DNA of 64,000 bases, from the NCBI RefSeq assembly GCF_013085545.1, contig NZ_CP039543.1:434001-498000 (forward strand). Direction: 5' to 3'. Numbering within the stretch: the first letter of the stretch is position 1; each line of letters starts with the position of its first letter. The stretch comes from Oceanidesulfovibrio marinus. GTDB lineage: Bacteria > Desulfobacterota > Desulfovibrionia > Desulfovibrionales > Desulfovibrionaceae. A model generated the notes under the pieces. That model was not told the origin of the DNA, ran no database searches, and saw only the letters and a program-made list of their open reading frames with translations. Both the position numbers and the translations under genes were made by a program. Below are positions 1 to 64,000 of the stretch, one piece after another.

Positions 1-75
1 ACGGCCTTGGATAGCGCCTCCCTCGATCGGCACATCGGGATCAGCGCGGGGTGATAGAGGGAGACGCCTTTGAGG

Positions 76-810
76 CTACTTCCGTTCGCTCAAAACGCTT
101 TGAAGCACCTCTTTGGCCTGTGCAGCTTCTTTTTCTCCCACGCGGGAGTCGAGCACCACGATGAAGTCCTGCATCTGGGCTTCCGTGAGCCCCGAGTTCA
201 TGGCCGCGCCAAAGTGGAACTTGAGCTGCCCGGCGGTGCCGGTCATGTTCGCAAGCGCCGCGATGGTAGCCAGCTCCCGGGCCTGATGGTCCAGAACGTC
301 ACGCGCAAATATATCCGCGAAGAGGTGTTCCTTGAGGTATGAGTCGATGACCGGCGAGAACTTCTGCCACGCGGCAGGAGGCGGCACCTCGTCGAGCCCG
401 GAGAGTTGGGCCCGAATCCTGGCGCCGTACTCGTCCCGGTCCATATCCGCGGGCAGCGGGCTGGCCTCCTTGCCCACCTCGTCTTCGATGCCTTGCGCCT
501 TCCGCTCTTCCAGCACGCCCATGAAGGTAAAGATGCCGTTCAGGCTGCGGGGGAAGCCGGCATAGGCGTACATCTGAACCAGAACTTCCTTGATCTCGTT
601 GATGGTCAGACCGGCGTCCAGGCCTTCAACCAATGCCGGTTTGAGCCTGTCGAGCTCACCGCTTGCCGTGAACGCGGCAATGGTGACGATACTCTGCTGT
701 TTTTCATCCAAAGACGTTTCGTTTGTCATACTCTGAGCTCCCGAACGTGTTGCGATACTGAATATAAGAAAAACTGCGACTACCAGAATAATCGTATGTT
801 GCAGGCGCAT
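76..810 (-). CDS. Exported carboxymuconolactone decarboxylase-family protein
   Basis: The protein has 244 residues. An N-terminal hydrophobic segment (about residues 5-25, ending SGAQS) looks like a Sec signal peptide. Two CMD/AhpD-like halves follow, around residues 38-100 and 165-235. The first carries the pattern AAFTASGELDRLKPAL...GLTINEIKEVL and the second repeats it as ELATIAALANMTG...GLTEAQMQDFI. No CxxC of the AhpD peroxidase type is visible, so a disulfide peroxidase role is unlikely. The gene is last in a three-gene set with a cupin protein 3 bases upstream and a Tat-exported flavodoxin. All three are predicted extracytoplasmic and are probably controlled by the divergent AraC-type regulator. 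The family is clear, but the substrate is unknown. Confidence 0.85.
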   Translation of the reverse strand: MRLQHTIILVVAVFLIFSIATRSGAQSMTNETSLDEKQQSIVTIAAFTASGELDRLKPALVEGLDAGLTINEIKEVLVQMYAYAGFPRSLNGIFTFMGVLEERKAQGIEDEVGKEASPLPADMDRDEYGARIRAQLSGLDEVPPPAAWQKFSPVIDSYLKEHLFADIFARDVLDHQARELATIAALANMTGTAGQLKFHFGAAMNSGLTEAQMQDFIVVLDSRVGEKEAAQAKEVLQSVLSERK

Positions 811-813
811 GGC

Positions 814-1314
814 TTACTCCTTCCTGGCGTTATATTGCTCGTCAGTGACCTTTTCTTTCCAGATCACGTTTTCACCATTGAGATCACCGGTAATGACGAG
901 GTGCGTCATAGGGGAGTCCGGCGTGGCGCCGTGCCAATGATCGATGTCCGGCGGGCACCAGATTGTGTCACCAGCCTTGAACTCGATGACTTTGCCATCC
1001 CGGGTCCCGGTCAGGCCAATCCCGGAGGTAACGATCATATGCTGTCCGGCCGGGTGGAAGTGCCAATTGGTGCGGGCGCCAGGCTGGAAGGTAACATATG
1101 CTCCCGAGTAATGCGCGGTGTCATTGGCGGGAAACAGCAAATCTACCTGAACATCATCGGTGAACAGGTCCTCGGGGCCTTTGAAGGACTTCTGCGATTC
1201 ACCCCGGTAGACAACCTGCGGTGTGTTCTCCTGCGCCGTGGTCTGTTCCTGGCCGGCGTATACGGCGGATGCGGTACAGAGTAAAAGCGTCATAAAAAGA
1301 GCCAGATACTTCAT
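814..1314 (-). CDS. Exported cupin-domain protein
   Basis: The protein has 166 residues, starting at the ATG at 1312-1314, which is preceded by AGGAGAGG. The start MKYLALF leads into a short signal peptide ending VYAGQ. The rest is one cupin barrel: motif 1 around NWHFHPAGQHMIVTSG (two His plus Gln/His as metal ligands) and motif 2 around GDTIWCPPDIDHWHG. Such small cupins usually bind one metal ion and are annotated as cupin_2 proteins. The open frame continues upstream of this start, but that extension has no signal peptide or ribosome site and runs into the flavodoxin gene. It is likely co-transcribed with the CMD-like gene 3 bases downstream. The substrate is unknown. Confidence 0.85.
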   Translation of the reverse strand: MKYLALFMTLLLCTASAVYAGQEQTTAQENTPQVVYRGESQKSFKGPEDLFTDDVQVDLLFPANDTAHYSGAYVTFQPGARTNWHFHPAGQHMIVTSGIGLTGTRDGKVIEFKAGDTIWCPPDIDHWHGATPDSPMTHLVITGDLNGENVIWKEKVTDEQYNARKE

Positions 1315-1414
1315 TGTTCCTCTCCTGTCGTTTGCAGCCGATTTGGTAGAATGAGAAAAACACGTCCTTTCGTGCAGATATGTTGCATTGTCGGTCGGTA
1401 CCGTAAGCGAGGCG

Positions 1415-2041
1415 CTATGCCATGCCGAGCGTCTGCAGCCAGTCGAAAACCTCCTCACGTGATGACCTGATCGCATCACCCCGGATGGCGAGCCCCTGCT
1501 CGATCGTAGCGTCGGGGCACAGCGAGCCGACATCAGCCATGGTACGGCCGAGCCCACTCCCCCCGTGCGTCATGAACGGGACAACGGTCTTGCCGGGCAG
1601 GGGGTATTCGGAAAGGAAGGAAATGACCGGGGTGGCTATGGTGCCCCACCAGCGCGGGGACCCCAGGAAGACCACGTCATACGAGGCCATGTTCTCGATC
1701 TTTGTCGTCAGCGGCGGCTTATAGCCGGACTCCAACTCTTTCTTGGCCTGGCTCGCAGTGGCCGGATACTCCTCGGGATACGGATCCACCGTATGAATCC
1801 GGACAATATCGCCCCCGACCATCTCATGGATATATTCGGCCATGACGTGTGTATTGCCGGTGCGGGAGAAATACACGACCAGGACGTTTTTGCCTTGAAG
1901 TCTGGTGGACGCAGCATGGGCCAGAGACAGCCGGGAGAACGCAGGCGCGGCAATGCCGGCCAAAAGACCGGCGATGGTTCTTTTCAGCATGCTTCTTCTT
2001 GAAGAATTGATGGGCCCGGTTCCTTTAACGAACCTGATCAT
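1415..2041 (-). CDS. Tat-exported flavodoxin-like protein
   Basis: The protein has 208 residues. It begins with a twin-arginine signal (SSRRSMLKR followed by a hydrophobic stretch to about residue 43), so export of the folded, FMN-loaded protein is expected. The mature part starts with the flavodoxin phosphate loop VVYFSRTGNTHVMAEYI (about residues 54-70) and continues with YDVVFLGSPRWWGT, a typical flavin-contact loop of the flavodoxin_4 group. Exported flavodoxins of this kind occur beside cupin and carboxymuconolactone decarboxylase genes. Here the gene is first in that set, divergent from the AraC-type regulator at 2554. The redox partner is unknown. Confidence 0.85.
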   Translation of the reverse strand: MIRFVKGTGPINSSRRSMLKRTIAGLLAGIAAPAFSRLSLAHAASTRLQGKNVLVVYFSRTGNTHVMAEYIHEMVGGDIVRIHTVDPYPEEYPATASQAKKELESGYKPPLTTKIENMASYDVVFLGSPRWWGTIATPVISFLSEYPLPGKTVVPFMTHGGSGLGRTMADVGSLCPDATIEQGLAIRGDAIRSSREEVFDWLQTLGMA

Positions 2042-2553
2042 ATTATTATCTCCTATTCACGCGCATCACGATTTGGCCAACGATTGACAAACTGTCTCCA
2101 AGGGCACGCCAACGACTGCGGATTCGCCGGATTCGCTTGCACCGGCTTGCAGGATTTCGCTCCGGACTCCTGTGTCCAGGGCGAGTAATCATCCGAACAA
2201 TCAGCCGCCGCCATGATCGTGGCTGCATCCATGGTGCTGCCGAATCTTCCAGGCGCTGCATCGTTCACGACGGTTTTCCGGAGCCGAACCCCATGCAGAT
2301 TGCGAACAGCGCTGGTTTCTTCCTATATTGCTTTTTAGAGCAGAGGGGCCGTCAATTAGTAGACCGATCCTGCGATTTTTTTGCCTGATCGTCCGGGGCT
2401 CTTTTTTCTCAACCGTGATCGCCTTTTCCTGCCGACAGAGACTGGCGCATAGACTGATTCTCTTGAATTCTTGTCTGATTATCCGATCGGCCCGATAAAT
2501 ATGTTGTCTGAATACGAGGAGGGCTTATATTACGGCCGTGAAAGGAGGCTTCA
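2042..2553. promoter_or_regulatory. Divergent regulatory region with direct repeats TTGTCTGAWTA
   Basis: This 512-base gap separates the flavodoxin operon from the AraC-type regulator, and I see no convincing gene in it. Two direct repeats, TTGTCTGATTA at 2471-2481 and TTGTCTGAATA at 2504-2514, lie 33 bases apart (about three helical turns) just ahead of the regulator gene. That arrangement fits the paired half-sites bound by AraC-family dimers. AAAGGAGG at 2540-2550 is a strong ribosome site for the regulator. The operator assignment is inferred. Confidence 0.4.
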
Positions 2554-3504
2554 ATGAGCAACCATGAGAATACCCTGGCGCGCGACGACCTGAGTCTCTC
2601 GCGTGGAGCGCTGGCTGAGCGGATAGCACGATGGACCGAGCAGCAAGCACCCCTGGAAACCGAGGTCCCGGGATTGATGCTGATGCATTACGAAGAGCCG
2701 ACAGAGCCGATGAGCTACATGCACGAGCCGAGCATCTGTCTGGTTGCCCAGGGGGCCAAACGTGTGCTGCTCGGCGATGAAGAGTACATCTATGACGCCA
2801 ACCAGTACCTGATTACGTCCGTGGGTCTGCCGGTGGTGGCGAATGTTGTCGAAGCGAGCAGGGAGGTGCCGCTCCTCGGCCTTGTGCTGAAGATTGACCT
2901 GCGCGCCGTGACCCAGCTGATGGTGGACAGCAACCTGCCAATATCCCGCACGCAACAGACCGGCCGGGGCATGGCCGTCAGCGAGGTTTCAAAATCCCTG
3001 CTCGACGTGCTGTTGCGGTTGCTGGACCTGCTTGACGAACCGGAAAGCATACCGATTCTCGCGCCGATGTTGCAGCGGGAAATCGCGTATCGTCTCCTGA
3101 TCGGCGAACAGGGCGCCCGGCTACGGCAAATCGCGGCGGCAGGGAGCCACAGCCATCAGATCGCGCGCGCCATCGACTGGTTGAAGGAAAACTACACGCA
3201 GCAGTTAAGGGTGGAGGGCCTGGCGAAACAGGCCGGTATGAGCACCTCGACCTTCCACCACCATTTCCGCTCCGTGACGGCCATGAGCCCTCTGCAGTTC
3301 CAGAAGTGGATCCGGCTGCATGAGGCGAGACGGCTGATGCTCATGGACCACCTGGACGCCACGAGCGCAGCGCTTCAGGTGGGATACGAGAGCCCCTCCC
3401 AGTTCAGCCGCGAGTACAGCCGGCTATTCGGCGCCCCGCCGCTGCGCGACATCAAGCGGTTGCACCAGACAGTACAACCCAACGCAGGGGAGATGGGGGC
3501 GTGA
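2554..3504 (+). CDS. AraC-family transcriptional regulator (AraC_N type)
   Basis: The protein has 316 residues. The N-terminal part (about 25-190) matches the AraC_N ligand-sensing cupin of the YqhC group (MHEPSICLVAQGAKRVLLG...). The C-terminal 100 residues hold two helix-turn-helix motifs: VEGLAKQAGMSTSTFHHHF and ATSAALQVGYESPSQFSREY. A strong AAAGGAGG precedes the ATG. Regulators of this type usually activate a neighbouring divergent operon of redox or detoxification enzymes. The flavodoxin-cupin-CMD operon is the obvious target here, and repeats resembling half-sites lie between them. The inducer is unknown. Confidence 0.9.
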   Translation: MSNHENTLARDDLSLSRGALAERIARWTEQQAPLETEVPGLMLMHYEEPTEPMSYMHEPSICLVAQGAKRVLLGDEEYIYDANQYLITSVGLPVVANVVEASREVPLLGLVLKIDLRAVTQLMVDSNLPISRTQQTGRGMAVSEVSKSLLDVLLRLLDLLDEPESIPILAPMLQREIAYRLLIGEQGARLRQIAAAGSHSHQIARAIDWLKENYTQQLRVEGLAKQAGMSTSTFHHHFRSVTAMSPLQFQKWIRLHEARRLMLMDHLDATSAALQVGYESPSQFSREYSRLFGAPPLRDIKRLHQTVQPNAGEMGA

Positions 3505-3617
3505 GCATCGAGCTCCCTTCGGGCCTGAAGTTATAAGGAGTTTGCGCCCGCAGCCGTCGGCTTCGAACGCTTGGCGTATCCAGGAGAAGGGAGCAGAGTA
3601 GGGGCAGATAAGCGACA

Positions 3618-3656
3618 AAAGAAAAACCCCTGCCGACAGTGGTCGGCAGGGGTTGA
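3618..3656 (-). terminator. Rho-independent terminator of tRNA-Arg
   Basis: On the minus strand a 13-bp stem (AACCCCTGCCGAC / GTCGGCAGGGGTT, loop CACT) is followed by TTTCTTTT, immediately downstream of the tRNA. It is convergent with the AraC-type gene and may serve both. Confidence 0.85.
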
Positions 3657-3662
3657 TTTTTC

Positions 3663-3739
3663 TGGTGCGCCCGAGAGGATTCGAACCTCTGACCTACGGA
3701 TTCGTAGTCCGGCGCTCTATCCGGCTGAGCTACGGGCGC
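3663..3739 (-). tRNA. tRNA-Arg (anticodon ACG)
   Basis: The 77-nt cloverleaf, read on the minus strand, has acceptor stem GCGCCCG/CGGGCGC, a D arm GCTC...GAGC, anticodon loop CTACGAA (anticodon ACG), a T arm AGAGG-TTCGAAT-CCTCT and an encoded CCA end. The outermost anticodon-stem pair (C/T) is mismatched, but the rest is canonical. A34 would be deaminated to inosine by TadA so that CGU, CGC and CGA are read. Confidence 0.97.
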
Positions 3740-4017
3740 GTCGTGAAGAAAGAGTTTCTAAGGTATGCCCCTGGATGTGTCAAGCAACTTGAGAAAAAGT
3801 TTCAAAAAAATACCGATGCGGCCTATGGATAGCGTTAAAATATAATAAGTTAAGCGCGTTGAATGTGTAGTCGGCTCGGTGGCTTTCGCGCCGGCCTCGC
3901 CAGCCGTCACGCGGCGGTTTGTCGGTTGCGCCGGCCTCGCTTGCAGTTGCGCGGCGGTTTGTTTGTCGAGTCAGCCCTCACCCGTGGTCACGGGGCGGTA
4001 TTCCTGTCGCCTGGCCC
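3740..4017. repeat. Gap with imperfect 40-bp tandem repeat
   Basis: Between the tRNA and the methyltransferase gene there is no convincing gene. Positions 3888-3967 hold two imperfect copies of a 40-bp unit, each opening with GCGCCGGCCTCGC (3888 and 3928) and carrying GCGGCGGTTTGT. The AT-rich stretch 3780-3860 probably contains the tRNA promoter. Confidence 0.5.
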
Positions 4018-4665
4018 TCACTCACACCCGCACACTGGATTGCCCGGGAAGCATTCCGCCGGCGGGTCGAGCTGGTTCTTCAGGTATTTCTGCACGTACG
4101 CTTTTTCCTTGTCGCTGAGCAGCACCTTCTCCAGGGTCACCTCCATGGCGTCCACGGCGCGCGGCGTGCGCAGGATAAGCTCCTCGTCCATGCCCTCGCC
4201 GGCCAGGCGCTGGCCCAGCTCGGAGCGCACGAAATTGAGCCGCGTCAGCTCGAACCGCGCCTCTTGCCAGCCAAGGTACCAGTACCATTCCGTATAATAG
4301 GTCCAGCTGCGCTCGTTGAAGGCGCGCACATGGGTGGGGTCCTGCCAGGCACCGTGCGAGAGGTCGTAGGGCACGATGATGCGCATGTGGCCGCCGGGAG
4401 CCAGCAGGGACAGGCACGAGCTCATGCAGGTGACGAGATTGGGGATGTGCTCCAGCACGTCGCGGGCCACGATCTCCTCGAAGGTGCCGGGCTCGATGCG
4501 GATCTCGCCGAAGCGCGCGGTCTGGGCAACGCCGTGGGGCGGGAAGGGCCTGTTCAGGTCGGCCACCACGTCCGGCCGCCAGAAGGGATCGCAGTCCACG
4601 TTCAGGTAGTCGTGCTTGAAGAGCTTGCCGCTGCCGATATTGAGACGCTTTGGGTAGTCGGTCAT
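4018..4665 (-). CDS. Class I SAM-dependent methyltransferase-like protein
   Basis: The protein has 215 residues from the ATG at 4663-4665 (MTDYPKRLNIGSGK). The first strand and loop LNIGSGKLFKHDYLNVD correspond to the SAM-binding motif I region of small predicted methyltransferases. Downstream, FEEIVARDVLEHIPN and LLAPGGHMRIIVPYDLSHGAW match motifs IV-VI of the Methyltransf_11 fold. The upstream frame (to 4800) is Pro/Arg-rich and is not supported. The C-terminus ends in CFPGNPVCGCE, three Cys that could bind a metal or a partner. The target is not evident; related proteins occur with surface-polysaccharide genes. Confidence 0.75.
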   Translation of the reverse strand: MTDYPKRLNIGSGKLFKHDYLNVDCDPFWRPDVVADLNRPFPPHGVAQTARFGEIRIEPGTFEEIVARDVLEHIPNLVTCMSSCLSLLAPGGHMRIIVPYDLSHGAWQDPTHVRAFNERSWTYYTEWYWYLGWQEARFELTRLNFVRSELGQRLAGEGMDEELILRTPRAVDAMEVTLEKVLLSDKEKAYVQKYLKNQLDPPAECFPGNPVCGCE

Positions 4666-4997
4666 AGTTTTCGGTATTCTTTGGGGATCAGCCCCGCGTG
4701 TCTTTGGTGTGGTGACCGATGGCGGAGCCCGGTCATGTGCCAGGCGTGCGTGATCGGGGGGGGGCGGGAACGGTTGTGCCTGACCATCGGATATGTTCAT
4801 TATCCCAGGGAAGGTTCATGCGCAATGCAAGCGGTCCTGGCGGCCAGGTTGGCGGCGCGGCGCTACCGTTTCGAGTCCCGGCCTGCCTGGATTGTTGCCA
4901 GGGGCGCGCGTTGCCAGGACCACGGCATGGTGGTAAGCACCACGTTCCGTCACAGAACCGTCAAAAATTACATGGACCATATGGAAGGAGGAAGGAA
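4666..4997. other. Intergenic region between divergent genes
   Basis: This 332-base divergent gap should hold the promoters of the methyltransferase (minus) and the deoxyhypusine synthase-like gene (plus). It contains a run of eight G at about 4758. I see no gene, clear promoter or hairpin of note. Confidence 0.4.
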
Positions 4998-5969
4998 GTG
5001 ACTACGGTGCGCGCGTTTATGGAAAAGAATTACAAGCACTTCAATGCCCGCGAGACCTTGGATGCCGCGCGTGCGTGGGAAGAGCTGCTGGCCGGCGGCG
5101 GACAGATGTTCGTGACCCTGGCCGGAGCCATGTCCACGGCCGAGCTGGGCATTTCTCTGGCCCCGCTCATCCGCGCGGGCAAGGTCCATGGCCTCTGCAC
5201 CACAGCGGCCAACCTGGAAGAGGACCTCTTCAACCTCTTCGACAACCCGGACTACCGCCTGGTGCCGCATTACAAGGACCTGACGCCAGAGCAGGAAGCG
5301 GAGCTGCGCGACGAGGGCATGAACCGCGTCACCGACACGTGCATTCCGGAATGGGCCATGCTCAAGGCGGAAAAGTACCTGATCGACCTCTGGAAAGAGG
5401 CCGAGGCCGCGGGCAAGTCGCATTTCCCCTGGGAGTATATGTACGCGTTGCTGGACATGCCCGAGGTGCAGGAGCACTTCCGCATGCCCAAGGAGAGCTC
5501 CTGGGTCTGGGCGGCCAAGGAGAAGAACCTGCCCATCTACACGCCGGGCTGGGAGGACTGCACCCTGGGCAACAAGTTCACCGCCCTGGTGATGACCGGC
5601 AAGCTCTCCTCGCACAACCTCATCAAGAGCGGCACGCAGCAGCTGGAGCACCTGGCCAACTGGTACTCCGAGCGCGCTGACAGCAAGACGCCGGTGGGCT
5701 TCTTCCAGATCGGCGGCGGCATCGCCGGTGACTTCTCCATTTGCGTGGTGCCCATGCTCATCCAGGACTTGCACAAGGAAGACATGCCGCACTGGGCGTA
5801 CTTCTGCCAAATCTCCGACTCCACCACCTCGTACGGCTCGTACTCCGGCGCCGTGCCCAACGAGAAGATCACCTGGCACAAGCTGGACCCGCACACGCCC
5901 AAGTTCATGATCAACTCCGACGCCTCTGTCGTGGCGCCACTCATTTTCTCCTACCTCATGGGCGAGTAG
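4998..5969 (+). CDS. Deoxyhypusine synthase-like enzyme
   Basis: The protein has 323 residues from the GTG at 4998, seven bases after GGAGG; an ATG at 5019 is the alternative start. Deoxyhypusine synthases transfer the aminobutyl group of spermidine to a lysine with NAD. The family features are present: MFVTLAGAMSTAELG near the N-terminus, HGLCTTAANLEEDLFN, VGFFQIGGGIAGDF (NAD contact), and a C-terminal GSYSGAVPNEKITWHK. The last Lys of that motif lies where the catalytic lysine of eukaryotic DHS (W-G-K) sits. Bacteria have no eIF5A, so homologues are thought to act in polyamine metabolism, possibly as homospermidine synthases. It stands alone with its own terminator. Confidence 0.85.
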   Translation: MTTVRAFMEKNYKHFNARETLDAARAWEELLAGGGQMFVTLAGAMSTAELGISLAPLIRAGKVHGLCTTAANLEEDLFNLFDNPDYRLVPHYKDLTPEQEAELRDEGMNRVTDTCIPEWAMLKAEKYLIDLWKEAEAAGKSHFPWEYMYALLDMPEVQEHFRMPKESSWVWAAKEKNLPIYTPGWEDCTLGNKFTALVMTGKLSSHNLIKSGTQQLEHLANWYSERADSKTPVGFFQIGGGIAGDFSICVVPMLIQDLHKEDMPHWAYFCQISDSTTSYGSYSGAVPNEKITWHKLDPHTPKFMINSDASVVAPLIFSYLMGE

Positions 5970-6092
5970 GAGCCTCCAGCAAAGCCGGTCGCTACGCCGA
6001 GCACACCGTGCAAACGCAGACAAGGTTTTGCTGGCGGCTCTAAGCCCGCCTGCCGGCGCATGCCGGCTCTTTCGCGCACCATATATCGAACG

Positions 6093-6126
6093 CAGGAGGG
6101 AGACTCGACACGGGTCTCCCTCTTGC
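6093..6126 (+). terminator. Likely terminator of the deoxyhypusine synthase-like gene
   Basis: The inverted repeat AGGGAGAC ... GTCTCCCT is followed by CTTGC, a weak U tract. It sits in the 291-base gap ahead of the ferritin gene, which otherwise shows no gene. Confidence 0.5.
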
Positions 6127-6260
6127 GCTCGTGCGCCGTTCATGGTCTAAGATTACAGATGGAATGTTCCGGACGGCGTTTTTGCGCGCGTCCGGCGCAT
6201 GCTCCGGCTGCGCAACGTCGCGCCGAAACGAGATAATCCATACAGGAGAGATCGAGAATC

Positions 6261-6767
6261 ATGCTGAACGAAACCATGAACGATGCACTGAACGAGCAGG
6301 TGAAGTGGGAATTCTACTCCAGCTTTCTGTATCTTGCCATGGCCGCGTACTGCGCGGAGCAGGGCCTTCCCGGTTGCGCCAGCTGGATGCGGCTCCAGGC
6401 GGACGAGGAGCGTATGCACGCCATGAAGTTCTATGACTTCATTCTGGAGCGCGGCGGCTCCGTGCGCCTGCACGCCATCGATGAGCCCAAGGGCGCGTTC
6501 GACTCCATGCTGGACGTGTTCGAATACGGGCTGAGCCACGAGCGCGAGGTCACCCGCCGTATCAACGAGCTGGTGAACCTGGCCATGGATCAGCGCGACC
6601 ATGCCACGAGCATCTTCCTGCAATGGTTCGTCACCGAGCAGGTGGAGGAAGAGGACAACTTCTCCGACGTGGTGGCCCGGTTCCGGCTGGTGGGCAACAA
6701 GGGCGAAGGGTTGTTCATGCTGGATAAAGAGCTGGGCGGCCGCGCGCCGGCGCCTGCGGCCGAGTAA
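6261..6767 (+). CDS. ftnA: Bacterial non-haem ferritin
   Basis: The protein has 168 residues, the usual length for FtnA. It oxidises Fe(II) and stores iron in a 24-mer shell in the cytoplasm. Ferroxidase ligands are visible: Glu in KWEFYSSFLYL (about residue 17), the ExxH pair in DEERMHAMKFYDF (about 49-54), Glu in SHEREVTRRI (about 94) and the acidic EQVEEED segment (about 127-133). The AGGAGAG ribosome site is upstream. The next gene encodes another ferritin-fold protein in the same direction, 109 bases on, so the two may be co-expressed. No Fur box was recognised. Confidence 0.93.
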   Translation: MLNETMNDALNEQVKWEFYSSFLYLAMAAYCAEQGLPGCASWMRLQADEERMHAMKFYDFILERGGSVRLHAIDEPKGAFDSMLDVFEYGLSHEREVTRRINELVNLAMDQRDHATSIFLQWFVTEQVEEEDNFSDVVARFRLVGNKGEGLFMLDKELGGRAPAPAAE

Positions 6768-6876
6768 GGCCCCCGGCAGCCATCCGCATCCATACACTAT
6801 CCGAACCCGGCGCATTCCCGGCGCGGCGCATTGTTGCGCCGGGAGGGCCGCCGAGCCCGAGAACAAGGGAGGACCG

Positions 6877-7392
6877 ATGTCCGAGAGCTCCAGAGAGATG
6901 CTCTGTCAGGCCCTGGGCATGGTGGACAAGGCCATTGATTTTTACGACGCGCACGCCGAGTCCTGCCAGGGCGGCGTCATCCGCGACGTGTTCGTCCGTC
7001 TGCGCGATCTCAAGAAAACCCGCCGCGACAGGCTGCAGGAGCTGCACGACAAGGTGGAGGCCGGTGTGAGCTTTGCCGAGGCCTGCGGGTCCATGGAGCT
7101 GGAGGCGGCCGAAGGCGCGAACATGTTCCGCAAGATCGCCACGAGCCACGAGCCGGTGAGCTGCCCGCTGGACGAGATCGCCTCCATCGACGAGGCCGCG
7201 GCCATCGAGCTGGATCTTGTCCGCTTCTTCGAGGACCAGGAGCAGGCCGCCGCCGGGCCGGTGGAGAAGAAGTTCCTCCACTACCTGGTGCAGGATGCCC
7301 GCGGCCAGTTCATGCTCATCAACGACATGAAGTGGTACTATGAGGACCCCAAGGCCTGGACCTTTGCCGACAAGAAGCCCTACGAGGCGTAG
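6877..7392 (+). CDS. Ferritin/rubrerythrin-fold protein lacking ExxH iron ligands
   Basis: The protein has 171 residues from the ATG at 6877, after GGGAGGA. The repeated helical layout resembles rubrerythrin-family four-helix bundles (helix 1 MVDKAIDFYDAHAESCQGG, helix 2 RDVFVRLRDLKKTRRDRLQEL, helix 3 AAAIELDLVRFFEDQEQ, helix 4 EKKFLHYLVQDARGQFML). Where family members carry ExxH in helices 2 and 4, this protein reads DLKKTRRD and QDARGQF, so the diiron centre appears to be lost. It ends in DMKWYYEDPKAWT, like rubrerythrin-type tails. It sits between a true ferritin and a ferredoxin oxidoreductase operon. A structural or regulatory role is possible. Confidence 0.65.
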   Translation: MSESSREMLCQALGMVDKAIDFYDAHAESCQGGVIRDVFVRLRDLKKTRRDRLQELHDKVEAGVSFAEACGSMELEAAEGANMFRKIATSHEPVSCPLDEIASIDEAAAIELDLVRFFEDQEQAAAGPVEKKFLHYLVQDARGQFMLINDMKWYYEDPKAWTFADKKPYEA

Positions 7393-7479
7393 CGCCCACA
7401 GTCGCCCAGCACCGGCGGAACCGAAGCCTTTTCGCCGCGCGCCCAAACCAACACAACGCAGCCAAGGAGGTCAGGCCCC

Positions 7480-9165
7480 ATGGCCATCGAGTGCATCAAT
7501 ATACTTATAGGCGGCGAGGCAGGGCAGGGGCTGGCGACAGTCGGCCAGCTGCTCTCCAAATGCCTCGTCCGTTCCGGATACCATATCTCGGTCACCCAGG
7601 ATTACATGTCGCGCGTCCGCGGCGGCCACAACACGTTCGCCATCCGTTGCAGCGCGCAACCCGTGTCCGCGCCGCTGGACAGGGTGGACGTGCTCGTGGC
7701 GCTTAACCAGGAGACCGTCACCCTGCACAAGGACCAGCTCGGCGAACGCGGCATCGCGCTGCTCGGCGAGTCCATAGACGACGAGGGCGCCAGGGCCCTG
7801 GCCGTGCCCTACAAGCAGCTCATTCCCAAGCGGCTGTTCGAGAATACCTCGGCCCTGGGCGTGCTCTGCGCACTCCTGGGCATAGACCGCGAGGTGCCGG
7901 CCGAGCTGATGCGCCAGACCTTCAAGAAGAAGGGCGAGGACATCATCAACCAGAACCTCGAAGTGCTGGACAAGTCCATGCAGTGGCTGCGCGACCAGAG
8001 CCCGGACTTTCCGGCTCTGCCCGCACCGCCGGACGCCGGCCGCGAAAAGATCATGATCAACGGCAACGAAGCCATCGCCCTGGGCGCCATGGCCGCGGGC
8101 GTACGCTTCTGCTCCTTCTACCCCATGACGCCGTCCACCTCGGTGGCGCTCACGCTCATCGCCAACGCCGAAACCCTGGGCATGGTGGCTGAACAGGCCG
8201 AGGACGAGATTGCTGCCGTGAACATGGGCCTGGGCGCGTCATTCGCCGGAGCGAGGGCCATCGTGCCCACTTCAGGCGGCGGGCTCGCGCTCATGTGCGA
8301 AGGCATCAGCCTGGCCGGCATCACCGAGACGCCCCTGGTCTTTGTGCTGGCCATGCGGCCCGGCCCGGCCACGGGCCTGCCCACCCGCACGGAGCAGGGC
8401 GACCTCGACCTGGTGCTCTATGCTGGCCACGGGGAGTTCCCCCGCGCCATCTTCGCTCCGGGCGACCTGGAGCAGTGCTTCCGGCTTACGCACCGCGCCT
8501 TTGACCAGGCCGAGAAAGTCCAGGGCCCGGTCTTTGTGCTCACGGACCAATATCTGGCGGACAACTACCGCGACGTCGTGCCCTTTGATCTGGATTCCCT
8601 GCCCGAGCCGGTTATGCCCGGCGAGTCCACGGACGATCCGGCGTCGTACGAGCGCTACGCCGTGACCGAAAGCGGCGTTTCGCCGCGGCTGGTTCCCGGC
8701 ACGGGCGAGCACCTGGTGGTTGTGGACTCGGACGAGCACTACCCGAACGGCCACATCACCGAGGACCACGGCGTGCGCATCGAGATGCAGGACAAGCGCA
8801 TGCGCAAGGAGCAAATTCTGAAGAACGATGTGGTGCCGCCGCTGCTCGTGGGCGAGGAGGGCGCGGACGTGCTGCTGGTCTGCTGGGGCTCCACCCAGGG
8901 CCCGGCGCTGGAGGCCGCGCAGCTCCTGAACGAGCAGGGGACCAGCGCCGCGGTGCTGCACTTCTCCCAGGTCTGGCCGCTGGTGCCGGAGCAGTACGCC
9001 GAAACCCTGGACGCGGCCAAGAAGGTGGTGGTCGTGGAGGGCAACGCCACGGGCCAGTTCGCCACGCTGCTCAAGATAGCCGGCTGCTTCGAGCCGGACG
9101 GGCGCGTGCTGCGTTACGACGGCCTGCCCTTTACCGCGCAGTACATCCTCGAACGGCTGGGCTAG
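7480..9165 (+). CDS. 2-oxoacid:ferredoxin oxidoreductase, fused gamma-alpha subunit
   Basis: The protein has 561 residues. Residues 1-180 are the gamma (POR) domain, opening with INILIGGEAGQGLATVGQLL and carrying VTQDYMSRVRGGHNTF. Residues about 190-420 are the pyrimidine-binding alpha domain (GNEAIALGAMAAGVRFCSFYPMTPSTS and EDEIAAVNMGLGASFAGARA). The rest is the transketolase-like domain II (VLLVCWGSTQGPALEAAQLL). With the beta subunit downstream it forms a KorAB-type enzyme that oxidatively decarboxylates a 2-oxoacid to an acyl-CoA and reduces ferredoxin. A strong AAGGAGG precedes the ATG. The substrate (2-oxoglutarate or a branched 2-oxoacid) cannot be fixed from sequence. A palindromic repeat starts exactly at the stop codon. 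Confidence 0.9.
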   Translation: MAIECINILIGGEAGQGLATVGQLLSKCLVRSGYHISVTQDYMSRVRGGHNTFAIRCSAQPVSAPLDRVDVLVALNQETVTLHKDQLGERGIALLGESIDDEGARALAVPYKQLIPKRLFENTSALGVLCALLGIDREVPAELMRQTFKKKGEDIINQNLEVLDKSMQWLRDQSPDFPALPAPPDAGREKIMINGNEAIALGAMAAGVRFCSFYPMTPSTSVALTLIANAETLGMVAEQAEDEIAAVNMGLGASFAGARAIVPTSGGGLALMCEGISLAGITETPLVFVLAMRPGPATGLPTRTEQGDLDLVLYAGHGEFPRAIFAPGDLEQCFRLTHRAFDQAEKVQGPVFVLTDQYLADNYRDVVPFDLDSLPEPVMPGESTDDPASYERYAVTESGVSPRLVPGTGEHLVVVDSDEHYPNGHITEDHGVRIEMQDKRMRKEQILKNDVVPPLLVGEEGADVLLVCWGSTQGPALEAAQLLNEQGTSAAVLHFSQVWPLVPEQYAETLDAAKKVVVVEGNATGQFATLLKIAGCFEPDGRVLRYDGLPFTAQYILERLG

Positions 9166-9292
9166 CAGGCTGATGAGAAGCACCGCTGGTTGCGCTGCTG
9201 CAGACAGTTCAAACCCTTACGTCACCTGTATGCGCGTCGGCATTGAACTTCGTTGTGCGCCTTGCCAGCGTGATGTTTGAACAGCCTGCCGG
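9164..9292. repeat. Long palindromic repeat element, copy 1
   Basis: The element is about 129 bp and begins in the stop codon of the alpha subunit gene. The arms CAGGCTGATGAGAAGCACCGC and (reverse complement of the right end) CAGGCTGTTCAAACATCACGC are followed by matching CGCTGG and AGTTCAA blocks. The sequence folds into an imperfect hairpin of roughly 55-60 paired positions, centred near CGTCACCTGTATGCGCG. Copy 2 lies after the beta subunit gene and shares arms and core (GCGTCGGC.TTGA.CTT). It may be a dispersed REP-like or MITE-like unit, or a transcript-processing hairpin. Confidence 0.75.
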
Positions 9293-9346
9293 AAGAGGAT
9301 TTTGCAATAGCTTTCTAAACCCGACTATCGGTCATGGAGATATCCC

Positions 9347-10195
9347 ATGGGACGCATTGAAGATTACGGCGAGTTCGAAACCGCGTGGTGCCCGGGCTGC
9401 GGCAACTTCAGGATACTGGATGCCGTGAAAAAGGCCCTGGCGGATATGGACCTGCCGCCGCACAAGGTGGCCTACTTTTCCGGCATCGGCCAGGCCGCCA
9501 AGCTGCCGCACTACTTCAAGTGCAACATGTTCAACGGCCTGCACGGCCGCGGCCTGCCACCGGCCCAGGGCGCCAAGCTGGTCAACCCGGAGCTGGCCGT
9601 GTTCTGCCACTCCGGCGACGGCTGCAACTACGGCGAGGGCGGCAACCACTTTCTCGCGGCGCTGCGGCGCAACGTGGACATGGTTCTGGTGGCCCACGAC
9701 AACCAGATCTACGGTCTGACCAAGGGCCAGGCCAGCCCCACCACCGAGGAAGGGCACGTGACCAAGGCCCAGCCCTGGGGCGTGAAGAGCTCCATGTTCA
9801 AGCCGCTGGCCGTGGCCGTGGCCCTGCGCGCCAACTTTGTGGCCCGAGGATTTGCCGGCAACGTGGACCAGCTGGCCGATCTTATCCGCCAGGCCCACGA
9901 GACGCCGGGCTTCGCCCTGGTGGACGTGCTGCAGCCGTGTGTCACCTTCAACAAGGTCAACACCTTTGCCTGGTACAAGGAGCGCGTGTACGAGCTGGAC
10001 GACAGCTACGACCCCACGGACTTCGATGCGGCCATGAAAAAGGCCGAGGAGTTCGGGGACCGCATCCCCACCGGCGTGATCTACCGCAACGACCGGCCCA
10101 ACTTCTGCGAGGCCCTGGTCACCTGCGGCGGCGAGCTCTTCAACAAGCCGGCCGACCGCGGCCTGGTGCGCAGCGTGATGATGCAGTACGCCTAG
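9347..10195 (+). CDS. 2-oxoacid:ferredoxin oxidoreductase, beta subunit (TPP-binding)
   Basis: The protein has 282 residues. TPP-binding features are clear: WCPGCGNFRILDAVKKAL at the N-terminus, SGIGQAAKLPHYF, and the GDGCNYGEGGNHFLAALRRN motif followed by HDNQIYGLTKGQASPT. It pairs with the fused gamma-alpha subunit 181 bases upstream; a palindromic repeat fills most of that gap. The length and the absence of a C-terminal 4Fe-4S domain fit KorB-type beta subunits. The ribosome site (GGAG about 12 bases ahead of the ATG) is only moderate. Confidence 0.92.
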   Translation: MGRIEDYGEFETAWCPGCGNFRILDAVKKALADMDLPPHKVAYFSGIGQAAKLPHYFKCNMFNGLHGRGLPPAQGAKLVNPELAVFCHSGDGCNYGEGGNHFLAALRRNVDMVLVAHDNQIYGLTKGQASPTTEEGHVTKAQPWGVKSSMFKPLAVAVALRANFVARGFAGNVDQLADLIRQAHETPGFALVDVLQPCVTFNKVNTFAWYKERVYELDDSYDPTDFDAAMKKAEEFGDRIPTGVIYRNDRPNFCEALVTCGGELFNKPADRGLVRSVMMQYA

Positions 10196-10326
10196 CAGGC
10201 AGGCAGGTGAAATTTCCACGCCGGCGGCGTTGCTTCGAAAAGATCAAATCCTCACGTATTGTATGTACGCGTCGGCCTTGATCTTTTCTTGCGCTTTGCC
10301 GGCGCGGTTTTTCACCAGCCTGCCGG
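10196..10326. repeat. Long palindromic repeat element, copy 2
   Basis: The element is about 131 bp, starting directly after the TAG of the beta subunit gene. The left arm CAGGCAGGTGAAA...CGCCGGC...GAAAAGATCAA mirrors the right arm (reverse complement CAGGCTGGTGAAA...CGCCGGC...GAAAAGATCAA) around a core containing CACGTATTGTATGTACGCG. It matches copy 1 in arms, core and placement at a stop codon. Confidence 0.75.
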
Positions 10327-10370
10327 TGAGCTGGCGACGGACATTTTTCTTCAGAAATCGCTTGTATGAC

Positions 10371-10402
10371 GCGGCTCCTTCCACTCGGGGGAGCCGTTTT
10401 TT
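10371..10402 (+). terminator. Rho-independent terminator after the oxidoreductase operon
   Basis: The stem CGGCTCC / GGGAGCCG is followed by TTTTTTG. It comes after palindrome copy 2, so the palindrome itself need not be the terminator. Confidence 0.8.
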
Positions 10403-10506
10403 GTGCACAAGAAAATTGTCCGAATGATGAGGCGGGTTATTGCGGTGCGGAGGGATTCACGTATGATGGAGCGGAACCCCATGAACATCTAATGGATACG
10501 GAGAAA

Positions 10507-10631
10507 TATTACTGGGAGCAGAAAATACATGCATTTTCGCTCTCCAGTTATAAGAACTGCCCCGCCCAGGCGGGGCCAAACGGCGAATGCCGCAAGAGCG
10601 CAAAGTTAATAACTTTCTGCTCGGAGTAATA
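10507..10631 (+). ncRNA. Structured repeat element, copy 1 (candidate cis-RNA or MITE)
   Basis: This is a 125-nt region ending three bases before the ATG of the DsrE-like gene. The outer pairing is TATTACT / AGTAATA. Inner hairpins are CTGGGAGC..AAAAT / ATTTTCGCTCTCCAG, GCCCCGCC / GGCGGGGC, GGCG-AAT-GCC and GAGC..AAAGTTA / TAACTTT..GCTC. A second copy with the same layout lies ahead of the Nudix gene at 34421. It matches no riboswitch class that I recognise. Confidence 0.55.
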
Positions 10632-10633
10632 CC

Positions 10634-10981
10634 ATGTCGAAGTTCGCACTGTTTCCGTTTCGCGGCGAGCCTCTGTGCTTCATCCACGTGCTGCTCAACG
10701 TTCTGGATATGAATGAGCGCGGCCACGAGGCGATCATCGTGCTGGAGGGGGAGTCCGTCACGCTGGTGGCCAAGATGGCCCAGGAAGGGCACATGCTGCA
10801 TCCGCTCTATGTAAAGGCCAAAGACAAGGGGCTCATCGCCGGGGCGTGCAAGGCGTGCTCGGCCAAGCTGAAAGCAACCGATGCCGTGCTGGCCGAAGGG
10901 CTGCCGCTCCTCGAAGGCATGAGCGGCCATCCATCCATGGCCGAGTATGCGGAGAAGGGGTACGCCATCGTAACATTCTGA
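10634..10981 (+). CDS. DsrE-like small protein
   Basis: The protein has 115 residues. The start MSKFALFPFRGEPLCFIHVLLNVLDM and the pattern GHEAIIVLEGESVTLV...LKATDAVLAEGLPLL...YAEKGYAIVTF fit the DsrE/DsrF fold of small proteins linked to sulfur transfer. One or two Cys (CKACSAK, about residues 73-76) lie near the position of the persulfide-carrying Cys of some DsrE proteins, but the assignment is by overall pattern only. It directly follows a structured repeat element and is single, with a terminator 140 bases downstream. Confidence 0.65.
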   Translation: MSKFALFPFRGEPLCFIHVLLNVLDMNERGHEAIIVLEGESVTLVAKMAQEGHMLHPLYVKAKDKGLIAGACKACSAKLKATDAVLAEGLPLLEGMSGHPSMAEYAEKGYAIVTF

Positions 10982-11767
10982 TCTTGCAGGCGTATCTGGC
11001 GCAGTAGATACGCAGTGGCAATAGGCGGAACTGAGGGGGACAGAACCTCTCGGATTCTATGTTCCGGACACTGTGCACCCCGGCCGTCGTGACAGCCGGC
11101 CGTAGGGTGCGCATGATAAAGCCCCTTGTAAAGGGGCTTTGTTGTTGTGGAAAACTCGATCGGGGATGGGTCGGTTCTTTTTCAGTGAACAAAAAGGAAT
11201 ACACCCGGATTTGCGCGGACCGCGCTATGCGGCGGTGTCCTTCAAGGTCGTTCCGCACTTTGCAAAGTGGACAGTTGCATGGATCTTCGTTGCGAAGTCG
11301 ATGTTTTTATGTCGTCAAGTAGTACCTTGTGTACAGCGACGACGTGCAACTGCACTGCGACAGACGTCTGGGGTGGACCTTATGCGCTCCTGGGTGTATT
11401 CCAGAGGGCACTCATCTGCCCGGTATGGGAATGAGAATTAACGATAGATACCCTCCGTTGCTGTTATCACCATTCTGCTGAGGACCTTCCTCCAGCATTG
11501 ATTTCAGAATACTGCTCCCGAAGCGTTGTGTAAAGAGGCTGCAACAGAAAATTGCACGTCGCGAAATTTCATCGGCCTCAGGGGGTTATCCACAGGCAGG
11601 GCCAGCAGTGCACAAGCTGTCTGTGGAAAACCTAACCTTTTCAGTAGATTGTGGCGCACTGTAGAAATGTGATTTTTTTATGAAGTAATCACAGCTGATT
11701 ATGTGTGAAAATCCCATGGCGCAGCACCATGTCTCACGCCTCGACAGCCGCGGGCGTTTGTTGGACA
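10982..11767. other. Long non-coding gap with a terminator and paired DnaA-box-like sites
   Basis: This 786-base stretch holds no gene I can support. A hairpin GGCCG..ACAGCCGGCC sits near 11083-11102. The terminator AAAGCCCCTT-GT-AAGGGGCTTT is at 11118-11140. A perfect DnaA-box sequence TTATCCACA (11586-11594) faces an inverted variant CTGTGGAAAA about 30 bases on. Short reading frames inside lack family resemblance and ribosome sites. Confidence 0.45.
11118..11146 (+). terminator. Terminator downstream of the DsrE-like gene
   Basis: A 10-bp stem AAAGCCCCTT / AAGGGGCTTT is followed by GTTGTTG. The U tract is weak but the stem is strong. Confidence 0.65.
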
Positions 11768-12046
11768 ATGCAGCCCATGAAAGATCGCTACGTCTTCGGC
11801 ATCTCGGAAACCGGCGGCTCGTACCTGGTCCGCCTCGTGGTTCCGCGTTTTGTGGCGCGGGTTGAGCGTACGGAGGAGGGCCACCCGGCTCCTGCGGAAT
11901 GGGGCTGCCGCTATATCCTGCGCTCCGGCGAGATGTTCTGCGATTTCGACTGGCTCGATCCCAAACCCGGCGAGGAGCTGCGCCAGAGCGTGCTGGCCGA
12001 GGCCGAGGACGCCTGGCTCTTCTTCGCCTCGGTCTATCGTTCCTGA
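11768..12046 (+). CDS. Hypothetical small protein
   Basis: The protein has about 92 residues if started at the ATG at 11768; a second ATG at 11777 and a GTG at 11705 are in frame, and none has a good ribosome site. The protein (KDRYVFGISETGGSYLVRLVVPRF ... EDAWLFFASVYRS) has codon use like its neighbours, with high third-position GC, which supports coding. I recognise no domain. It is convergent with the radical SAM gene (64 bases). Confidence 0.5.
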   Translation: MQPMKDRYVFGISETGGSYLVRLVVPRFVARVERTEEGHPAPAEWGCRYILRSGEMFCDFDWLDPKPGEELRQSVLAEAEDAWLFFASVYRS

Positions 12047-12109
12047 CCTTTCTCCATCCTTGGAAGCACGCCGGCGTGGCGCGTTGGCCACCGGCCTGTT
12101 ACCGGTCCG

Positions 12110-13474
12110 TCAGCTCAGGCACTGCAGCAGGCCCAGCGCCCACGGGCATTCCCCGCACGGCACCTCCACGCCGAAGCAGTCCGCCTCGAACGCCGCATCC
12201 TCCACCAGGTTGCACGGCCCCAGCCGGCAGCTGCCGCAGAAGGGGTAGTCGTAGCGCAGGGTTGCCTCGCGGAAGCGCGCGTACTCCGGGCTGGTCCAGA
12301 TGTCGCGGAGCTCGGACTCCAACAGCGAGCCGAAGCTGCGCGCCGGCAGGGTGCGCCATGCGCCGTGGCGGTGTATGGCCGCGCGATGCCACAGGAAATG
12401 GCAGGGGTGGACCGTGCCCTCCATGGCCACGAACAGCGTGCCCGCCTCGGCGAACTCGCAGCGTCGCTCCTGCCGTGGCTGCACCTGTGGCAGGCGCAGC
12501 TCCATGGAGTACTCGGCGGCGATCTCGCGCGCCTTGTCCATGACCTCTTCGATGCGCCGCGCTGTCTCCTCCAGAGCGTTGCCGCCGGCCATGAGCCGTT
12601 CCGGGTTGATGGTCAGCCCGCGGGAGTCGGCCTCCCGCTGCATGGCGGCCACCAGCGCGCACAGCCGCTTTTCCTTCTCGCTTTTGGCGTACTTGAAGGC
12701 GATGCGGCCGTGGTCCGCCAGGGACAATCCCTCGCGGTGGGCAATGTCCTCATACTCTCGATACAGCGCCACGGCCTCGGCCGTGTGCCAGTCCCAGGCG
12801 GCCTGCGGCTCCATGGCCGGGTGGTACGGCAGCATGTGGGAGACGATGGCGTAGTCGGCCCCGTGCTCCGCAACCCAGCGCAGCACCGTGGGCAGCCCTT
12901 CCAGCGTATCGCGCAACAGCACGGTCTCCACGCCGATGGCGAACTGCGCGTCGGTCCGCTTGCGGGCGGTCTTCAGGGAGGCGAAGGCGCGTTCCAGCAG
13001 GGATGTTTCACCGCCGGGACGCAGTCGGCGGTACTCGCCGGGGTCGGCGCTGTCCACAGACAGGCAGACGGAGGTGAGCCCGGCGTCCATGAGCGCGGTT
13101 GCCTTGTCCTGGCCCTGTGGTGAGCCGAGCACCACGCCGTTGGACTGGAAGGCTATGCGCGAATCCGCGGGCATGGAGGCGCGCGCCAGCGCGACCGCAT
13201 CCGCCAGCCGCGGGTGGAGCATGGGCTCGCCGATGCCGGAGAGCACCAGGGATTCGAGGTGAGGGAAGGCCGGTTCGAGCCGCCGGAACACCTCCCAGGC
13301 CATGTCGCCCTCGTCGATGCCGCAGCCCGGGGACTGCTTCACGCACATGGGGCAGCGCTGGTTGCAGCGGGTGGTCAGCTCCGCCACTACGCGGCGGGGC
13401 CAGAGCGTCTGCGTTGCACCAACCGGCGCGGGCGCGAACTCGGGCCAATTCATGAAGGATATGGATGATGTCAT
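12110..13474 (-). CDS. Radical SAM/SPASM-domain protein
   Basis: The protein has 454 residues. The radical SAM core starts with the 4Fe-4S motif CNQRCPMC (CxxxCxxC, about residues 38-45), followed by SGIGEPMLHP and SVCLSVDSADPGEYR. The C-terminal third holds a Cys-rich SPASM-like region: CEFAEAGTLF, TVHPCHF, CGSCRLGPC and CFGVEVPCGECP, enough for auxiliary FeS clusters. Such enzymes modify peptides or mature metalloenzymes; the layout resembles the putative metalloenzyme maturase group, but I hold that loosely. No candidate precursor peptide is visible nearby. It is divergent from the fused succinyl-CoA synthetase gene. AGGAG stands nine bases ahead of the ATG. Confidence 0.85.
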   Translation of the reverse strand: MTSSISFMNWPEFAPAPVGATQTLWPRRVVAELTTRCNQRCPMCVKQSPGCGIDEGDMAWEVFRRLEPAFPHLESLVLSGIGEPMLHPRLADAVALARASMPADSRIAFQSNGVVLGSPQGQDKATALMDAGLTSVCLSVDSADPGEYRRLRPGGETSLLERAFASLKTARKRTDAQFAIGVETVLLRDTLEGLPTVLRWVAEHGADYAIVSHMLPYHPAMEPQAAWDWHTAEAVALYREYEDIAHREGLSLADHGRIAFKYAKSEKEKRLCALVAAMQREADSRGLTINPERLMAGGNALEETARRIEEVMDKAREIAAEYSMELRLPQVQPRQERRCEFAEAGTLFVAMEGTVHPCHFLWHRAAIHRHGAWRTLPARSFGSLLESELRDIWTSPEYARFREATLRYDYPFCGSCRLGPCNLVEDAAFEADCFGVEVPCGECPWALGLLQCLS

Positions 13475-13583
13475 GCTTTCGAACTCCTGCCGGATAGGCT
13501 ATTCATGAAAGCCACGGCCGACAAGGGGCGACATACACGCATCCGCAGGAATCTCTATCGGAGAAAAACCGAGGCGACCTTTC

Positions 13584-15746
13584 ATGCTGTGTAACGAGCA
13601 CATTTCCAAGAAGCTGTTCCACGAGGCTGGCATCGCCGTTCCCACCGGCAAGCTGCTCTTCCCGGAAGACGCATCGAGCTACAAACCCATCGGCGTTGGG
13701 CCGTGGTACGTCAAGGCGCAGGTCCTTACCGGCGGCCGGGGCAAGACCGGCGGCGTCGTGCGCGTCGAGGACCCGGACAAGCTCACCACCGTGTGCGAGA
13801 AGCTCTTCGCCATGGAGATCAACGGCGAGGCCGTGCCACTGGTCCGGGTGGAGCCGGCCATGCGGTTCGACCGCGAGCTGTACCTTTCTTTCATGGTCTC
13901 GCGCGACAGGGAGCGCATCGCCTTCACCGTGGCGCGCGGCGGCGGCATGGATGTGGAAAAGCAGGCCGCGGCCGGTGCCGGGCCGCTGGTGCAGTACCTT
14001 GCCCCGTCGCCCTCCGGCGGCCGGCTCTCGGAGCACCAGGTCCGCGCCGCCTTTTTCCACCTCTTTCCCTCCGGGCCGGAGCATCCCGAAAACACGCCGG
14101 AAAAGCTCAAGGGGCTGTGGCCGGGCTTCAAGGCCCTGGTGCGCAAGTGCTTCGACGCTGTGAAGTCTTACGGCCTGTTATTGTTGGAGATCAATCCGCT
14201 GGTGCACTCGGACAGTGGAGAGTGGACCGCTCTGGACGGCAAGGTGGAGATCGACGACGCAGTGGCCGACATCGACACCACGCTGGAGCGGTTCTACGAG
14301 CCCGCGCATGTGACGCCGGAGGAGAACGCGGCCCGCGCCGCCGGGCTGGCCTATCTGCGGCTGGACGGCTGGGTCGGGCTCATGGCCAACGGCGCCGGAC
14401 TGGCCATGGCCACCATGGACCTGCTCAACTACGCCGGCCTGCGCGCCGGCAACTTCATGGACCTGGGCGGGGCTGCGGACCAGAAGCGCATGGCCAAGGC
14501 TTTTGACATGCTCTTTTCCGATGAGCGCGTGGAGATGGTTTTCCTCAATCTTTTCGGCGGCATCGTCTCTTGCGAGACCGTGGCGCGCGCCGTGGCCGAA
14601 GCTCTGGCCGGGGCTGCGCCGCCCAAGCCGCTGGTGGCGCGGCTGGCCGGGCACGGGGCCGAGGAGGGCCGAAAAATTCTCACCGGGCTCGGCTACGACT
14701 CCATTCACCTGGCCTCCGAGGTCAGCGAGGCCGTGGCCATCCTGAAGACCCTGTCCAAAAACCGGACGCTGCAGCCGTTCCCCAAGGACGAGTCCACCAG
14801 TGTGCCGCGGGCGGAGGCGGCCGCGAAACCGGCGCTTCAACCGGAATGCCCCGCCGGCCCCGCCACCCTGACCGAGCTCGGGCTTAGCGGTTCGACGCGG
14901 CTTCTCGTGCAGGGCATTACCGGCCGCGCCGCCATGCAGCACGTCAGGCTGATGCAGGAGTACGGCACCACCGTTGCCGCCGGCGTCACGCCGTACAAGG
15001 GCGGGCAGCAGGTGCACGGTGTGCCGGTGTTCAACAGCGTGGCCGAGGCCGTGCGCAAGGCCGGGCCCTTCGACGCTTCCATTGTGTTCGTGCCGGCCGC
15101 CTTTGCCGCCGACGCCGTGCTGGAAGCCGTGGATAACGCCATCCCCAACATCGTCTGCATTACCGAGGGCATTCCCCAGGCCCAGATGCTCTACGTGCGC
15201 CGCGCCGTGCACGAGGCCGGTCTGCGGCTCTTCGGGCCCAACACCCCGGGGCTCATCGTGCCCGGCCAGACCAAGATCGGCATCATGCCCGGCCACGTGT
15301 TCTCTCCCGGCTCCATCGCGCTGCTCTCGCGCTCCGGCACCCTGACCTACGAGGCCGCCGCCCGGCTCAGCGCCGCTGGCCTGGGCCAGTCCGTGTGCAT
15401 CGGCGTGGGTGGCGATCCCTTTGTCGGCTGCACCTTTGCCGAGTGCTTCGAGCTCATCCGCAACAACACCGAGACCAGCGCCGTCATGGTTATTGGAGAG
15501 ATCGGCGGCCGGGCCGAAGAGGAGTTCGCCGAGGTCGTTGCCGCCTCGGGCTACGACAAACCGCTCATCGCCTTTGTCTCCGGACGTACCGCGCCTCCCG
15601 GCAAACGTCTGGGCCACGCCGGCGCCATCCTCGACGAGTCCAGCGGCGGCATCGCCGGCAAGCTCCATGCCCTGCACGCCGCCGGCTTCGTCATCTCGCC
15701 CGATTTGGAAAGCCTGTCGATGCTGGCCAGGAAGGTTTTGGGGTAG
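13584..15746 (+). CDS. Fused acyl-CoA (succinyl-CoA) synthetase, beta-alpha
   Basis: The protein has 720 residues. Residues 1-395 resemble the SucC (beta) chain: an ATP-grasp part (VKAQVLTGGRGKTGGV, about 44-60) and a ligase domain (DLGGAADQKRMAKAFDML, LFGGIVSCETVA). After a roughly 30-residue Ala/Pro-rich linker, residues 425-720 resemble SucD (alpha): a CoA-binding Rossmann part (VQGITGRAAMQH..YGTTVAAGVTPYKGG), CITEGIP, FGPNTPG, and the phosphohistidine loop GKRLGHAGA (His about 678). It should interconvert an acyl-CoA with the free acid while making ATP or GTP. Succinyl-CoA is likely given the nearby 2-oxoacid oxidoreductases. SucC and SucD are normally separate proteins. Confidence 0.88.
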   Translation: MLCNEHISKKLFHEAGIAVPTGKLLFPEDASSYKPIGVGPWYVKAQVLTGGRGKTGGVVRVEDPDKLTTVCEKLFAMEINGEAVPLVRVEPAMRFDRELYLSFMVSRDRERIAFTVARGGGMDVEKQAAAGAGPLVQYLAPSPSGGRLSEHQVRAAFFHLFPSGPEHPENTPEKLKGLWPGFKALVRKCFDAVKSYGLLLLEINPLVHSDSGEWTALDGKVEIDDAVADIDTTLERFYEPAHVTPEENAARAAGLAYLRLDGWVGLMANGAGLAMATMDLLNYAGLRAGNFMDLGGAADQKRMAKAFDMLFSDERVEMVFLNLFGGIVSCETVARAVAEALAGAAPPKPLVARLAGHGAEEGRKILTGLGYDSIHLASEVSEAVAILKTLSKNRTLQPFPKDESTSVPRAEAAAKPALQPECPAGPATLTELGLSGSTRLLVQGITGRAAMQHVRLMQEYGTTVAAGVTPYKGGQQVHGVPVFNSVAEAVRKAGPFDASIVFVPAAFAADAVLEAVDNAIPNIVCITEGIPQAQMLYVRRAVHEAGLRLFGPNTPGLIVPGQTKIGIMPGHVFSPGSIALLSRSGTLTYEAAARLSAAGLGQSVCIGVGGDPFVGCTFAECFELIRNNTETSAVMVIGEIGGRAEEEFAEVVAASGYDKPLIAFVSGRTAPPGKRLGHAGAILDESSGGIAGKLHALHAAGFVISPDLESLSMLARKVLG

Positions 15747-15861
15747 AAGATCGCTTAATAATGAAGAACGGACCGGGGGCAAACCTTTCTGGTAGAAAGG
15801 GATGCGCAGCTATGGCCCCGGACCCCCTTTCCAAAGACTTTCAATTGGTTTGTTGAAAAAT

Positions 15862-15907
15862 TTAAGGGGCGTATTTCTCGTCCGCGAACGAGAAATACGC
15901 CCCTAAT
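15862..15907. terminator. Bidirectional terminator between SucCD fusion and SulP
   Basis: A 17-bp perfect stem AGGGGCGTATTTCTCGT / ACGAGAAATACGCCCCT is flanked by A/T-rich ends in both directions. It serves the convergent genes at 13584 (+) and 15966 (-). A second hairpin (GGGAGAACCCTTTGCAAAGGGTCTCCC) follows at about 15922-15950. Confidence 0.85.
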
Positions 15908-15965
15908 TGAAAAGGTTGGGAAGGGAGAACCCTTTGCAAAGGGTCTCCCTCTCGCATTTCGTTTT

Positions 15966-17693
15966 TTACTCTTCACACAAAGCCGGTCTGGCTGCGATGG
16001 GCTGCTGCGGCAGGCAGTTGGTGGGATCGGGGCCCACCAGGCAGTGCGCGGCCTTGAGGGCGTCGTCCAGGCTGGTGAAGATGTGGTCCGTGCCCACGCG
16101 GAGGTCCACACCGAGGCGTTCCATCATGCCCCGGGCCGAGGGGCCGACATCGGCGAGCAGCAGGGTGCTGCCGTTGATCTGGCAGCGGTGGTGCACGGAC
16201 TCCAGGGCGTTGATGGCCGTGGAGTCCAGAAAGGGCACCTGGTGGAAGCGGACGATGAAGACCTTGGACGGCTTCTGCATAGCGGCGAGGATGGACTGGA
16301 AGCGGTCGGCCACGCCGAAGAAGAAGGGGCCGTCGATGGTGTAGACCTGCACCCCGTCCGGCAGCGGCACCTCGTTGCTCCAGGTCTCGGTGTCCTCTTC
16401 CTCGGCATCGATGCTCGTGACCTCGCTCATGCGGCGCATGAACAGCAGGGAGGCCATCACGACGCCCACGCCCACGGCCACGGTGAGGTCCATGAACACG
16501 GTAATGCCGAAGGTGAGGCACATGACGGCCACGTTGGATTTGGGCGCGCGCATGAGGCGCAGGAACTTGCGCGCCTCGCTCATGTCCCAGGCCACCACCA
16601 CGAGCACGGCGGCGAGGCTGGCCAGGGGGATGTAGGAGGCGAGGTTGGCCAGCAGCAGGACAAAGGCCAGCAGTACGGCGGCGTGGATGATGCCCGCGAT
16701 GGGGGAGAAGGCGCCGGCGCGGATGTTGGTTACGGTGCGGGCGATGGCTCCCGTGGCCGGGATGCCGCCGCAGAGCACGGAGCAGATGTTGGCCGCGCCC
16801 TGGGCTGAGAGCTCCACGTTGGAGTTGTGCTTCTCGCCGGTCATGCCGTCTGCCACCACGCAGGAGAGCAGGGACTCGATGCCGGCGAGCAGGGCGATGG
16901 TCAGGGCCTCGGGCAACAGCGTCTGTAGCCTGGCAAAGGTCACTTCGGGCAGCACGATGTCCGGCATGGTGCTGGGAATGCCGCCGAACCGGCTGCCGAT
17001 GGTCTCCACGTTGAGGCCGAAGATGTAGGCCACCAGGGAGGCGAGAACCACGCCCACCACCGGACCCGGGATGCGCGGCTTGTACTTGCGGATGGCCAGG
17101 ATGGCGCCAAGGCCGAGGCCGGCCACGAGCAAGGTCTGCATGTTAATGGTGTTCGCGTGCTGGAAGTACGCGGTCCATTTGTCCGCGAACTGCGGCGGCA
17201 CGTCGGCCATGGTCAGGCCGAAGAAGTCCTTCATCTGCGAGGAGAAGATGAGCACGGCGATGCCGGCCGTAAAACCTGTGGTGACCGGGTAAGGTATGTA
17301 CTTGATGAGCGCGCCGAATCGGAAAAAGCCGAAGATGAGCAGGAGCACGCCGGCCATGAGCGTGGTGAGCACGAGGCCGTCGTAACCGTGCTTGAAGATG
17401 ATGGAGTAGATGATGACAACGAAAGCGCCGGTGGGCCCGCCGATCTGGAAGCGGCTGCCGCCCAGGGCGGAGAGGATGAAACCGGCGACGATGGATGTGA
17501 ACAGGCCGCGTTCCGGCGACGCGCCGGAGGCGATGGCAAAGGCCATGGCCAGGGGCAGTGCGACCACGCCCACGGTGAGGCCGGCCATGAGGTCGCGGGT
17601 GAAGGGTCCGACGCCATAGCCGTGGGTGGCTATGGTAGTTATGGAGGCGGGTAGAAAGGGACGGTCGTCCTTGCGGGAAGGCAGAAGATTCAT
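15966..17693 (-). CDS. SulP-family anion transporter with STAS domain
   Basis: The protein has 575 residues from the ATG at 17691-17693 (MNLLPSRKDD). The membrane part (about 35-420) has the SulP signature GLTVGVVALPLAMAFAIASG and many hydrophobic helices, with NVELSAQGAANICSVLCGGIPATGAIART in the conserved core. The cytoplasmic C-terminus (about 455-560) is a STAS domain (VQVYTIDGPFFFGVADRF...VPFLDSTAINAL). SulP proteins carry sulfate, bicarbonate or other anions. In a sulfate reducer sulfate is plausible but unproven. The longer upstream frame crosses a terminator and is rejected. Confidence 0.92.
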   Translation of the reverse strand: MNLLPSRKDDRPFLPASITTIATHGYGVGPFTRDLMAGLTVGVVALPLAMAFAIASGASPERGLFTSIVAGFILSALGGSRFQIGGPTGAFVVIIYSIIFKHGYDGLVLTTLMAGVLLLIFGFFRFGALIKYIPYPVTTGFTAGIAVLIFSSQMKDFFGLTMADVPPQFADKWTAYFQHANTINMQTLLVAGLGLGAILAIRKYKPRIPGPVVGVVLASLVAYIFGLNVETIGSRFGGIPSTMPDIVLPEVTFARLQTLLPEALTIALLAGIESLLSCVVADGMTGEKHNSNVELSAQGAANICSVLCGGIPATGAIARTVTNIRAGAFSPIAGIIHAAVLLAFVLLLANLASYIPLASLAAVLVVVAWDMSEARKFLRLMRAPKSNVAVMCLTFGITVFMDLTVAVGVGVVMASLLFMRRMSEVTSIDAEEEDTETWSNEVPLPDGVQVYTIDGPFFFGVADRFQSILAAMQKPSKVFIVRFHQVPFLDSTAINALESVHHRCQINGSTLLLADVGPSARGMMERLGVDLRVGTDHIFTSLDDALKAAHCLVGPDPTNCLPQQPIAARPALCEE

Positions 17694-17731
17694 GGGGAAA
17701 TAGACTCCGTATAGGGGAAGATGGTGTGGCA

Positions 17732-17764
17732 CCAAAAAAAGAAAGCCCCCGCAAAGCGGGGGCT
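17732..17764 (-). terminator. Terminator of the kor operon
   Basis: Read on the minus strand: AGCCCCCGC-TTT-GCGGGGGCT followed by TTCTTTTTTTGG, between korC and the SulP gene. Confidence 0.85.
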
Positions 17765-17928
17765 GAAAGTCGTTCCCTTTCGCAGAGGCCTGGTCGCGTT
17801 GGCTCCGGAGGGCCAGGGCATCTAGTGCATTCTCATCCGTAGCGACTATTGCACCACGGGCCGGCCCAGTCATTTACCTTAGTGACAGGAAAGGTCAAGA
17901 AAAATTAATTGGCCGTTATTATTTCCTG

Positions 17929-18561
17929 CTACTCCAGCGCTTCGATGTTTTCCTCCTCGGCGAGCTCCGCAGCCTGCTCCCAGATGGCGGGTGCCTCGCC
18001 AAAGTGCTTCTTGGCCTCGCGCAGGCCCAGGTTGAAGGCCTTCTTGTTCAGCTCCACGATCTTGGCCGGCATGTTCTCCTCCAGCGCCTTGCGCATGAGC
18101 CGCGGCTGGGCGAACGGCAAAAGGTGGGTGATGGCGCCGAGGGTCAGGGTGTTCAAGGTCAGCGTGTTGCCGATCTTGTCCTTGGCCAGGGTGGTGAACT
18201 CCATGCCCAGGAAGCGGTTGGTGGGCGTCTGGGTGACCATCAGCGTATCCACCACCAGGACGCCGTTGGGCTTGAGCACGCCGTAGTACTCGTTGCAGGC
18301 TTCCTGGGAGAGGGCCACGAGCAGGTCCACGTTCTCGGTCTTTGGGTAGCTGATGGGGTGCGAGCTGATGACAAGGTCGGCGCGGGAGGAGCCGCCGCGG
18401 GCCTCGGGGCCGTAGCTCTGGGTCTGCGTGACGTAGTAGTCGTGGTGGATGGCCAGGCCGTAGCCCAGGAGCTTGCCCAGGGTGATGATGCCCTGGCCGC
18501 CCAGGCCGGAGAGGCGCAGCTCGAATCGGTTGAGCTCGGTGTGGTTGTCGGCGGTGCTCAT
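17929..18561 (-). CDS. korC: 2-oxoglutarate:ferredoxin oxidoreductase, gamma subunit
   Basis: The protein has 210 residues. It starts with the POR-gamma pattern LSGLGGQGIITLGKLLGYGL (about 14-33), then TQTQSYGPEARGGSSRADL, typical of KorC. The C-terminal 35 residues are acidic and helical. The gene overlaps korB by four bases (ATGA), showing translational coupling, and is the last gene of korDABC. It completes the enzyme that converts 2-oxoglutarate and CoA to succinyl-CoA plus CO2 with reduction of ferredoxin (or the reverse). The assignment to 2-oxoglutarate rests on the four-gene KorDABC layout. Confidence 0.9.
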   Translation of the reverse strand: MSTADNHTELNRFELRLSGLGGQGIITLGKLLGYGLAIHHDYYVTQTQSYGPEARGGSSRADLVISSHPISYPKTENVDLLVALSQEACNEYYGVLKPNGVLVVDTLMVTQTPTNRFLGMEFTTLAKDKIGNTLTLNTLTLGAITHLLPFAQPRLMRKALEENMPAKIVELNKKAFNLGLREAKKHFGEAPAIWEQAAELAEEENIEALE

Positions 18562-19397
18562 GCGCTTGCCTCCTTTGCGCGCAGGCCGGCGGACATGGCG
18601 GCGTAACGCTCCTCCAGGCCGGGCTCGTCGCGTTCAACGAATACGCCCACCGGGAACTTGTCGCCGCGTTTGGCCGGGTCGGTCTCGTTCCATTTGTCCA
18701 TGGGCATGGAGCGGGTCTTGAGGTCCTGATACATGTCCACCACGGTGCGGAACTTGTTCTTGCGGCCGTATTGGGTGTGGCAGGGCGAGAAGGCCTCCAC
18801 CAGGGAGAAGCCGGGCCGGGTGAGCGCCGCTGTGATCTGGGCGTCCATCATCTTGGCGTGGAAGGCCGTGGAGCGCGCAACGTAGTTTGCGCCGGCCACC
18901 TTGGCCAACTCCGCGATGTCGAAGGTGTTCTCCAGCTGGCCGTGGGGAGTAGTCATGGAGCGCGCGCCCATGGGCGTGGTGGAGGAGCACTGCCCGCCGG
19001 TCATGCCATAGATGTTGTTGTTGAGGATGAGCGCCGTGATGCCGACGTTGCGCCGGGCGGCGTGGATGAGGTGGTTGCCGCCGATGGAGAGGGCGTCGCC
19101 GTCGCCCATGACGCAGATGACGGTGAGCTCCGGGTTGGCCATCTTGATGCCCGTGGCAAAGGTGAGGGCGCGGCCATGGGTGGTGTGGACCGTGTTGAAG
19201 TCCACGTACACGGCCATGCGGCCGGAGCAGCCGATGCCGGCCACCAGGCAGACCTCGTCCTTGGACAGGTCGGCGTTGTGCACGGAGCGCACCAGCGAGC
19301 CGAGCACGATGCCGTGGCCGCAGCCGGGGCAGAACACGTGCGGGAAGCGCTTGTTGTGCCGAAGGTATTGATGGATAAGCTGGGTGACTTGAGACAT
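18558..19397 (-). CDS. korB: 2-oxoglutarate:ferredoxin oxidoreductase, beta subunit
   Basis: The protein has 279 residues. The beta-subunit features are FPHVFCPGCGHGIVLGSLVR (cluster and TPP region), GIGCSGRMAVYVDFNTVHTTHGRA, and the TPP/Mg motif GDGDALSIGGNHLIHAARRN with NNNIYGMTGGQCSSTTP. It is 16 bases downstream of korA and overlaps korC by 4 bases. It is more typical of KorB than the two-subunit paralogue at 9347, which suggests different substrates for the two systems. Confidence 0.93.
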   Translation of the reverse strand: MSQVTQLIHQYLRHNKRFPHVFCPGCGHGIVLGSLVRSVHNADLSKDEVCLVAGIGCSGRMAVYVDFNTVHTTHGRALTFATGIKMANPELTVICVMGDGDALSIGGNHLIHAARRNVGITALILNNNIYGMTGGQCSSTTPMGARSMTTPHGQLENTFDIAELAKVAGANYVARSTAFHAKMMDAQITAALTRPGFSLVEAFSPCHTQYGRKNKFRTVVDMYQDLKTRSMPMDKWNETDPAKRGDKFPVGVFVERDEPGLEERYAAMSAGLRAKEASA

Positions 19398-19413
19398 ATG
19401 GTTCGCTCCCTCT

Positions 19414-20565
19414 CTACATCTGGGCGATGTTCTTGAGGATTTGCGATGGAGTGATGATCAGGCCGTCCACGCGGTTGATGGTGCGCACGCGCACCCGTCC
19501 CGAGTTGACGCGTTTCACCTCTCGCGACATCTGGCCCATGTTCATCTCGGGCACCAGGATGGCGGCCCCGCGGCGGGTGAGCTTTTCCACGGCGGCGCGG
19601 GGGAAGGGGAAGAGCGTTTTAAGGTGCAGCAGGCCGGCCTTGATGCCCTGCTCGCGGGCCTGGTCCACGGCCAGGCGCGCCGAACGCGCCACCGAGCCGT
19701 AGGCCACTACGGCCACCTCGGCGTCCTTGGTGTTGTGCTCTTCGGTGATGACGATGTCCGGGAAGTGCTGGTCGATCTTGCGGAACAGCCGGTGGGTGAA
19801 CTCCTCCACCTCGTCGGGCCGCTGCGTGGGGTAGCCCATGGGGTCGTGGGTCAGGCCGGTCACATGGATGCGGTAGCCGGAGCCGATGGGCGCCATGGGC
19901 GGCACGCCGCGGGTGGTCTCCTCGAAGGGCTTGAACCACTCCGGCGGCATGGAGGGCAGCACGCGGGAGAATATCTCGTACTCGCGCTCCGAAGGGATGG
20001 TGATCTTCTCGCGGGTGTGGGCAGTGACCTCGTCGATGAGCAGGATGACGGGCACGCGGTACTTTTCGGAGAAGTTGAAGGCCACGATGGTCATCTCCAG
20101 GCATTCCTGCACGGTGGATGCGGAGAGGACGATGATGGGGTGGTCGCCGTGGGTGCCCCAGCGGGCCATCTGCACGTCGCCCTGGGCCGGGGAGGTGGGC
20201 AGGCCGGTGGAGGGGCCGCCGCGCATGACGTTGACGATGACGCACGGCGCTTCGGCCATGCAGGCGTAGCCCACGTGCTCCTGCATGAGTGAGAACCCGG
20301 GGCCGGAGGTGGCGGTCATGGCCTTGCGGCCAGCCAGGGAAGCGCCGATGACCGCGCCGAGGCTGGCGATCTCGTCCTCCATCTGGATGAAGACGCCGTC
20401 CTCGCTGCATGGCAGCCTCTGCGCCATGCCTTCCATGATTTCGCTTGAGGGTGTGATGGGATAGCCGGCGAAGAATGTACAGCCGGCCAGAAGTGCTCCT
20501 TCAACGACGGCTTCGTTGCCCAATGCGAAGAGTTCCTTGTTCTTGCGACGGGCCTTCTGTGCCAT
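19414..20565 (-). CDS. korA: 2-oxoglutarate:ferredoxin oxidoreductase, alpha subunit
   Basis: The protein has 383 residues from the ATG at 20563-20565 (MAQKARRKNK). The alpha domain has GNEAVVEGALLAGCTFFAGYPITPSSEIMEG (about 13-43), then QMEDEIASLGAVIGASLAGRKAMTATSGPG, which positions the TPP pyrimidine. Domain II has VVAYGSVARSARLAVDQ and the C-terminal RTINRVDGLIITPSQIL. It lacks the fused gamma domain seen in the gene at 7480. It follows korD by 5 bases. The longer upstream frame overlaps korD and is not used. Confidence 0.93.
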   Translation of the reverse strand: MAQKARRKNKELFALGNEAVVEGALLAGCTFFAGYPITPSSEIMEGMAQRLPCSEDGVFIQMEDEIASLGAVIGASLAGRKAMTATSGPGFSLMQEHVGYACMAEAPCVIVNVMRGGPSTGLPTSPAQGDVQMARWGTHGDHPIIVLSASTVQECLEMTIVAFNFSEKYRVPVILLIDEVTAHTREKITIPSEREYEIFSRVLPSMPPEWFKPFEETTRGVPPMAPIGSGYRIHVTGLTHDPMGYPTQRPDEVEEFTHRLFRKIDQHFPDIVITEEHNTKDAEVAVVAYGSVARSARLAVDQAREQGIKAGLLHLKTLFPFPRAAVEKLTRRGAAILVPEMNMGQMSREVKRVNSGRVRVRTINRVDGLIITPSQILKNIAQM

Positions 20566-20570
20566 GAGGG

Positions 20571-20849
20571 CTATCCTTTCTGGTATCCTTTCATTTTTTG
20601 GCGGATTTCCTGAGCCACATGGAGATCGGCGGCGCATCCCTCTTCGCGGGGGAGGACGGCGATGGCGAAGTCGGGACAGTGGAGTTCGCAGAAGCCGCAG
20701 TTGATGCACTCCTCCTCGTGCACCACCTGGACCTTGCCGGTTGGTCCGAGCTCAAAGACCTTGGTGGGGCAGAACGCTACGCACAGGCCGCACCCCTTGC
20801 ACCAGTCAGGGTAGGCATACACACATGTCTGACCTTTCTTTGGGGGCAT
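20571..20849 (-). CDS. korD: 4Fe-4S ferredoxin subunit of the kor operon
   Basis: The protein has 92 residues from the ATG at 20847-20849 (MPPKKGQTCV). Two 4Fe-4S motifs are visible: CKGCGLCVAFCP (about 17-28) and CINCGFCELHCP (about 48-59). It is the electron-accepting delta subunit encoded first in korDABC. Upstream is a lipoprotein gene 40 bases away on the same strand, so the operon promoter may lie within that short gap or further upstream. Confidence 0.92.
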   Translation of the reverse strand: MPPKKGQTCVYAYPDWCKGCGLCVAFCPTKVFELGPTGKVQVVHEEECINCGFCELHCPDFAIAVLPREEGCAADLHVAQEIRQKMKGYQKG

Positions 20850-20889
20850 CTGAAACGATCCTTTGGTTGGTGTTTGGTGAACCAGAGCC

Positions 20890-21939
20890 TCAGGGTATGC
20901 TGATTGTCGCCTTGCCGCTGGAAGAGACGGGGTAGGGATCACCGTCCAGGGTGAACCGCACGGAGTGGGCGTTCCCCACTTCCAACTTGAGGGACGATCC
21001 AAAGTTGATGTTGATGGTTTCGCCGTCGCGGATGTAGTAGTCCTGCTTCTCGCTGCCGTCGATAAGCGCCGTGACCCAGGTTGGGCCGTAGCCTTCGAGG
21101 GTCATGGTGGAGGCGTTGGCAAAGGACACCTCGCGCACAGTGGCCGGAGTGGAGGTCTCGGCGGCCATGTCCGTAGCGGGGGCGTCGGCAGAGGGCACTT
21201 CCACGGTAGCCGGAGAGGAGGTCGCCGGGGCCGTGTCTGCCGCGGAGGTTTCGGCAAAGGGCATTTCGCGCTCGGTGGGCTGAGGGGATGCCTCGGCAGC
21301 CGTGTCCGCCGCGGGCGCAGGATCTTCGACGCCGCCATTATCCGCGAGGGCAGAATCTTCGGCGCCGCTATCATCCCACAGCACTTGCTCGTTCTCCGCA
21401 CCAGCGGTCATGTCCTCGGCGACGGCCGTATCCTCGCCAGCGGTTATGTCCTCGGCAACGGCCATGTCCTTGGTGTCATCCGCTTCGGTCGTATTGGTCG
21501 CATTCTGCCGTTCAAGGTCCAGCTGGGGCGTGGGATGAACCTTCACGCCGCTGCCGGTGGCGTTGGTGGATCTGAGGGACGGGTTGTAGATGAAGCCCGT
21601 GGTGTCGTTGCGCCAATCCGTCACCTTGTCCTCGTCCGGCGTGCTCAGCGCCTTCAGGTCGTCGGCGCGCATCTGCTTGCCTTCTTTGGTGGGCACCCAG
21701 GCTCCGGACGAGTCTTTCTCGGCTGGGTACCACTGCTTGGTCTGGTCGTCGTACACGCGGTACCAGGGCGCAGTGGAGTTGTCGCCCGGCATGAAAGTGT
21801 TGCGGTCAACGAGGGGCGTGACCTTCTGAACACCGGGTTCGATGGTGTCGAGGACCACGGCCTCGCTGTTGCCGGCGACAGAGCAGCCGGAGGCGACAAT
21901 GAGCAGGGAGGTGAGGAGGAGAAATAGTGTCGTTCGCAT
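20890..21939 (-). CDS. Lipoprotein with RodZ-like (DUF4115-type) C-terminal domain
   Basis: The protein has 349 residues. The signal peptide ends in lipobox LIVASGC (Cys about 19). Residues 35-140 contain WYRVYDDQTKQWYPAEKD and similar aromatic/charged text. Residues 145-275 are a long acidic Ala/Glu/Asp/Thr-rich segment with internal repeats (AVAEDITAGEDTAVAEDMTAG; ATSSPATVEVPSADAPATD). The last 75 residues (TWVTALIDGSEKQDYYIRDGETININFG ... LEVGNAHSVRFTLDG) resemble the periplasmic beta domain at the end of RodZ. There is no HTH or transmembrane part, so it is not RodZ itself. It may be an envelope scaffold or surface protein. Confidence 0.7.
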   Translation of the reverse strand: MRTTLFLLLTSLLIVASGCSVAGNSEAVVLDTIEPGVQKVTPLVDRNTFMPGDNSTAPWYRVYDDQTKQWYPAEKDSSGAWVPTKEGKQMRADDLKALSTPDEDKVTDWRNDTTGFIYNPSLRSTNATGSGVKVHPTPQLDLERQNATNTTEADDTKDMAVAEDITAGEDTAVAEDMTAGAENEQVLWDDSGAEDSALADNGGVEDPAPAADTAAEASPQPTEREMPFAETSAADTAPATSSPATVEVPSADAPATDMAAETSTPATVREVSFANASTMTLEGYGPTWVTALIDGSEKQDYYIRDGETININFGSSLKLEVGNAHSVRFTLDGDPYPVSSSGKATISIP

Positions 21940-22013
21940 GTCGTTCTCGCGGTTGTATGAGATGTCCGGGGGAGCGAGCTATGGCATAGTGCAAGCGGCC
22001 ATTTCTGACAAGC

Positions 22014-22748
22014 TCAGTGATCGCTCCAGCGGGCCACCCCGATACGCTTTCCGCGGCTGTTGTAACAGAAGTAACAGCGCTTTGATTGTCTGAATAACGG
22101 TAATAGCAAAATTCCCGCAATAAATCCTCCGGCATGAGCCCACCAGGCTATGCCGCCCGTTTCAGCGGCTCCCACGGATGAGATGCCGGAGAAAAGTTGG
22201 ATGATAAACCACAGACCCAGGAAGAGCACGGCCGGGAGATCAAGAAATAAAGGAATAATTATGATCGGGATCAGGGTGAGCACCTTGGCGTGGGGATAGA
22301 GCATGAAGTACGCGCCCATCACGCCGGCAATGGCTCCGGAGGCCCCCAGCACAGGCATCATGGAGTGCTGGTTGAAGGCCATGTGCAGCCCCAGCGCGCA
22401 GAGCCCGCAGAGCACGTAGAAGAGAAGGAAGCGCACCGTGCCCATGACGTCTTCGATGTTGTCCGCGAAAATCCACAGCGTCCACATGTTCACGATGAAG
22501 TGCATCCAGCCGCCGTGCAGGAACATGTAGCTGAACAGGCTGAGAATGCCGCCGGGATATTGCTCCCAGATGGTGCCCTGGGCGTGGAAGTAGCGCGCCG
22601 GCACCACGCCGTAGAGATGGATGAAGCCTACCAGCGCGTCGTGCGGCAGGGTGAGCTCCAGAAGGAAGACGAGGAGGTTGAGGCCGATGATGATGTACAC
22701 GCCCCAGGGAGTATGAATTCTGGGGATGGAGTCGCGGATCGGAAACAT
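22014..22748 (-). CDS. Rhomboid-family intramembrane serine protease
   Basis: The protein has 244 residues with about six transmembrane segments. The catalytic Ser lies in GASGAIAGVMGAYF (GxSG) and the His in WWAHAGGFIAGILL. HGGWMHFIVNMWTLWIFAD is the conserved L1/TM2 signature. The L1 loop region GIVPARYF..QYPGGILSLFSYMFLH is typical. It cleaves membrane proteins within the bilayer; targets are unknown. It is 6 bases downstream of the RluD-CoaE fusion gene on the same strand, suggesting co-transcription. The C-terminus is basic (KRCYFCYNSRGKRIG) with two Cys. Confidence 0.93.
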   Translation of the reverse strand: MFPIRDSIPRIHTPWGVYIIIGLNLLVFLLELTLPHDALVGFIHLYGVVPARYFHAQGTIWEQYPGGILSLFSYMFLHGGWMHFIVNMWTLWIFADNIEDVMGTVRFLLFYVLCGLCALGLHMAFNQHSMMPVLGASGAIAGVMGAYFMLYPHAKVLTLIPIIIIPLFLDLPAVLFLGLWFIIQLFSGISSVGAAETGGIAWWAHAGGFIAGILLLPLFRQSKRCYFCYNSRGKRIGVARWSDH

Positions 22749-22754
22749 CGTATC

Positions 22755-24434
22755 CTATGTATCCGGCGTCATGAGCCGGCGGAATCGTTCACGCAGTCGA
22801 TGCATGCGGTTTCGCCGCAGCCAAGCCAGCACGCCGGCCAGGCTGGCGATGTTTTTGTGCAGGTGCTCCTCATCGCCGCCGTTGTCCACCACAAGGTCGG
22901 AGCCGCGGACCTTGGCCGCCTGCGGCAGCTGCCAGGCGTCAAAGGCCGCCACCGTGTGTGCGGACCAGCCCCTGGTCTCCTGCAGCCGTGTGCTCCGGGT
23001 CGTTTCCGGACAGTAGACACAGACTATCACGTCGGCATCATCTCTCCAACCCGCTTCGTGGAACAACGGAATTTCGGCCACGCCGAACCGCTCCCGGCCG
23101 TGGCGGCTCCAGAACTCGGCGATCATGTGGCCGACCATGGGGTGCACGGCCTCTTCCACCTCGCGCCGCAGACCCGGCTCCTCGCACATGGCCTGGAACA
23201 GCGCGCGCTTGTCCACGCCGCCGTCCGGAGCTGTGAAGCGGTCGCCGTATCGGCCGGCAATGTACCGCGCGCCGTCGCCGCCTGGAGCGTAGAGCTCGGC
23301 CACGGCCGCGTCCGCGCTGAACAGCGGGGCCGGAGCGGAAACACCAGGGGAGCCAGCCTCGGACAGCAGCCGCGCCGCGGTGGTCTTGCCGCTGCCGGCC
23401 ACGCCGGTAACGATGACGCGCTGGACCGAGCGCGAAAGCAGCAGGGGCAGGCGGCGCATGTCCAGATGCGGGCGGCTGGCCAGCTCGATGCGTTCGCCGG
23501 TGATGGGGTGGTCGAAGCCGATCTTCCAGGCGTGGAGCATCTGCCGTGTAGGGCGCAGGGCCTCGGGCAGGGCGTTGAGTAAAGACGTTGCGGCAGCATC
23601 CGCTGGGCCGTAGACCGGGTCGCCCAGCAGCGGGTGGCCGATGTGGTCCATGTGCACGCGGATCTGGTGGGTGCGGCCCGTGTGGATGACAACCGCCATC
23701 AAAGCCCAGCGGCCCTCGGGATCGGCGTACAGGGTGCGGTACTCGGAAAGGGCGTGCCGGCCGCCCTTGGCGCACACGGCCATGCGGACCTTCACCGTGG
23801 GGTGGCGGCCGATGGGCGCATCCACTTCGCCCTGGGGCGGATCAGGCACGCCGTGCACCAGGGCGAGGTACTCCTTGTCTACATTTCTGGACGAAAACGC
23901 CTCGGAAAGCTTGAGCCGCGCCGCGTTGGTGCGCGCCACCACAATGAGCCCGCTGGTGTCCTTGTCGATGCGGTGGACAATGCCGGGCCGGTCCCTGTCC
24001 AGCAGGGCCATTTCCGGCCAGCGCGCTACCAGCCGGTTCACCAGGGTGGGCTCGCTGCACGACGGCGCCGGGTGCACGGTGAGGCCGGCCGGCTTGTCGA
24101 TGACCAGCAGGTGCTCGTCCTCGTAGCGCACGTCCAGCGCTCCGGGCACGGGCTCGGCCTGCTCCCGGTCACTCGCGCGCGGCAGGTGGACCTCCAGGGT
24201 CTCGCCGCCCAGGAGCCGCGCGGACGGCTTGGTCAGGACGGCGCCGTCCACCGCCACGCGGCCGTCCTTGATGAGCCGTTTGACATGCTCGCGCGAGAGG
24301 GCGTCCTGATCGGGAGCGTCCGCCAGAAACGATGCGAGCACGGCGTCCAGCCGGTCGCCGCTGTGGCGGGCCTGGGCCTGGAAGCGCAGGAGCTGCTGCG
24401 AGGGCGCGTCGTCTGATTCCGTATGTTCAGCCAT
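22755..24434 (-). CDS. Fused 23S rRNA pseudouridine synthase - dephospho-CoA kinase
   Basis: The protein has 559 residues from the ATG at 24432-24434. Residues 25-85 form an S4 RNA-binding domain. Residues 95-325 are an RluA/RluD-type pseudouridine synthase with catalytic motif HRIDKDTSG (Asp 157) and GRTHQIRVHM...GDPVYG. Residues 338-545 are a CoaE-type kinase with P-loop GVAGSGKTT (344-352), FSADAAVAELY and an ETRGWSAH lid-like part. The first domain would modify 23S rRNA. The second would phosphorylate dephospho-CoA in the last step of CoA synthesis. The frame upstream of the chosen start lacks S4 homology. Confidence 0.9.
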   Translation of the reverse strand: MAEHTESDDAPSQQLLRFQAQARHSGDRLDAVLASFLADAPDQDALSREHVKRLIKDGRVAVDGAVLTKPSARLLGGETLEVHLPRASDREQAEPVPGALDVRYEDEHLLVIDKPAGLTVHPAPSCSEPTLVNRLVARWPEMALLDRDRPGIVHRIDKDTSGLIVVARTNAARLKLSEAFSSRNVDKEYLALVHGVPDPPQGEVDAPIGRHPTVKVRMAVCAKGGRHALSEYRTLYADPEGRWALMAVVIHTGRTHQIRVHMDHIGHPLLGDPVYGPADAAATSLLNALPEALRPTRQMLHAWKIGFDHPITGERIELASRPHLDMRRLPLLLSRSVQRVIVTGVAGSGKTTAARLLSEAGSPGVSAPAPLFSADAAVAELYAPGGDGARYIAGRYGDRFTAPDGGVDKRALFQAMCEEPGLRREVEEAVHPMVGHMIAEFWSRHGRERFGVAEIPLFHEAGWRDDADVIVCVYCPETTRSTRLQETRGWSAHTVAAFDAWQLPQAAKVRGSDLVVDNGGDEEHLHKNIASLAGVLAWLRRNRMHRLRERFRRLMTPDT

Positions 24435-24861
24435 GGTGCAATTCTTTATAAGGATGGGGAGGGCGCGCCGCACAAGGCTTGGCGACAAGGAGGCGTTGTC
24501 AGGAAGGCAGACCTTGCTCCGGCATCGGCCGTTGGAGCGCGGCGTCCTGCCGCGTCCTTCATTCGTTCGCCATATGGCATACATTTTCCGCGTATGGAAA
24601 ACGCCGCCACGGCGAGGCTGAGCCGGATCTCCGAAAACCCGTCGTTGCTGTTGTTCGCGCGGGTGGAAATTTGGTCCTTGACCCCATGTTCATTTGCTAT
24701 TTAGAACGCCTGTGACTCATCGTATAACGTGTCAGTATAGTGTCGGCAAGACGGCGCATGGCGCCGTATCGCATAGAGCGAATAATCCCGGCAGCGTCCG
24801 GGATCGGCTGGGCACATCTCTTCGCGTATCATTTTTCATCAGCTTTGAAGGAGCAAGACCC
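24435..24861. other. Divergent intergenic region and upp leader
   Basis: This 427-base gap should contain the promoters of the RluD-CoaE fusion (minus) and upp-uraA (plus). A TATAAC box is at about 24723. The stretch ahead of upp can fold into ACGGCGC-ATG-GCGCCGT and ATCCCGG-CAGCGT-CCGGGAT, perhaps a leader hairpin. No gene is supported. Confidence 0.35.
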
Positions 24862-25485
24862 ATGGTGCATGTAGTGGACCACCCTTTGGTGCGACACAAG
24901 CTTGGTATTCTACGGCGTGATGACGTTTCCACAAAAAACTTCCGCGAGGTCGCCAACGAGATCGCCCGGTTGCTGACGTACGAGGCGACCAAGGATCTGG
25001 AGCTGGAGTCCCTCAGCGTCCAGGGCTGGGCCGGCCCCGTGGATGTGGAGGAGATCAAGGGCAAGAAAATTACGGTGGTGCCCATTCTCCGCGCGGGCAT
25101 CGGCATGCTGGATGGTGTGCTGGACATGGTGCCCGGCGTGAAGGTGAGCGTCGTGGGCATCTTCCGCAACGAGGAGACGCTGGAGCCGGTGCGCTACTAC
25201 GTGAAGCTGGCCGGCAACATCGAAGAGCGCCTCGCCCTGATTCTGGACCCCATGCTCGCCACAGGCGGCACCCTGAGCACCACCATCGACCTGCTCAAGG
25301 AAGCCGGCTGCACGAACATCCGCGGCCTTTTCCTGGTGGCGGCTCCGGAAGGCATAGAGCGCATCGAGCGGGAGCACCCCGACGTGCATATCTACACCGC
25401 CGCCGTTGACGAGAGGCTCAACGAAAACGGATATATCTTGCCCGGTTTGGGCGACGCCGGCGACAAGATCTTCGGCACCAAGTAA
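24862..25485 (+). CDS. upp: Uracil phosphoribosyltransferase
   Basis: The protein has 207 residues, the usual size. It makes UMP from uracil and PRPP in pyrimidine salvage. The family start [16 protein letters not shown] is present, as are [16 protein letters not shown] (about 71-86), the PRPP-binding loop [12 protein letters not shown] (about 127-138) and the C-terminal uracil-contact region [22 protein letters not shown] precedes the ATG. A uracil permease gene follows after 24 bases, the classical upp-uraA pair. Confidence 0.97.
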
Positions 25486-25509
25486 CCTCGACACCACAAG
25501 GAGAATCCC

Positions 25510-26781
25510 GTGGCGAATCCGAGCATGGGGACGGACTATGTCTTCCGGGGGCGCGATTTTCTGCTGGGCGCGCAGATGCTGTTCGTGGCCTTCGGCGCGT
25601 TGGTGCTTGTGCCGCTGCTCACCGGTCTCAACCCCAACGTGGCGCTTTTCACCGCCGGCGCCGGCACCCTGCTGTTCCAGGTCATCACCCGCGGCCGTGT
25701 CCCGGTTTTCCTGGCCTCGTCCTTTGCCTTTATCGCGCCCATCATCTACGGCGTAAAGACCTGGGGCATCCCCTCCACAATGTGCGGCCTGGCCGCAGCC
25801 GGCGTGGTCTACGTCATCTTGTCCTCGCTCATCCGCTGGCGCGGCACCGGCATTGTGAATCGCCTGCTGCCCCCGGTGGTCACCGGCCCGGTCATCATGG
25901 TCATCGGCCTTTCCCTGGCATCCACGGCAGTGTACATGGCCCTTGGCAAGACCGGCGACGGATCGGCGCAGCTCGTGCCCGAGGCCACGTCCATCGTCAT
26001 CTCCATGATATCCCTGGCCACTACGGTCTTTGTCTCCCTGCTGGGCAAGGGCCTCTTCCGCCTTGTGCCCATCCTTTCCGGCATCGTTGTGGGTTATGTC
26101 CTCTCGCTGATCTTCGGCATTGTGGATTTCTCCCCGGTGGCCCAGGCGGCATGGGTATCCATGCCGGCCTTCGTGGCACCGGAGTGGAACTGGGAGGCCA
26201 TCATCTACATCATGCCCGTGGCCATCGCACCGGCCATCGAGCACGTGGGCGACATCCTGGCCATCAGCTCCGTGGCGAACAAGAATTACATCGAAGACCC
26301 CGGCGTGCACCGCACCATGCTGGGTGACGGTCTGGCCACCATCCTGGCCACGCTGCTGGGCGGACCGCCCAACACCACGTATTCCGAGGTGACCGGCGCC
26401 GTGGCGCTGACCAAGTCCTACAACCCGGCGATCATGACCTGGGCCGCCATCGCTGCCATTCTGCTGGCCTTCATCGGCAAGCTGGGTGCCATCCTGGCCA
26501 CCATCCCGGTGCCGGTCATGGGCGGCATCCTCGTGCTGCTCTTCGGCGCCATCGCCGTGGTGGGCATGAACTCCATGGTCCGCGCGCGCGAGGACCTCAT
26601 GCATCCGCGCAACCTGGCCATCGTGGCGGTCATCCTGGTGTTCGGCATCGGCGGCATGTCCTTTGAGGCGGGCGAGTTCGCCATCAAGGGCATCGGCCTG
26701 GCCGGCATCGTGGGCGTGCTGCTCAACCTGGTGCTGCCCTGGGGCCCGCATCCGGTGGATAAGGTCGGCGAGGGCGAGTAG
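25510..26781 (+). CDS. uraA: Uracil permease (NCS2 family)
   Basis: The protein has 423 residues with about 14 hydrophobic segments. NCS2 features include [23 protein letters not shown] at TM1, [13 protein letters not shown] (TM3), the substrate-site Glu in [15 protein letters not shown] (TM8) and [18 protein letters not shown] (TM10), close to UraA. It is a proton-coupled uracil importer in the inner membrane. It is translated from a GTG or ATG close to 25510 with AAGGAGA upstream and is co-transcribed with upp. Confidence 0.93.
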
Positions 26782-26865
26782 GGCCGTCGGCTACATCGAG
26801 AGCCTGACAGCGAACGGCGCCGCACTGGCGCGACCTCGCTAATCCACAGCACGATCAATAAAAAG

Positions 26866-26906
26866 AGAAGGCCGCTTCCTGATTCAGGAGGCGGCCTTTT
26901 TGTATG
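26866..26906. terminator. Bidirectional terminator after upp-uraA
   Basis: The stem AAGGCCGC(C)TCCTGA / TCAGGAGGCGGCCTT is flanked by AAAAAGAG on the left and TTTTTG on the right. It serves the convergent uraA and lipoprotein genes. Confidence 0.9.
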
Positions 26907-26935
26907 GGGATGCGCACGCGTAGTACGGCGGTCGA

Positions 26936-27811
26936 TCAGTCCTCGATAAGCAGGTTGTCGGCCATGTTGGCGGAGAACGCGGCGATGAACTGCTGTTGCT
27001 GCGGGGTCAGCTTGTCCGGAGCCACGCGCCACGCCGGGCAGTCCATGCCGGCTTCGCGGCCCGTGTTCTCGATGTAGAAGATGTAGCCCAGGTTCTCGCG
27101 GGAGTACAAACGCGTAAGGATCTTCACCAGATAGCAACCCGAGGTGACGAAGCCGTGGTCGTTGAGGAAGTCCGCCACCGCAGCCTCGAAGGGCTGGGTG
27201 AACGCCGCCGTGGCGTAGGCCATGGAGGTGCTGCGGGTGCGGAAGACGCCGGAGTCGAGGGAGTTCGTGACCCAGTCCAGGGTGTCCGGTGTCAGGCACT
27301 CGCGGTTCTTGGCCTGGACAAAGGTGAAGACCAGGGCACGGGTGATGAGCCCGCCCTCGTGGTCCACGAACACGAAGGTCTCGGCCTGGTCCTTGGACAC
27401 GGCAATGGGCATGGGCCGCGCGCCGGCAAGTTGGAAGGTGTTCAGGCTGCCCACGTAGACAAACTCGTCGGAAACCTGGAACGAAGCGTTGGGTTCCTTG
27501 GTGGAGATCAGGGTGTGCTCGGTGACGCTGCGCTCCGGCGGGACGCTCGACCCGGGCACGATGTAGCTCTCCGCGCCGGGGGAGTCCGGGTAGACGTCGA
27601 TCGGGCAGGCCTCGCCCGCTTTGGTCGCGGGCCCTTGCGTCGCCGCGGTCCTGGCCTCGGGCTGCGGTTGTTTTTCTGGGGCGGCGGTTTCCCGGGCGGA
27701 CGAGGTGGCGTTGCCGGCGGCGGACGTATCGTCATTGTCGCCGCAGGCCGCGAGGACCATCGCCAGAAGGATGAGCAGAACAGGGAGCAGGGTGGAACGC
27801 AGGCGATGCAC
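26936..27811 (-). CDS. Putative lipoprotein of unknown function
   Basis: The protein has 291 residues from a GTG at 27809-27811, with AAGGAG eight bases ahead. The signal peptide ends in lipobox AMVLAACG. A Ser/Thr/Ala/Pro-rich linker (about 22-65) leads to a globular part beginning CPIDVYPDSPGAESYIVPG, with further Cys at RECLTPDTLD, GCYLVKI and MDCPAW. No family is recognised. The mature part is rich in aromatic and acidic residues, with an ending LTPQQQQFIAAFSANMAD. The gene is likely monocistronic, upstream of a terminator. Confidence 0.7.
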   Translation of the reverse strand: MHRLRSTLLPVLLILLAMVLAACGDNDDTSAAGNATSSARETAAPEKQPQPEARTAATQGPATKAGEACPIDVYPDSPGAESYIVPGSSVPPERSVTEHTLISTKEPNASFQVSDEFVYVGSLNTFQLAGARPMPIAVSKDQAETFVFVDHEGGLITRALVFTFVQAKNRECLTPDTLDWVTNSLDSGVFRTRSTSMAYATAAFTQPFEAAVADFLNDHGFVTSGCYLVKILTRLYSRENLGYIFYIENTGREAGMDCPAWRVAPDKLTPQQQQFIAAFSANMADNLLIED

Positions 27812-28001
27812 GGGAGGTCTCCTTAAAACGGATGGTGAATAGGGTTTCTCAACCCACGGATAGCACACTCCACGGCGCATCGCCAGCATCGCCAGCCTCG
27901 GGCGGGCGCAAAAACGCGCCGCGTTCCGGAAACGCGGGGGAGCGGGAGTGGCAAACACGCGCCGGGAGCAGGCGCTGCGCCGGCGTTTCCACCTGGAGCG
28001 G

Positions 28002-28745
28002 CTAGCCCTTGGCGCGGAGCCAGGCCAGCGCCTCGGAGAAGTCCAGCGTGCCCTCGTAGATGGCGCGGCCTGTGATGACGCCCTGGAGCCCCTTGTCCTG
28101 CAGGGGGTAGAGGGTCTCGATGTCCGCAAGGGTGGAGACGCCGCCGGCGGCCAGCACCGGTACGGCCGAGGCCTCCACCAGCGCGGTCATGGCCTCCAGG
28201 TTCACACCGCTGTGCATGCCGTCGCGGCTGATGTCCGTGTAGATGATGAAGGCCGCGCCGGCATCCACCAGCCGGGGCAGCGCCTCGGTGGCGGTGAGAC
28301 CGGAGTCCTCCACCCAGCCGCGGGTCTTGAGCTTGCCGTCCACGGCGTCCAGGGACACGCCGATGCGGCCGGGCAGGGCGGCGCACAGCTTCTCGAAGCC
28401 GGCCGGGTCCTCCAGGGCCATGGTGCCGATGATCAGCCGGGTGACGCCGGCGTCCACATAGCTCTTGGCCGTGTCCAGATCGCGGATGCCGCCGCCGAGT
28501 TGGACCGAGGGCGTCTTCTCCATGCCCTGGCCGGAGCAGATGGCGCGGATCAGCGCTTCGTTGACCGGCTTGCCGCTGAAGGCGCCGTCCAGGTCGATGA
28601 CGTGCAGCCAGTCGCTGCCGAGATCGACCCAATGGCGGGCCATGGCTGTGGGGTCATCCGAAAAAACAGTTACCTGGTCGGCGAGGCCCTGCTTGAGGCG
28701 CACGCACCGGCCGTCCTTGATGTCGACTGCGGGAAAGAGAATCAT
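28002..28745 (-). CDS. hisA: Phosphoribosylformimino-AICAR ribotide isomerase
   Basis: The protein has 247 residues with a (beta/alpha)8 barrel. It catalyses the fourth step of histidine synthesis, ProFAR to PRFAR. The start [20 protein letters not shown] carries the catalytic Asp in strand 1. [28 protein letters not shown] and [16 protein letters not shown] (second catalytic Asp) and [11 protein letters not shown] (phosphate-binding) follow. The gene overlaps the preceding lipoprotein gene by four bases (ATGA), so hisB, the lipoprotein and hisA appear translationally coupled. Confidence 0.96.
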
Positions 28746-29416
28746 AGACCAAGCTTGTTGAGAGAGTATGTGATGCCTTCGGCGGCGAGCTGACGCGCGG
28801 TGAGGAACTTGCCGCCGCGCTTCACGAACTTGTCCACGGTGAGCAGGTTTTCTGCCAGGGAGACCTGTTGCTCTTCATAGCGGTAGGTGTCGATGACGCT
28901 GACCTCGTTCACGTCCACCACAAAGAAATCAATGACAATGCTGGCCGGCTTGGGCGAGCCGAGCTCGCCGCCCTCGCGCTCCGACCAGTAGGAGACCACC
29001 GGCACCAGCAGGTACTTCACGCCGGCGCACTGGCCCACCCGCGACCAGTAGTCCAGGGCGCGGCCGCGCGTGCCCCTGGGCTGGGGAACGGTGGAGAGAG
29101 CGCACGACTCCGTGGCTTCAGAGCCGGGATAGGAGCCGCCGCTGGGAGTTTGGGCCAGTCGGCTGGCCAGCACACCGTCCAGGTAGCCCAGGGTCTCGTC
29201 GGAGATCAGCTCCGACTTGGGCGGCACCACGCCGTAGATGAGGTCGCTGTTGTCTTCGGCCTGGGTGAACGGCGCGGCGGCGAGGTTGAGATTCGCGTCC
29301 AGGGGTTCGGCTTTCACGCGGTCGCGTGGGCTGCACGAGGCGAGCATGAGCAGCGCGCACACGGCGCATAGGGTCAACAGCGCGACAGAGTGACGGCTGG
29401 AGGAATGTCGCATCAA
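28742..29416 (-). CDS. Putative lipoprotein encoded between hisB and hisA
   Basis: The protein has 224 residues. The signal sequence ends in lipobox LMLASCS (Cys about 29). The mature part ([30 protein letters not shown] ... [21 protein letters not shown] ... [25 protein letters not shown]) resembles small outer-membrane-associated lipoproteins that share the TolB-N/GNA1162-like fold, but I cannot fix the family. It overlaps both hisB and hisA by 4 bases, which is unusual for an envelope protein inside a biosynthetic operon. Confidence 0.7.
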
Positions 29417-30018
29417 TCCAGACTCCCTTTGGTGGACAGCAGGCCGGCGCGTTGGGGCGACCAGGCCGCGCGCAACGCGAGACCCAGGCCCTTGGCGGCC
29501 GATTCAAGCAGGTGGTGGCCGTTCTGGCCGTAGAGAAAACGCATGTGCAGATTCATCCGCGCGGCCGTGGCCAGGGACTTGTAGTACTCGCGCCAGAGGT
29601 CCTTTTCCTGACCGGCGATGATGGGCGGCAGAGCCGCCTCTTCCATGTACACGAGGTACGGCCGGCCGGAGAGGTCCAGCGCGATGTCGCACATGGCCTC
29701 GTCCATGGGCACGCGGGCCCAGCCCACGCGGGCGATGCCCTTCTTGTCGCCCAGGGCTTCGTCGATGGCGCGTCCCAGGCAAAGCCCCACATCCTCCAGG
29801 GTGTGATGGCCGTCCACGTGCAGGTCGCCCTCGCAGGTGAGGTCGAGCTCCAGGTGCGCCCAGAAGGCCATGAGGGTGATCATGTGGTCGGCAAAGCCCA
29901 TGCCCGTGGAGACACGGACCTGGGGCGGCCGGTTGGGATCGGGGTCGAGCGTGAGCGCGAGGCGGATGCGCGTCTCCGACGTCTCGCGGATGATATCGGC
30001 GCGTCGTTTCATGGCCAT
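29413..30018 (-). CDS. hisB: Imidazoleglycerol-phosphate dehydratase
   Basis: The protein has 201 residues from the ATG at 30016-30018 (MAMKRRADI); the ATG at 30010-30012 is equally possible. It catalyses the Mn-dependent dehydration of IGP, the sixth step of histidine synthesis. Signatures are [38 protein letters not shown] (metal-binding HHTLED) and a second [17 protein letters not shown] near the C-terminus. The length is that of monofunctional HisB, with no phosphatase domain. The gene is first in the hisB-lipoprotein-hisA unit. Confidence 0.96.
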
Positions 30019-30201
30019 GGCTATGCCCTTTTTTCCCGCTGTGGTCAAAAACTTGCGTGGAAAAAGTACCGAGTCCGGACTGTTAGCAGGCCGCCCGGAA
30101 CTCCCGCCGGGTTGTTGGCGCGAAAAGCTCGAACCCCCGCGCACCCTTAAGCCGGTCAGGCCATGGGGGCGGCGTGAATACAGGAAAAAGGGATGTCGAG
30201 A

Positions 30202-32037
30202 TCAGCCGAAAATGCGGTGCAGGATGGCCCGGATCAGCAGGCGGATGTCGCCGCGGATGGTGCGGGTGCGCGCGTAGAAGTGCTCCATGGCGCGCTTCTG
30301 GGACTGCGGCAAGGGCCGGGTGGTGAAGGCGTGGCGCGGCTGCACCAGCCCGGGTGGCGCGGCGAAGCGGACGCGCTCCCACGGCTCGACGCACATGGCG
30401 GCCTCTTCCGGGGTCAGGGGCTCCACGCCCACCAGGGCGATGCGGCCCAGCAGCACGTCCCACAGCGCGGGCAGGGAGCGCGGCAGGATGCCGGAGCCGG
30501 GAGCACCAGCCAGCATGTGGTAGCGTCCGAGCTCCATTGAAGCGGCGGGCTTCTTCCTGGGGGACCGAGCGGCGGTGTGGGGTGCGGCGGCGATCGGCTC
30601 CTCCTGAAGCTCATCATCGACGGTCAGGGCCTCGTCATCCGGAACCGTTGCCGTAACGGCTGGTTCGTCTTCAGCGGCGTTGCCCGAGACGTTGCCGGAA
30701 GCGGCGTGGGCGATGCCGGCGCGCGGGTCAGTGTCGATGCCGCGGCCGTCGGCCGGATCACTATCATGGAGGTAGGCGTTGCCTCCATCGCCGCCGGCAA
30801 AACCAAAGACGGGCGCGCCGGGCAGGGTGGTCGAGCGGCCGCCTTGACTAAACGCGTCGTACTCTCCGTCAGCCGTGGGCTTGCGCTGTGGCTTGGGCTG
30901 CGGGTGCCGGGCAAAGACGCGGGTGACGATGCGGTGCGCCGAGGGGTGCAGCAGGTGATTGACTAGGTGTGGGATCAGGGCCGGCAGGCTGATGATGAGT
31001 CCGGCCAGGGCAACGAGGCGATGGATGAGACCGGGGTAGCAGCAGGCCGTGGCCTCCTCGGCCGAAGCGGCGGAGGGCGCCGTGCCCAGGCCGTGCGGGT
31101 CGGTGATGGAGAGTACCTCGTTGTCGGCCATGCGCACCAGGAACTCCCCGGCGATCCAGCACTTTTCCATTTCCGAGTCCGGCCCCACATAGGCGTTGTC
31201 CAGAACCACGGCGTCACGCACATGGGCGTTGCGGTCCACAATGGAGCCCGGCCCCATAACCACGTTGGGCCCCACGCTGGCGTTGCGGCCGATGCGGCAG
31301 CCGTCGCCCAGGAAGACCGGCCCCTTGAGCCGCGCCGAGGAGTGGATGCGGCAGTTCTCGCCCACGCGCACGCCGTCGGCGATCTTCTTGCCCTCCAGCC
31401 GAACCTGCGGGAGCTTGCCGCGCAGGGCCAGCATGTTGGCGGAGAAGAGCTCGCCCAGGCCGCGGATGGTCAGCGCGTCCAGCGGCTCCTTGCAGACATT
31501 CACGCGCACGGCCGTCTGGTGGATGCGTTCCACCAGCTCCGGCGCGGAGTGCACGCCCATGACCGGGGAGAGGCCGAGCACGGCCTGGTTGAGGCACATG
31601 ACGTTGGACGGGTGGAGGTCGCCGTTGCTGCCGCGGGAGGCGTAGTAGGTCAGGGCGTTTCGCTCCCGGCGGTGGATGGTCAGAATCTGCGCGATCTCCG
31701 GCCCGGCCAGGGATATTTTGGGGAGGAGCAGGAAGTCCTCGCCCAGGTGGCCGCGCACGCGCATAACCGTGTCGAGCAGGCCGCCAGCATAGGGCACGGC
31801 CTCGATCTCCAGGCCGGAGGAGTGCTCCGCCTCAAGCCAGTGCCGTCGGTTCTCGGCGTTCATGGTGGCGTCCGGTGCGAACACCAGGAACGTCCGAGTC
31901 ACGCCGGCCGCGGCAAGGCTCTGGAGAACGAGGTCGAGAAGCGGGGTGTTCCCGACAGGGAGGAAGCACAGCGGTCCGCGCCGGGCCAAAGGGGCGGGCA
32001 CCGGCGCGCCGTCGTTGCAGAAAAGGACCGCATCCAT
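30202..32037 (-). CDS. Nucleotidyltransferase / left-handed beta-helix / sugar-transferase-like fusion
   Basis: The protein has 611 residues. Residues 1-205 resemble a sugar-nucleotide pyrophosphorylase fold (LPVGNTPLLDLVLQSLAAAG), although the classical GGxGTR loop is missing. Residues 215-315 form hexapeptide repeats of a left-handed beta helix (IHSSARLKGPVFLGDGCRIG, NASVGPNVVMGPGSIVD). A hydrophobic segment lies at about 345-375. Residues 380-520 are an acidic, low-complexity linker. Residues 525-611 resemble the C-terminal part of polyprenyl-phosphate sugar transferases (LPRSLPALWDVLLGRIALVGVEPLTPEE, then RFAAPPGLVQP). It may couple sugar activation to a membrane step in surface-glycan synthesis. 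Confidence 0.75.
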   Translation of the reverse strand: MDAVLFCNDGAPVPAPLARRGPLCFLPVGNTPLLDLVLQSLAAAGVTRTFLVFAPDATMNAENRRHWLEAEHSSGLEIEAVPYAGGLLDTVMRVRGHLGEDFLLLPKISLAGPEIAQILTIHRRERNALTYYASRGSNGDLHPSNVMCLNQAVLGLSPVMGVHSAPELVERIHQTAVRVNVCKEPLDALTIRGLGELFSANMLALRGKLPQVRLEGKKIADGVRVGENCRIHSSARLKGPVFLGDGCRIGRNASVGPNVVMGPGSIVDRNAHVRDAVVLDNAYVGPDSEMEKCWIAGEFLVRMADNEVLSITDPHGLGTAPSAASAEEATACCYPGLIHRLVALAGLIISLPALIPHLVNHLLHPSAHRIVTRVFARHPQPKPQRKPTADGEYDAFSQGGRSTTLPGAPVFGFAGGDGGNAYLHDSDPADGRGIDTDPRAGIAHAASGNVSGNAAEDEPAVTATVPDDEALTVDDELQEEPIAAAPHTAARSPRKKPAASMELGRYHMLAGAPGSGILPRSLPALWDVLLGRIALVGVEPLTPEEAAMCVEPWERVRFAAPPGLVQPRHAFTTRPLPQSQKRAMEHFYARTRTIRGDIRLLIRAILHRIFG

Positions 32038-32100
32038 GCTGTTTTTTATAGCAAAGCGCCGGGACGCTCACCAGGGGGGATAGCGAAGCATGAGCAATGT

Positions 32101-32655
32101 TTAATGATTTTGATCCTGTTCGCGAGCCGCCATGGCCGCCACGGCAAGGTCCAGAAACTCGCCCAGCTCCAGGCCTATTTTCTCGCACTCGCGAATATTG
32201 TCGCGATTCACATTAGCGGCAAATGACTTGTCTTTCATTTTCTTTTTCAGACTCTTGGCCTTCATACCGGTGTAGCCGTCGGGTCGGACCAGGGCTGCGG
32301 CCTTTATCAGCCCGGTCACGGTCTCGGCGCAACGCAGGGCCCAGTCGAAGTTCGTCTCGGGCGCTACGCCGGTGCACTCGCCGTTGTGCGCGGCAATGGC
32401 GTGGATGGCCTCGGGCGGCAGGCCCTCGCCGATGAGCTCCGCGGCGGAGAGGCCGTGGCGGTCGGGATTGTCCTTGGTCTGGGGAAAGTCCACGTCGTGC
32501 AGCAGGCCGGTAATGCCCCACAGGGCTTCATCACCGGGAGCCAGCCGGGCGGCCAGCGCCTCCATCACGGCCTCGGTCTGCTCGCCGTGCTCCACAAGAT
32601 GCGGTTCGGGACCCTGCGCCTTGACCAGCGCCAGAGCATCGTCACGCGTCATCAT
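32101..32655 (-). CDS. HD-domain protein
   Basis: The protein has 184 residues. The HD fold is seen in HLVEHGEQTEAVMEALA (first His), ITGLLHDVDFPQ (His-Asp pair) and AIHAIAAHNGE (later His), enough to bind a divalent metal. Close relatives are predicted phosphohydrolases (HDIG type). The Lys-rich stretch KAKSLKKKMKDKSF near residue 130 is typical of this subgroup. The substrate is unknown. It is divergent from the DUF523/DUF1722 gene. Confidence 0.85.
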   Translation of the reverse strand: MMTRDDALALVKAQGPEPHLVEHGEQTEAVMEALAARLAPGDEALWGITGLLHDVDFPQTKDNPDRHGLSAAELIGEGLPPEAIHAIAAHNGECTGVAPETNFDWALRCAETVTGLIKAAALVRPDGYTGMKAKSLKKKMKDKSFAANVNRDNIRECEKIGLELGEFLDLAVAAMAAREQDQNH

Positions 32656-32779
32656 TGGTAACCTCCTTGGTCGTTTGAAAGTGGATAGTTCTCGCCCTCC
32701 TGGGAAAAAATGGCAAGAGGCTTTACGCCAAACGAAAATCCGTCGTATCAGGAGGGATCATCCATTCCAGGGAGGTCAC

Positions 32780-33793
32780 ATGACCGATACGGCGTGCAGC
32801 TCGCTTGTCATGCAGGGCCCGGAGGCTCCGGATTTGGTACACGGGCCGCCGCGCATCGGCATCAGCCGGTGCCTGCTGGGAGAGAACGTCCGCTACGACG
32901 GCGGGCATCAGCTGGACCGCTTTTTGCGCGACACGCTGGGCCAGTTCGTGGAGTACGTGGGCGTGTGCCCGGAGGTGGAGTGCGGCCTGCCCACTCCGCG
33001 AGACTCCCTGCGGCTGGTAGGTGATCCGGAAAACCCCAGGCTGGTGACGCGCAAGACAGGCGAGGACCACACCGAACGCATGAAGGCGTGGGCTGGCCCG
33101 GTGCTGGACGAGTTGGCTGCGAAGAACCTTTGCGGCTTCGTTTTCAAGAGCCGTTCGCCCTCCAGCGGGCTCCACAACATCAAGGTCTACAACCAGGAGA
33201 CAGGCCAGCCCATATCGCACAAGGGCCGCGGCATCTTTGCGCAGGCCTTTGTGGAGCGCTTCCCCCTGCTGCCGGTTGAGGACGACGGCCGGCTGAACGA
33301 TGCGCTGCTGCGCGAGATGTTTATCGAAAAAATCTTCCTGTTCCAGCGGTTGCGCCAGAGCATTGCCAGGGGCAGGACCCCGCGCGAGCTGATGGAGTTC
33401 CAGGCCACGCACAAGCTCATCTTTATGGCGCACAGTCCGCAGCACGCGCGGGAGCTTGGGGCCATCGCGGCCCACGCCAAGGAGCGGTCCATCGAGGACG
33501 TCTACTGCGACTACCTGGGGACAATGCACGCCTGCCTGGAGCGCAAGCTGACCCCGGCCAAGCACCAGAACGTGCTGCAGCACGCCATGGGCTACTTCAA
33601 GACGCAGCTTTCCGCGGACGAGAAGCAGGAGCTTCTGGAGGTCATCGAGCACTTCCGCCAGGGGCACGTGCCGCTCATCGTGCCCATCACGCTCATCAAC
33701 CACTTTACGCGGAAGTATCAGGAGCCGTACTTAAGCAGGCAGTGGTATCTCAGACCGCATCCGCAGGAGCTGGCGTTGCGTAACCACGCGTGA
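32780..33793 (+). CDS. DUF523 and DUF1722 (YbgA-type) protein
   Basis: The protein has 337 residues. The N-terminal DUF523 part (about 23-165) has GISRCLLGENVRYDGGHQ, CPEVECGLPTPR and FKSRSPSSGL, a Cys-containing fold. The C-terminal DUF1722 part (about 185-330) has HKLIFMAHSPQHARELG, KHQNVLQHAMGYFK and VPLIVPITLINHF. Fused versions are common, and YbgA-like domains are linked to DNA photolyase neighbours in some bacteria. Here no photolyase is visible. The function is unknown. AGGGAGG precedes the ATG at 32780. Confidence 0.9.
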   Translation: MTDTACSSLVMQGPEAPDLVHGPPRIGISRCLLGENVRYDGGHQLDRFLRDTLGQFVEYVGVCPEVECGLPTPRDSLRLVGDPENPRLVTRKTGEDHTERMKAWAGPVLDELAAKNLCGFVFKSRSPSSGLHNIKVYNQETGQPISHKGRGIFAQAFVERFPLLPVEDDGRLNDALLREMFIEKIFLFQRLRQSIARGRTPRELMEFQATHKLIFMAHSPQHARELGAIAAHAKERSIEDVYCDYLGTMHACLERKLTPAKHQNVLQHAMGYFKTQLSADEKQELLEVIEHFRQGHVPLIVPITLINHFTRKYQEPYLSRQWYLRPHPQELALRNHA

Positions 33794-33846
33794 TGATTCT
33801 TAACAATGGCTGACAGCTCTGCAACTGTCCAGCGAGGATGGCGACC

Positions 33847-34158
33847 ATGACGGGAACGAGATTGCTTTGGATCACTACCGTATGCTGTTTAGTGGCCTGG
33901 ATGCTGTTCGCACTCTACTACCGCGTGTCATCGTATCCGAATTTTTATACGGATCCCGAATCAACGGTGTTTTTGATAGGATCATACGCCCTGTATGCAT
34001 CTATCCTGCTTGTCGCCGTGGGCTCCCTGCTGGAGGTGTACTGTCTGCTGCGGCTGAAACTGCGTGTGCACACAGTGGTGAACGGCATACTCACATTCAC
34101 CCTCGTATCGGTGTACGCCTTAATGTTCATTGTGTCGTGGCATGCGGGAGGGGGGTAG
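33847..34158 (+). CDS. Small membrane protein
   Basis: The protein has about 103 residues from the ATG at 33847, with GAGG nine bases upstream; an ATG at 33838 is in frame. Three hydrophobic segments are visible: about residues 5-25 (LLWITTVCCLVAWMLFALYY), 42-65 and 75-97. No known family is recognised. It follows the DUF523/DUF1722 gene in the same direction. Confidence 0.6.
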   Translation: MTGTRLLWITTVCCLVAWMLFALYYRVSSYPNFYTDPESTVFLIGSYALYASILLVAVGSLLEVYCLLRLKLRVHTVVNGILTFTLVSVYALMFIVSWHAGGG

Positions 34159-34250
34159 GGAGCACCGGGACGTGACGTCTTTGTGGCAAGGCTGTCCGCG
34201 CGCCTCTTCCCGGGTTTTCCATTTTGACGCTTTTTGCCGCTCCATATTTA

Positions 34251-34381
34251 TGATATTACTGGGAGCAGAAAATACTTGTATTTTCGCTCTTCAGTTATAC
34301 GAACGGCCACGCCTCGGGCGGGGCCTCGCGGCGAATGCCGCAGGAGCACGAAGGTAACAATTCTGTGCTCCGAATAGTATC
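34251..34381 (+). ncRNA. Structured repeat element, copy 2 (candidate cis-RNA or MITE)
   Basis: The element is 131 nt with the same plan as copy 1 at 10507-10631. The outer pairing is TGATATTA / TAGTATCA. The hairpins are GGGAGC..GAAAATAC / GTATTTTCGCTCT, GGCC.CGCC / GGCGGGGCC, GGCG-AAT-GCC and GGAGCAC / GTGCTCC. Base changes in stems relative to copy 1 largely keep pairing (for example GAGCAC/GTGCTC). It ends 39 bases before the Nudix start. Confidence 0.55.
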
Positions 34382-34420
34382 AGAGAATATCCCTTAAATG
34401 ACGACATCAAACGCCAAGAT

Positions 34421-35062
34421 ATGACCAATATTCCAGATGATGCGCCTGTGCCGCCGTGGCTGGAGTGGGCGCGCGAGATGCAGGCAATGGCCCAGACCGG
34501 CCTGACCTACGCCAAGAGCCATTACGACGAGGCGTTGTTCAAGCGTTTCATGGAGATAGCGGCCGAGATGACGGCCATGAACAGCCAGCTCGACCGCGCG
34601 ACCGTGGAAGAGGTCTTCCTGCTGCAGCCCGGTTACGCCACGGTAAAGGTGGACGTGCGCGGGGCCGTGATCCGCGAGGGCAAGGTGCTGCTGGTGCAGG
34701 AGCGCATGGACGAGAAGTGGTGCCTGCCCGGCGGCTGGGCCGACGTGGGCGAGTATCCCTCGTGCATGGTGGAGCGCGAGATTTTCGAGGAGAGCGGCGT
34801 GCGTGCGCGGGCCAGGCGGCTGGTGGGGCTGTACGACGCCAACCGCAAGGGCCGGCCCATGGAGTTCTTCCACGCGTACAAGGCCGTGTTCATCTGCAAG
34901 GACCTGGGCGGAGAGCCGCACTCCAGCGACGAAACCCTGGACGCCGCCTTCTTTGACTTCGACGACCTGCCGACTCTGTCCGAGAATCGCACCAACGCAG
35001 CCCATCTGGCCGAGGTTCGCAAGCACCTTGACGATCCCGGCCGGCCGGCCGCTTTCGACTAG
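34421..35062 (+). CDS. Nudix hydrolase with N-terminal helical domain
   Basis: The protein has 213 residues. Residues 1-70 form the helical NUDIX_N-type extension (WLEWAREMQAMAQTGLTYAKSHYDEALFKRFMEI). The Nudix box GGWADVGEYPSCMVEREIFEESGV (GX5EX7REUXEEXGU) lies at about 106-128. The close pattern is that of ADP-ribose or X-linked nucleoside-diphosphate pyrophosphatases. It would hydrolyse nucleoside diphosphate derivatives in the cytoplasm. The ribosome site is weak, and a structured repeat sits in its 5' region. The octaheme cytochrome follows after 24 bases. Confidence 0.9.
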   Translation: MTNIPDDAPVPPWLEWAREMQAMAQTGLTYAKSHYDEALFKRFMEIAAEMTAMNSQLDRATVEEVFLLQPGYATVKVDVRGAVIREGKVLLVQERMDEKWCLPGGWADVGEYPSCMVEREIFEESGVRARARRLVGLYDANRKGRPMEFFHAYKAVFICKDLGGEPHSSDETLDAAFFDFDDLPTLSENRTNAAHLAEVRKHLDDPGRPAAFD

Positions 35063-35086
35063 TCAACGATTCCCAGGAGGATATCC

Positions 35087-36628
35087 ATGTTGCGACATTT
35101 CCGTATACTCACTCTGTGCTCCCTGGCGGCGTTGTTCTGCCTTGTGCCGGCGCAGCGGGGGCTTGCGCAGGACAAGGACGATGCGGACGACATTCCGGTC
35201 TCCGACGCCACCTCCCAGTGTCTGGCCTGTCATGAGGGCCTGCATCCCGGCATTGTGGCTGGCTGGCGCAAGAGCCGGCACGCGCGCATCACCCCGGCCG
35301 AGGGCCTGAAGAAGGACGAGCAGGCGCGGCGGGTCTCCAGCACGGACATTCCCGAGGAGCTGCAGGAAACAGTGGTGGGCTGCGCCGAGTGCCACACCAT
35401 GCGGTCCGGCAAGCACGCCGACACCTTTGAGCACGCCGGTTTCCAGGTCCATGTGGTGGTTTCCCCGGACGACTGCGCCACCTGCCACGCCACGGAGCGG
35501 GAGGAGTACAAGGACAACCTCATGTCCCAGGCGTACGGCAACCTGGTGAACAACCCCTTCTACCAGCAGTTCGTGGTCAGCGTGAACGGCCATATGGCCA
35601 GAACCGACACAGGCAAAGCCGAGTTCACTCCGAGCGACCCGGAAACCTACGCCGAGAGCTGCCTCTACTGCCACGGCACCAAGCTTTCCGTGAACGGCAC
35701 CAAGACCCACGACACTGACTATGGATCGTTCGACGTCCCGGTTATCGAGGGCTGGCCCAACCAGGGGCCGGGCCGCATCAACCTGGACGGGAGCAAGGGC
35801 TCCTGCACGCCCTGCCACACCCGGCACACCTTCTCCATCGCAGAGGCGCGCTCCCCTGCCACGTGCGGGGAGTGCCACAGCGGGCCGGACGTGCCGGCGT
35901 ACAAGGTCTATGACCTTTCCAAGCACGGCACCATCTACAACTCCAAGCACGGGGACTGGGACTTCGACGCCGTGCCGTGGACCGTGGGCAAGGACTTCCG
36001 CGCGCCCACCTGCGCCACCTGCCACATCTCGGAGGTGGTCTCTCCGGACGGCACGGTGATCGCCAAGCGCACTCACGCCGTAACGCCGCGGCTGCCGTGG
36101 CGCATCTTTGGCCTGATCTACGCGCATCCCCAGCCGGCCAAAGCGGACACGTCCATCATCGTCAACCAGGACGGCATCCACCTGCCCACTACCTTTGACG
36201 GCGATATCGCCATGGACTTCCTCATCGGCGAAAAGGAACAGGACGCGCGCACCGGGAACATGCAGGCCGTTTGCCGCTCCTGCCACGGCGCGAGCTGGGT
36301 GGAGCATCACTGGGCACGGTTCGAGAACACCATCAAGGTGACCAACGAGCGGACCAGAGCAGCGACCAAGGTGATGAGCGAAGCCTGGAAGGACGGACTG
36401 GCCACGGGCTTGGACAAGGACGGCAACCCCTTTGATGAGTACCCCGAACGCCTGTGGACCGGCGTCTGGTTCTTTGCCGCGAACCACGTGCGCTACGCCT
36501 CGGCCATGGCCGGCGGCGGCGACTACGGCGTGTTCGAGAGGGGCCGCTACAACGTCTCGGAACGCTTCATCGAACTGAACGACTGGGTGACCAACCAGAA
36601 GATTATGAAGCAGCCTAAAGGCAAGTAG
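35087..36628 (+). CDS. Octaheme cytochrome c, hydroxylamine-oxidoreductase-like
   Basis: The protein has 513 residues with a signal peptide ending GLAQD. Eight CxxCH sites are visible: CLACH, CAECH, CATCH, CLYCH, CTPCH, CGECH, CATCH and CRSCH, matching the HAO-family count. The C-terminal WFFAANHVRYASAMAGGGDYGVFERGRYN resembles the conserved end of HAO. The KHGTIYNSKHGDW region is also family-like. Homologues without the cross-linking Tyr act as reductases (epsilon-HAO type) of hydroxylamine or nitrite. It is periplasmic. No membrane quinol dehydrogenase (NrfH or CycX type) gene is adjacent, so its redox partner is not identified. Confidence 0.88.
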   Translation: MLRHFRILTLCSLAALFCLVPAQRGLAQDKDDADDIPVSDATSQCLACHEGLHPGIVAGWRKSRHARITPAEGLKKDEQARRVSSTDIPEELQETVVGCAECHTMRSGKHADTFEHAGFQVHVVVSPDDCATCHATEREEYKDNLMSQAYGNLVNNPFYQQFVVSVNGHMARTDTGKAEFTPSDPETYAESCLYCHGTKLSVNGTKTHDTDYGSFDVPVIEGWPNQGPGRINLDGSKGSCTPCHTRHTFSIAEARSPATCGECHSGPDVPAYKVYDLSKHGTIYNSKHGDWDFDAVPWTVGKDFRAPTCATCHISEVVSPDGTVIAKRTHAVTPRLPWRIFGLIYAHPQPAKADTSIIVNQDGIHLPTTFDGDIAMDFLIGEKEQDARTGNMQAVCRSCHGASWVEHHWARFENTIKVTNERTRAATKVMSEAWKDGLATGLDKDGNPFDEYPERLWTGVWFFAANHVRYASAMAGGGDYGVFERGRYNVSERFIELNDWVTNQKIMKQPKGK

Positions 36629-36651
36629 CAGCCCAACAGACCAAAAATATG

Positions 36652-36692
36652 AAACAGCCCGGCAGTCCTGCGCGATTGCCGGGCTGTTTTTC
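36652..36692 (+). terminator. Terminator after the octaheme cytochrome gene
   Basis: The stem AAACAGCCCGGCA / TGCCGGGCTGTTT is followed by TTCG. Confidence 0.9.
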
Positions 36693-36852
36693 GTATGGAG
36701 CAGAGAAAAGGAAGAAACTCGCCTTAGCCTTCAAATCCATATCATAAGTGGCGGATCACGCGTACGCCATAGTACGCATTGCGCAGCGGTTCAGTCTGTT
36801 ATATATAGCTATACTGGTTGTAAAAACATATAGCATGGTCTAGGGGGAAGTG

Positions 36853-37344
36853 ATGCTCAAATTATGTATCTCGATTATCATTTTATTTGCAGCCCTGGGA
36901 TATCGTCCTGCGGATGGGCATGCCATGGACTATAAAAAGGAAGTACAGAGGGCGAAAGCTGTTCTTACGTGTCGAAATGAGAAGATTTTCCCGCCGTCTC
37001 AGTCAGTCCCTTGGGGGATGTGGGGGTGTGTCACCGGTGCGAAAGAAACGGTGAAGTTTTTTATAAACAGCGACAGGAAAGCCAAAGTAGTCACAAAGGT
37101 GAAGTACCTTTGGAACGATTGGATTCGTAATGTCGGAGAGGGACTCCATTCAGACAAGCGAGAGGCGCGCCAATTTGTGAAATCATTTGCTGATCTCTAT
37201 GCGCCGGACAAGAAGCAAGAGATCGTAGACGCCTTTTTTGGGGACGTCGATGTTACGTTTGAGAATGAGAAGTACACCATCAAATATACATATGAAGTGG
37301 GCCCAGGCATCGCGGAACATATGTATGTATTAACCCCGAAGTAG
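36853..37344 (+). CDS. AT-rich orphan secreted protein
   Basis: The protein has 163 residues from the ATG at 36853 (GGGGGAAGTG upstream). The start MLKLCISIIILFAALGYRPADGHA is a likely signal peptide. The mature part is Lys-rich and basic (DYKKEVQRAKAVLTCRNEKIF, DRKAKVVTKVKYLWNDWIR) with two Cys. Its base composition (about 47% GC) is well below its neighbours, suggesting recent transfer. I recognise no family. Confidence 0.65.
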   Translation: MLKLCISIIILFAALGYRPADGHAMDYKKEVQRAKAVLTCRNEKIFPPSQSVPWGMWGCVTGAKETVKFFINSDRKAKVVTKVKYLWNDWIRNVGEGLHSDKREARQFVKSFADLYAPDKKQEIVDAFFGDVDVTFENEKYTIKYTYEVGPGIAEHMYVLTPK

Positions 37345-37739
37345 GCTGCACGACTCAGCGAGCCGGGACAGGGAGGCACGGAATGCCCCACCTCGCCCAC
37401 ATGGGGCCCTAGAGACAGTGTTCCCCAGGCCGCCGAAGGAATCGCCGGGCCGCCGTCGTCATCATTCCCTCCAGCCCTCCCAGACACCTTGCGCAAATCG
37501 TTTATACAGGGACAATCAAGGCTGAAATGATGCGCAATGCTTTACGAATTGTAAAAAAATCCGACATCTGGCTCGGCGTTTCGAAGTTTCTATCAGGTAA
37601 GCGGGTGTCTATTTTCTACCTGATTTGTGCATGATATAAAATTCACAATCTCTCGAATGCTTGGCATGAGCCTTGCCTCGTGCCTCCTCGTGACGGATCG
37701 ATGGAATCACGTTCCCCCCTTCCAACGCGAGGTAACTCA
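37345..37739. other. Gap with dispersed-repeat-like remnant
   Basis: This 395-base stretch contains, around 37415-37460, CAGTGTTCCCCAGGCCGCCG followed by GGGCCGCC. The text recurs nearly at 57410-57440 (CCGTGTTCCCCGGGCCGCCG), a dispersed intergenic repeat. From 37500 onward the DNA is AT-rich and probably holds the chemoreceptor promoter. No gene is supported. Confidence 0.45.
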
Positions 37740-39695
37740 ATGTCCATTAAGGCTCGTCTGTACTTCCTGCTGCTGCTCACCCTCCTTGGATTTCTCAGTT
37801 TCTTCACGGCCAATCTGATTGGCCAGCGCCTGATAGCACGGTTGTCCCGGTTGGAGAACCTTGCGCTCGAAGGCGAGGTGCAGGTTCTTCAGGTGCGCCG
37901 GCACGAAAAGAACCTCATCATGCGCGACGACCTGGCCTACACGGACAAGGCCAAAGAATACCTGGCCACACTACGCGCCACGCTGGACAACATTGCGACG
38001 GATGACCAGGACAATGCCGAAGCGTGCCGCACGGCGGCAGCCGCCGTATCCGCCTACGAAACCGACCTGTTGGCCCTGAGCGACACCATGCAGACAATGG
38101 GGCTTTCCGAAACGCAGGGCCTGCTCGGCCGTTTTGTGGCGGCGGCGCGCCGGATGGGTGACGACATCGAGGCCTCCGGCGACACCGGAGCGCGAATCGC
38201 CCTGCTGGAGCTGCGGCGCCAGGAAAAGAACGTGCTCCAGCGCGGGGATGGGTATGTGCCGGCATTCCGCACCAGGCTCGATACGCTGCAGGATCAGGTG
38301 CAGAGAGCCAGTGCAGGAGCTCTGCGCGACGAGCTGGAAGCCTACATCGCGGCGTTTACGCAGTACGCCCAGGGCATGGCGCGCAAACGAGAGCTCACCC
38401 AGACGCTGGTAGAGCAGGGCCGCAGCATGGAGCCCCATATGCTCAAGCTTCGACAATACTACACGGACAAACGCCGCGATCTTTCCTCCTCCATCGCCAT
38501 GACCACCGGCGCCATGGAGCTTGGTCTGGCCGTTGTCATCTGCCTGTTGTTCTGGCGGATAATCCGCGGCATCGGCTTTTCACTGGGGTCGCTCCAGAAC
38601 TACACCCAGGCGGTGGCCGGCGGTGACAGGAACACCATGCCAACAGGCGTTTTCCAGGGCGAGTTCGCCGCGCTCCGCGATGACGTTACCGGCATGGTGG
38701 GACGGCTCAACGAGACCATCGCGGTTGCCGAGGAGCAACAGGCCGAAGCAGCGAGCCATGCCGAGAAAGCCACCAGGGCCGAGGCCGAAGCCCTGGAGCT
38801 GCAGCGGCGGGCCCAGAGTCTGTACTCGGGCAATCTCGAAGTGGCGGAGCGCGCCAGACATATTGCCGAGGAGCTTTCCGGAGCGGCCGTGTCGCTTTCG
38901 GCCATGTCCGAGCAGGTTGCCAACGGCGCCGTGGTCCAGAAGGACCGGATGTACGAGACGTCCACGGCCATGGAGCAGATGAATGCGACGGTTCTGGAGA
39001 TAGCCCGCAGCGCCAGCCTGGCGGCGGAGGCGGCCCAGGCCGCGCGCGAGAACGCCCTGCAGGGCGCCGACGTTGTCCGCAAGACCGGCGACTCCATGCA
39101 GGCGGTCAGCCGGATCACGAACAAGCTCAAGGACTCCATGGGATTGCTGGGACACGACGCCAGGGGCGTCGGCGACGTCATCACCGTGATCAACGATATC
39201 GCCGATCAGACCAACCTGCTGGCGCTCAACGCGGCCATCGAGGCGGCCCGCGCAGGTGAAGCCGGCAGGGGCTTCGCCGTGGTGGCCGACGAGGTTCGCA
39301 AGCTCGCGGAAAAGACCATGACTGCGACGCACGAGGTGCGCCAGCGCATCAGCGCCATCCAGGACGCAACAAACCAGGCCCTGGGAGGCATGGACGAGGT
39401 GGCCACGGTGGTGGGCGAAGCCAGCCAGCACGCCGAGTCTTCCGGAGCGGCGTTGCAGTGTATTCTGGATCTGGCCAGCGACACGGCCGGGCAGGTGCAG
39501 TCCATTGCCGCGGCCTCGGAAGAGCAGTCCTCCGCATCGACGCAGATAAACAGCGCCGTGGAGGAGGTCACGGAGATAGCGGCTGAATCGGCGCTCGGCA
39601 TGGACAAGGCGCTGGTGTCATCCCGAGGGCTGGCGGACATGTCCGCCTCCCTCACCCGGATCATCACCGAACTGAGCACTAACGGCAGCGTGTAG
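37740..39695 (+). CDS. Methyl-accepting chemotaxis protein
   Basis: The protein has 651 residues from the ATG at 37740 ([13 protein letters not shown]), with GAGGT upstream. Transmembrane helices are at about 9-32 and 260-282. The periplasmic region between them is alpha-helical with repeated LRRQEKNVL / [14 protein letters not shown] motifs, like a helical-bimodular ligand domain. HAMP-like text follows (about 283-335). The signalling hairpin tip [21 protein letters not shown] and [16 protein letters not shown] is fully conserved. It senses a ligand and controls CheA; the ligand is not known. Confidence 0.93.
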
Positions 39696-39709
39696 CGCCG
39701 GCTAGGTAG

Positions 39710-39758
39710 GGCATGGTCCGCGGCTCCGGCCACAGCCACGGAGCCGCGGGCCATTGCT
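39710..39758 (+). terminator. Hairpin after the chemoreceptor gene
   Basis: The inverted repeat TGGTCCGCGGCTCCG / CGGAGCCGCGGGCCA (15 bp) is followed by only a weak T tract. It is a possible terminator. Confidence 0.5.
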
Positions 39759-39836
39759 GTTGTGTGGACTGTTGTTTTAGGCTGTTGTCCGGATATCCAT
39801 TCAGGATGCCGGACCGTATTCACGGCGGCCGTGTTG

Positions 39837-40829
39837 CTACTCCGGCTTCACCGCCATGAGCACGCCTGACTGGGACGGGCTTTCATAGCTCAGGCGGCGC
39901 ACCTTCTGCAGGCCGGCTTCCTCCATCATATCCCGCACCTCGCGGTCCGAGTAGCTGCGGCCCTCCTGGGTGCGCACGAGCATGTTCAGCGAGAAGAGCG
40001 CCGGCAAGGGCGGGCCGTCCTTGTGCTCGTTCAGGTAGAAGTCGTGGATGAGCAGCAGGCCGCCGGGGTCGAGCGCGGCCACGGCCTTGCGGATCATCTC
40101 GCGGCAGACGCCGTACCCCTGGCTGTGCAGGACGTGCGACATCCAGACCACGTCGAAATGCCTGGGCAGCGTGGTCTCCAGATAGTTGCCGGGCTCGAAC
40201 TCGATGCGGCCGGATAGGCCGAAGCGGGCAATGGTCTCCTCGGCGAATGGCCTGGTGGTGGGCAGGTCGAAGACCGTGGCGGTGAGCTTGGGATTGCGCA
40301 GGCAGAACTGGATGGCGTAGGTGCCGGGGCCGCCGCCCATGTCCAGCAAGGTGCGCCGGCCGGTCAGGTCGATACGCTCCACCAGCTCCGGGGCCTGGAG
40401 CATGGCGTTGTTGTACATGCCCATGAGAAAAGCCTCGCGCGTGTCCTCTCGGGCCTGGGTCTGCTCGCCCACCGGCTTGCCTTCCAGCACGGCGGCGTCC
40501 AGCCTGCTCCAGGAGTCCATGAGGTAGTGGTGGTGCAGCATGATGTAGCCCAGGTAGTTCTTGGAGCTCTTGCACAGATGGCGCAGGGAGACGTCCGTGT
40601 TGGAGAACCTGCCCGATTCCTTGGTGAGCAGCCCCATGGCAGCCAGGGCGTCCAGCAGCCGCGATGTGGCGTCCGGGTCGGCGTGTATGCGCGCGGCCAC
40701 GTCCTCCGGCTGCATGGAGCGGGTGTCTATGGCCGTGAACACGTCCAGCTTGATCCCGGCATGCAGCGCGCACGATTGCCAGTAGCCTCCGGAGACTTTG
40801 AGCAATGCGCCGGCATTCCATTCCTGCAT
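39837..40829 (-). CDS. O-methyltransferase-type (family 2) methyltransferase
   Basis: The protein has 330 residues. The N-terminal winged helix (IDTRSMQPEDVAARIHADPDATSRLLDAL) is the dimerisation domain of plant/bacterial O-methyltransferase family 2. The C-terminal SAM fold has LLDMGGGPGTYAIQFCL (motif I), VFDLPTTRPFAEETIARFG and ALDPGGLLLIHDFYLNEH. In this family a conserved His often acts as base (MSHVLHSQG here). The substrate is unknown. It stands alone, convergent with the chemoreceptor gene. Confidence 0.88.
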   Translation of the reverse strand: MQEWNAGALLKVSGGYWQSCALHAGIKLDVFTAIDTRSMQPEDVAARIHADPDATSRLLDALAAMGLLTKESGRFSNTDVSLRHLCKSSKNYLGYIMLHHHYLMDSWSRLDAAVLEGKPVGEQTQAREDTREAFLMGMYNNAMLQAPELVERIDLTGRRTLLDMGGGPGTYAIQFCLRNPKLTATVFDLPTTRPFAEETIARFGLSGRIEFEPGNYLETTLPRHFDVVWMSHVLHSQGYGVCREMIRKAVAALDPGGLLLIHDFYLNEHKDGPPLPALFSLNMLVRTQEGRSYSDREVRDMMEEAGLQKVRRLSYESPSQSGVLMAVKPE

Positions 40830-41098
40830 GTCGCTTTCTCCAAAAGTGAATAGCGGGTTGCGTGATTGTTACAGTTTGGATGGTATCACAGCGAGCCGGC
40901 TTCGTCGCCCCCAGCCGGCTGGGCGCGTATTACTCCAGCCATGCCCGCACGTTGGACGGGAAAAGCGGTAAATTGCTACAGATTCGGCTCTGAATATTAT
41001 CGGCAAAGAATGATTTCCCAAGAGCGGCGATGTGTGGCAACCTGCATGATTCACAGACGGCAACGACCCAACCAACCAAGACATGAAGGATAGAAGCT

Positions 41099-41503
41099 TT
41101 GGAACCTGGCGAAAATATTGTGACGGCATGTCGGACCTGCAAGGATGAACGAAAACACGTCGTGGTGGCCGCAGAAAATGGCGTCCCCCTTCGCGTGCAA
41201 TGCCTGACCTGCGGCGCCAACCGCAAGTACCGGCCTCCCAAGCCGGTGGGCACCAAGACCGCGAAGAAGACGACCTCCCGCAGCTCCAAAAAGAAGGCGC
41301 CCAAGAAGTTCCTCGACGTCTCCACGCTGCCCGTGGGCGAGGCGCGCCCTTACGCCATGGACGGTATCTTTGAGGTTGGCGATATCCTGGACCACAAGAA
41401 GTTCGGTTTTGGCCGCATCGAGGAAGTTTTCGGCTCGGAAGGAAAGATGCTCGTGCTCTTCGAAGACGGCGAGCGCAAGCTCCTCTGCGGCAAGCCTGCC
41501 TGA
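41099..41503 (+). CDS. Zinc-ribbon protein with basic linker and Tudor-like tail
   Basis: The protein has 134 residues from a TTG at 41099 (AAGGA upstream); in-frame starts downstream would cut into the zinc ribbon. Residues 10-40 carry two CxxC pairs (CRTC, CLTC), a zinc ribbon. Residues 45-70 are Lys/Arg/Ser-rich (KKTTSRSSKKKAPKK). The tail (VGDILDHKKFGFGRIEEVFG...MLVLFEDGERKLLCG) resembles the small Tudor-like domain at the C-terminus of UvrD/PcrA-type helicases, which contacts RNA polymerase. A nucleic-acid or polymerase-binding role is plausible. Confidence 0.65.
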   Translation: MEPGENIVTACRTCKDERKHVVVAAENGVPLRVQCLTCGANRKYRPPKPVGTKTAKKTTSRSSKKKAPKKFLDVSTLPVGEARPYAMDGIFEVGDILDHKKFGFGRIEEVFGSEGKMLVLFEDGERKLLCGKPA

Positions 41504-41720
41504 CATAAGTCCACAATTCTGGATACTTGGCGCTGCCGGCACGGCCCGCAACGGGCCCTTGGCCATGATCGCCGCAAACCGGCAGGCGCATGACATAGCA
41601 CAGGCCCGGGGATGATCTCTCCGGGCCTTCTTTTGTGCGATTTCAGGAGATGCTCGTATCTGGTGGTTCGCCGCCGGGTCAGGCCGGAGCCGCAGAGCGG
41701 CCTCCATTTCCCAATTACTG

Positions 41721-42476
41721 CTACTTGTCGTCCTTGCCCAGCACGCCGCGGGTGGCTACGCCCACGAGCAGGGCGAACATCACGTAGCTCGTCAGGCATT
41801 GCAGGGCCACGGACACCTTGGCCAGGGAAGTGTGCGGCGTGATGTCGCCGAAGCCCAGCGTGGTCATGACCACCACGCTGAAGTAGAACGAGTTGACCAG
41901 CATGGAGCCCTGGCCCCCGAAGTTGAAGGCCGGTTGCGCGCCGGTGAACAGCTCGGGAAAGAGGTCCAGCGCTACGTTGATGAGGGTAAAGGCGGTGAGC
42001 AGCGACAGGTAGGTGTAAAGCAGCGAACCCACCTGCGGCCAGGTCGGGTTGCGGTTGGGCGCCAAGAGCGAAGCCACCGTGCGCAGGAAGCTGGCCACGC
42101 GCAGAACCACTGCGAGCACGGTGAATAGCGTGACGGCCATGAGCACCGTGGCGGAGAGGATCATGAGCACAGGCAGCACGCCGCAGACAAAGCCGACCAC
42201 GGCCAGAATCAGCGCGCCGTGGCGGTCCCGCGGGGAGAGCCTTCTTTGGATCAGGTAGGCCGCCCCGCCCAGGACGATGCCGCACACGACGAGGATGAGA
42301 TACACCTGGAGCTGCGAGGTGTGGTACATGGCCTCAAGATCCCACCAGGCCTGCGCCAGGCTCATGAAGCCGAGCCCGAGACACAGCAGGGGAGCAAAGT
42401 GCGTCACCGTGAGGTCGAACGACCGCGAGTGCATGAGCCGGTAGACCGGCGAGTTGTGCCGTGGCGAATGTGTCAT
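41721..42476 (-). CDS. Two-pore-helix ion channel (K+ channel type)
   Basis: The protein has 251 residues with about five hydrophobic segments. The pore loop FYFSVVVMTTLGFGDITP carries the TLGFGD potassium-channel filter, flanked by inner helices. The first half has four hydrophobic segments, as in the Ion_trans_2 single-pore type. A Trp/Phe-rich ion-conduction helix follows the filter. It would conduct K+ across the inner membrane; gating is unknown, since no RCK/TrkA-N domain is visible. Confidence 0.85.
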   Translation of the reverse strand: MTHSPRHNSPVYRLMHSRSFDLTVTHFAPLLCLGLGFMSLAQAWWDLEAMYHTSQLQVYLILVVCGIVLGGAAYLIQRRLSPRDRHGALILAVVGFVCGVLPVLMILSATVLMAVTLFTVLAVVLRVASFLRTVASLLAPNRNPTWPQVGSLLYTYLSLLTAFTLINVALDLFPELFTGAQPAFNFGGQGSMLVNSFYFSVVVMTTLGFGDITPHTSLAKVSVALQCLTSYVMFALLVGVATRGVLGKDDK

Positions 42477-42550
42477 GGTTTATCCATTGTTGTAGCACAG
42501 TTCGCCCGCTTTGCCCGCGATGTCAACGTGGATGTGCAGAGATGGCGTCT

Positions 42551-43336
42551 TCAGTACAGCCCGCGGCGGCGGTAGGCCCGCGAGACGGTGAGCTCCACCA
42601 GGACGAAGAGTATGAGCGGCGCGATGAAGAAGACCAGGGTGAGGGCCGAGGCCAGGCCCAGATCCGACGAAGCCAGGAAGGGAAAGAGGTAGCCCGTGAA
42701 GGAAGGCACCCGGCCGCCGCCGATGAGGAAGACCAGGAAGTACTCGGAAAAGGCCACCAGAAAAACCACGGAGCCCCCGGCAACAATGGCCGGCATGAGC
42801 AGAGGCAGCTCCACCCGCCAGAGCCGGCTCAATGGACCGGCCCCCAGGTTCTGCGCGCACAGGGCGTACTCCTCGCCAAAGGACTGGTACCCGGCTACCA
42901 GCGCCCGCAGCATGTACGGGTAGCTGAACGTGGCCAGCACCAGCACCACGCCGAGCATCGTGTCGTTCAGGCCCGCGCGGATGAACATGTAGTGCACGCC
43001 CATGGAGAAGGTCATGGCCGGCACCAGGGCCGGCGCCAGCAGGATGCCCTCCAGCAGGACCTTGCCGGGAAAGCGCCGCCTGGCAAAGAGGTGGGCCGGC
43101 GCGATGGTCAGCACCAGGGTGAGCGCGGCTGTGGCCAGGGAGTACGCCGTCGAGGAGGCCAGGTGCTTGGCCACGGATTGCCACTCCCCGGCGATGTACC
43201 GGACGGCGCGCAGGTCGAACCGCCGCGGCAGAAGATCGGGAAACGCCCAGCCCGAGCCCAGGGAGTAGACCGCGAGCACGGCGAGCGGCGCGAGAAAGAG
43301 CACGGCCAGCATGGCCAACAGCAGAGGCCGTTTCAT
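42551..43336 (-). CDS. ABC transporter permease (YnjC-like half, second permease)
   Basis: The protein has 261 residues from the ATG at 43334-43336 (MKRPLLLAML). It has six hydrophobic segments and a BPD-type EAA-like loop (GYQSFGEEYALCAQNLGAGPLSRLWRVELPLL). It is the second permease of a four-gene importer with the genes at 43431, 44331 and 45695. In E. coli YnjBCD the two permease halves are fused in YnjC; here they are separate. The substrate is unknown. Confidence 0.85.
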   Translation of the reverse strand: MKRPLLLAMLAVLFLAPLAVLAVYSLGSGWAFPDLLPRRFDLRAVRYIAGEWQSVAKHLASSTAYSLATAALTLVLTIAPAHLFARRRFPGKVLLEGILLAPALVPAMTFSMGVHYMFIRAGLNDTMLGVVLVLATFSYPYMLRALVAGYQSFGEEYALCAQNLGAGPLSRLWRVELPLLMPAIVAGGSVVFLVAFSEYFLVFLIGGGRVPSFTGYLFPFLASSDLGLASALTLVFFIAPLILFVLVELTVSRAYRRRGLY

Positions 43337-43430
43337 GGCAACCTCATGGCCGCGGCTCCGGCAGAACCCCGCATGCATCCGCGTTGCGGCACTTGATTTG
43401 TCCATCCGGCGGATGCGCGGAGCGCGTTCT

Positions 43431-44318
43431 TCACAGCTTGCGCTCCTTCTGGCCCAGGCGCGAGGCCGTGCGCGTGTAGATCACGATGAACCCCACGGAG
43501 AAGAGGAACATGAGCGTGAGCAGGGCCATGGCCGTGGGCCGGTCCGCCAGGGTCCGCTTGAAGTAGAGGTTGAACGCCTCTACGCTGAGCATGCCCGGCG
43601 AGCTCTCGCCCACCAGGTAGGGGATATCGAACGCGCCGAAGCTGTAGAGGAAGAGGATGATGAACACCGTATGCAGCACCGGCGCGAGATGCGGCAGGAT
43701 GATGGTGCGGAAGATGGTCGCGCGGCTCGCGTGGAACATGTGCGCCGTCTGCACTAGGCCGGGGTCCAGTCGGCGCAGCGCGGCCAGGCTCAGCAGCACC
43801 ACAAAGGGCGTTTCCTTGTAGAGATAGGCCAGGATGATGCCGCCGCCCCAGCCGCCGTAGAGGATGGAGGGGAAGTCGGCCGGCGTGTCCACCAGCCCGA
43901 TGTGGAAGGCCAGGGAGCTGAGCACGCCACTGCGGCTGAGAAAGATGATGGCCAGAAAGCCCACGGCGATGGGCGGCAGGATGAGCGGCGTCTTGTAGAT
44001 GATGGTCCAGCGCTGCAAGGCGTTGGGCAGCCGCCAGATGGCGTAGGCCAGGATGGAACCGCAGATCACCGACAACCCCGCGGACGCCAGGGCCACCCAC
44101 AGGGACAGCAGGATGGAGCCGGCCAGATGCGGCCTCGTGAGCTCCTGATAGGCGGCAAAGGCGCCGCCCTCGTACGGAAAGGGCAGCGCCACGCCGAATG
44201 ATTGGGCTATAGCCAGGGCCAACCCGCCGCCGAACAGCGCCACGCACGGCAGCGCCAGCGGCGAGAGCCGCAGCAGCGCCTGGCCCAGAGAGAGCCGGCC
44301 TGTGGAATCCTTGGTCAT
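43431..44318 (-). CDS. ABC transporter permease (YnjC-like, first permease)
   Basis: The protein has 295 residues with six hydrophobic segments. The EAA-type loop is AALRRLDPGLVQTAHMFHASRATIFRTIILPHLAPVLH. The start MTKDSTGRLSLGQALLRLSPLALPCV leads into TM1. It lies between the substrate-binding lipoprotein gene (12 bases upstream) and the second permease gene. The operon is encoded in the order ATPase, binding protein, permease, permease. Confidence 0.87.
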   Translation of the reverse strand: MTKDSTGRLSLGQALLRLSPLALPCVALFGGGLALAIAQSFGVALPFPYEGGAFAAYQELTRPHLAGSILLSLWVALASAGLSVICGSILAYAIWRLPNALQRWTIIYKTPLILPPIAVGFLAIIFLSRSGVLSSLAFHIGLVDTPADFPSILYGGWGGGIILAYLYKETPFVVLLSLAALRRLDPGLVQTAHMFHASRATIFRTIILPHLAPVLHTVFIILFLYSFGAFDIPYLVGESSPGMLSVEAFNLYFKRTLADRPTAMALLTLMFLFSVGFIVIYTRTASRLGQKERKL

Positions 44319-44330
44319 GAGCGCATCCCG

Positions 44331-45692
44331 CTACTGGTGCAGGACGTTGTCTTCCCAACCGTTTTCCAACGCTTCTAAATACTTGGCCGGAATCTCCGGC
44401 ACGGCGTGCTTGTCCAGAACCTCCGGGCTCAGGGTGGGCGCGCCCACGTCCACAGCCGCGAACTTGTCCCGCCACTCCTGGGAGAGCGTGGACAGGTCGA
44501 TGGCCGGGAAGTCGCCCCAGTTCTGCGGATCGAACTTGGAAAGCTGGGCCTCCAGAGACATCAGGAAGTTGGCCACCACCACGGCACCGGTCTTGTTCGG
44601 CGCATTGTAGGGAATGGCCGTGAAGTGCAGGTTGTAGATGGAGCCTTCATCCATGACAAAGGTGCGCACCGTGTCCGGGTAGGTGCCGTCCAGAATTTTG
44701 GACTGCGCGTGCATGGGGTGGTAGCTCATGTTCAGCAGCACCTCGCCACGCGCAAAAAGCGTATCGAGGATGGCGCTGTCCTTGGGGTAGGCGTCGCCCT
44801 TTTCCCAAAGCTGCTCCTCCATGCCGTTCAGATAGTCCCAAAGGACGGGCGCCTTTTCCTGGAACAGCTCCTGTTCGAAGCCGTCCATGTATTGGGCGTA
44901 CCCGCCGGTAACGGCGTAAAGCGCCTGGCGGATGAAGGCCGAGCCGGTGAAGTCCGGCGGCCGGGGGTAGGTGAACATGCCGGGGTTGTCGGCAACCCAC
45001 GTGGGCAGCTCGGCAAAGGAGGAGGGCGGGTCGGTGAGCTTGGCGGTGTCGTACTCGAACACGAACTGCGCCTTGCCATACGGCGTTTCATAGCCGTCCG
45101 TGGGGAAGCCGAAGTCCGTGGCCGCCATTGTCTTGTCCACGTGCTGCACGTAGTTGGGGCAGAGTTCGGCAAACGGGCCGAAGAGCAGGTCCGCCTCCCG
45201 TGCGTTCTTGAAGTTCTCGCCGTTGATCCACAAGAGGTCGATGGAGCCTTCTTCCTGGCCGGCGGATTTTTCGCCCAAAAGCTTGTTGATGAACACGCTG
45301 GCGTCCATGGGCACGCGCTCCAGGGTGATGCCGTAGCGTTGCTTCACCTGGTCGGCCACCCAGCCGTCCACCCACTTGTTGGTGTGGGCAAAGCCGCCGT
45401 ACATGTAGAAGCGCACGGTGGTGCCGTTGGCCGCGGCAACGATCTCCTCCCACGGCGTGACCAGCAGGTCGTCCCCCAAGGGAATCTTGCCCGCCTCCAC
45501 AAACTCGCCCGTGGGCGTGCCGCCTTCGGCTGGGGGCAGCTTGGCCGCCGGGGGCTCTTCGGCCTGCGGAGCCGCAGTAGCCTCGGTTTGGTTGGACTGC
45601 GTCTCGGACGCCGGCTCCTCCGAGCAAGCGGATATGCACAGGCACAGCGCAAGCAGGACGAGGACAAGTAGCAGGGAACGATGGGATCGCAT
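44331..45692 (-). CDS. ABC transporter substrate-binding lipoprotein (YnjB-like)
   Basis: The protein has 453 residues. The signal ends in lipobox LCISACSEE (Cys about 23). A Glu/Pro/Ala-rich linker follows (about 25-70). The binding protein fold shows TTVRFYMYGGFAHTNKWVDGW, EGSIDLLWINGENFKNAREADLLFGPFAEL and VFEYDTAKLTDPPSSFAEL, the pattern of the YnjB group. It is probably anchored to the inner membrane and delivers a small solute to the two permeases. The ligand is unknown; the thiamine or polyamine group of Fe/polyamine-type importers would fit. Confidence 0.88.
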   Translation of the reverse strand: MRSHRSLLLVLVLLALCLCISACSEEPASETQSNQTEATAAPQAEEPPAAKLPPAEGGTPTGEFVEAGKIPLGDDLLVTPWEEIVAAANGTTVRFYMYGGFAHTNKWVDGWVADQVKQRYGITLERVPMDASVFINKLLGEKSAGQEEGSIDLLWINGENFKNAREADLLFGPFAELCPNYVQHVDKTMAATDFGFPTDGYETPYGKAQFVFEYDTAKLTDPPSSFAELPTWVADNPGMFTYPRPPDFTGSAFIRQALYAVTGGYAQYMDGFEQELFQEKAPVLWDYLNGMEEQLWEKGDAYPKDSAILDTLFARGEVLLNMSYHPMHAQSKILDGTYPDTVRTFVMDEGSIYNLHFTAIPYNAPNKTGAVVVANFLMSLEAQLSKFDPQNWGDFPAIDLSTLSQEWRDKFAAVDVGAPTLSPEVLDKHAVPEIPAKYLEALENGWEDNVLHQ

Positions 45693-45694
45693 GG

Positions 45695-46666
45695 TTATGC
45701 TGCTCCTTCGGTACTGGTTGGGTGATTGTCGTCGGCGATGCGCAGGGCCACGCGGTCCCCGGCGGCGAAGCCGTTGCTGGACGAGAGGACCTCGATGCGG
45801 CGGCCGTCGAGATGCACCGTGTACTTGGTCAGCGCGCCGGCAAAGCGGCTGCTTTCCACTGTGGCGGGTCCGCCATCGTCGCGGATCATGGTCAGGGACT
45901 CCGGCCGGATCATGACCGGGCCGCCGTTGCAGGGAACGCCCAGGCTGGCGGCGATGTCGGAGTCGAGCTGGTTGATGGGCCCCAGGAACTCGGCCGCCTC
46001 CAGGCTGACCGGCCGCTGGTAGACCTCCTCGGCCCCGGCGTACTGCACCAGCTCTCCGCCCAGCATCAGGCCCACGCGGTCGGACATGGCCAGGGCCTCG
46101 GCCAGGTCGTGGGTCACGCTCACCGTGGTCACGCCAAAGGCGCGTTGCGTCTCGCGCAGAAACTCGGCCGTCTGCATCTTGAGCGTGGGGTCCAGGTTGG
46201 CAAAGGGCTCGTCGAGCAGCAGCAGGGCAGGGTTCACCACCACGGCGCGGGCTATGGCCACGCGCTGCTTCTGCCCGGCCGAGAGCTGGCTCGGGTAGGC
46301 GTCCGCCTTGTCCGACAGGCCGAAGTGGGACAGCACCCTGTCCACGGCCTCGGTTATCTCTCGGCGCTTCATTTTCCGCACCCGCAGGCCAAAGGCCGCG
46401 TTCTCGAACACGGTCAGGCTGGGGAAGAGCAGGTAGTCTTGAAACACCAGGATAACCGGGTGCTTGCGCGATGGTTTGACCGCAAAGTCGATCTCGCCGA
46501 CGTCGGCCTTTTCCAGCCCGGCCAGGATGCGCAGCAGCGTGGTCTTGCCCACGCCGGACGGGCCGATGATGGAGACCATCTCGCCGGTCTCGACCTCGAA
46601 TGAGACGTCCTTGAGTACAGCCTGACCATCGTAGGCTTTGGATATGCGTTCGGCGCGTAGATACAT
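45695..46666 (-). CDS. ABC transporter ATP-binding protein (YnjD-like)
   Basis: The protein has 323 residues. It has Walker A GPSGVGKTTLLR (about 37-48), the Q-loop at VFQDYLLFPSLTVF, signature LSAGQKQRVAIARAV, Walker B LLLLDEPFANLD and the H-loop in TVSVTHDLAEALAMSDR. The C-terminal 90 residues look like a TOBE domain (VMIRPESLTMI). The stop is 2 bases before the binding-protein gene. It drives the four-component importer. Confidence 0.93.
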   Translation of the reverse strand: MYLRAERISKAYDGQAVLKDVSFEVETGEMVSIIGPSGVGKTTLLRILAGLEKADVGEIDFAVKPSRKHPVILVFQDYLLFPSLTVFENAAFGLRVRKMKRREITEAVDRVLSHFGLSDKADAYPSQLSAGQKQRVAIARAVVVNPALLLLDEPFANLDPTLKMQTAEFLRETQRAFGVTTVSVTHDLAEALAMSDRVGLMLGGELVQYAGAEEVYQRPVSLEAAEFLGPINQLDSDIAASLGVPCNGGPVMIRPESLTMIRDDGGPATVESSRFAGALTKYTVHLDGRRIEVLSSSNGFAAGDRVALRIADDNHPTSTEGAA

Positions 46667-46762
46667 GATGTTATCAATGATACGTATTGTCAGACGCTAT
46701 ATACGCACATCATGCCGGACGCAGCAAGGCGAGGCGGCCTCCGGGGGCGCAGGCCGGCGCCA

Positions 46763-47404
46763 CTACGGTCCGTACGCCACGATGATCTGCACGTACTGGT
46801 ACAGCCGGTTCACCTGGTTCGGCACGTTCCGCGGGCTGTACATGTCGCCCAGGGCGTTGATGGGGTGGATGGCGTATGGTCCACCACTGAGCATGCGCTG
46901 GACGATGGGCAGCGGGGCTTCGGTCCGCTGTGTGGAGAGCCTGGTGTTCAGCTCGCGGGGGCCGGTGGCCGAGGCGCTGCCGATGAGCAGCAGATGCACC
47001 GTGCGGCCGTAGCCATCCAGGGCGATGCGGCTCAGGAACTGCTCCAGCTTGTCACGCTCTCCGGGCTTGATCACGGCGCTGCCCGTATCGAAGAACAGTG
47101 TCACCTCGCCGGCGCCCTGGGCCTGGGAGAGGTCGTAGAACATGTCCATGGCGATCTCCACGGTCTCGCGGTTCGCGCCCATGTCCGGACCGCCCAGCAG
47201 ATGGCGTCTGTGGGCCTGCACGGCGATCTCGCCAAGGGCCCCGGCGCGGTCCGCGGTGTTGGCGGGCAGGGTGGCGCCGTTGGGGAAGCGGAATATCTCC
47301 GGCGAGATCGGGGCGATGATGACCTGGGGCTTTTTCTCGCAACCACTCAGGGCCAGGATGCAGACAGCGGCGAGGGAGAGCAGGATGACGATGGCGCGTT
47401 TCAT
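46763..47404 (-). CDS. OmpA-like lipoprotein
   Basis: The protein has 213 residues from the ATG at 47402-47404. The signal peptide ends in lipobox LALSGCEKK (Cys about 21). The mature part contains VTLFFDTGSAVIKPGERDKLEQFL and LLIGSASATGPRELNTRLSTQRTEAPLPIV, similar to the peptidoglycan-binding OmpA/Pal domain (FDTGS.....L..., G.AS..G). It may tether the outer membrane to the cell wall. The upstream frame (to 47446) lacks a signal. Confidence 0.75.
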   Translation of the reverse strand: MKRAIVILLSLAAVCILALSGCEKKPQVIIAPISPEIFRFPNGATLPANTADRAGALGEIAVQAHRRHLLGGPDMGANRETVEIAMDMFYDLSQAQGAGEVTLFFDTGSAVIKPGERDKLEQFLSRIALDGYGRTVHLLLIGSASATGPRELNTRLSTQRTEAPLPIVQRMLSGGPYAIHPINALGDMYSPRNVPNQVNRLYQYVQIIVAYGP

Positions 47405-47586
47405 ATGGCGAACCTCCTTGAAGATCAATGGATGTGTTGTGAGCAAGCTCGACCCACTCTAGCAAAATATATTCACCGCAGACCAGCAAAGAAACGTATG
47501 GTCTGGCCATTGGTGTGTTTGACGGACAGAGGATAATGGACGAGGTCTTTGAGAATAATAATCGATATGTGCAAATGGAAAAAATC

Positions 47587-47606
47587 GTGTTGCCAATGCG
47601 TAACAC
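47587..47606. promoter_or_regulatory. Inverted repeat GTGTTGC-N6-GTAACAC upstream of nikM
   Basis: The palindrome GTGTTGC CAATGC GTAACAC lies 106 bases before the start of nikM. The half-site GTGTTAC/GTAACAC is, as I recall, the NikR-type half-site in Desulfovibrio-like bacteria, but the spacing of 6 is shorter than the 13-14 reported for them. It is a candidate metal-regulator operator only. Confidence 0.35.
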
Positions 47607-47711
47607 TTTTTGTAATGTCGTGTCGCTCGCGCGGGCAATCAACCCGAAGCTCGCAGCCAGGCCGCATCCGACCAGACTGCCTACTGGATATTTTCAAGGA
47701 TCGAAAGAATC

Positions 47712-48326
47712 ATGCACATCTCCGAAGGCGTTCTATCCACACCGGTGCTGGCCGCTGGTTGGGCGCTGGCCGTCGGGGGAACATGGCTCGGTATCAAGCG
47801 GTTGGATCACGAGCGCATCATGACCGTGGCCATGCTCTCCGCGGCGTTCTTCGTCGCCAGCCTCATCCACTTTCCTGTCGGACCCACCAGCGTCCATCTG
47901 GTGCTCAACGGTCTCTTAGGCATCATCCTGGGATGGGCCGCGTTCCCGGCCATCATGGTCGGGCTGTTGCTGCAGGCCGTGTTCTTCCAGTTCGGCGGGC
48001 TCACCACCCTGGGCATCAATACCTTCAACATGGCCGCGCCCGCTGTGCTCTGCTACCTCGTCTTCCACAGGCTCATCGTCAAGGGCGGCGGCGTGCGCCC
48101 TGTGGCGGCGTTCTTTGCCGGGGCGTTGCCCATCGCGCTGTCCGCCGTGCTCGTCTCCCTATGTCTGGTGTTCACGGACGAGGGATTCCTGGCCGCGGCC
48201 GGCACGCTGCTGCTGGCGCATCTGCCGGTCATGGGCATAGAGGGGGTGGTTACCGTGTTCATCATCTCGTTCCTGGCCAAGGTCCAGCCGGAAATTCTCA
48301 ATCTGCAACGCGTAGCGGGAGCGTAA
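47712..48326 (+). CDS. nikM: Nickel/cobalt ECF transporter S component (NikM/CbiM family)
   Basis: The protein has 204 residues with six to seven hydrophobic helices. The N-terminus MHISEGVLS carries the family's invariant Met-His metal-ligand start. HFPVGPTSVHLVLNGLLGIILGW and TLGINTFNMAAPAVL are family hallmarks. AAGGA stands upstream. The next two genes encode the extra-membrane partners of the NikMLK group. Genes for NikQ/NikO (energising CbiQ and CbiO) are not in the window. Co or Ni specificity is inferred as nickel from the NikL and NikK neighbours. Confidence 0.88.
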   Translation: MHISEGVLSTPVLAAGWALAVGGTWLGIKRLDHERIMTVAMLSAAFFVASLIHFPVGPTSVHLVLNGLLGIILGWAAFPAIMVGLLLQAVFFQFGGLTTLGINTFNMAAPAVLCYLVFHRLIVKGGGVRPVAAFFAGALPIALSAVLVSLCLVFTDEGFLAAAGTLLLAHLPVMGIEGVVTVFIISFLAKVQPEILNLQRVAGA

Positions 48327-48328
48327 CC

Positions 48329-48991
48329 ATGCGTTATCTCTACTCCGCACTCGCAGCGCTGTGTCTCGTCCTGCTCGCCACTACGGCGTGGGCCCACCGG
48401 GTCAACGTGTTCGCCTGGGTGGAGGGGACCGACGTGCATATGGAATCGGAGTTCAGCCGTGGTAATCCCGTGCGGGAAGGCGGCGTGGAAGTGCACGACG
48501 CGTCCACCGGCGACGTGCTGCTGACCGGCACGACCAACGAAACCGGCGAGTTCGTCTTCGCGATTCCGGAGTCCGCCCTGAAGAACCCGATCGACCTGGA
48601 GATCGTGGTCAACGCCGGGGAAGGACACCGCAGCAGCTGGACCGTGCGCGCCAAGGAATACGCCGGCGTGGCTGCTCCGGCAACAGAGTCCACTGCTGAG
48701 ACCGCTGCAGAAGCCGGGCAGGCGGAAAGCGCCGCACCGGCCGCCGCATCCGGAAGCACCGGAGCCGCGCAGGCCCCGGCGGCGGTGGAAGCCCTGGAGG
48801 TCGCGCTGGAAGCCAAGCTGGAGGCTGCGCTGGACAAGAAGCTGGACGAGAAAATCTCGCCCCTGGTGCGCGCTGTGAACCGTATGGAGATGGACGCCGG
48901 CCCCAAGATGTCCGACATCTTCGGCGGCATCGGCTACCTTTTCGGTCTGGCTGGTCTGCTGGCCTACGCCAAAAGCCGCAAGAAGCAATAG
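48329..48991 (+). CDS. nikL: NikL-like nickel-transport accessory protein
   Basis: The protein has 220 residues from the ATG at 48329, 2 bases after nikM ends. The signal peptide ends TTAWAH. It has a single carboxypeptidase-regulatory-like Ig domain (VNVFAWVEGTDVHMESEFSRGNPV...VEVHDASTGDVLLTGTTNETGEFVFAIP), then an Ala/Glu-rich helix and coiled coil (about 110-185). It ends with one transmembrane segment (IGYLFGLAGLLAYAKSRKKQ). This architecture matches NikL proteins that support NikM-type uptake. The two His after the signal (AHRVNV) may become the mature N-terminus. Confidence 0.75.
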   Translation: MRYLYSALAALCLVLLATTAWAHRVNVFAWVEGTDVHMESEFSRGNPVREGGVEVHDASTGDVLLTGTTNETGEFVFAIPESALKNPIDLEIVVNAGEGHRSSWTVRAKEYAGVAAPATESTAETAAEAGQAESAAPAAASGSTGAAQAPAAVEALEVALEAKLEAALDKKLDEKISPLVRAVNRMEMDAGPKMSDIFGGIGYLFGLAGLLAYAKSRKKQ

Positions 48992-49096
48992 CAAACAGGG
49001 AGCCGTGGGGGGAGTTGCCCGCGGCTTCTTTTGTAGCATCTCGTGTTACTATTTTTAGTATAGTATAACCATACTGCAATCCTGGGAGGGAATCGT

Positions 49097-49864
49097 ATGC
49101 GTTTCAATCGACTCGTACTTGCCGCGTTCTTTTTGCTGATCATGTCCGCACCGGCCTTTGCCCACTTCGGCATGGTCATCCCCAGCCAGCCCGTGGTTAC
49201 GCCGGACAACCGCTCCGTGGACGTGACCCTGTCCTTCTCGCACCCCTTTGGCGGCGAGGGCATGAACCTGGTCAAGCCCAAGGAGTTCGGCGTGGTGTTC
49301 GAGGGCGAAAAGACCGACCTGCTGGGCTCCCTCAAGGAAGCCACGGTGATGGAGCATCCGGCCTGGACCGTGCATTACGACGTGAAGCGCCCCGGCGTGT
49401 ACACCTTTTACATGGAGCCCGTGCCGTACTGGGAGCCTGCCGAGGACTGCTCCATCATCCACTACACCAAGGCCGTGGTGCCGGCTTTCGGCGGTGAGGA
49501 CGGCTGGGACGAGCCTCTGGGCCTGAAGACCGAGATCGTGCCCCTGCTGCGGCCCTTCGGCAACTACGCCGGCAACGCTTTTGTGGGCCAGGTGCTGCTG
49601 GACGGCAAGCCCGTGCCCAACGCCGAGGTCGAGGTGGAGCTCTACAACCAGGCCGGTTTCTCCCTGCCCAGTGATTACCATGAGACGCAGGTGGTCAAGG
49701 CCGACGGCGCGGGCATCTTCACCTTTGCCTGCCCGCAGCCGGGCTGGTGGGGCTTTGCCGCGCTGAACACTGCGGACTTCACGCTGCCCGATCCCGACGG
49801 CAACCAGAAGCCGGTGGAGCTCGGCGGCGTGCTCTGGATCTACATGGACGAGTACTCCAAGTAA
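49097..49864 (+). CDS. nikK: NikK-like (DUF4198) periplasmic protein
   Basis: The protein has 255 residues with a signal peptide ending APAFAHF. The mature protein begins [12 protein letters not shown], with DUF4198 features: [47 protein letters not shown] and [27 protein letters not shown]4198 proteins (NikK) accompany NikM/NikL and are thought to help capture Ni(II). It follows nikL after 105 bases and is probably in the same unit. Confidence 0.85.
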
Positions 49865-50331
49865 CTGAGTCTCCCGGACGCATGGCCGGCGTCGTCACAG
49901 AGCGGCGCCGGCGCTACACCCTTGCTGAATGGTTTCAGCCGGCAACCCTGGTACGCCGGCGACATGCCTCGCAAGGGCGGCCGTCTCTCCGCAGGGGTGT
50001 GTTCCTCGTCAGCATCCCACTGCGAAAGAGCAGAGGAAGGGCTACGCGTCCGAGACCAGCTCCAACCCTCCGGGAAGATGCCTCCTGCATTCCTGGTCCG
50101 GGGACGGAGCTCACGACGGCGCCGGATTTTCCCGATCCGGCGCCGTTCTTGCGTTCATGGGCCTGCGCACAAAGAGTTCGGTTCGTCCCGCTCCATAACC
50201 GTAAGCAGGACGGGCGGACGCAGCACGGCGCCGCGCCTTTGGCACAGACTCGATAGCCAGCTCGGCCAACGGTTCTTTGCAACACATCCCGCCGCCATGT
50301 ATATTGATACGATGCGCATGAGGTGGGTTGC
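49865..50331. other. Intergenic gap with hairpins
   Basis: This 467-base gap has no convincing gene. An inverted repeat ACGGCGCCGGA / TCCGGCGCCGT (50115-50146), followed by TCTTGCG, is a possible nikMLK terminator. A second GC-rich repeat sits near 49885-49915. The last 60 bases probably hold the ClC promoter. Confidence 0.4.
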
Positions 50332-52125
50332 ATGATTACGGGGATGAGCCGGCGGCTCGTCTCCCTGGCGCGGCAGAGATCGCCCAGGCGCTGGCACCAG
50401 GCCAGGCTGCGGTACATCGGCCTGCTGTTTCTGGCCGTGCTGGTGGGCGTGCTGGCTGCGGGCGGCGCGTATCTGTTCCGCGAGCTCATCCTGCTGTTCC
50501 AGGAGCTCTTCTGGGGCGGGGAGGGCGGCAACTTCCTGGAAACCGTGCGCCAGGCGCCGTGGTGGCTGGTGCTGCTCGTGCCCACGGCTGCCGGTCTGGC
50601 CGTGGGGCCGGTCATCACCTTTTTCGCACCCGAGGCGCGCGGGCCCGGCGTGCCAGAGGTCATCCGCGCCATCACCGTGGGCAAGGGCGTCATGCGGCGG
50701 CGGGTGGCCGTGTTCAAGGCCCTGGTCACAAGCCTGCTGCTGGGCGCGGGCGCTTCGGTGGGCCGCGAGGGGCCCATCGTACAGATCGGCGCATCCGTGG
50801 GCTCCACAATCGGCGGATTATTCAGGCTGACCCCGGAGATGCTGCCGGTGCTGCTGGCCTCCGGCGCGGCCGCGGGCATTGCTGCCACGTTCAACGCGCC
50901 GCTCACTGGCGCACTCTTCGCCATGGAAGTCATCCTCGTGGAGATCGAGGTGGCCTACATGGCGCACATCATCGTAGCCGCCGTCACGGCCTCGGCGCTG
51001 TCGCGCTTTTTCTGGGGCCATTTCGCCGCCTTCGAGCTCGCCGGACCCACCGGCCTGCAGAAGTACTGGGAGCTGCTCATCTATGCGCCCATGGGCGTGC
51101 TGGCCGGGCTGGTGGCCATCGCCTTCATCCGCTCGGTCTTCGGCGCCGACATGTTCTTCGAGCGCATCCCGCTGCCGCGCTGGGTGAAGCCGGCCATCGG
51201 CGGGCTGCTGCTCGGCCTCATCGCCCTGATTACGCCGGATGTATTGGGCGTGGGCTATGAGACGGTAAACCTCGCCCTGGCCGGGCACCTAGCCCTGGGG
51301 CTTGCGCTGTTGCTCATCGTGCTCAAGATCGCCGCCACCTCGGTCTGCATCGGCTCCGGCATGAGCGGCGGCATCATGGGGCCGTCCTTCTTTCTGGGTG
51401 CGGCCCTGGGCACGGTCGTCAGCCTGGGCCTCAACGCCATCGACCCCACGCTGGCCCTGCATCCGCAGAACTACGCTGTGGCCGGCATGGCCGCCGTGCT
51501 GGCCGGCACCACCCTGGCCCCCATCACCGCGCTGTTCACCGCCGTGGAGCTGACCATGAGCTACGGCGGGGTGCTGCCGCTGATGGCGGCGTGCATAGCC
51601 AGCGCGCTGACCGTGCGGCTGCTCTTCGGCTACTCGGCGTACGAGATGAAGCTGCTGCGCCAGGGCGTGAACATCGTGCGCGGGTTCGACCCCGACTTCC
51701 TGGCCGAGCTGGCCGTGACCGAGGTCATGGAGACGCGCTTCGAAACGCTTCACGAAGACGCCACCTTCCTGGAGGTACTGAACAAGGCGGCGGCGTCCCG
51801 GTACCCGCACTACCCGGTGCTGGACGACGCGGGGAAGCTCGTGGGTATGCTCTCCATGAGCGATCTGAGGCCGCACATCAAGGACTGTCTGCTGAAGCCG
51901 GCGAGCAGGCGCGTGCGCGACATGATGACCCGTACGGTGGTCACCGTGGACAACGGCGAAACCCTCAACGAGGCGCTGATAAAGTTCGAGTTCACGCCGG
52001 TCTCCTGCCTGCCGGTGATCGATCCCAAAAGGCCCGGCGAGGTCGTCGGCCTGCTCAAGAAGGATGCGCTGCTCATGGCGCTGCGCGAACGGAGCAAGCG
52101 GACCCGCACTCTCAGCGGCATGTAA
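50332..52125 (+). CDS. ClC-type chloride channel/transporter with CBS pair
   Basis: The protein has 597 residues from the ATG at 50332; the GTG at 50323 is in frame but AGGTGGG sits just ahead of the ATG. The membrane part (about 20-440) has the ClC filter motifs GAGASVGREGPIVQIG (GxxxGxRGP-like GREGP), GSGMSGGIMGPSFFLGAALG and an MAAVLAGTTLAPITA segment. Two CBS domains fill about 465-595 (ATFLEVLNKAAASRYPHYPVLDD, MMTRTVVTVDNGETLNEAL). It transports Cl-, fluoride or related anions. CBS domains usually bind adenine nucleotides. Confidence 0.92.
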   Translation: MITGMSRRLVSLARQRSPRRWHQARLRYIGLLFLAVLVGVLAAGGAYLFRELILLFQELFWGGEGGNFLETVRQAPWWLVLLVPTAAGLAVGPVITFFAPEARGPGVPEVIRAITVGKGVMRRRVAVFKALVTSLLLGAGASVGREGPIVQIGASVGSTIGGLFRLTPEMLPVLLASGAAAGIAATFNAPLTGALFAMEVILVEIEVAYMAHIIVAAVTASALSRFFWGHFAAFELAGPTGLQKYWELLIYAPMGVLAGLVAIAFIRSVFGADMFFERIPLPRWVKPAIGGLLLGLIALITPDVLGVGYETVNLALAGHLALGLALLLIVLKIAATSVCIGSGMSGGIMGPSFFLGAALGTVVSLGLNAIDPTLALHPQNYAVAGMAAVLAGTTLAPITALFTAVELTMSYGGVLPLMAACIASALTVRLLFGYSAYEMKLLRQGVNIVRGFDPDFLAELAVTEVMETRFETLHEDATFLEVLNKAAASRYPHYPVLDDAGKLVGMLSMSDLRPHIKDCLLKPASRRVRDMMTRTVVTVDNGETLNEALIKFEFTPVSCLPVIDPKRPGEVVGLLKKDALLMALRERSKRTRTLSGM

Positions 52126-52156
52126 TCAATCGCCAGGAATTCAGAAGGAATACGGA

Positions 52157-52657
52157 GTGATAATCCGCAATGAAGAGCTGCGCGACATCGAGGCTATCCG
52201 TACGGTTCATGTCGAGGCATTTGCCAGCCATCCCTACAGCCGGCAGACCGAGCACCTCATCGTGGACGGCCTGCGCGAGGCCGGCGCGCTGAGCGTCTCG
52301 CTGGTGGCGGATATGGAGGGCCAGGTCGTCGGCCACATCGCCTTTTCCCCGGCCCTGGTGGGCGGCGCCGAGTGCGGGCTCTACATACTGGGACCAGTGG
52401 GCGTGCTGCCGCCGTTCCAGCGCCGGGGCGTGGGCTCGCGCCTGGTGCGGGACGGGTTGGAGGCCATCCGCGCCATGGGTGCTACCGGTTGCGTGCTGGT
52501 GGGCGATCCCGCCTTCTACCGCCACTTCGGCTTTGTCCAGGCCGCACCGCTGACCATGGAGGGCGTACCGCCAGAGGTTGTTTTGTACCTGCCCATGGCC
52601 GACACGATGCCCCGCGGCGCCGTGACCCACCACAGCGCTTTCCATGTGGAGCCGTAG
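52157..52657 (+). CDS. GNAT-family N-acetyltransferase
   Basis: The protein has 166 residues from a GTG at 52157 with AAGGA upstream. Acetyl-CoA-binding motif A is VGVLPPFQRRGVGSRLVRDGLEAI. VVGHIAFSPALVGG and FYRHFGFVQAAPLTM fit the small YhbS-like group of GNAT enzymes. The substrate is unknown. It is probably translated from the ClC transcript (31-base gap) or from a promoter inside it. Confidence 0.85.
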   Translation: MIIRNEELRDIEAIRTVHVEAFASHPYSRQTEHLIVDGLREAGALSVSLVADMEGQVVGHIAFSPALVGGAECGLYILGPVGVLPPFQRRGVGSRLVRDGLEAIRAMGATGCVLVGDPAFYRHFGFVQAAPLTMEGVPPEVVLYLPMADTMPRGAVTHHSAFHVEP

Positions 52658-52721
52658 CACAGATGGAACTTAGGCAAGGGATTGGCATATCAACACAAAC
52701 GCATGTGCGGATGATTGCCAG

Positions 52722-52872
52722 GAGCCGTATCGGGATAGATTGCGCCAAGTGCGTCAAGGACCGTATCTGCCCCTGCCGCCTGTTTCCGGACAGCGACGAC
52801 GGGTCCGCCTGTTCTGCAGGAGAACGCCGGGGAGCCGTGCATCGAGTGCGGCTACTGCCAGGCAGTGCCGAG
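52722..52872 (+). pseudogene. Truncated 5' copy of the ferredoxin-nitroreductase gene
   Basis: This stretch matches the start of the intact gene at 56527: CGCCAAGTGCGTCAAGGACC, GACAGCGACGACGGGTC and GAGTGCGGCTACTGCC align closely. It lacks 12 bases (in-frame loss at the first Cys cluster) and has a one-base insertion near 52806, so the reading frame is broken. Homology stops at about 52872. The stop of the SSS symporter gene on the other strand lies inside it. Confidence 0.8.
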
Positions 52873-54198
52873 CGCTTCAGAATTGTATTGCTTATGAGAT
52901 TTCGTGAGCGCCAGGAGAGAGATGGCCAGGGAGAGAGCTCCCCCGAGATAGCTGAAGAATTTGAGCCCGGTTGTGGCGGCCAGGAGGCCACAAAGCCCGC
53001 CCAGGAAAATGGCGGTCAGCATGGTCCGCGTGCTGAGGGATCTTTTGCCGTGAGCGAGAATCGCCACCGCCATGGGAGCCACCACGCCGCACACGTAAAT
53101 GTCATTTGCCGCAAGCAACAGCGTGAGGATGGAGCTGCCAGAGTAGGCGATGGCAAGAGCCATGATTCCGATGGCCGCCATAAGCAAACGGCAACGCGTC
53201 ACGTTTTCCCCACCCAGGAGATCATGCTCAAACACTGTCGCGGCTGTAATGAGACAGGAATCCGCCGAGGAGATAATGGCGGAGAGCAACGCGAACAAAA
53301 GCAGCGTGCCGGCCCATTCCGGCATAACCGAAGGCACCACCTGCGTCAGTATGGAATCTGCATCTGCTCCGGCTGGGGCAAGGCCGCGGGCGTATAGCCC
53401 GATACAGACAATAACAACGGCGGAGAGAATGATTCCGAAGACGGCGAGAAAGGTTCCGCGTCTGGCGTGCACTTCATTCCGTGCAGAGAGCAGGCGACCG
53501 AACAGCATGGGGCAGACCACGTAACTGCCGCCTATGACAAGCATGAAGTAGCTCCACTTTGAGAGCGGGAACGCAGCATTCGTAAACTGAAGAGGAATGG
53601 AGGACAGGGAGACGGACGAAGCGCTTTTGGTGAAGTATAAAGCCAAAAGAAGTCCGACGATAACCATGGCGAACTGAACCGCATCGCTTTTGAGAATGGA
53701 GTTCTGCCCACCCAGGACGGTGTATCCGATGATGAAAAGAGCGCAAACAAAAAGCGCCGTCTGAAACTCCATGCCGGAAAGGGATGCGGACGTTTTTGCC
53801 GCCGCAATAAACTGGGCCGCGAGTATGGAGGACCAGGCTGGAATAATGATGAGAGCCATGAGGCGCCGCGCTGATGGCGAAATGTACTTTTCAGCCATGT
53901 CCGGCAGAGTGTATGCCCCACTGCTGCGAACCTTTTTGGCAAGGAATACGCCGAGTATCAGCAGTCCCACGCCCCCTGAACCAAGCCACCAGAATGCCGG
54001 AGTGCCGACGGAATACGCCAGGCCTGTCATGCCGATGGTGGCCGAGGCCCCAATGCAGGAGGCGACTATTGAGATGCTGATGACGGCGCTTCCATAGCGG
54101 CGACCTGCCACGGCAAACTCTTCGAAATTCTTGCGACGGGCGTATTCATATACGCCCATGCCGATAAACACGAGGCAATACAATAGAAGCAGAGTCAT
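52852..54198 (-). CDS. Sodium:solute symporter (SSS family)
   Basis: The protein has 448 residues with about 12-13 transmembrane segments. SSS features include EEFAVAGRRYGSAVISISIVAS, IGMTGLAYSVGTPAFWW and LLFALLSAIISSADSCLITAATV (a Na+-site motif). It is 7 bases from bioD-bioA, encoded after it on the same strand, so it may carry a biotin precursor such as pimelate or KAPA, or another acid. The last residues (EALGTAWQ) are encoded by DNA belonging to the broken nitroreductase copy, so the natural C-terminus may have been replaced. The GC content is lower than in neighbours. Confidence 0.85.
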   Translation of the reverse strand: MTLLLLYCLVFIGMGVYEYARRKNFEEFAVAGRRYGSAVISISIVASCIGASATIGMTGLAYSVGTPAFWWLGSGGVGLLILGVFLAKKVRSSGAYTLPDMAEKYISPSARRLMALIIIPAWSSILAAQFIAAAKTSASLSGMEFQTALFVCALFIIGYTVLGGQNSILKSDAVQFAMVIVGLLLALYFTKSASSVSLSSIPLQFTNAAFPLSKWSYFMLVIGGSYVVCPMLFGRLLSARNEVHARRGTFLAVFGIILSAVVIVCIGLYARGLAPAGADADSILTQVVPSVMPEWAGTLLLFALLSAIISSADSCLITAATVFEHDLLGGENVTRCRLLMAAIGIMALAIAYSGSSILTLLLAANDIYVCGVVAPMAVAILAHGKRSLSTRTMLTAIFLGGLCGLLAATTGLKFFSYLGGALSLAISLLALTKSHKQYNSEALGTAWQ

Positions 54199-54205
54199 TG
54201 AATTG

Positions 54206-56206
54206 TTACTTCGTATATTGTTTCTGCGTGATGGCCTGGGCTACGACTTCGCCGATGTGGGCCACTTCTTCACGCGATATTATGTACGGCGGCATTGCAT
54301 AAATAAGCTTGCCAAAAGGTCGGAGCCAAATGTTGTTTTCGATGAAGAACTTTTGGAGGCGGGGAACATATACAGGGTCGGACATCTCCACAACGCCGAT
54401 GGCCCCCAGAATGCGCACATCATTGACACCGGGCAGATGACGGCAGGGAGAAAACGCTTCTTCGAGCCACGTCTCGATAGCGTGAACTTTGGGTTGCCAG
54501 TCCGACTGCTCCAGCAGGTCGAGGCTGGCATTCGACACGGCGCAGGCAAGGGGGTTCCCCATGAAGGTGGGGCCATGCATGAAGACGTCGCCATTTTTTG
54601 AGACAGTTCTTGCCACCTGGCGGGTAGCAAGGGTTGCGGCAAGCGTCATCATTCCGCCGGACAACGCCTTTCCGACGCACATTATATCCGGCGCAACCCC
54701 CGCCCAATCGCAACCGAACAGTTTGCCGGTCCTTCCGAAGCCTGTGGCTATCTCATCCAGAATGAGCAGAACGCCATGCGCGTCGGCCAGCTGCCTCAAC
54801 CCTCGCAAATAATCGGGATGGTAAAAGCGCATGCCTCCCGCCCCCTGGACGATGGGCTCGATGATGATGGCCGCCATTTCGTGGCTGTGCGCGTCCAGTA
54901 TCCGAGTGATTTCCTGCAGAGAGGCCGGGTCGAAAGGGGCATCGAAACGGCAAGAGGGCCTGGGGGCGAAGAGTTGGCTGGGCAACAGGTCGGAAAACAG
55001 GTGGTGCATCCCGTTTTCAGGGTCGCACACGGACATGGCCCCGCATGTGTCACCGTGATAGCCGCCACGTACTGTCAGGAGCCTGGTTCGGTTGGGCTGC
55101 CCGTCTGCCTGCATGTACTGCATGGCCATCTTGATTGCGACCTCGACACTAACGGATCCGGAGTCCGCCAAAAAGACGTGATCGAGCCCGTCAGGCGTCA
55201 TGGAGACAAGCCTGCGGCCCAGTTCCACCGCAGGGTTGTGGGTCAATCCACCGAACATGACATGACTCATGCGGCCAGCTTGTCTGTGTAAGGCGCGCTC
55301 CAGTACCGGATGTCCGTAACCATGAATGGCGCACCACCACGAGGCCATGCCATCAATCAGCTCTCTGCCGTCATCCAGGATGATACGTGTTCCGCGGGTC
55401 GATCGAACCTTGACTGCCGGCAACGGGTTTACGGCGGAAGTATATGGGTGCCAAAGGTGATCGCGGTCAAAAATCAGGTTTTCTTCATGTGAGTCGACTT
55501 CTGGAACCAGCGTGTCGATGACCGGGCTCAAGCGCTGGATCAGTTGCTCATCCCGCTCGTGTTGGTTTGAACGAAAAGGAATGTCCGCCAGAACTGTGAC
55601 ATCCCCATGGTGTGCGATGGCCGCAATATTATCGTCTCTCAATGCGGCATCTTCGATGCAGGGAGTCGTGGAATTTATTATAACACCAGCAACATCCAGG
55701 CCGCGATTCCGCACCGACTCAATGGTCATCAATGTATGGTTGATCATGCCAAGCTTGTTGTCAGCAACGATGATGACAGGGCAGTCAAGACGTTGCATGA
55801 GGTCAAGCATGGTGTGCTTATCATTCAGTGGAACAGAGACACCACCGGCGCCTTCAACAAGGACGATATCGTATCCTTCTCCTTTGGCGGAAATCTCATG
55901 GACCAGTTCGTCCAGATGTATATGCTCACCCGCCATCTGGGCTGCCAGGTGTGGAGAGCAGGCCGGCACGAAGCGACGGCAGCAGGCGTCGGGATAGCCA
56001 TTTGGGAAATGAGAGGCATTAAGCCTGGCGTATTCGACAGGATCGTCCGGAATCAAAGAGCCGGATTTTTCTTTACATCCGGTCTGCACTGGCTTGACCG
56101 CAAGCGCCTTGAGTCCTGCATCGGAAAGCACACGTAGGAGCCCTGCAGTTACGTATGTTTTGCCAACCCCTGTATCAATGCCGGTAATGAAGTAGTAACC
56201 TTTCAT
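54206..56206 (-). CDS. Fused dethiobiotin synthetase - DAPA aminotransferase
   Basis: The protein has 666 residues from the ATG at 56204-56206. Residues 1-235 are BioD: P-loop GIDTGVGKT (9-17), VKPVQTGCK and VEGAGGVSVPL. Residues 245-666 are BioA: LWHPYTSAVNP, GMASWWCAIHGYGHP, DEIATGFGRTG and the PLP lysine in VGKALSGGMM (Lys 513). The BioA half turns KAPA into DAPA, and the BioD half turns DAPA into dethiobiotin, two consecutive biotin steps in one chain. bioB and bioF are not in the window. The gene is less GC-rich than its surroundings. Confidence 0.93.
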   Translation of the reverse strand: MKGYYFITGIDTGVGKTYVTAGLLRVLSDAGLKALAVKPVQTGCKEKSGSLIPDDPVEYARLNASHFPNGYPDACCRRFVPACSPHLAAQMAGEHIHLDELVHEISAKGEGYDIVLVEGAGGVSVPLNDKHTMLDLMQRLDCPVIIVADNKLGMINHTLMTIESVRNRGLDVAGVIINSTTPCIEDAALRDDNIAAIAHHGDVTVLADIPFRSNQHERDEQLIQRLSPVIDTLVPEVDSHEENLIFDRDHLWHPYTSAVNPLPAVKVRSTRGTRIILDDGRELIDGMASWWCAIHGYGHPVLERALHRQAGRMSHVMFGGLTHNPAVELGRRLVSMTPDGLDHVFLADSGSVSVEVAIKMAMQYMQADGQPNRTRLLTVRGGYHGDTCGAMSVCDPENGMHHLFSDLLPSQLFAPRPSCRFDAPFDPASLQEITRILDAHSHEMAAIIIEPIVQGAGGMRFYHPDYLRGLRQLADAHGVLLILDEIATGFGRTGKLFGCDWAGVAPDIMCVGKALSGGMMTLAATLATRQVARTVSKNGDVFMHGPTFMGNPLACAVSNASLDLLEQSDWQPKVHAIETWLEEAFSPCRHLPGVNDVRILGAIGVVEMSDPVYVPRLQKFFIENNIWLRPFGKLIYAMPPYIISREEVAHIGEVVAQAITQKQYTK

Positions 56207-56403
56207 ATCATGGAAAAAATGGACTGGTGGTGAACAGCACAGCTCTATAGCGGAAAACAAAGTGAACGACAAACATGGGGCAATAGGCGTTGGCTGGACT
56301 GGTTTCGAGAGGGGATGTGTAGTAAAAAGGAAGAGTTATAGTGGGATTATATGTTTGTTCTGTTTGTTGAAAAGGGAATAGCCTTAGCGTATTAAATGTT
56401 AGA
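56207..56403. other. AT-rich leader between bio genes and CRISPR relic
   Basis: This gap contains poly-T/A-rich DNA (about 56340-56400) that likely carries the bio promoter on the minus strand. I see no BirA-type operator palindrome and no gene. Confidence 0.35.
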
Positions 56404-56490
56404 GTGTCCCTGCTCCAGTGGGGATGATCCGTCTGTACACATCACGATCAGCGGCGCGCAGCTGTATTCCCACACCCGTGGGGATGACCG
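56404..56490. CRISPR. Degenerate CRISPR relic: two repeats, one 32-nt spacer
   Basis: Repeat 1 (56404-56431, GTGTCCC...GGGGATGATCCG) and repeat 2 (56464-56490, GTATTCCCACACCCGTGGGGATGACCG) resemble the type I-E repeat that ends GGGGATGAACCG. Repeat 2 is two bases short and repeat 1 one base short. The interval (56432-56463) is exactly 32 nt, the usual type I-E spacer length. No cas gene and no further repeat is found. Confidence 0.6.
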
Positions 56491-56526
56491 TATCCTTAAT
56501 ATCACAAAGAACATGGAGTGTTTCCC

Positions 56527-57318
56527 ATGAGTCGTATCGAAATCGATTACGCCAAGTGTGTCAAGGACCGTATCTGCATCCGCGCCTGCCCCTACCGCCT
56601 GTTTCTGGACAGCGGCGACGGGTCGCCTATTCTGCACGAGAACGCCGGGGAGCTGTGCATCGAGTGCGGCCACTGCCTGGCCGTGTGCCCGGTGGGCGCC
56701 ATCAGCCTGAACGGTGTGGCCCAGGAGAGCCTGAAGGAGAGAGCTCCGTCCCTCGATCCCTCGCCGGAGTCGGTGGAGCAGCTCTTCACTTTCCGCCGGG
56801 CCATCCGGGCGTACAAGACCAAGCCGGTGGAGCGCGAGCTGCTGGCCAGGCTGGTGGAGATCACACGCTACGCACCCACAGCCGTCAACGGGCAGTCCGT
56901 GCACTGGACCATCGTGGACTCCAAGGACGAGCTGCGGCGGCTGACTGGCCTCGTTGCGGCGTTCATGCGCGAGAACAATATTATGCCGATGGTGGCGGAG
57001 GCCTGGGACAATGGCGTGGACCTGCTCCTGCGCGACGCTCCGGCCCTGGCCGTGGCCCATGCCGCCACCACGGCCCTCACCCCGCAGATCGACTGCGCCG
57101 TCGCCGTCGCGACCCTGGAGCTTGCGGCCGCGGCCAACGGCCTGGGCGCATGCTGGGCCGGCAGCATTGCAGGAGCGGCCCAGGCCTCGGCAGCTGTGCG
57201 CGAGCTGCTGCAGCTTCCCGAGGACCACAACGTCTACGCCTCCCTGATGCTCGGCTACCCCAAGTTCCAGTACAACTGGCGGCCGGAGCGCATCCCGGCG
57301 CGGATCACCTGGGTTTAA
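56527..57318 (+). CDS. Nitroreductase with N-terminal 2x[4Fe-4S] ferredoxin domain
   Basis: The protein has 263 residues from the ATG at 56527 (GGAG eight bases upstream). The ferredoxin part (about 1-60) has C..(R)C..CP motifs: CVKDRICIRACP and CIECGHCLAVCP. The nitroreductase part (about 85-263) has RRAIRAYKTKPVERELLARL, TRYAPTAVNGQS (FMN site) and ANGLGACWAG. It transfers electrons from ferredoxin-like clusters to FMN and reduces an unknown substrate. A truncated copy of its 5' end lies at 52722-52872. Confidence 0.9.
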   Translation: MSRIEIDYAKCVKDRICIRACPYRLFLDSGDGSPILHENAGELCIECGHCLAVCPVGAISLNGVAQESLKERAPSLDPSPESVEQLFTFRRAIRAYKTKPVERELLARLVEITRYAPTAVNGQSVHWTIVDSKDELRRLTGLVAAFMRENNIMPMVAEAWDNGVDLLLRDAPALAVAHAATTALTPQIDCAVAVATLELAAAANGLGACWAGSIAGAAQASAAVRELLQLPEDHNVYASLMLGYPKFQYNWRPERIPARITWV

Positions 57319-57484
57319 GATAAATCTCTATCGGCTCCGAGGGGCTTTGCCCCTCGGGCACCCCACCAGGGAGCACTGCTCCCTGGACCCTTTTCAGGGG
57401 TCTCGGGGGACCGTGTTCCCCGGGCCGCCGGAGGCAAAGCCTTTTACAGCTCCTTGGCTTGCCCTGCCCACCGTGCTTTTGGCT
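57319..57484. repeat. Intergenic hairpin cluster (dispersed repeat)
   Basis: Consecutive palindromes CGAGGGGC-TTT-GCCCCTCG, CAGGGAGCA-C-TGCTCCCTG and CCCCTGAAAAGGGTC-type text are present, ending with CCGTGTTCCCCGGGCCGCCGG. This end is related to the sequence at about 37415. It lies between convergent genes and may terminate both. Confidence 0.5.
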
Positions 57485-58765
57485 TTAAAAGGGCAGCAGC
57501 TCCACAAGCTTGCGGCTCTGGGTGGAGACGATGTGGAAGTAGCGGTCCTGCGGGATGTAGACGTAGGGCACGTCCTCTTCGCGCCGAAGCAGGAAGTGGG
57601 AGAGGATCATGCGGTTCACGGCCTGGTGGCCGATGATGACGAGGTTTTCCGCGTTGCCGGAGAGGTAGAGCGCCTTTTTGACGCCGCGTTCCACGCGCTC
57701 CTTCATGGAGGCATAGCTTTCGCCTCCCGGATAGGAGGCGTTGTACTTGTCGGCCTTGCGCGACTCCCAGATGCCGGGCCGGAGCTGCCGCACCTCGTCG
57801 TAGGTCATGGCGTCGCACACGCCGGCGTCGATCTCGTCGAACTCCTTGAGGGCGTATCGTTCCACCTCGGGCCGGCCCTCCAGCAGGATGTCGGCCATCT
57901 CGCGCGTGCGGCGCAGGGTGGACGTGACTACGCTGGAGATGTGGCGGTCGCGGAAGTGGGCGGCCAGCAGCCGGGCTTGCTGGCGTCCCTTGTCCGTGAG
58001 CCTGGGATCGCCGCCGATGCGGTGCTCGCGGTTGAACTCGGTTTCGCCGTGGCGGATCAGGCTGAGGCCCTTGACCCAGTCGGAGACGAGCAGGTCGCGC
58101 AGCAGGCCGTAGTAGGGCGGCTCATTGAGCAGATGCTCGGTGATGATGCGGTGGTTGAGCGAGTCCACGATAACATAGTTTTCCGGGCCCTTGGCCCCTG
58201 GCGGACAGCCGTCTGTGCCGGAGCCGTCCGTGTCCAGCGGGCAGTAGATGGAACGGTAGTGCCGGATGCGGGCCTCGAAGCTGGCCTGGGCCTCCTCCGT
58301 AGAGAGGTGGGCGAACTCCGAAAGCTTGGTTTTGCGCGCCACCGAAGCGGCGTAGAGGTCGGCATCGTGGTTGCGGCACTCCACAAAGAGGATGGGGTGA
58401 TCCGAGAGATGGGCGATCATCTTGTGACGGCGCGGCGCGCTGACGTTGGTGGCGTCCAGGATGGCCACGTTGCCGCTTTCGTTGTTCAGGAAATCCTTTG
58501 CCTCATACATGTTGATGAGAGCGATGTCCTCCCGCAGGGCCACAAGCTTGGCGTTGTTGGGATCGTAGAACTCGGCGTGGGATGTATTTTCGGGGAAAAG
58601 CCGGCGCCGCACCTCCCCGTTGTTGAACACGCGGGCGGAGAGCCCCAGGTTGGAGAGGTTGTCCTGCAGCTTATAGGCGATGACGGATTTGCCCATTGCC
58701 GGCAGGCCGACCATGGCGACGTAGAGTTTGTTGGGCGAGGGAAGTGACTGGAGATGAGGCATCAT
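57485..58765 (-). CDS. PFKFB-like bifunctional kinase/phosphatase
   Basis: The protein has 426 residues. Residues 12-225 are a 6-phosphofructo-2-kinase-type P-loop domain: GLPAMGKS (20-27), ILDATNVSAPRR and FNNGEVRR. Residues 233-426 are a histidine phosphatase: LIRHGETEFN (His 239), FDEIDAGVCDAMTYDEV, SYPGGESYASMKERVER and LVIIGHQAVNRMIL (His 380), all as in eukaryotic PFKFB. Both catalytic His are present, so fructose-2,6-bisphosphatase activity is plausible. The kinase substrate is unproven. It is rare in bacteria. Confidence 0.88.
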   Translation of the reverse strand: MMPHLQSLPSPNKLYVAMVGLPAMGKSVIAYKLQDNLSNLGLSARVFNNGEVRRRLFPENTSHAEFYDPNNAKLVALREDIALINMYEAKDFLNNESGNVAILDATNVSAPRRHKMIAHLSDHPILFVECRNHDADLYAASVARKTKLSEFAHLSTEEAQASFEARIRHYRSIYCPLDTDGSGTDGCPPGAKGPENYVIVDSLNHRIITEHLLNEPPYYGLLRDLLVSDWVKGLSLIRHGETEFNREHRIGGDPRLTDKGRQQARLLAAHFRDRHISSVVTSTLRRTREMADILLEGRPEVERYALKEFDEIDAGVCDAMTYDEVRQLRPGIWESRKADKYNASYPGGESYASMKERVERGVKKALYLSGNAENLVIIGHQAVNRMILSHFLLRREEDVPYVYIPQDRYFHIVSTQSRKLVELLPF

Positions 58766-58894
58766 TCCAACAGTGAAACAGGAAAGGTAAAATTAAGCAA
58801 TATCAAGTCGCAGCGTTGCGAGACGCGGCGAAAAATGGTACCACCCTTTCGTTCCTGAATTCACAAACCTGCCTATCGGAAGGAGCAAAGGTCC

Positions 58895-59293
58895 ATGAAG
58901 AAGTCGGTTCTTGTCGCAATCGTGAGCGCTCTCGCGGTACTGGCCATGAGCTTGCCGAGTTTGTTCGCCTTTGATGTGCCGGACGGGATAACCATCACCG
59001 TGCCCGAAGGAGAGAAGCCGCTCGATAAGTTCCCTGAAGTGCAGTTCAACCACTCGAGCCATGCATCCATTCAATGCTCGAAGTGCCACCACATGTTTGA
59101 AGGGTGCGGCGAAATCATGCCCTGCCGCGACTGCCACGTGAGCCGTGACAGCCGCAAGGACCCCTCGTCGTACTACGCAGCGTGGCACTCCAAAACGGAC
59201 AGCAGCTGTCTTGGCTGCCACCGCAGCATGAAGGCCGAGGGTAAGGAGACCGGACCGGTCACCTGCATGAAGGAATGCCATCCGCAAAAGTAA
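58895..59293 (+). CDS. Cytochrome c3-family protein with CX3CH haem site
   Basis: The protein has 132 residues with a signal peptide (about 1-26, ending LFAFD). Class III cytochrome motifs are CSKCHH, CRDCH, CLGCH and, last, CMKECH (CX3CH, three residues between the Cys). VQFNHSSHASIQC and YYAAWHSKTD carry the distal His ligands. It would be a periplasmic tetrahaem electron carrier for hydrogenases or formate dehydrogenases. AAGGAG lies ahead of the ATG. A paralogue follows after 23 bases. Confidence 0.9.
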   Translation: MKKSVLVAIVSALAVLAMSLPSLFAFDVPDGITITVPEGEKPLDKFPEVQFNHSSHASIQCSKCHHMFEGCGEIMPCRDCHVSRDSRKDPSSYYAAWHSKTDSSCLGCHRSMKAEGKETGPVTCMKECHPQK

Positions 59294-59316
59294 GCCATCG
59301 CTAGGAGATACGACCA

Positions 59317-59718
59317 ATGCGCAAGACGCTATTCTACATTTTGCTCCCTCTGGCCCTTGTTCTGGGGGCTTCTTTGCCCGGGCTGATGGCCGCCGAGGTG
59401 CCGTGTGAAGTGCACATCGCTCCTGACAGCGATGCCAAGCCTCTGTTCAACGAAGTGGTTTTCCCGCACGACAAGCACGCCGACATCCAGTGCTCGAAGT
59501 GCCATCACATGTTCGAGGGCTCCGGCTCCATCGACTCCTGTCGTATGTGCCACATGGACCGCGACTTCGACTTCCGCTCCGAGACGTCGTCCTACTACTT
59601 TGCCTGGCACGGCCGCTCCGATCACTCCTGTTTCGGCTGCCACTACGACAGGAAGAACAAGGGCGAGGCCCACGGCCCGGTCAAGTGCTTCAACTCGGGC
59701 TGCCATACGCTCCAGTAA
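59317..59718 (+). CDS. Tetraheme cytochrome c3 (class III)
   Basis: The protein has 133 residues with signal peptide MRKTLFYILLPLALVLGASLPGLMAAE. Haem sites are CSKCHH, CRMCH, CFGCH and a canonical CFNSGCH (CX4CH), the classic cytochrome c3 pattern. Distal His are in FPHDKHADIQC and WHGRSDHSC. It is co-transcribed with the paralogue upstream (23-base gap, AGGAG). A strong terminator follows. Confidence 0.95.
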   Translation: MRKTLFYILLPLALVLGASLPGLMAAEVPCEVHIAPDSDAKPLFNEVVFPHDKHADIQCSKCHHMFEGSGSIDSCRMCHMDRDFDFRSETSSYYFAWHGRSDHSCFGCHYDRKNKGEAHGPVKCFNSGCHTLQ

Positions 59719-59744
59719 CATTCCGTTCGCATACGGTTTTTGAC

Positions 59745-59782
59745 AAGCCGGGGGTCCTCAGCAGGACTCCCGGCTTTTTTGT
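59745..59782 (+). terminator. Terminator of the cytochrome c3 pair
   Basis: The stem AAGCCGGGGGTCCTC / AGGACTCCCGGCTT is followed by TTTTG. Confidence 0.92.
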
Positions 59783-59838
59783 TCTCAGCGCTTGCGCAAT
59801 GGCTCCGCATTAGGCACTTTCCTCATATGGGGGAACGG

Positions 59839-60600
59839 ATGATGGAACAGCTCAATTCACTGAGACGCCGGAAACAACATGCGCGATGGGAAGAAGCCCT
59901 GGCGCAGCGGGGATTCTACGGCCAGGAGGCGAGCCCGTTCTGCAGTTGGGCCCTGGAGCACATGGAAGCCGCCAGGCCGGGGGTGCTGGAGCTGGGCGCG
60001 GGCCAGGGCCGTGACGCCCTGGAACTCGCCGAGCATGGTTACGAGGTCACTGCGCTGGACTACGCCGCGCCGGGTCTGCAGCATCTGGCAGTGGAGGCCG
60101 GCCGGCTGGGCCTGACAGGTCGGGTGGTCACGGTCCGGCACAATGTACTGGAGCCCCTGCCATTCGAGGACGGCTCCTTTGGCGCCGTGTACGCGCACAT
60201 GCTGCTGTGCATGGACTTCGGCCCGGCCGACGTGACGGCGCTTTTGTCTGAGGTCCGCCGGGTGCTGGCCCTGGACGGCGTGTTCCTGTTTTCCGTACGC
60301 ACGTCGCTGGACCACGCATGTGGTCTGGGTCGCCATATGCGGGGCACCATGTACGACGTGGACGGCTTCCATATCCGGTTTTACAGCCGGGAGATGGTAC
60401 GCGCCTGCGCCGGCGGCGGTCTGGCGCTGGAAGCGCTGGACCATCTGCAGGAGGGCGAGCAGCCCATGGACCTGCACGTGGCGTGTCTGCGGCGCACGAG
60501 CGCCGAGTGGGACCCCTCTGCGGAGCAGCGCCTGCAAGAGGCCTTTGCTGAAGCGCAGTGCGACAGCGGCCGGCTGGACGAGAAGGACACCGCCGGCTGA
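59839..60600 (+). CDS. Class I SAM-dependent methyltransferase
   Basis: The protein has about 253 residues from the ATG at 59839; starts at 59827 and 59842 are in frame. SAM motif I is VLELGAGQGRDALELA (about 50-65), followed by VTALDYAAPGLQHLA, NVLEPLPFEDGSFGAVYAHMLL and VRRVLALDGVFLFSVRT. The lead-in MEQLNSLRRRKQHARWEEALAQ is helical. It belongs to the Methyltransf_25-type proteins; the target is unknown. It is convergent with the HtrA gene. Confidence 0.85.
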   Translation: MMEQLNSLRRRKQHARWEEALAQRGFYGQEASPFCSWALEHMEAARPGVLELGAGQGRDALELAEHGYEVTALDYAAPGLQHLAVEAGRLGLTGRVVTVRHNVLEPLPFEDGSFGAVYAHMLLCMDFGPADVTALLSEVRRVLALDGVFLFSVRTSLDHACGLGRHMRGTMYDVDGFHIRFYSREMVRACAGGGLALEALDHLQEGEQPMDLHVACLRRTSAEWDPSAEQRLQEAFAEAQCDSGRLDEKDTAG

Positions 60601-60640
60601 GGCCCGCCTGAGCGGGGCACAGCGCAGGGCGCATGACGCA

Positions 60641-60677
60641 AAAAAAACGGGGAAGCCGGAATTTCGGCCTCCCCGTT
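60641..60677 (-). terminator. Terminator of the HtrA-family gene
   Basis: Read on the minus strand, the stem AACGGGGAGGCCG / CGGCTTCCCCGTT is followed by TTTTTTGCG. Confidence 0.9.
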
Positions 60678-60701
60678 CTGGTTTCACAGGGTCTGCTGCT
60701 G

Positions 60702-62123
60702 TTACTTCTCCAGCGGGATGGTGCGGAAGAGGTTCTGTCCGCGCCGTTTGAGCAGCAGGATGACCACGCCCTTCTTGGCGCCTTCGTCCTTCACGATGCT
60801 TTCGAACTGCTTCACGGAGTTGACCGGCTGCTGGTTGATCTCGAGGATCACGTCGCCGGGAACCACGTCCGAGTCGCCGGCAGGGGAGTCGGGCGCGATG
60901 TCCGTGATGAGCAGGCCTTGCGGCTTATCCAGGCCCAGGGCCTCGGCCTCGCGGTCGGTCACCTGACGCATGCTCAGGCCGAGCTCGCTCTTGGCGCCCT
61001 GCTCGGACTCCATGGAGGGGGACTCGCCCTGCGCCAGGGCTTCGCTGTCACGCTCACCCAGGGTCACGTCGATGAACTGGGTGTCCTGATTGCGCCAGAT
61101 GGTCAGGCGGGCCTTCTCGTCGGGCTTGATGTTGGCGATCTTGCGCAGCAGCTCGTTGGTGTCCTCCACCTTCTGGCCGTTCACGGCAAGGATCACGTCA
61201 CCGGTCTTCACGCCGGCCTTGGCTGCGGGCTCGCCGGGCATGGCGTTGGCCACCAGGGCGCCGTTGGCGTTCTCCAGGCCCAGGGCCTTGGCCATGTCGT
61301 CATCGAGGTTCTGGATGGAAACGCCGAGCCAGCCGCGGCGGATCTTCTCGCCGGTCTTGAGCTGGGCGATGATGCGCTGGGCGCTGGAAGAGGGCACGGC
61401 AAAGCCGATGCCCTGGCCGGCGGCCACGATGGCGGTGTTGATGCCGATGACGTCGCCGTCCATGTTCAGCAGGGGACCGCCGGAGTTGCCGGGGTTGATG
61501 GAGGCGTCTGTCTGCAGGAAGTCGTCATAGGGGCCGGCGCCGATGATGCGGCCCTTGGCGGAAATGATGCCGGCCGTGACGGAGTGGTCCAGGCCAAAGG
61601 GGTTGCCGATGGCCACGACCCACTCGCCGATCTTGATCTTGTTGGAGTCGCCGAACTTGAGTGTGGGCAGGTTGTCGCCGGCATCGATCTTGAGCAGCGC
61701 GAGGTCCGTATCCGGATCGCGGCCCACGATGGTGGCATTGTAGTCTTTCTCGCCCTGCAGGGTGACGTTCACCTCGTCCGCGCCGGCGATGACGTGATTG
61801 TTGGTGACGATGAAGCCGTCAGGGGAAATGATGAAGCCGGAGCCCAGCGAGCGCTGCTTGCGCGGGCGCTGCTGGAAGAACTTGTCGAAGTTGTTGAAGA
61901 AATCTTCAAAGGGACCGCCTTTCTCCCGGAACTGTTCGAAAAGCTGCTGCCGTTGGTCGGCTTTGATGGTTTTGACGGTGTTGATGTTGACCACTGCCGA
62001 GCCGGCCTTTTCCGCAAGCTCCGTGAACGAGGGCAGTTGGGCCTGCGCGGTGCCGGCCATGAGCCAGACGCACGACACGAGCACCGCGAGCATGATGCTG
62101 ATGCGATTCTTGTAGCGATTCAT
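60702..62123 (-). CDS. DegP/HtrA-family periplasmic serine protease
   Basis: The protein has 473 residues from the ATG at 62121-62123 (AAGGAG nine bases upstream; a start 9 bases earlier would leave no spacing). A signal peptide ends about residue 28 (TAQAQ). The catalytic triad is His110 (NNHVIAGADE), Asp140 (DPDTDLALLK) and Ser214 (PGNSGGPLL). Two PDZ domains follow (about 265-350 and 380-470). It degrades misfolded envelope proteins. The histidine kinase and response regulator genes lie beyond it in the same direction, so the kinase may control it. Confidence 0.95.
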   Translation of the reverse strand: MNRYKNRISIMLAVLVSCVWLMAGTAQAQLPSFTELAEKAGSAVVNINTVKTIKADQRQQLFEQFREKGGPFEDFFNNFDKFFQQRPRKQRSLGSGFIISPDGFIVTNNHVIAGADEVNVTLQGEKDYNATIVGRDPDTDLALLKIDAGDNLPTLKFGDSNKIKIGEWVVAIGNPFGLDHSVTAGIISAKGRIIGAGPYDDFLQTDASINPGNSGGPLLNMDGDVIGINTAIVAAGQGIGFAVPSSSAQRIIAQLKTGEKIRRGWLGVSIQNLDDDMAKALGLENANGALVANAMPGEPAAKAGVKTGDVILAVNGQKVEDTNELLRKIANIKPDEKARLTIWRNQDTQFIDVTLGERDSEALAQGESPSMESEQGAKSELGLSMRQVTDREAEALGLDKPQGLLITDIAPDSPAGDSDVVPGDVILEINQQPVNSVKQFESIVKDEGAKKGVVILLLKRRGQNLFRTIPLEK

Positions 62124-62310
62124 ACGATTCATCTCCTTTGTACTTGAAAAACTGCAGGACAGTTGTCGAGGATGCAAGGGTGAGAAATAGGCAAGCCATA
62201 TTGCGTCAATATTTCCACGCGATGAATCTTCGTTAAGTTAATCCGGTAGTTGGAAGGGGCAACAAACAGTGAGCCGTTCGGTGACGCTTTTTTGAATGAG
62301 CCGGTGCGGC
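62124..62310. promoter_or_regulatory. Intergenic region upstream of the HtrA-family gene
   Basis: This 187-base gap, after the stop of the kinase gene and before htrA on the minus strand, is AT-rich (about 62190-62260, with AATCTTCGTTAAGTTAATCC). It probably contains the htrA promoter. No clear regulator site is recognised. Confidence 0.4.
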
Positions 62311-63717
62311 TCAGCTCTCCTCGGGCTCCGGCGGATGCCAGCTTTTGGCCGGGGGCCTGGGGAACGAGAGTACGATGGCCAGCCCGCCCAGGGCCGAGTC
62401 GGTCAGGGTGAGCACGGCCTTGTGCTGCCTTGCCACGGCCGCCACCAGGGAGAGGCCCAGGCCGCTGCCCGGCGCGGAACGGCTGGACTCCAGCCGGTAG
62501 AAGCGCTCCAGCACCTTGTCGCGGAACTCGGGAGGAACGCCCGGGCCGGAGTCCTCGATGCGGCAGATGGGGCCGGCCGGCGTGGAGGTGACAGCCATGA
62601 AAACGGAGCCGCCCGTGGGCGTGTACTTGATGGCGTTGTCCAACAGGTTGGAGAGCGCCTGACTGAGCAGGTGCCGGCTGCCTAGGACAAAAGCTCCTTC
62701 CTCCAGGTCCGAGGTGAGCTCCAGCCCCTTTTCCTCGGCCAAGGGCAGGTAGAGCTCCACCAGATCACGCCCGGTCTTGCCAAGGTCGAAGAGGGACTGG
62801 CTGTCGCGCTTGGACCCGGCCTCGGCCTGGGCAATGCGCAATAGGGCGTTGAAAGTCTGCAGGAGGTCGTCTGTCTGCTCGATGGACTGCATCACGGTCT
62901 GCTCCAGCTCCTCTTTGGTGGGGTTGCCCATCAGGGAGGTCTCCAGCCGGCCGCGCAGGCGGTTGAGCGGACTGCGCAGGTCGTGGGCGACGTTGTCGCT
63001 CACCTCGCGGATGCCGCGCATGAGCCGCTCGATCTGGTCGAGCATATCGTTGACGTTCTGCACCAGACGGTCGAACTCGTCGCCTGTGCCGGAGAGCGGG
63101 ATGCGCCGGGTCAGATCGCCGCGGATGATGTCCTGGCAGGTGCGGTTGATGACGTCCAGTCGTCGCTGCACGCCCTTGGTGATGAACACGGCGCCGACCA
63201 TGCCCAGCACAAAGGTGATGGCCAGACCCCAGCCCAGGGAATCGATAATCATGGACTGGACGCGTTCCTTTTCCGAGACGTTGCGGCCCACGAGCAGGTG
63301 GAAGTTGCCGCGCAGCAGAAAGTGTTTGGCCGCGGCGGTTATCTGCTGGTGGCCGTTCTTGTCCAGGATGAAGTGGATCCAGCCCTCGTTGATGGCGCGG
63401 GCCTCGGGCCACTCCTTCAGGTTGCCGGCCAGCGGCTTGAAGTGCGAGTTGGTGAGCAGATAGAGGCTGTCGCCGGACGAGGCGGTGTTCACACGCTCGT
63501 TGATGACCTGGATGAGGCCGGCCAGGCCGAGCAGCTCGTAGCGTTCCTGTAGCCCCTGGATCTCGGCGTTGATGGTCGCCAGGGTCTGGCGCTCCATGAA
63601 GCCGGCCGTGGTCCAGTAGATGAAGCCGAGCAGCAGGAGCACGGAAAAGCCGAACAGGGCCATGTACAGGACGCCCAGCCGGAAGGTGGAAGATCGCAGC
63701 AGGTTATTCGGAATCAC
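62311..63717 (-). CDS. Two-component sensor histidine kinase
   Basis: The protein has 468 residues. TM1 is at about 12-32 and TM2 at about 160-180, with a roughly 125-residue periplasmic sensor between them. A HAMP domain follows (about 185-235, QRRLDVINRTCQDIIRGDLTRRIP). The phosphoacceptor is HDLRSPLNRLRGRLE (H-box), then LSNLLDNAIKYTP (N-box), DSGPGVPPEFRDKVLERFYR (G1) and GSGLGLSLVAAVARQH (G2). The start overlaps the response regulator gene by 14 bases. It likely monitors envelope stress given the HtrA gene beside it. Confidence 0.93.
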   Translation of the reverse strand: MIPNNLLRSSTFRLGVLYMALFGFSVLLLLGFIYWTTAGFMERQTLATINAEIQGLQERYELLGLAGLIQVINERVNTASSGDSLYLLTNSHFKPLAGNLKEWPEARAINEGWIHFILDKNGHQQITAAAKHFLLRGNFHLLVGRNVSEKERVQSMIIDSLGWGLAITFVLGMVGAVFITKGVQRRLDVINRTCQDIIRGDLTRRIPLSGTGDEFDRLVQNVNDMLDQIERLMRGIREVSDNVAHDLRSPLNRLRGRLETSLMGNPTKEELEQTVMQSIEQTDDLLQTFNALLRIAQAEAGSKRDSQSLFDLGKTGRDLVELYLPLAEEKGLELTSDLEEGAFVLGSRHLLSQALSNLLDNAIKYTPTGGSVFMAVTSTPAGPICRIEDSGPGVPPEFRDKVLERFYRLESSRSAPGSGLGLSLVAAVARQHKAVLTLTDSALGGLAIVLSFPRPPAKSWHPPEPEES

Positions 63718-64000
63718 GGAGACTGTAGCCTACCCCGCGCACGGTTTGCAGCAGCGGTTTGTCAAAGCCCTTGTCGATCTTCTGGCGCAGCCGGGAGATG
63801 TGCACGTCGATGACGTTGGTCTGCGGGTCAAAGGCGTAGTCCCAGACGTTCTCCAGGAGCATGGTCCGCGTGACCACGTGGCCTGCGTGGCGCATGAGGT
63901 ACTCCAGCAGGGCGAACTCCTTGGGCTGCAGATCCACGGTCTGGTCGGCGCGGGTCACCTTGCGGGAGATGAGGTCCATCTCCAGATCGGCCACGCGCAG
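63704..64000 (-). CDS. Response regulator, OmpR type (C-terminal part, cut by window end)
   Basis: The visible 99 residues are the winged-helix DNA-binding domain: VTRADQTVDLQPKEFALLEYLMRHAGHVVTRTMLLENVWDYAFDPQTNVIDVHISRLRQKID, ending VRGVGYSLR. The receiver domain lies beyond base 64000. It overlaps the kinase gene by 14 bases, as in translationally coupled pairs. Confidence 0.93.
   Translation of the reverse strand: MRVADLEMDLISRKVTRADQTVDLQPKEFALLEYLMRHAGHVVTRTMLLENVWDYAFDPQTNVIDVHISRLRQKIDKGFDKPLLQTVRGVGYSLRDSE

Follow-up and report, generated by a model that had tools for sequence, protein, structure and literature searches.

The locus studied here raises the question of whether a hairpin-rich sequence lying immediately upstream of a DsrE-like gene in Oceanidesulfovibrio marinus is a cis-regulatory RNA or a mobile hairpin element, two possibilities between which the original prediction did not choose. 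The window, that is, the whole stretch of 64,000 nucleotides that was analyzed, contains two full-length copies of this sequence, both of which were recovered by a covariance model (CM R1). Copy 1, with the hairpin order H1-H2-H3-H4, occupies positions 10507..10631 (+), as predicted, and was identified by BLAST and by CM R1 (115.7 bits). Copy 2, found in the leader of a NUDIX hydrolase gene, occupies positions 34254..34379 (+; 118.5 bits) rather than the predicted 34251-34381. Each copy is ~126 bp long, and the two are ~80% identical. The original prediction had proposed folding both copies and searching other Desulfovibrionaceae with a covariance model. Both copies proved far more stable than their dinucleotide shuffles (z-scores of -5.5 for copy 1 and -5.6 for copy 2, with 0 of 200 shuffles as good), and the four-hairpin fold was preferred when copy 1 was folded in its own sequence context. 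As had been stated from the sequence, no known riboswitch is present: an Rfam scan of the window returned nothing at the element, the sole gathering-level match being a tRNA.

The anatomy of the element was reconstructed from an alignment of 32 copies from six genera. In copy 1, the four serial hairpins, all on the forward strand, are (i) hairpin 1 at 10507..10552 (TATTAC...GTTATA), within which the left terminal inverted repeat lies, (ii) hairpin 2 at 10559..10576 (GCCCCGC/GCGGGGC), (iii) hairpin 3 at 10581..10592 (CGGC GAAT GCCG), and (iv) hairpin 4 at 10594..10624. The right terminal inverted repeat overlaps the 3' arm of hairpin 4 and extends to 10631. Two-sided changes were observed at 7 pairs of helix 1 and 6 pairs of helix 4, and 99% of the cells of helix 3 are paired. 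Together, the four hairpins show two-sided changes at 14 pairs and in 63 cells, a level that was reached by none of 500 shuffles, and slid controls gave at most 14 cells; RNAalifold, applied to the alignment, returned the same four hairpins unaided. The consensus of the element in the sister species is TATTACTGGGAGCAGAAAATTCTTACATTTTCGCGCCCCAGTTATAAGGACGGCCACGCTCCAGGCGGGGCCACGCGGCGAACGCCGCGGGAGCAAGAAGTTTAAAATTTCTTGCTCCCAGTAATA. Its two ends make up an inverted repeat of 14 bp, of the near-palindromic type TATTAC.. / ..GTAATA, which in the consensus of genome G001 reads TATTACTGGGAGCA...TGCTCCCAGTAATA. Pairing of these terminal repeats is the outer stem that had been predicted to enclose the four hairpins, and it showed no covariation beyond that of the shuffles (208 of 500). 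The outer stem competes with hairpins 1 and 4 for the same arms; thus, the hairpins of the predicted structure stand, and its combination of an outer stem with four inner hairpins merges two alternative folds.

The repeat family is modular. In the sister genome, shorter forms include single hairpins, either hairpin 4 (45 bp) or hairpin 1 (46 bp), as well as an H4-H3-H4 arrangement of ~90 bp; a related hairpin of 44 bp is also present, and all these short forms start with TATTAC. The variants of the element retain structure and not a reading frame. The covariance model also scores the reverse strand of the element (e.g., 46 bits in locus L127, and likewise in L217, L122, L180 and others); since the element is palindromic enough to produce such scores, the strand assignments of weak copies should be treated with care.

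Copy numbers differ strongly among related genomes. In the window genome (4.76 Mb, one contig), 8 copies were matched at the DNA level and 9 by the covariance model. The proposed covariance-model search, run on eight genomes of the family including that of the window, gave copies in seven, with CM R1 counts of 9, 116, 120, 24, 7, 7, 2 and 0; the genome with 116 copies is that of the sister species, a genus mate, the genome with 120 copies (G006) belongs to another genus, and the counts of 24, 7, 7 and 2 come from four further genera. DNA matches were obtained in 10 of 199 genomes of the family, representing 8 of 44 genera, and three of these are short partial matches only. A degenerate pattern searched in 84,980 species, a collection from which records close to the window genome may be omitted, was found in only two deltaproteobacterial MAGs, one of them titled Desulfovibrionaceae. 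No match was obtained in the IMG/VR viral contigs or in the phage and plasmid collections, and the literature searched contained no account of a repeat of this kind in Desulfovibrio. The family is a newly bounded one, and it shapes many intergenic regions of Desulfovibrionaceae.

Insertion occurs at TA with exact duplication of the TA, as shown mostly in one nested context of a single genome, G043, where 5 of 9 inspected copies are centered in a different palindromic repeat. The empty site, CGTATCAAAGAA-TA-CGCGAGGG, becomes CGTATCAAAGAA-TA-TTACCC...CAA-TA-CGCGAGGG when filled; correspondingly, the host repeat reads CGTATCAAAGAATACGCGAGGG when unfilled and CGTATCAAAGAATATTACCC...CAATACGCGAGGG when filled. 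The presence of several G043 copies in the same host repeat may reflect the spread of a composite. TA was also observed at the starts of 55 of 63 copies in G001 and 46 of 51 copies in G006, and at the ends of 52 of 63 and 43 of 51 copies, respectively. A second, unrelated family of palindromic intergenic repeats, with the core GCCGACGCGTA...TACGCGAGGGTTTGA, occurs in the window, with cores at 10244-10276 (-; whole repeat ~10219-10325) and 9209-9241 (-). This second family is also found near several element copies in the window genome and in G043, and it hosts insertions in the latter.

On the sequence evidence, the element is very probably a non-autonomous, TA-targeting MITE of ~126 bp that carries four serial hairpins and inserts with duplication of TA. 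It is short (<500 bp), non-coding and multi-copy, and it has terminal inverted repeats, a target duplication and a presence that varies between relatives, as is generic for MITEs; it occupies tens to more than 100 intergenic positions in some Desulfovibrionaceae and few or none in others. It is thus a new family of the ordinary MITE class and not a new riboswitch. Copy number, TA duplication, an intergenic location regardless of gene orientation and non-shared loci uphold the mobile half of the original prediction, and the RNA class was not borne out. The combination of TA duplication with terminal inverted repeats points to an IS630/Tc1-mariner-type DDE transposase, and the element would have been mobilized in trans by such an enzyme, now lost or located elsewhere. 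The hairpins would be maintained as DNA palindromes and not as an RNA that senses a ligand, either through recognition by the transposase or through the correction of quasi-palindromes when DNA is copied. After insertion, copies would be incorporated into leaders, stop codons and 3' ends.

Searches for a transposase covered several families. An IS630-type partner (PF13358) was absent from the seven genomes searched, in which the controls gave matches. DDE_Tnp_1 matches were few, and none has element-like ends. Whether lone terminal-repeat matches in the sister genome mark the ends of a larger transposon was considered and rejected, as they adjoin ordinary genes or represent short or decayed hairpin variants. 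Y1 transposases (PF01797) were not found in six of the seven carrier genomes, including those with 116, 24 and 9 copies; the two matching proteins are both encoded in G006, with no element copies near either, and the better one lies beside a TnpB-like ORF. A RAYT/Y1 partner was rejected on these grounds. The G006 locus at C156:52-405 (L086) contains an IS200/IS605-like TnpA gene followed by the TnpB-like ORF and is unassociated with repeats.

The genomic context of the element was determined for 64 copies with context called, using genes predicted by codon usage. All but one of these copies (63/64) are intergenic; 24 are tandem-sense, 14 are tandem-antisense (antisense to both neighbors), 15 are divergent and 10 are convergent, and the distance to the start of the sense gene varies from 2 to 1167 bp. 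At the loci compared, positions are not shared between relatives. In the sister species, the gap orthologous to that of the NUDIX gene is empty, and the DsrE gap contains a copy at a different site, directly where the upstream gene stops and 165 bp from dsrE. No element was found at the DsrE orthologues in 28 loci of other genera or at the NUDIX orthologues. In this sister-species gap, which is flanked by a porB-like gene and the DsrE gene, the start of the copy (L180, 1210-1335) overlaps the upstream stop codon. Several copies begin at, or a few bases from, a stop codon, which suggests that insertion into TA is tolerated at stop codons.

Some of these features would also fit an intergenic structure that is kept by the host after spreading, such as an mRNA stabilizer, a bidirectional terminator or a site for nucleoid proteins; a comparable idea has been proposed for some BIMEs and ERICs, and it is compatible with a mobile origin. 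The almost exclusively intergenic location, the retention of pairing despite sequence change and the copies at or near stop codons speak for such a role. However, the sister species differ in copy number (9 vs 116) and do not share positions, the intergenic bias can be explained by purifying selection against gene disruption alone, and the consensus has no T run after hairpin 4. We thus regard host retention as unlikely.

A different mobile system, in which the hairpin unit itself is recognized, appears improbable. Here, 45-bp modules of the form TATTAC-hairpin-GTAATA would be joined into elements of 1, 2 or 4 hairpins and would duplicate TA, and their transposase would belong outside the tested families. 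If true, such a system would join a REPIN-like modular, structure-recognized substrate with a DDE-like target duplication.

Somewhat more doubtful is an element of the REP/REPIN type, with REP-like terminal hairpins; a Y1 (HUH) tyrosine transposase (RAYT) that recognizes a hairpin and its flank would mobilize the set in the form of single-stranded DNA. The solo hairpins and inverted pairs give the family a modular appearance expected of REPs, the covariation resides in hairpins and not in linear inverted repeats, and the copies are intergenic. Against this, Y1_Tnp is missing in six of the seven carrier genomes, the two G006 proteins lack an adjacent copy and the better one is IS200/IS605-like, and TA is duplicated upon insertion, whereas movement of the IS200/REP type produces no target duplication.

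The evidence for RNA function was evaluated from the pattern of substitutions. Selection on a transcript of one strand should produce more G-U than A-C combinations among private one-sided changes; the counts were similar (G-U 86 vs A-C 70, p 0.23), and thus no RNA strand is favored. A cruder G-U/A-C count over all cells is driven largely by a few pairs whose mismatches are fixed in a subfamily. Covariation in a palindrome does not require selection on RNA and can also result when quasi-palindromes are corrected or when the DNA hairpin itself serves as a substrate; therefore, the covariation of this element is no evidence for a riboswitch here. The significant covariation on which the original prediction made an RNA class depend was indeed found (63 cells, 0 of 500 shuffles), without preference for an RNA strand, and the further copies have no fixed relation to gene starts, the placement that the same prediction had set against that class. 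A class of cis-regulatory leader RNAs, riboswitch-like or protein-binding, for the DsrE-like, NUDIX and other genes is highly improbable: although both window copies are sense-upstream of a gene, the four-hairpin structure covaries strongly and tandem copies show a slight sense excess (24 vs 14), the convergent and antisense copies, the wide range of start distances, the orthologous loci where the element is missing or elsewhere in the gap, the solo hairpins and chimeras, and the balance of G-U and A-C all argue against it, and the element does not keep its place and direction upstream of orthologous genes. Placement already refutes the class, and individual copies could have gained an effect. 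A leader with strong hairpins and covariation cannot on those grounds alone be called a riboswitch.

The dsrE copy illustrates how a MITE insertion may be combined with the signals of a neighboring gene. The DsrE/DsrF-like gene (10634..10981, +; PF02635, E 8.8e-5) lies outside the element, whose end is close to the ATG at 10634, as predicted, with two bases between them instead of three. The right end of the element includes GGAG at 10623..10626 (+), 7 nt before the ATG, a candidate Shine-Dalgarno motif by sequence. Other aligned copies have no GGAG at that place, and the sister species carries a sequence of its own, CTCGGAGGGAATACCCATG. Copy 1 may therefore supply the ribosome-binding site of dsrE or have merged with it, which for this one copy would be an accident of position; it is a minor case in which a mobile repeat may have provided such a site. 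At 10371-10397, a strong hairpin that resembles a terminator and has a T run separates the upstream pyruvate-ferredoxin-oxidoreductase-like genes from the element, and thus dsrE probably has its own transcript, with the element included. The NUDIX gene next to copy 2 (34478..35062 as called, +; PF12535 and PF00293) is likewise outside the element, and translation probably begins at an in-frame ATG ~55 bp upstream of the called start.

Four described repeat systems come closest to the element. CIR repeats of Caulobacter and Brucella are ~110 bp long and strictly intergenic, with a two-arm structure and GANTC motifs (PMC2229807). They resemble the element in length, location and the presence of separate hairpin arms instead of one end-to-end stem; in contrast, terminal inverted repeats are absent from CIRs, which have two arms, whereas this element has such repeats and four hairpins. 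The REP/REPIN/BIME systems with RAYT consist of modular palindromic units (PMC3116915, PMC3733652) and share with the element its palindromic modules, solo or in inverted pairs, and the intergenic location. Unlike in these systems, no RAYT exists in six of the seven carriers or adjoins a copy, and TA is duplicated. The alignments contain a conserved TATTAC and no GTAG or CGTC tag at the hairpin foot; given the absence of both RAYT and tag, the element is not filed as a REPIN.

RUP of Streptococcus pneumoniae is a MITE of ~107 bp that is mobilized by IS630-Spn1 and has 108 intergenic copies (PMC2229807). Both RUP and the element have a TA target and terminal inverted repeats and insert into other repeats or mobile elements, but an IS630 partner whose ends match those of RUP is resident alongside it, and none was found for this element, which is thus not filed as an IS630-derived MITE and resembles those in TA targeting only. 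ERIC (IRU/RU-1) is a 127-bp intergenic repeat of enterobacteria with TA ends, a target duplication and no known transposase (PMC2229807, PMC10969869). The contrast between 9 copies in the window genome and 116 in its sister makes a clear case for seeking the transposase, a question shared with ERIC. The likeness to ERIC concerns size (~127 bp), TA ends and imperfect palindromy, together with target duplication, intergenic location, tens to hundreds of copies and strong differences between species. Unlike in ERIC, four separate hairpins covary here and the end-to-end stem does not, and one- and two-hairpin forms also exist. By analogy, the element would work as ERIC and RUP do, that is, as TA-duplicating intergenic MITEs of 107-127 bp.
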